DNA from: Trueperella sp.
GTDB taxonomy: Bacteria; Actinomycetota; Actinomycetes; Actinomycetales; Actinomycetaceae
DNA length: 17,385 bases
Assembly (NCBI GenBank): GCA_012727825.1
Contig: JAAYGH010000325.1
Coordinates: forward strand, 1 to 17,385
Direction of reading: 5' to 3'
This document shows, in pieces, positions 1 through 17,385 of the stretch. Under the pieces are notes generated by a model, which did not search any database, was not told the DNA's origin, and worked only from the letters and a program-made list of their open reading frames with translations. Position 1 is the stretch's first letter. Each line of letters begins with the position of its first letter. The position numbers and the translations under genes were made by a program.

Positions 1-1313
1 CCCTGAACCACCCAGCGGTTGGTTTCGTAAGACAGAGCTAGAGTCGCAACCGCCACGAGGTAGGCGAGGAATGCCGCCCACGCCGCGAGGATCACCACTG
101 AACTGGCAATCATCGGCCTCCCCACACCTCGATAGGTTTGCTGGTGCCCAAATATCGGCAAGCGTCCGACGATCGTCATCGCTGCACCGACGACGATAAG
201 CAAAACGCCCGATGCGAGAAAGATAATCATTGCGTCACCCGAGCCAAACCAACGCGGCGTGTCCACTGTTTGCGCCACGTAGTCCTGACGGGGCTGGGCG
301 CCTGCCACTTCAGGGCTCATCTGAATTGAACTTGGCAGACCGTTAATGAAGTCGGCAATATCTTGATACGGGGTCTGCTGAAGTTCGCCGTCAATGCGCA
401 ACCCGTGGTCGGCGTTGTCGTAATAGCGCACGAGGAGGTCAGTGTTTCCCACCTCGGCGAGATCGGCGGCCAACATGATCGGCCCTTGAACGATCGGCAT
501 CGATAAATCGTTCGTGCCATACACCATGAGCACGGGCGCGGTGATCTGCTGGTGATAGGGACTCGGATCAAAATTCGCGTATTGAAAATTGCCATCCGCA
601 ATCGCTCCCGAAATCAAGCGCGGAATCGCGTTATACACCTGCTCGGGTGCACCGAGCTCCCGCAAATATGCGTCAGCAGCCAGTGCACCTTGCTCGCGAA
701 TCGGCATCACCGGATCAGACACGAGAACTACAAAGGCCGAGCGCTGATCTCGCACAACTGATATCGGTGCGATGAGCGCGCCTTCGGATTCGGCGTAGTA
801 CCCCACGTCGCGCTGATAGACCGACGGCTGTTCACGTAACCAGTCCGCCACGGCGTGATATCCCACGGCAAGCTCTTCATAGTTGCGTGAGAATGTCGTG
901 TAATCATCCACCAACTTGTCCGGAACGGCCGTCACGATTCCTGCAGACGCCAGCCACTGCGCCTCCTGCGTGAATGCCAGATGAGTGGCCGTCCCCGTTC
1001 CGTGGAGGAACACGACGCCGGGGCCCTGCCCATCCACCCCTACAGGTTCCCGCAACGTCACTTTAAGGGTCTCGCCGTTCGGGCCGGCGACCTCATGGAC
1101 CGACTCCTGGACCTCAAACGTGGCCACATCCGCAGTGGGAACTGCCGACGTGATCTCGGTCGACGTCGTCGTTGGAATAATGAGGTTCGTCATTGGCTGC
1201 GGATTCCAGCCGGGACCTGCCCACACGCCCCATGCGCCAAGGATCAGGACGGCAACCAACCAAGTGACCACCTGCGGCACACGCCGCTGCGATGTCTCCT
1301 TAGCTTCGCTCAA
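1..1313 (-). CDS. Membrane-anchored alpha/beta hydrolase (partial, 3' end outside window)
   Basis: The open frame runs from era to the left edge, about 437 codons. It begins with a charged stretch and one hydrophobic segment (residues about 15-33, signal peptide or anchor), then a Ser/Thr-rich linker. An alpha/beta-hydrolase domain follows: oxyanion-type HGTGT (104-108), nucleophile elbow AESEG (Ser176), GTND (Asp269) and DNADHG (His303), which together form a plausible Ser-Asp-His triad. Two hydrophobic helices follow (about 358-380 and 400-425), so the catalytic domain is probably outside the membrane. No ATG suits the start. TTG at 1313 overlaps the era stop (TTGA) and fits coupled translation; GTG at 1280 with AAGGAG 13 bases upstream is the alternative. 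The dienelactone-hydrolase-like fold is clear, but the substrate is unknown. It is last in the hrcA-era operon as far as the window shows. Confidence 0.85.
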   Translation of the reverse strand, partial: MSEAKETSQRRVPQVVTWLVAVLILGAWGVWAGPGWNPQPMTNLIIPTTTSTEITSAVPTADVATFEVQESVHEVAGPNGETLKVTLREPVGVDGQGPGVVFLHGTGTATHLAFTQEAQWLASAGIVTAVPDKLVDDYTTFSRNYEELAVGYHAVADWLREQPSVYQRDVGYYAESEGALIAPISVVRDQRSAFVVLVSDPVMPIREQGALAADAYLRELGAPEQVYNAIPRLISGAIADGNFQYANFDPSPYHQQITAPVLMVYGTNDLSMPIVQGPIMLAADLAEVGNTDLLVRYYDNADHGLRIDGELQQTPYQDIADFINGLPSSIQMSPEVAGAQPRQDYVAQTVDTPRWFGSGDAMIIFLASGVLLIVVGAAMTIVGRLPIFGHQQTYRGVGRPMIASSVVILAAWAAFLAYLVAVATLALSYETNRWVVQ

Positions 1314-2230
1314 AATCCAAGTCGCCCCAACATTTTCGGATCGCGCTGCCACTCTTTTGCTACCTTGACATGCAGGTCAAGGTAAACGGGTTGCCCGATC
1401 AACCGCTCAATGCTCTCCCGGGCCTGTGTGCCAACACGCTTCATGCGCTTTCCACCCTTTCCGATCACAATGCCCTTCTGCGATGGGCGCTCCACGAACA
1501 GGTGTGCGTTGATCGCCCTGACAGGCTTCCGGTCGTCACCCTCCGGTCGGGGCCGATCCATCATTTCTTCGACGACGACGGCGATCGAGTGCGGCAATTC
1601 CTCGCGCACGCCCACAAGGGCAGCTTCGCGAATGAGTTCTGCGATGAGCTCCTCTTCAGTCTCGTCAGTAATCGTGTCTTTCGGGTACAGCGGTGGGCTT
1701 TGTGGCATGCGCTCGATAAGCAGATCAACGAGAAGAGAGACCTGGTCCCCTGCCACGGCGGACACGGGAACGATCTCCGCAAACTCATGCATCTGGGAAA
1801 CTTCGATGATCCGTTCACCGACCTCGTCGCGCGTGACCTTGTCCGTCTTCGTCAAAACAGCAACGATCGGCACGCCGGTCTTCTTCGCAGTTTCAAGGAT
1901 ATAGCGGTCGCCAGGCCCCGCGCTCTCGTCGGCAGGCATACACAGAACCACGGAGTCCACGTCCGAGAGTGCTTCGCCCACCATGTCGTTGAGCCGCTCG
2001 CCAAGGAGTGTGCGTGGACGATGCATGCCGGGAGTATCAACGAGAATCAACTGACCGTCGTCGCGATGGACAATGCCACGGATCGCGCGGCGAGTGGTTT
2101 CTGGTTGATCGGCCGTGATCGCAATCTTCGTGCCCACCATGGCATTGACCAACGTGGACTTGCCAGCATTCGGGCGGCCGACCACGGATACGAAGCCCGC
2201 GCGAAAGCCGTCCGGAAAATCATTTATCAT
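1310..2230 (-). CDS. era: GTPase Era
   Basis: Era is an essential GTPase that binds the 3' end of 16S rRNA and assists 30S maturation. The 306-residue length is normal. GTPase motifs are visible: G1 GRPNAGKST (18-26), G2 region around ETTRR (44-48), G3 DTPG (65-68), G4 TKTD (127-130) and a G5-like SAVAG. A C-terminal KH domain has its GKGG loop at 257-260 and ends in the family-typical MLGRLGF. G4 is TKTD rather than NKxD, a substitution that keeps the guanine-specifying Lys and Asp. ATG at 2230 is preceded by AGAGGA about 9 bases upstream, inside the end of the CBS-protein gene, which it overlaps by 11 bases. Its place next to ybeY fits joint work on rRNA processing. Confidence 0.97.
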
Positions 2231-3488
2231 TGTGGGCTTCCTCTACCTTTGGGGCTTGGTGCACGATCACAGTTGATAGGCGCTTCTTACGACCTTCGAA
2301 CCGGTCAGCTTTGAGTGAGAGACCAGCGGCTTCAGTTTCCGATCCGCGGAGCGGGAGCTGGCCCAAACCTTTGGTTAGGAGTCCGCCGATCGTGTCGACG
2401 TCGTCGTCGTCAAAATCAATATCAAACAGTTCGACGATGTCATCAATCGGCATGCGAGCAGGTACGCGATAGACGCCGTCGGATATCTCCTCAATTTCAG
2501 GCTGCGCGTGATCGTGTTCGTCGACCATCTCGCCGACGATCTCCTCAACGATGTCCTCGATCGTGACCATTCCGGCAATGCCGCCGTACTCATCGACGGC
2601 GAACGCGATGTGGTTCTGGCTGATCTGCATAAATTCAAGCGTCTCATCAGCGAGCATGAATTCGGGGACGAACTGGGCCTCGCGCATGACGTCGGAGGCT
2701 ACGAGGCCGTCAGTATCGGTACGGCGGTGCGTGCGGCGAATGACGTCCTTCATGTAGAGCACACCCTTGAGATCATCCGAGTTTTCACCGATCACCGGGA
2801 TCCGGGAAAAGCCTGATCGCGTAAACAGGGAGATCGCTTTTTCCAGATGCTGGTCGGCGTCGATTGTCACCATGTCGGTGCGCGGGATCATCACCTCGCG
2901 AATGATGGTGTCAGACAGTTCGAAAATGTTTTGCAGCATGGAGCGCTCATCGTCTTCGAGAACCTCAGACTCCGACACGCGTTCAACCATCACTTGTAAT
3001 TCCTGTGCGTTGCGCGACTCGCGCTCTTCGTCGTCGGGCTCGCGGCGGGTCACAAAAATAGACACGATACGTGTGAGCGGCCAGACAAACCAGGCCGTCA
3101 TGTTGAGAACCTTCACCGAGTGATTTCGGCCCAGATCGGCCGGCAGCACGATGGCGATGAGGATAAAGAGCACCGTGGCCGCCACGAGCGTGATGAGCCA
3201 AACACTCCACAGAGTGTGCACAAAGTCAGCCACAAACGAGCTCACGCCAAGCGCGACGATCATGACGAAGAAGTTCCGTAGCGCTGAGACTGATGCCACC
3301 GCCGCCGGCCGGCGATCATAAATTTTATCGAGCCTGCGCTCGCCATCGTCCTCTTCCACAATCTGCTTGATACGCAAACGGGATACTGAATTCAACGCCT
3401 CCAAAATAACGCCGGCTAGTACGGCGAGCAGGAGTGCAATCGCGGTGACAATTCCGATGAGGACCGAAGAAACCTCTGATTCAATCAT
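2220..3488 (-). CDS. CNNM/CorC-HlyC family membrane protein with CBS pair
   Basis: This 422-residue protein has the order DUF21/CNNM membrane domain (about 1-150, several hydrophobic helices), a CBS pair (about 195-325; segments such as MIPRTDMVTID and AVDEYGGIAGMVTIEDIVEE are typical) and a C-terminal CorC/HlyC domain (about 345-410). The family is linked to Mg/Co efflux and is often labelled hemolysin; transport is inferred from the family. The start ATG at 3488 overlaps the ybeY stop by 4 bases (ATGA), with only a weak upstream purine stretch, so translation is probably coupled to ybeY. The usual actinobacterial order ybeY-CNNM-era is kept. Confidence 0.93.
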   Translation of the reverse strand: MIESEVSSVLIGIVTAIALLLAVLAGVILEALNSVSRLRIKQIVEEDDGERRLDKIYDRRPAAVASVSALRNFFVMIVALGVSSFVADFVHTLWSVWLITLVAATVLFILIAIVLPADLGRNHSVKVLNMTAWFVWPLTRIVSIFVTRREPDDEERESRNAQELQVMVERVSESEVLEDDERSMLQNIFELSDTIIREVMIPRTDMVTIDADQHLEKAISLFTRSGFSRIPVIGENSDDLKGVLYMKDVIRRTHRRTDTDGLVASDVMREAQFVPEFMLADETLEFMQISQNHIAFAVDEYGGIAGMVTIEDIVEEIVGEMVDEHDHAQPEIEEISDGVYRVPARMPIDDIVELFDIDFDDDDVDTIGGLLTKGLGQLPLRGSETEAAGLSLKADRFEGRKKRLSTVIVHQAPKVEEAHNDK

Positions 3489-3997
3489 TCATTACCCATC
3501 ACTGGTGCGACGTCGTCGATGTCGCCTGAGCCGGAGTCATGAGGCTTACGCGCAAGGAACGTCAGGAGGAGACGCCTCTGGAGTTCGAACATCTTCGCCT
3601 TTTCGCCTTCGTCCGCGTGATCATATCCAAGCAAGTGCAAAATTCCGTGCGTGACGAGGAGGAGGATCTCTTCCATTGTCGCGTGACCAGACTCGAGAGC
3701 CTGGCGGGCTGCCACGCTCGGGCACACGACGATGTCGCCGAGCATGCCGGGCTTAGGTTCCACACCGACAGGGGCGGAACGCAACTCGTCCATGGGGAAG
3801 GAGAGCACGTCGGTTGGGCCCGGCAAGTCCATCCATTCCTTGTGCAACTCTTCCATGTGCGCTTCGTCGACCAACAGGATCGACAGGTCTGCCTGCGGGT
3901 GCACGCGCATCTCGTCGAGCACGTAGGTCGCGAGCTCCAACAGCTCCGTGGCTCCGATCGGTGGCTCGAAACCAGACTCGTCATTCACGTCAATCAT
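3485..3997 (-). CDS. ybeY: Endoribonuclease / rRNA maturation factor YbeY
   Basis: YbeY is a zinc-dependent RNase involved in 16S rRNA 3'-end maturation and ribosome quality control. The 170-residue frame carries the metal-binding signature HGILHLLGYDH, with His117, His121 and His127 (H-x3-H-x5-H). The segments PTDVLSFPMDE and LGDIVVCP are also family-typical. The start ATG at 3997 has AGGGG about 7 bases upstream, overlapping the phoH stop; the gap to phoH is only 9 bases. The last 4 bases overlap the next gene. phoH-ybeY adjacency is a strongly conserved bacterial arrangement. Confidence 0.96.
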   Translation of the reverse strand: MIDVNDESGFEPPIGATELLELATYVLDEMRVHPQADLSILLVDEAHMEELHKEWMDLPGPTDVLSFPMDELRSAPVGVEPKPGMLGDIVVCPSVAARQALESGHATMEEILLLVTHGILHLLGYDHADEGEKAKMFELQRRLLLTFLARKPHDSGSGDIDDVAPVMGNE

Positions 3998-4006
3998 TGG
4001 GATCCC

Positions 4007-4969
4007 CTACTCTGCGTCGTACCGTGCGTAGGCGTCGACGATGTCGGCAACGAGGCGGTGGCGAACAACATCTGCCGAACCGAGCTCGACGAATTTGATG
4101 CCGTCAACATCGCGCAAAATCCGGCGCACGAGTCCGAGGCCGGAGGTTTGGTTCTTGGGCAAATCCACCTGGGTCAGATCGCCCGTGACGATCATTTTCG
4201 ATTTGAAACCAAGGCGAGTCAAGAACATCTTCATCTGCTCGGGCGTGGTGTTTTGAGCTTCGTCCAAAATGACGAACGCATCATTGATCGTGCGTCCGCG
4301 CATGTACGCCAGTGGTGCGACCTCGATCGTTCCAGCCGCGAGCAGCTTGAGGATCGCTTCCGAGTCGATCATGTCGTAAAGTGCGTCGTACAGCGGGCGC
4401 ATGTAAGGGTCGATCTTGTCGTGCAATGAACCTGGCAGGTAACCAAGTGATTCTCCGGCTTCCACCACCGGACGCGTGAGGACGATGCGCGACACTTCCT
4501 TCTTTTGCAATGCGACCACGGCCTTTGCCATCGCGAGGTACGTCTTACCCGTGCCGGCTGGACCGATTCCGAACACAATCGTGTTCTCGTCAATCGCGTC
4601 GACATACGCCTTCTGCCCGAGTGTTTTCGGGCGAATAGTCTTGCCCCGATTCGACAGGATGTCGGTGTTCAGAAGGTCAGTCGGCTTGGCCAGACCCGAT
4701 CGCAAAATGGCGATCGCACGTTCTACAGCATCCACAGTCAGGTGTTCGCCCGTGTCGGTCACAGAGATCAATTCACTCATGAGCTCAGCTGCCAGCTCGA
4801 CGTCGGCTTGTGGACCAGACAGAGAAATATCCTGCCCTAACACGTTGATGTCAACGGGTTCGAGGCCCTTTTCAAGTGCGCGCAAGACTTCGTCGCGGTG
4901 ACCGAGGATGTGAATCATCGGAATTCGATCCGGGACGGTCACGGTTTTCTTAAGTTCCATCACTGCCAT
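4007..4969 (-). CDS. phoH: PhoH-like ATPase
   Basis: The 320-residue P-loop ATPase of the PhoH/YbeZ family has Walker A GPAGTGKT (136-143) and a Walker B region FVILDEAQN, followed by the conserved TTPEQMKMFLTRLG. The N-terminal 100 residues resemble the KH-like/PhoH-associated region that precedes the ATPase in actinobacterial PhoH. The function is thought to be RNA-related, in partnership with YbeY, which is the next gene. ATG at 4969 is used here; a second in-frame ATG lies at 4960 (MAVM), and neither has a strong ribosome-binding site. Only 21 bases separate it from dnaJ, leaving no room for rsmE, which usually sits here in actinomycetes. Confidence 0.95.
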   Translation of the reverse strand: MAVMELKKTVTVPDRIPMIHILGHRDEVLRALEKGLEPVDINVLGQDISLSGPQADVELAAELMSELISVTDTGEHLTVDAVERAIAILRSGLAKPTDLLNTDILSNRGKTIRPKTLGQKAYVDAIDENTIVFGIGPAGTGKTYLAMAKAVVALQKKEVSRIVLTRPVVEAGESLGYLPGSLHDKIDPYMRPLYDALYDMIDSEAILKLLAAGTIEVAPLAYMRGRTINDAFVILDEAQNTTPEQMKMFLTRLGFKSKMIVTGDLTQVDLPKNQTSGLGLVRRILRDVDGIKFVELGSADVVRHRLVADIVDAYARYDAE

Positions 4970-4990
4970 TCTAGCTGAGCTTCGCTCTCA

Positions 4991-6103
4991 TCATCGGCCG
5001 GTGAAACGTTCCTTGATGCGGGAAAAGACTGACGACGACGTCTGCACCAGCGAGCCGACATCTTCGCCACGTACATTGGCAAATTCTACGAGAAGCTCAC
5101 GCTGACGAGCATCAAGTTTGGTCGGCGTCGTCACTTGCACATTAACCTTGAGGTCACCGCGCCCCTTGCGGTGAAGCCTACCGACGCCGAGTCCCTCGAG
5201 GCGCTCGATGTGCCCGACCTGCGTACCCGGCTCGAGCTCGATGGACTGCACGCCGTCAAACGTCTCGATATCGATCGTCGTTCCGAGCGCCGCTGAGGTC
5301 ATGGGGACCTGGAGTGTGCACAGCAGGTCGTCGCCCTCGCGGCTAAAGACGGGATCTGGTGCGACGTGGACCTCAACGAAGAGGTCGCCCGGAGTACCGC
5401 CGGCTATTCCGGCGTCGCCCCTACCGCCCATTCGAATTCGCATACCGCTCTCTACACCGGCCGGGACATTCAGATTGACCGACTGGGAGGCGCGAATACG
5501 GCCCTCGCCCGAGCACTCGCCACACGGAGTGACGATAACCGTGCCATAACCCTGGCACTGGCCGCACGTGGTTTGCGCCATGACCTGGCCAAAAACTGAC
5601 TGAGTCAGGCGCTGGGTGGATCCAGAGCCATCGCAATTCGTGCACGGTATTGGCTCGGTGCCCGGTTCGGTCATGTGTCCGAAACAATGTGGGCACTCGA
5701 TCACCGCGTCATGTTTGAGTTCCTTATCCGCCCCAAACACAACCTCCTCGAGCGACAGGTCGAGGCGGACCAGTGAATCTTGGCCACGGCGCGTGCGCGA
5801 TGCCGGGCCCCGGCGCGTGTTTCCACCACCGAAGAAGGTATCGAAAATGTCTTGGAATCCACCAAAACCCGCGCCAGCAAAGCCGTTTCCGGATAGCGCA
5901 TCTTCGCCGCCAAGGTCGTACAGCTGGCGCTTCTCATCATTCGAGAGCACTTCGTACGCCTTGTTCACTTCTTTGAACTCTTCAGGCGAGCCTCCGCCCA
6001 CCTCATCCGGGTGAAGTTCGCGTGCTTTCTTGCGGTACGCCTTTTTGATCTCCGCCTGGGTCGCATTGCGCCCCACGCCAAGAATGTCATAGTAATCAGC
6101 CAC
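4991..6103 (-). CDS. dnaJ: Chaperone DnaJ (type 2, class I)
   Basis: This Hsp40 co-chaperone stimulates DnaK ATPase. It has a J domain with HPD at 31-33, a Gly/Phe-rich linker (about 65-100), and a zinc-finger region with four Cys pairs (137/140, 154/157, 180/183, 194/197). The C-terminal substrate-binding domains follow, with [11 protein letters not shown] near the end. The 370-residue length is normal. The first zinc motif reads CPHCFGHM instead of CxxCxGxG, losing the second Gly, while all eight Cys remain. The start is GTG at 6103 with AAAGGA about 5 bases upstream, 12 bases after the hrcA stop. Location after hrcA marks it as the actinobacterial dnaJ2, not the dnaK-operon copy. Confidence 0.97.
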
Positions 6104-6115
6104 GTATGTCCTTTA

Positions 6116-7132
6116 TCAGTTTGCTGAAAGAATGTCGGATAGGTATTTTGCAACGGCATAAACGGATGACATCGTGGAGGGATAATCCATTCGCGTCGGT
6201 CCAATAATGCCAAGTCGCGCAACAGTTTGCTGGCCCACGCCCACATAGTTGGTAGACACCACAGAGGTTTCGCTGAAAGCATCACTCACGTTTTCGGAAC
6301 CGATGCCCACATGCAGGCCGTCCTCCTTGTTGGCGAGCATGCGAAGCAAAACCACCTGTTCCTCAATGGCGTCAAGGACGGGGTAGATCGTGCGTTCAAA
6401 TTCGATGTCATAACGGGTCAGATTGGCCGTTCCAGCGAAGACGACGCGCTCCTCTGCCTCGTTGCGCAGCGTGTCTTCGAGCGCGCGTCCGATGGTCAAT
6501 GCCGCCGCGCGAAGCTCCTCGGGTAGGCGAGCATCAACGCGGTCGAGTGCGGCTGGCAGGTCAGCCAGCTGATGGTCGGCAATCTCCTCATTGAACGTGG
6601 CACGCAAGGTCAATAATTCCTCATCGGAAAGTTCAGATTCGGTGGTCACGATGCGTTGCTCCACACGGCCGGCGTCGGTAATGATCACAACGAGCGCCCG
6701 GGTATCGCTCATTGGCACGAGCTCGACGTGGCGCAGTGCCGTGCGGCGCAGCGAAGGGTACTGGACCATTGCAACTTGGTTCGTAATCGAGGCGAGTAGC
6801 CGGACGGACCGTGCGATGACGTCGTCAAGATCTACCGCCTCGGACAGCATCTTCTCGATAGCCGCACGTTCTCCACGTGATAAGGGTTTGAGTTCGGAGA
6901 TCTGGTCGACGAACTGGCGGTACCCGGCGTCGGTAGGAACACGGCCCGCAGACGTATGCGGCTGGGCGATCAGGCCACGTTCCTCAAGGGCAGCCATGTC
7001 ATTTCGCACGGTCGCAGGGGAGACGCCAAGGTGATGGAATTCGACCACGGCACGCGAACCAACGGGCTCGCCAGTCTTGACGTAGTCCTGCACAATTGCG
7101 TTGAGAACCAACGCGCGTCGATCAACAGCCAC
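6116..7132 (-). CDS. hrcA: Heat-inducible transcription repressor HrcA
   Basis: HrcA binds CIRCE operators and represses chaperone genes; it depends on GroEL for activity in known systems. The N-terminal winged-helix region is clear (GVSPATVRNDMAALEERGLI, then the family-typical HTSAGRVPTDAGYR). The C-terminal part ends in a GPTRMDYP segment typical of HrcA. Length is about 338 residues. I choose GTG at 7132 because GGGAGG (7140-7145) lies 7 bases upstream; the GTG two codons earlier, at 7138, would sit directly against that site. The gene lies just downstream of a CIRCE element and is the first gene of the operon, so it is very probably autoregulated. Confidence 0.96.
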   Translation of the reverse strand: MAVDRRALVLNAIVQDYVKTGEPVGSRAVVEFHHLGVSPATVRNDMAALEERGLIAQPHTSAGRVPTDAGYRQFVDQISELKPLSRGERAAIEKMLSEAVDLDDVIARSVRLLASITNQVAMVQYPSLRRTALRHVELVPMSDTRALVVIITDAGRVEQRIVTTESELSDEELLTLRATFNEEIADHQLADLPAALDRVDARLPEELRAAALTIGRALEDTLRNEAEERVVFAGTANLTRYDIEFERTIYPVLDAIEEQVVLLRMLANKEDGLHVGIGSENVSDAFSETSVVSTNYVGVGQQTVARLGIIGPTRMDYPSTMSSVYAVAKYLSDILSAN

Positions 7133-7165
7133 GAGCACCCCTCCCTGCGATAGCGCTTACAAAAA

Positions 7166-7192
7166 ATAGCACTCTCCACTCCGAAGTGCTAA
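7166..7192. promoter_or_regulatory. CIRCE operator
   Basis: The arms ATAGCACTC (7166-7174) and AAGTGCTAA (7184-7192) are separated by exactly 9 bases. The consensus is TTAGCACTC-N9-GAGTGCTAA, so there is one mismatch per arm. It lies 34 bases before the chosen hrcA start, where HrcA would block transcription of hrcA-dnaJ and the genes behind it. Confidence 0.95.
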
Positions 7193-7197
7193 TTCTA
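7192..7197 (-). promoter_or_regulatory. Probable -10 element of hrcA operon promoter
   Basis: Read on the minus strand this is TAGAAT, 5 of 6 matches to TATAAT. It abuts the CIRCE element, so the transcription start would fall inside the operator, as is usual for HrcA-controlled promoters. A -35 box is poor (CTGGAT at 17-base spacing). Confidence 0.55.
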
Positions 7198-7234
7198 CGC
7201 CGTGTCTATTAAATATCCAGTTACCCAAGTTGGC

Positions 7235-7240
7235 TACGCT
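7235..7240 (+). promoter_or_regulatory. Probable -10 element for a leaderless transcript (DUF3097 gene)
   Basis: TACGCT fits the actinobacterial TANNNT pattern and is followed by exactly 7 bases and then ATG (7248). This spacing would place the transcription start on or next to the A of ATG. No ribosome-binding site precedes the ATG, which agrees with a leaderless mRNA. Confidence 0.5.
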
Positions 7241-7247
7241 AATAGCT

Positions 7248-8111
7248 ATGCCCACATTTCACACTGATGATTTTTCGATGGATCGATACGGCCACGACGT
7301 GCTGGCTGGCACGCCACGCGCGCCGAAAAGCCGCGAACTTCCGGCTGAAGTCGGCATAGTTCTCGAAGAACCCGCCTCGGGTTTCGTTGGCGAAGTCATG
7401 GCCGTGCGAAAGATCGCCGGCCAGTGGCAGATGGAACTCGAGGATGGCGACTTCAAGCGCCGAGCTTTCCCATTGGGACCAGGCTTTTGGCTTGACGGCC
7501 AGCCGGTTCACCTCCTTCCCCCGGCGGTCAAGCACGAGCAACTAGGCCGCAAAATCACTGCCTCTGGCTCCTTCCACGTCGACCACGAGGCTCGAGTGGC
7601 GAAAGCATCGCGAATTTGGGTGGAGGGCAAACACGACGCCGAACTCATCTCGAAAATCTGGGGATCCGACCTCGCCTATGAGGGCATCATGATCGAGGAA
7701 CTCTTTGGTGCTGACAAGCTAGAGGAGATTCTCACAGTGTTTGGGCCGACCAATAAGCGCCGGGCTGGAGTCATGCTGGATCACCTCGTCGACGGCTCTA
7801 AAGAGTCCCGCCTTGCGGCGAAGGTACGCGCGATGCCAGGTGTGCTAGTTCTTGGCCATCCCTATGTGGATATTTGGCAGGCGGTGAAGCCGGCCGTCAT
7901 CGGCCTTGACGAGTGGCCGAGGGTGCCACGTGGTGAGGACATTAAGGTCGGAACACTCGCCCGCATCGGTTGGCCGCACGCTACTCAGGAGGATGTGGGA
8001 CTTGGCTGGAAACGGATTTTAGACTCAGTGCGCGATTATCGCGATCTCGAACCCACGTTCTTGGGGCGTATGGAAGAGCTGATCGATTTCGTGACCGAGC
8101 CCGGCGATTGA
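7248..8111 (+). CDS. DUF3097 family protein
   Basis: The 287-residue protein matches the actinobacterial DUF3097 family in overall sequence: an N-terminal segment with DRYGHDVLAG, a small beta-rich region (about 35-90), and the core RIWVEGKHDAELISKIWGSD. Later segments are GVMLDHLVDGSKES, LGHPYVDIWQAVKP and a C-terminal LEPTFLGRMEELIDFV. The VEGKHDAELI and LDHLVDGSKE pair resembles the Glu and Asp positions of a Toprim-type nucleic-acid fold; that is inference. Biochemical function is unknown. ATG at 7248 is preferred over TTG at 7230 because of the -10 element 7 bases upstream and the lack of a ribosome-binding site. It is divergent from hrcA and convergent with the next gene. Confidence 0.9.
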   Translation: MPTFHTDDFSMDRYGHDVLAGTPRAPKSRELPAEVGIVLEEPASGFVGEVMAVRKIAGQWQMELEDGDFKRRAFPLGPGFWLDGQPVHLLPPAVKHEQLGRKITASGSFHVDHEARVAKASRIWVEGKHDAELISKIWGSDLAYEGIMIEELFGADKLEEILTVFGPTNKRRAGVMLDHLVDGSKESRLAAKVRAMPGVLVLGHPYVDIWQAVKPAVIGLDEWPRVPRGEDIKVGTLARIGWPHATQEDVGLGWKRILDSVRDYRDLEPTFLGRMEELIDFVTEPGD

Positions 8112-8120
8112 TATCGGGCG

Positions 8121-8145
8121 TCACGACAGCGGCCGGGTGTCGCGA
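8121..8145. terminator. Possible bidirectional terminator between convergent genes
   Basis: TCaCGACA (8121-8128) can pair with TGTCGcGA (8138-8145) with one A:C mismatch and a 9-base GC-rich loop. It lies in the 46-base gap between two convergent genes. There is no T-run, and the stem is short. Confidence 0.3.
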
Positions 8146-8157
8146 TGAATCTGCGCG

Positions 8158-8790
8158 CTACTTCCACGCGACGTTTGGAATGAGCTGAATGATCTGCGTT
8201 GCCTTGTTCTCGATCGTCTTGAGCCGCTCGATCTGATCCTGGCGCTTCCCGTCGAGCATGTAGGTGACGCGGTCGTTCCAGAAGTGGGCAGCTTGGAGGC
8301 CGGGCCACTCGGCGAGGAATCGGCGCACGCCGTCGGTCAGGTAGGCCGGCACATCGCCGGCCCCTTCGTAGGTGAGCCCACCGTCGTCATCGATCCTGAC
8401 GAGCGCCTCCTCGAATTCCGCTTCTGTGCCATCAGAGCGCTGTGGAAGCTCGATTGTAAAGAACATGTGCGTTCCAATCGATGGCGCAACGAACGAAGCG
8501 GCGCGCCACATCGGCGTGCTGCGTGGTGAGGAGACTCCTTCGATGCCGGCAGCTTTCTCGGTAATCGGCCAGAATTTCGGTAAGTCATTCGAATGCAGAA
8601 CATACAGCGCAAGGTTGTCCACGGTGTCTTGAACACGCCAACCTTCCGATCGCATGCGTCCCTTGAGGCGCGATGCTTCATCCCACGTGCCCTGTGATTT
8701 CTTTGAGACGAGCGTGTGAAGCGTGTAGAGAAGTGGAATGCCAAACAGGAGAATGAGCATTCCCATGACGATGTAATCACGTATGGGCAT
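8158..8790 (-). CDS. Membrane-anchored protein of unknown function
   Basis: I do not recognise a family for this 210-residue protein. It begins with a short cytoplasmic stub and one hydrophobic helix (about 7-27, VMGMLILLFGIPLLYTLHTL), followed by a soluble mixed alpha/beta domain with no Cys pairs or obvious catalytic motif. The C-terminal stretch (about 150-205) includes FLAEWPGLQAAHFWNDRVTY and a likely amphipathic helix with many Gln/Ile. The ATG at 8790 has GGAG about 7 bases upstream, and the gap to hemW is 12 bases, so it is probably the last gene of the lepA-trmB-hemW transcript. Codon use and composition look like its neighbours. Confidence 0.85.
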   Translation of the reverse strand: MPIRDYIVMGMLILLFGIPLLYTLHTLVSKKSQGTWDEASRLKGRMRSEGWRVQDTVDNLALYVLHSNDLPKFWPITEKAAGIEGVSSPRSTPMWRAASFVAPSIGTHMFFTIELPQRSDGTEAEFEEALVRIDDDGGLTYEGAGDVPAYLTDGVRRFLAEWPGLQAAHFWNDRVTYMLDGKRQDQIERLKTIENKATQIIQLIPNVAWK

Positions 8791-8802
8791 AGGAATCTCC
8801 GA

Positions 8803-9969
8803 TCATGCTTCCCATAGGGCGCGGATCACGGTATCTGCAAGAAGCCGGCCGCGCCTCGTGAGGCGGATACGCCCCGCGAGCGCCTCGCGACCGTCGATCA
8901 GCTCCTCGGCGATCAAGGATGCAATAACCTCGCTGGGCGTTTGGTTAGGTACGAGAATACCTTCTTTGAGGCGGATACCGAGCATGATGTCTTCCTCTGC
9001 CCGTTCGCTGTCAGAGAGCGCTTCTCCACCACCAATCGGAAATTCGCCCTGTGTGAGTTTGCCCGTGTAGGCAATGGGGTGCTTGATGTTCCAAAACCGT
9101 GAGCCATCAATATGTGAGTGCGCTCCCGGTCCAAATCCCCACCAGTTCGCGTTCGTCCAATACGCGCGGTTGTGCTGAGATTCGAGGCCCGGCTTGGCCC
9201 AGTTCGACACTTCGTACCACTCGTATCCGGCGGCGCTCAGTGCGTCGTCAGCCATTTCGTACTTCGTGGCGAGCACGTCGGGATCGGGCTCGGGCAACTC
9301 TCCCCGCCGCACCTGGCCGCCCATCTTTGTGCCCTCTTCAATGGTGAGCCCATAGGCTGAAATATGGCCGGGCTCAAGCGCGATGGCCACGTCCAGCGAT
9401 GTCTGCCAATCGTCGAGCGACTCCCCCGGTGCGCCATAAATAAGGTCCACAGAGAACTCGAGTCCGAGCTCGCGAGCCCAGCCGGTGACATTGTCGACCT
9501 GGCCAGGTGTATGCACGCGATCGAGGACGTCTAGCACGTGTGGGCGGGCCGACTGCATGCCGAAGGAGAATCGCGTGAAACCTGCTTCTTGAAGCCGTGC
9601 GAGATCTTCCTTCGTCACCGATTCCGGATTCGCCTCGGTGGTGACTTCCCCGGTGGGTGCTCCGAACGTGTTGCTAATCGCCCCAAGGATGTGTGCGAGG
9701 TCCGTCGCGGGCAAGAGCGTGGGCGTGCCACCTCCGAAAAACACGGTGTGCGGGGGTGCCCACGGTTGGAGGACGTCTCCCGCCATCTCGATTTCTTGCA
9801 CTATCGTTTCGGCGAAGCGGCTCGCGCTGGCTCCCCCGCCAAAGTCTAGGTTCGTGTAGGTATTGAAATCGCAGTACCCGCAGCGCACTGAGCAGAACGG
9901 GATGTGGACGTAGACCGAGAAATCATCAACCGGTCCGGTGATTCGCGCAAGGTCGAAAGGTTCAGCCAC
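8803..9969 (-). CDS. hemW: Radical SAM heme chaperone HemW
   Basis: HemW (formerly taken for an oxygen-independent coproporphyrinogen oxidase) binds heme and a 4Fe-4S cluster and delivers heme to respiratory enzymes. From the chosen start, the cluster motif is Cys26-x3-Cys30-x2-Cys33 in HIPFCSVRCGYCDF, followed by FFGGGTPTLL, TTEANPES, RFSFGMQS and DLIYGAPGE, all typical. A C-terminal winged region ends in LTRRGRLLADTVI. The start is GTG at 9969, overlapping the trmB stop region by 8 bases. An upstream TTG at 10029 would add 20 residues unlike the family and overlap trmB by 68 bases, so I reject it. Length is 388 residues. lepA-hemW proximity is common in actinomycetes and Firmicutes. Confidence 0.94.
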   Translation of the reverse strand: MAEPFDLARITGPVDDFSVYVHIPFCSVRCGYCDFNTYTNLDFGGGASASRFAETIVQEIEMAGDVLQPWAPPHTVFFGGGTPTLLPATDLAHILGAISNTFGAPTGEVTTEANPESVTKEDLARLQEAGFTRFSFGMQSARPHVLDVLDRVHTPGQVDNVTGWARELGLEFSVDLIYGAPGESLDDWQTSLDVAIALEPGHISAYGLTIEEGTKMGGQVRRGELPEPDPDVLATKYEMADDALSAAGYEWYEVSNWAKPGLESQHNRAYWTNANWWGFGPGAHSHIDGSRFWNIKHPIAYTGKLTQGEFPIGGGEALSDSERAEEDIMLGIRLKEGILVPNQTPSEVIASLIAEELIDGREALAGRIRLTRRGRLLADTVIRALWEA

Positions 9970-10738
9970 TGACGCGGATCGCTTCGATGTCGTAAATCTT
10001 TCGCCCGGCCTCGATACCGCGGCGTTCAAAGCGGGTCATGACCCGCCCTTGCCATCGGTGGGCAAAGCCACCCTGATATTGACCCTGATCCGCTGGATCA
10101 TGGTTTTTTTGCGAGAACGGGTTGCGAAACTGGGAGCTGTTTTGAACGACGTCGCGCATCTGCCATGCGTAGTCCGCCCAATCGGTGGCCATCCGCCAAG
10201 TGCCACCGACCTCGAGAACCTGCGCGGCCGTCGTCGCGAATTCATCGTTGATCAGTCGGCGCTTGTGGTGACGCGCCTTTCGCCACGGATCCGGGAAGAA
10301 CGTCCACAGCTCCACAGCGCGCGAGTTCGCGTTCTTACCCTCGCGAAAGATGATTGGCAGAGCTTGCGCGGCGTCGACTTCCATAATGCGCACGTTTCGC
10401 ACGCCCGCACGGACAGCAGCGTTCACGCACCGCGCGACGCCCGGTGCCCAGGCTTCGATTGCGAGGAAGTTCCATTCGGGGCGGGCAAGAGCAGCGGCAA
10501 CCGTCTGTTCACCAGAACCAGGGCCAATTTCAACGACGAGCGGACCCGCCCGACCGAACGCCTCTGTGAGATCGATGTGGGAATCTTCCGCAATGGTGGT
10601 CTGTGACAAGCCTTCGGGGTAATCGATAACGTACGTTGAGCCGTGCTCGTTCATGACCCCATCGTACTTCGCACCCAGACGCGAGCCGCGCCGTGTGAAC
10701 GACCTGATCCGCCCATAGTTCGGATTCTGCTCGGTCAC
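9962..10738 (-). CDS. trmB: tRNA (guanine-N7-)-methyltransferase
   Basis: TrmB forms m7G46 in the tRNA variable loop using S-adenosylmethionine. The 258-residue protein has an N-terminal basic extension ([13 protein letters not shown]), the SAM-binding motif [10 protein letters not shown] (ending near 77), and the signature [17 protein letters not shown] in the middle. The C-terminal [17 protein letters not shown] is also typical. The start is GTG at 10738 and overlaps the lepA stop by 4 bases (GTGA), so translation probably depends on lepA. It overlaps hemW at its other end. Insertion of trmB between lepA and hemW is less usual than the two other genes being adjacent. Confidence 0.94.
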
Positions 10739-12591
10739 TTCTTTGACTCCGGCATGTCAGAGGATAGAGCCGCGACGAAGGCCTCCTGCGGTACGTCGAC
10801 CCGACCGATCGACTTCATGCGCTTCTTGCCTTCTTTCTGCTTTTCAAGCAGCTTGCGCTTTCGTGAAATATCGCCACCGTAGCACTTGGCGAGCATATCC
10901 TTGCGTAGCGCACGAATCGTTTCGCGCGCGATGATGCGCGTTCCGATCGCCGCCTGGATCGGAATCTCGAACTGCTGCCTCGGGATGAGTTCCTTGAGCT
11001 TGCCCGTCATTTCCACGCCGTAGCGATACGCATCATCGCGATGAACAATTGCGGAGAAAGCATCGACCTTCTCGCCGTTCAGCAGGATGTCGACCTTCAC
11101 CAGATCAGCCTCCTGCTCGCCTTCCTCCTTGTAGTCAAGAGAGGCATATCCGCGGGTCCGGGACTTGAGCTGATCGAAAAAGTCGGTGACGATCTCGGCA
11201 AGTGGCAACTGGTATCGCAGCTCCACCCGATCTTCGGATAGATAATCCATACCCTGCATTGTTCCGCGACGCTGCTGGCTCAAATCCATCGTGGCGCCAA
11301 CGTAATCCGACGGCGTGAGAATCGTTGCATTGACCAAGGGCTCGTAGATCGACTGAATTTTTCCATCAGGGAACTCGGACGGGTTCGACACGATGTGTTC
11401 GTCTCCGCCCTCGGCGACAACGCGATAGACCACCGATGGTGCTGTAGCGATGAGGTCGAGATCGAACTCCCGTTCGAGACGTTCGGTCACAATTTCCAAG
11501 TGAAGCAATCCGAGGAAACCACAGCGATAGCCAAAACCGAGAGCCACTGAATTTTCGGGCTCGTAAGTCAGAGCCGCGTCGTTGAGTTTGAGCTTATCGA
11601 GAGCGTCACGCAAGGCTGGGTAGTCTGACCCGTCGATGGGATAAATGCCTGAGAAGACCATCGGCTTGGGATCGCGGTACCCGGGCAGTGCCTGCTCCGC
11701 AGGCTTACGCGCGTCAGTCACCGTATCGCCCACTCGCGACTGTCGCACTTCCTTCACTCCCGTGATCAAGTAACCCACTTCGCCTGCACCCAGGCCAACG
11801 GAGGGCTTCGGATCGGGTGAAATCACGCCAATTTCGAGCAACTCGTGATCGGAGTTCGTGGACATCATGCGAACCTTTTGACGTGGCTTTAAGCTGCCAT
11901 CGACCACGCGCACGTACGTCACAACTCCGCGGTAGGAATCGTAGACAGAATCAAAAATCATGGCGCGTGGTTCAGCCTCGCGCACCCCCGAGGGCGCCGG
12001 AATCTCGTCAATAATGAGATTGAGCAGTTCTTCCACGCCCTGGCCGGTCTTTCCAGACACGCGAAGAATCTCGTCTGGATCCACACCAAGCAAACCACCG
12101 ATCTCGGCGGCGTACTTCTCCGGATTTGCGGCCGGAAGATCGATCTTGTTAAGTACGGGGATGATCGTCAGGTCGTTTTCCATCGCCATGTACAGATTCG
12201 CAAGAGTCTGGGCCTCAATGCCCTGTGCTGCGTCCACGAGCAAAATGGCACCCTCGCATGCGGCAAGCGAGCGCGAAACCTCGTAGGCAAAATCAACGTG
12301 ACCTGGCGTGTCAATCATGTTGAGCACGTACGCCTCGTTATCCACGGACCACGGCATACGCACGGCCTGCGATTTAATCGTGATACCGCGCTCGCGTTCA
12401 ATATCCATGCGATCGAGATACTGTTCGCGCATCTCGCGATCGGTCACAATATCTGTCAGTTGCAGCATGCGATCAGCAAGGGTTGACTTACCGTGATCAA
12501 TATGCGCGATGATGCAGAAATTGCGGATCCGCTTTTGGTCCGTCGTGGACGGTTGGATCTCTTTCAGCTCAACAGCGTTAGAAACTGGCAC
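10735..12591 (-). CDS. lepA: Elongation factor 4 (LepA)
   Basis: LepA is a ribosome-binding translational GTPase implicated in translation quality and 30S assembly. The 618-residue length is normal for actinomycetes. GTPase motifs: AHIDHGKST (29-37), RERGITI region (66-72), DTPGH (94-98) and NKID (148-151). The C-terminal LepA-specific domain shows [23 protein letters not shown]. The start is GTG at 12591 with AAGGAG 4 bases upstream; this start leaves the family-typical short N-terminal extension before the G domain. It is the first gene of a minus-strand unit with trmB and hemW and is divergent from the HAD gene. Confidence 0.97.
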
Positions 12592-12621
12592 GAAACTCCT
12601 TCTGAGAGATAGTCGTGCTTA

Positions 12622-12627
12622 ACGATA
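12622..12627 (-). promoter_or_regulatory. Possible extended -10 of lepA promoter
   Basis: On the minus strand the sequence reads TGG-TATCGT, a TGN extended -10 with a TANNNT hexamer, about 30 bases before the lepA start. No good -35 box is present at 16-18 base spacing, which an extended -10 does not strictly need. Confidence 0.35.
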
Positions 12628-12688
12628 CCAGCGCACACTCAGCACAAGCGCGCTGAGCCGTGTGAATTTCAGCGTCTCGTGACACACT

Positions 12689-13315
12689 ATGTTTATGTAT
12701 CGTCACATCATCTGGGACATGGGTGGCACTCTTGTTGACACCTACCCTCAAGTCGACCACGTGATCGCGCGGGTTGGTTACGGCACGAGCCAGCCCACGT
12801 CAGCCCAGCTATCCGAAGTTGTCAAACTGAGAACGACGTCGATCGATCACGCGATGACGACACTCTCGCGTGTATACGGCGCGGATGTCAATGAGATGCG
12901 ACGCGAATATGAAGCACTTAAAGAACGCTGGAAACTCAATCCGGCACCCGTCATGGGCGGAGCCAAGAAAGTTATGGCAGCCGTACGCCAAGCAGGAGGC
13001 CTGAACCTCATTGCGACACACCGTGATCGCAAATCAGCCGAATCACTGCTGGCAGGTCTGGGCCTCGACATCGACGACATGGTGTGTGCTCCCGATGGTT
13101 TCCCACGCAAACCAGACCCTGCAATGCTGATCACCCTGCTCGAGCGGCACCACCTGGATCCTGCGGACGTGATCGCAGTGGGCGATCGCATGATTGATGT
13201 GGAAGCGGCCGAGGCTGCTGGATGTCGAGCAATACTTTTCGACCATCAGGGCGGAGCCCCGGGCAGAATTAAAGTCCTCAGCGAACTGATTCCCATGTTG
13301 TCATTAAAGGAGTGA
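12689..13315 (+). CDS. HAD-family hydrolase with variant motif I
   Basis: The 208-residue protein is a haloacid-dehalogenase-like protein of the phosphoglycolate-phosphatase type, with a helical cap between motifs I and II. Motif I is DMGGTLVDT: nucleophile Asp10 is present, but the usual second Asp (DxDGT) is Gly12. Motif II Thr is in LIATHRD, motif III Lys in PRKPDP, and motif IV in VGDRMIDVEAA. The missing second Asp normally acts as general acid/base, so activity may be slow or of another kind. ATG at 12689 is used, with a second in-frame ATG at 12695; neither has a clear ribosome-binding site. It may be first of a plus-strand unit with the next genes. Confidence 0.9.
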   Translation: MFMYRHIIWDMGGTLVDTYPQVDHVIARVGYGTSQPTSAQLSEVVKLRTTSIDHAMTTLSRVYGADVNEMRREYEALKERWKLNPAPVMGGAKKVMAAVRQAGGLNLIATHRDRKSAESLLAGLGLDIDDMVCAPDGFPRKPDPAMLITLLERHHLDPADVIAVGDRMIDVEAAEAAGCRAILFDHQGGAPGRIKVLSELIPMLSLKE

Positions 13316-13327
13316 CACAATACGAGC

Positions 13328-13972
13328 ATGAGTCTTGGCGCCGGATCGATGAATCTGTTCCTTCCCGCAATTGAGCGGCTATCCCGCCTTCCCGGAAAGG
13401 CCCTCGTGGCGATGTCAGGCGTTGGCAATGGCCTGCTGCTCCTCGTGGGATGGATGGCCGGCCAACGACGCGGCGGGTTCGGCGGATGGCTCCCCTTTAG
13501 CGTGGGCGTGGCGCTCACTGCGGTGCTGGTGATCTTTGCGTTACGCAGGCATCAACTCGAGAGCAGGCTGGACGCTTACTCGGAAGCAGCAATCGAGCGT
13601 TACAACAGGCTCATGAATCCGCCACGCAATGCCGGTGAAATTTCTGCGGCTGCCGGCGAGGGCGTGGTGATTGACCAAGATGGCGTGGTCATTCCAGGTC
13701 CGAACTCGGAAGCGATGCGCCAAGAGGCAGAACTTCTCAAAAGCCGTGACCGCCAGCGGGCGGCTGAGGTCGAAGCTGCGATTCGGAAGACTACATTCAT
13801 GCCGCGGCTCGAGGCCGCGCAGCGGGCGGCAATCGCTGCCGCTGGCGGAGTGGAAAAAGTACCGCACCTGAAAGGCGACCTACGTTGGACGATCCTCAGC
13901 GCGGGGATCACGTTGGTCTCACTGCCTTTCATCGGATTTCTTATTTTTGTTGCCCTTTTGCTGTGGCTCTGA
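13328..13972 (+). CDS. Three-helix membrane protein of unknown function
   Basis: No family is recognised with certainty. The 214-residue protein has two N-terminal hydrophobic helices (about 25-45 and 52-72), a long charged, probably helical region (about 73-180), and a strong C-terminal hydrophobic segment (about 188-214, ending FIGFLIFVALLLWL). Residues 100-125 hold a Gly/Val-rich stretch. The start is ATG at 13328; AAAGGAG lies 15 bases upstream, which is far. A second in-frame ATG at 13349 (MNLFLPAIERL) is possible. It lies 12 bases after the HAD gene, which suggests co-transcription. Composition is like its neighbours. Confidence 0.85.
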   Translation: MSLGAGSMNLFLPAIERLSRLPGKALVAMSGVGNGLLLLVGWMAGQRRGGFGGWLPFSVGVALTAVLVIFALRRHQLESRLDAYSEAAIERYNRLMNPPRNAGEISAAAGEGVVIDQDGVVIPGPNSEAMRQEAELLKSRDRQRAAEVEAAIRKTTFMPRLEAAQRAAIAAAGGVEKVPHLKGDLRWTILSAGITLVSLPFIGFLIFVALLLWL

Positions 13973-14028
13973 GCATTCAAATTTCGGCCACGGTGGCGAC
14001 CAGAATACGGCACGCCCAATCAACCACG

Positions 14029-14034
14029 TAGAGT
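14029..14034 (+). promoter_or_regulatory. Probable -10 element for a leaderless transcript (PH-domain gene)
   Basis: TAGAGT (TANNNT) is followed by exactly 7 bases and then ATG at 14042, the same geometry as upstream of the DUF3097 gene. No ribosome-binding site is visible. Confidence 0.5.
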
Positions 14035-14041
14035 AGTAGTC

Positions 14042-14524
14042 ATGGACGTACCTGAAGAACTTCTTGAGAAAGGTGACGTGGCACGTCGACATGTGCGTGA
14101 GCATCCTAAGGCGCTCGCGGGGAATGTGCTCGGTGCCCTCGTTACAATCACGGCCGTTATTGTAGCGATGGTCATCCTGCCTGACTCTTTGTATCCGTGG
14201 GCTCATTGGGCGATCGGCCTGACTGGCACCGTGCTTATTATTTTGGTGCTCATTTATCCGTTCCTCCAGTGGCTCACCTCGACCTACACAATCACAGACA
14301 AGCGCCTCATCGCGCGCTCCGGGTTCCTAAAGAAGACGATCACCGAGGTGGCACGCGCAGAGATTAAGAACGTCGCCATCGAGACCGACGTCGTCGATAA
14401 ATTGACGAAGAGTGGCTCGCTCATCGCCACCACTGATTCGGGTCGGACACTGATGTTCCGGCACGTTCCCGACGTGGCTGATTTCAGGGCGCAATTGGTC
14501 GACGTACGCATGCAGGAGGACTAA
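14042..14524 (+). CDS. Bacterial PH-domain (YdbS-type) membrane protein
   Basis: The 160-residue protein has two hydrophobic helices (about 27-46 and 55-78) followed by a bacterial pleckstrin-homology-like domain (bPH2, formerly DUF304). The entry TSTYTITDKRLIARSGFLKK is characteristic, followed by beta strands through residue about 150. Proteins of this type are membrane anchored with the PH-like domain in the cytoplasm; their role is poorly defined. The gene has its own probable -10 element and likely starts without a leader. Its TAA stop is directly followed by the ATG of the next gene, with no gap. Confidence 0.92.
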   Translation: MDVPEELLEKGDVARRHVREHPKALAGNVLGALVTITAVIVAMVILPDSLYPWAHWAIGLTGTVLIILVLIYPFLQWLTSTYTITDKRLIARSGFLKKTITEVARAEIKNVAIETDVVDKLTKSGSLIATTDSGRTLMFRHVPDVADFRAQLVDVRMQED

Positions 14525-15211
14525 ATGTCATTCATGGATTCACTCAAGCGAGCCGCGGGCCTCGTGGGCCGCCAGGTCATGGGCGATGTTCGGCGCAACG
14601 TCAACAAGGAGCTCGGCAGACGAACACGCCAAGGCCTCCGTTCCAGAGCCACACACGCAACAGATCCGCGGCGTCCCGATTCGAGCCGACTACAGGCCAA
14701 ACGTAATGATCCCCAGCGCGCGAAATCCGCCAAGTCGAAAGGCGCGACTGGTGCAACGGCCTATGGTGCATGGCCAGGGGCCAGCGAGCGCGCAATCGAA
14801 TACGACATCGAGCGCTATGGCCTGCCCAACTTCGAATATGAGCCAGAGCGCAACGGAGCGCCAGATCCGGGCGAGGTTGTGTGGACGTGGGTTCCGTTTG
14901 ACGAAAACGATGGCCGTGGCAAAGACCGCCCGGTGCTCGTGCTGGCCGACACCGAAGATCACGTGATTTTTGGTCAGATGACGTCGAAAGATAACACTCG
15001 AGATGCCGAGTGGGAAGCCAAGTGGTGACGCCACTGGATTGATGTGGGTACCGGCGAGTGGGATAGCAAAGGGCGCCCATCCGAAGTGCGTCTCGATCGT
15101 TTGTTGGTGGCGCACATGGATCAGATTCGCCGCGAAGGTTCCTTCCTGCGCAAAGATATATACGACGACGTCGTACGTGCGCTCGAAGAATTGCACGGCT
15201 CAGGGCTGTGA
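14525..15211 (+). pseudogene. PemK/MazF-family toxin-like gene interrupted by an in-frame TGA
   Basis: Frame one starts with ATG at 14525 and ends with TGA at 15026-15028 (167 residues). The same frame then continues without any shift for 60 codons to a second TGA at 15209-15211. The N-terminal 90 residues are basic and low complexity. The PemK/MazF-like domain starts at about 112 (PGEVVWTWVPFDE, then GKDRPVLVLAD and FGQMTSKDN). The part after the TGA (RHWIDVGTGEWDSKGRPSEV, then RLDRLLVAHMDQIRREG) is the conserved C-terminal half of the actinobacterial family. No antitoxin gene is adjacent. Options are recent nonsense mutation, sequencing error, or UGA read-through (the stop is followed by C, a leaky context). 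Other genes here use TGA as a normal stop, so general UGA reassignment is excluded. Confidence 0.85.
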
Positions 15212-15218
15212 TCACCTA

Positions 15219-15244
15219 GCTGTGCAATGACTTGCGCGCACAGC
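15219..15244 (+). terminator. Possible terminator after PemK/MazF-like gene
   Basis: GCTGTGC (15219-15225) can pair with GCACAGC (15238-15244) across a 12-base loop, 7 bases after the second stop codon. No T-run follows. Confidence 0.35.
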
Positions 15245-15296
15245 ACAAAATAGTTCAATCTCAACCATTTTTCAGGTTTTTCCAAGGTTCCTTTTC

Positions 15297-15302
15297 TAAC
15301 GT
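15297..15302 (+). promoter_or_regulatory. Possible -10 of the CsbD-like gene
   Basis: TAACGT fits TANNNT and lies about 50 bases before the gene start. The -35 region (AGGTTT, 15274-15279) is a poor match to housekeeping consensus; the GTTT within it is only loosely like stress-sigma -35 boxes. This 141-base gap holds no gene. Confidence 0.3.
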
Positions 15303-15352
15303 GGCGAACGCACGCAGGTCGTACGGGCCTGAGTCTAATTTTAGGAGACGAC

Positions 15353-15565
15353 ATGAGCTTCAAGGATGACATCAAGCATGGCGCCGAGTCCGTCAAGGGC
15401 AAGGCTAAGGAAGCCTTCGGTAAGGCGACTGACGACAAGTCGATGCAGTTCGATGGCAAGAAGGATCAGGCCTCGGCTGACGTGAAAAACACTGCCGCTG
15501 ATACCCGTGATAGCGCGAAGGAAAAGGCCGTTGAGGTCGAAGAGAAGTTCTCAGACGACAAGTAG
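15353..15565 (+). CDS. CsbD-family stress protein
   Basis: This 70-residue, highly charged, Lys/Asp/Ala-rich protein has the CsbD-like pattern: DDIKHGAESVKGKAKEAFGK, then DDKSMQFDGKKDQ. It then has helical repeats of the type AADTRDSAKEKA. It lacks Cys, Trp and hydrophobic helices and is predicted to be a soluble, largely helical or disordered protein. Family members are abundant stress-induced proteins of unknown mechanism. ATG at 15353 has AGGAG (15342-15346) 6 bases upstream, an excellent site that suggests strong translation. It stands alone between two hairpins. Confidence 0.93.
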   Translation: MSFKDDIKHGAESVKGKAKEAFGKATDDKSMQFDGKKDQASADVKNTAADTRDSAKEKAVEVEEKFSDDK

Positions 15566-15583
15566 GCCCTAAAGCAGTTCAAC

Positions 15584-15647
15584 CAGACGCCACAAAAGTG
15601 AGCAGATGCACCGTCAAGTGCGTGCAACCTCGCTTCTGTGGCGTCTG
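15584..15647. terminator. Long imperfect hairpin after the CsbD-like gene
   Basis: Three stacked stems are visible. CAGACGCCACA (15584-15594) pairs perfectly with 15637-15647. After a one-by-one mismatch, AAGTGAG (15596-15602) pairs with CTCGCTT (15629-15635) with one G-U. After an internal loop, TGCAC (15607-15611) pairs with GTGCA (15622-15626), leaving a 10-base loop. That is 23 pairs in 64 bases. No T-run follows. It probably ends csbD transcription, but its length would also fit a stable RNA. Confidence 0.6.
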
Positions 15648-15656
15648 AGTGTTTGC

Positions 15657-15662
15657 TAGAGT
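15657..15662 (+). promoter_or_regulatory. Probable extended -10 of rpsT promoter
   Basis: The sequence TGC-TAGAGT is a TGN extended -10 with a TANNNT hexamer. It would place the transcript start near 15669, giving a leader of about 137 bases. The -35 region (TTCTGT, 15634-15639) lies inside the right arm of the upstream hairpin. Confidence 0.45.
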
Positions 15663-15670
15663 GGCCTATT

Positions 15671-15805
15671 GGACTTTGAACCTGGTCGGGTGAAAGGTCC
15701 GGTCATACTTCTTTCCACGGGCGCCCCACGCCCCAGTCCGAAGGTGACGAACCCTCAACCGACCAAGGCCCTAGAGGCCACCAGACAAAACGAAAGAGTT
15801 ATTCA
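15671..15805 (+). promoter_or_regulatory. Long, probably folded 5' leader of rpsT
   Basis: There is no gene on the plus strand here. Several complementary segments exist: GGACTTT (15671-15677) with AAAGgTCC (15693-15700); or, exclusively, GGACT (15671-15675) with AGTCC (15735-15739); GGTCGG (15684-15689) with CCGACC (15759-15764); GGGCG (15719-15723) with CGCCC (15729-15733); and GGCC-ctaga-GGCC (15767-15779). S20 synthesis is autoregulated in E. coli, so a regulatory leader is plausible; that part is inference. Confidence 0.35.
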
Positions 15806-16072
15806 GTGGCAAACATTAAGTCCCAGATTAAGCGAAACAAGACCAACGAGAAGCGACGCATCCGCAACAAGGCTTACAAGACCGAGGTTCGCTCGCTCAT
15901 TCGTAAGACCCGCGAGGCTGCGGAAGCTGGCAACGCCGAAGAAGCCAACGAGGCGCTCCGCGTTGCAACTCGCAAGATCGACAAGGCTGTTTCCAAGGGT
16001 GTTCTCCACAAGAACAATGCAGCAAAGCGCAAGTCTAGGCTTGCCAAGCTGATTGCTTCGATCGAAGACTAG
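15806..16072 (+). CDS. rpsT: 30S ribosomal protein S20
   Basis: S20 binds 16S rRNA early in 30S assembly. The 88-residue protein is Lys/Arg-rich and opens with [20 protein letters not shown], then has the family-typical [20 protein letters not shown] and [10 protein letters not shown] near the end. The length is normal for the family. The start is GTG at 15806 with AAAGAG 10 bases upstream. It is preceded by a long leader and followed by a perfect-palindrome terminator, so it is a single-gene transcript. In many actinomycetes rpsT is divergent from or next to lepA; here about 3.2 kb of other genes separates them. Confidence 0.98.
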
Positions 16073-16088
16073 TTTCTTCATTACGTGT

Positions 16089-16122
16089 AGTGAGGGGCGG
16101 ACCATATGGTCCGCCCCTCACT
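16089..16122 (+). terminator. Perfect palindromic terminator of rpsT
   Basis: The 34 bases are a perfect inverted repeat: a 15-bp GC-rich stem beginning AGTGAGGGGCGGACC, with ATAT as the loop. It starts 17 bases after the rpsT stop. No T-run follows, as is common for actinobacterial hairpin terminators. Confidence 0.85.
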
Positions 16123-16136
16123 GTTCGTCGTTCAGG

Positions 16137-16250
16137 TTATCCAAACCGGAGGATCGCCAAGGCGCCGATCGTCAGCGCTGCACCTACTGCGAAGTTAATC
16201 GTGAGGAACCGGCGCCATCCGATGTTTGACCACGCATCACGTGACCACAC
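16137..16250 (-). pseudogene. Tail fragment of an unidentified membrane protein (37 codons)
   Basis: A short frame, readable from GTG at 16250, encodes [19 protein letters not shown] followed by [17 protein letters not shown] and a TAA stop. The second half is one hydrophobic helix. There is no ribosome-binding site at normal spacing (AGGAG is about 16 bases upstream), and the frame is closed by TAA just before the GTG. It directly abuts the idi fragment, which suggests a relic of a second gene joined at a deletion point. A real 37-residue membrane peptide is the alternative. Confidence 0.35.
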
Positions 16251-16402
16251 GCCGAGTTAGACCACACTCCTGGCCATATTTTCTTCGATAGGGCCCGGCG
16301 CGTGATGAGCAACCTGCCGTCAGGATCAAACAGGTACGTGGAGAAGGCAAGGTGAAGCGACGTCGAGTCCGTGTGGATGGAGGGCCGGTCAGCGGCCCAT
16401 AA
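16241..16402 (-). pseudogene. idi: Internal fragment of isopentenyl-diphosphate delta-isomerase (type 1)
   Basis: In one minus-strand frame, 54 uninterrupted codons encode [12 protein letters not shown], then [17 protein letters not shown], then [17 protein letters not shown] and ACGH. This is the conserved N-terminal half of Idi-1, a Nudix-fold enzyme that interconverts isopentenyl and dimethylallyl diphosphate. It includes the catalytic Cys region (SACGH) and metal-binding His residues. There is no start codon: a TGA lies in frame within the palindrome upstream. Homology ends abruptly after CGH; the frame then reads an unrelated tail to TAG at 16184-16186. The Nudix box and catalytic Glu are missing. 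It is a dead remnant, with both ends lost. Confidence 0.85.
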
Positions 16403-16404
16403 GG

Positions 16405-16440
16405 ACTGCGCGGGAGGTCAAGCTTGACCTCCCGCGCAGT
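16405..16440 (-). terminator. Perfect palindromic terminator of pntB
   Basis: A 36-base perfect inverted repeat starts ACTGCGCGGGAGGTCA on either strand, with an AGCT loop and a 16-bp stem. It lies 49 bases after the pntB stop and has no T-run. It also forms the upstream border of the idi remnant. Confidence 0.8.
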
Positions 16441-16489
16441 GCACGCACGTCCCAACTGGCGCGATCAGTCGCGCGTCGCGTGATGATTT

Positions 16490-17385
16490 CTAAAGGAATG
16501 TGTTGATCTGATCAACCGAATCCTTGGCATCTCCTAGCAACATCTTCGTATTCTCGTTAAAGAACAGTGGATTTTGCACGCCGGCGTAGCCGGCGTTGCC
16601 CATCGAGCGCTTAAAGACCACGACGTTCTTCGCCTCCCACGCCTTAATGACTGGCATGCCTGCGATCGGGGAACCGGGTTCTTCGGCCGCAGGATTGACC
16701 GTGTCGTTTGCACCGATGACGAGCACGACGTCAGCTTCCGCCATGTCGTCGTTGACTTCGTCCATTTCATACACGATGTCGTAAGGCACATTCGCTTCAG
16801 CAAGCAGCACATTCATGTGTCCTGGCAGTCGTCCAGCAACAGGGTGGATGGCAAAGGACACTGCAACACCCTGCTCACGCAACTTATCTGCCATCGCAGC
16901 AACCGGGTACTGCGCCTGAGCGACGGCCATGCCATAGCCCGGAGTGATGACGACCTTGCTTGCGTCCTTCAGCATCTCCGCAACGTCGTCAGCAGTGGCC
17001 TCCTGGTGTGCCCCGTAGTCCTTGCCCTCGCCGGTCACGGCGCCATCGGAGCCGAAACCGCCGAGAATGACCGAGATGAACGAACGGTTCATGGCTTTCG
17101 ACATGATGTAGGACAGGTAAGCGCCTGAGGAACCAACTAGTGCACCGGTGATGATGAGCAGATCATTACCGAGCGTGAACCCTGCCATCGCAGCAGCCCA
17201 ACCCGAGTACGAGTTAAGCATGGATACGACGACGGGCATGTCGCCTCCACCAATAGCCGCAACCAGATGCACGCCGATAAGGAGTGCAATGACCGTGAGC
17301 AGCACGAGGGGAATCAAGCCACTGCCAAGCGAACGCGTGTGTGCTAGCCAGATGACGAGGAGGACCGAAATGATGATCGCCCCGC
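16490..17385 (-). CDS. pntB: NAD(P) transhydrogenase subunit beta (partial, 5' end outside window)
   Basis: PntB is the membrane and NADP-binding subunit of the proton-translocating transhydrogenase, which makes NADPH from NADH. The window holds the C-terminal 297 residues or so of a protein normally about 460-480 long. The first part contains hydrophobic helices (for example [20 protein letters not shown] and [20 protein letters not shown]). The NADP-binding domain III follows: [58 protein letters not shown] and [17 protein letters not shown]. All are near-identical to family consensus, so the protein is probably functional. The frame is open to the right edge; pntA genes would be expected upstream, outside the window. 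It ends at a strong palindrome. Confidence 0.97.

What the first reader, a model, noticed from the sequence alone, without database searches (positions are those of the whole stretch)
14525..15211. PemK/MazF-family gene split by a single in-frame TGA with a preserved downstream half
Seen: the frame continues exactly after TGA (15026-15028) for 60 codons with family-typical residues (DVGTGEWDSKGRPSEVRLDR), with no frameshift. The stop is UGA followed by C, the context known as the leakiest. Either the mutation is very recent, it is a sequencing error, or the cell makes both a short and a long form. A two-form toxin-like protein linked to a PH-domain membrane protein would be new.
Basis: partly seen in the sequence, partly recalled or inferred. 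Interest (0 to 1): 0.72.

Follow-up and report, generated by a model that had tools for sequence, protein, structure and literature searches.

The report
Nonsense allele of orphan MazF-like gene
In this Trueperella-like genome one stop codon cuts a conserved MazF-family gene that is unbroken in a near-identical copy and in nearly all relatives examined, so it is likely a recent knockout mutation or a sequencing error, not a protein made in two forms.

Summary
In detail: a frame opening at 14525 meets TGA at 15026-15028 and continues for 60 family-like codons to TGA at 15209-15211. The two-form reading is not supported. A near-identical intact protein (P0001, 231 aa) matches the piece before the stop in 163 of 170 columns and the piece after it in 59 of 60. 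The frame is open across the site in 38 of 40 relative loci, and 117 of the 120 listed homologues carry both halves in one chain. The residue at the stop's place is the same in 45 of 46 aligned relatives and never Cys or Trp. No SelB over its cut-off and no tRNA-Sec were found. The short product would end at PemK profile position 52 of 109, so a working short form is unlikely. In a 250-kb sample of this genome the filtered comparison showed no gene-internal stop, but that filter is insensitive (it lost this very gene). The stop looks like a single-genome nonsense allele or a base error; only reads can say which. When intact, the gene is an orphan PemK/MazF-fold gene near rpsT and lepA; M. tuberculosis Rv2405 is in print as a solo PemK hit. 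Its adjacency to a PH-domain gene, kept in 6 of 7 same-genus loci, is the more interesting remainder.

The parts
14525..15028 (+). Upstream piece: 167 codons plus TGA; basic leader, then the first half of the PemK/MazF domain
   Evidence: Pfam PF02452 20.9 bits (cut-off 23.1), profile 2-52 of 109; residues 1-80 have 20 K+R and 6 D+E
15026..15028 (+). In-frame TGA, not seen at this place in any relative examined
15029..15211 (+). Downstream piece: 60 codons plus TGA, second half of the domain, undecayed
   Evidence: 59 of 60 residues identical to P0001; no Pfam match on its own
14042..14524 (+). PH-domain (bPH_2) membrane-type protein; its stop codon directly abuts the PemK start codon
   Evidence: PF03703 55.7 bits, cut-off 22; found in 6 of 7 same-genus loci
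13328..13972 (+). 214-aa protein without Pfam match, conserved in the neighbourhood
   Evidence: found in 15 of 29 relative loci
15353..15565 (+). CsbD-like small protein
   Evidence: PF05532 59.5 bits; found in 7 of 29 relative loci, all same-genus
15806..16072 (+). rpsT, ribosomal protein S20, conserved neighbour
   Evidence: PF01649 104.4 bits; found in 23 of 29 relative loci

Best explanation
A single in-frame stop codon interrupts one genome's copy of a conserved PemK/MazF-fold gene that is intact in a near-identical copy and in nearly all relatives examined, so it is likely a recent loss-of-function nonsense mutation (or a base error in this draft assembly) and would leave a non-functional half-domain. 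Shown: the stop, the preserved downstream half, the near-identical intact copy, and the uninterrupted frame in relatives. Inferred: that translation mostly ends there, that the 167-residue product does not fold or work, and that the event is recent because the downstream half has not decayed. Of the 0.93 given to this joint statement, about 0.55 goes to a natural mutation and about 0.38 to a base error (rival 1).
For: Near-identical intact protein P0001: 163 of 170 columns before and 59 of 60 residues after the stop. Frame open across the site in 38 of 40 relative loci (L031 and L002 are one T. bonasi place, so 39 distinct; L041 matched with the first half only; the stop in L022 lies ahead of the domain). 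117 of 120 listed homologues hold both halves, 115 with exactly one residue between them. The residue in the stop's column is the same in 45 of 46 rows, none Cys or Trp. In 148 class genomes including the own, 74 match; besides the window only G112 and G128 report stops inside their matches, and these lie in the leader, about 100 residues ahead of the window's stop. The upstream piece covers PemK profile 2-52 of 109, while P0001 covers 2-108 and passes the cut-off. The model of P0001 is MazF-like, and two strands and the last helix lie after the break.
Against: No raw reads were at hand, so mutation and base error cannot be told apart. Lack of decay is also what a functional read-through product would show. 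NG86 gave no dS to T. bonasi for either PemK piece, so dN/dS could not be computed, and in any case it would mostly speak to the time before the stop. P0001 has no listed source and stands for a cluster of 9 member sequences, so the frequency of the stop allele in the species is unknown. The sample that suggests a clean assembly is small and its filter insensitive.
Confidence: 0.93

Rival explanations
1. Base-calling or consensus error in a fragmented draft genome: the organism's gene is intact. (This is the second part of the joint best explanation, given apart.)
For: The genome is in 361 contigs, 90.28% complete with 1.87% contamination. The downstream half is undecayed and an intact near-identical copy exists.
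Against: Among 62 T. bonasi ORFs with a homologue in the 250-kb sample (20,236 aligned residues) no interior stop was seen, and no frameshift-like break in the unfiltered run of T. bonasi ORFs against the sample; but the filter also lost the PemK gene itself.
Confidence: 0.38
2. Programmed or leaky UGA read-through gives a short and a long protein, both functional.
For: TGA-C context; the downstream frame is preserved; UGA is the stop read through most often in bacteria by the passages seen of PMC5289835.
Against: No relative examined has a stop at this place. The short form has half a domain. No SelB over the cut-off. No tRNA-Sec over the cut-off; the eight places that ring are ordinary tRNAs. 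The column is never Cys or Trp in 46 rows. TGA-C also ends the HAD gene of this window.
Confidence: 0.03
3. An established pseudogene under decay.
For: A stop inside a conserved domain.
Against: No second lesion in the frame, and 59 of 60 residues kept after the stop against P0001.
Confidence: 0.04

Closest known systems
Actinobacterial PemK/MazF-family proteins of about 200 aa (named Trueperella, Arcanobacterium and Actinomyces hits; M. tuberculosis Rv2405, 189 aa, listed as a single-gene PemK hit in TASmania, PMC6504116, passages)
   Same: Pfam PF02452 in 46 of 46 aligned relatives; leader plus domain; rpsT within 1.5 kb in 23 of 29 and part of lepA in 12 of 29 relative loci.
   Different: This copy is interrupted by one stop. 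I did not align Rv2405 itself; its kinship rests on the paper's label and on my recall of its place near lepA.
MazF/PemK toxins of type II toxin-antitoxin modules (MazF-mt3, S. aureus and B. subtilis MazF)
   Same: The predicted fold of the intact relative P0001 matches MazF chains best (E 4.6e-05, TM by target length 0.70).
   Different: About twice as long, with a low-confidence leader; the two adjacent genes are not antitoxin-like by Pfam; no PDB chain matches the family profile by sequence at E up to 1, and P0001 alone gives only unrelated hits at E 0.19 and above.

Membership tests
PemK/MazF (PF02452) | Pfam profile match over cut-off | tested here: met
   46 of 46 aligned relatives match at E up to 0.01; P0001 has 32.3 bits against cut-off 23.1. 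The window's upstream piece alone scores 20.9, below the cut-off, and the downstream piece has no match.
PemK/MazF (PF02452) | MazF-like fold | tested here: met
   Tested on the intact relative P0001, not on the window's piece: mean pLDDT 78.3, 13 of the 14 ten-residue blocks from 91 to 230 at 90 or more, MazF structures as first hits.
PemK/MazF (PF02452) | Arg and Ser/Thr of the RNase site conserved (motif recalled, not from a call) | tested here: inconclusive
   R138 and S157 of P0001 are the same in 46 of 46 rows and position 156 is T in 41 and S in 5; equivalence to the catalytic residues was not checked residue by residue.
Type II toxin-antitoxin module | Adjacent cognate antitoxin gene | tested here: not met
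   By Pfam the upstream neighbour is a PH-domain protein and the downstream one CsbD-like. An antitoxin of an unknown family, or the PH protein acting as one, is not excluded.
Selenoprotein / recoded UGA gene | SelB and tRNA-Sec in the genome; Cys in relatives | tested here: not met
   No match over the cut-off; the best tRNA-Sec hit is tRNA-Ser; no Cys in 46 rows. The genome is about 90% complete.
Programmed stop-codon read-through gene | Stop conserved across relatives with a conserved extension | tested here: not met
   38 of 40 loci open across the site; 117 of 120 listed proteins with both halves.
mRNA interferase | RNA cleavage activity and growth arrest | not testable with these tools
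   Needs a bench assay.

The most novel reading that the evidence does not exclude
The intact family is an antitoxin-free MazF-fold RNase held in check or tethered at the membrane by the PH-domain protein encoded just before it, a vertically inherited cellular RNase switch rather than a mobile toxin-antitoxin module; this genome then shows a lineage that has just lost it.
Probability: 0.1. Interest if true: 0.55.

Novelty: new member of a known kind. Interest (0 to 1): 0.12.

Why it matters
As a finding about the stop it matters little: nonsense alleles of single strains and base errors of draft assemblies are common (general knowledge). Its use is as a warning that a preserved downstream half and a TGA-C context do not by themselves argue for read-through; one intact near-identical copy settles most of it. 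The MazF-fold gene without a recognised antitoxin, beside a PH-domain membrane-type protein and near rpsT and lepA, is a modest open question of its own.

Tried and rejected
Selenocysteine: SelB and tRNA-Sec searches of the own genome gave no match over the cut-offs; one SelB hit is the LepA gene of this window, and the eight tRNA-Sec places are ordinary tRNAs; rejected. RF2, the release factor for UGA: the prfB search gave three matches, none over the cut-off of 370 bits: 274 bits (profile 13-349), 262.7 bits (profile 187-352, open frame 174 aa) and 28 bits. I guess RF1 for the first and a cut or partial RF2 for the second, unchecked. dN/dS before and after the stop: NG86 gave no dS for the two PemK pieces and the PH gene, only counts of differing sites (PemK part before the stop, 84 codons: 7, 1, 52 at codon positions 1, 2, 3; after it, 57 codons: 11, 2, 34). 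Reference-free search for split genes by codon bias: 11 candidates in 44 contigs, read by me as adjacent genes or frames with a stronger rival; its threshold would have missed the window's own downstream piece (0.196 against 0.25), so I did not rely on it. Reference-based search: the unfiltered run gave 49 stops for 99 T. bonasi ORFs with a hit, many in shadow frames of real genes, the PemK stop among them, and no frameshift-like break; the reverse run gave 43 stops and 2 frameshift-like breaks for 95 ORFs. The filtered run kept 560 T. bonasi ORFs, 62 with a homologue, and gave 7 stops in 4 ORFs, all within alignment columns 15-28, which I read as lying upstream of true starts; one was inspected. 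That filter dropped the PemK gene itself, so its sensitivity is limited. Reverse: 61 of 161 with a homologue, 3 stops in 2 ORFs on T. bonasi stretches, one late in its match (98 of 114), not followed up. PADLOC: no hits for four proteins; NCBIfam: none for the two PemK pieces. The stop-bearing matches of G112, G128 and G043 were fetched: in G112 and G128 the stop falls at residue 40 of P0005, whose residue 140 is the place of the window's stop; in G043 and L022 no stop falls inside the match to P0005. A weak second match in G035 with one TGA (20 bits) was not looked at. Papers: search listings; passages only of PMC5289835, PMC6504116, PMC2701414 and PMC12724246. Of the four papers listed none holds 'PH domain'; that narrow search is all I have on whether the linkage is in print, so I make no claim that it is not.

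Full report
What is there. The frame starting with ATG at 14525 runs 167 codons to TGA at 15026-15028 and then continues in the same frame for 60 codons to TGA at 15209-15211. No other break is seen in it. Pfam places the first half of a PemK/MazF domain (PF02452, profile positions 2-52 of 109; 20.9 bits, just under the cut-off of 23.1) in the upstream piece and finds nothing in the short downstream piece alone.

Where it comes from. The window is contig C268 of a 1,727,733-base, 361-contig genome, 90.28% complete. The same-genus genome with the best match to this protein, G003, has a contig of 1,903,164 bases, the same length as the Trueperella bonasi record found by name. From this I infer that G003 is T. 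bonasi and that the window is from a Trueperella-like species.

The intact copies. A protein search listed 120 of 1,586 homologues. The best, P0001 (231 aa), is near-identical: 163 of 170 columns to the piece before the stop, the differences confined to a short linker with a three-residue gap, and 59 of 60 residues to the piece after it. It has one residue where the window has the stop. Of the 120 listed proteins, 117 hold both halves in one chain and 115 have exactly one residue between them; the three others are P0009 (140 aa), P0055 (181 aa) and P0059 (162 aa). Of 40 relative loci (L002-L041), 38 have both halves in one open frame; L022 has a stop only ahead of the conserved domain; L041 matched with the first half only; L031 and L002 are the same T. 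bonasi place. Of 148 class genomes including the own, 74 match; besides the window, G112 and G128 report stops inside their matches, which fall at residue 40 of P0005, in the leader, whereas the window's stop falls at residue 140. In the family alignment the column of the stop has one residue in 45 of 46 rows and never Cys or Trp.

Recoding. The SelB matches are below the cut-off, and one is the LepA gene of this window. The tRNA-Sec model rings below its cut-off at eight places that ARAGORN reads as ordinary tRNAs, the best as tRNA-Ser; the tRNA-Trp among them has the CCA anticodon. RF2-type matches exist but are below the cut-off and were not resolved. TGA-C is also the end of the HAD gene in this window. 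Passages of PMC5289835 support more read-through at UGA than at other stops and a +4C effect in yeast. None of this makes a low level of read-through impossible, but nothing suggests that it is used.

Would a short form work? The intact relative P0001 is modelled with mean pLDDT 78.3 and 13 of its 14 ten-residue blocks from 91 to 230 at 90 or more. Its best structural matches are MazF proteins (5hk0, E 4.6e-05, TM by target length 0.70). The break comes just after helix 158-169; strands 174-178 and 189-200 and helix 213-228 would be missing. I infer a non-folding or inactive product.

How common are such breaks in this genome? I compared 44 of its 361 contigs (250,282 bases, window included) with 800 kb of T. 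bonasi. After filtering for gene-like ORFs, 62 of 560 T. bonasi ORFs had a homologue, over 20,236 residues; the 7 stops seen, in 4 ORFs, were all within alignment columns 15-28, which I read as start-site differences, and none was interior. The filter lost the PemK gene itself, so this is a rough look and not a rate; the unfiltered run gave 49 stops, many in shadow frames. It gives a slight lean to a real mutation over a generally error-prone assembly, without excluding a single base error.

What the gene is when intact. In the 29 relative loci with about 1.5 kb of flank, tblastn finds rpsT in 23, part of lepA in 12, the 214-aa protein in 15 and the PH-domain protein in 9; within the genus these are 7, 3, 7 and 6 of 7. 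The PH-domain gene was not found in the G001 locus, and beyond the genus it was found in 3 of 22. In the window its stop codon directly abuts the PemK start codon, and neither adjacent gene is antitoxin-like by Pfam. TASmania lists M. tuberculosis Rv2405 (189 aa) as a single-gene PemK hit (PMC6504116, passages).

Verdict. The stop was seen at this place in no other sequence examined. A recent nonsense mutation is the most likely cause, a base error a close second, and a two-form protein is unlikely.

Noticed in passing
14042-15028: A PH-domain membrane-type gene directly abuts the orphan PemK gene and is found in 6 of 7 same-genus loci and 3 of 22 beyond; its role is unknown.
   Followed up: partly
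14744-14758: The linker between leader and domain differs by a three-residue gap and a few residues between the window and P0001, so two distinct alleles of one species-like group are in the data.
   Followed up: no
13328-13972: A 214-aa protein without Pfam match is kept in 7 of 7 same-genus loci and 8 of 22 beyond.
   Followed up: no
L022; G052:C1:171639-173689: One relative genome carries two PemK-family matches about 1.5 kb apart, a possible tandem duplicate.
   Followed up: no
L139 (G112) and L140 (G128): Two class genomes have a stop in the leader part of their PemK matches, about 100 residues ahead of the window's stop; perhaps ahead of their true starts.
   Followed up: partly
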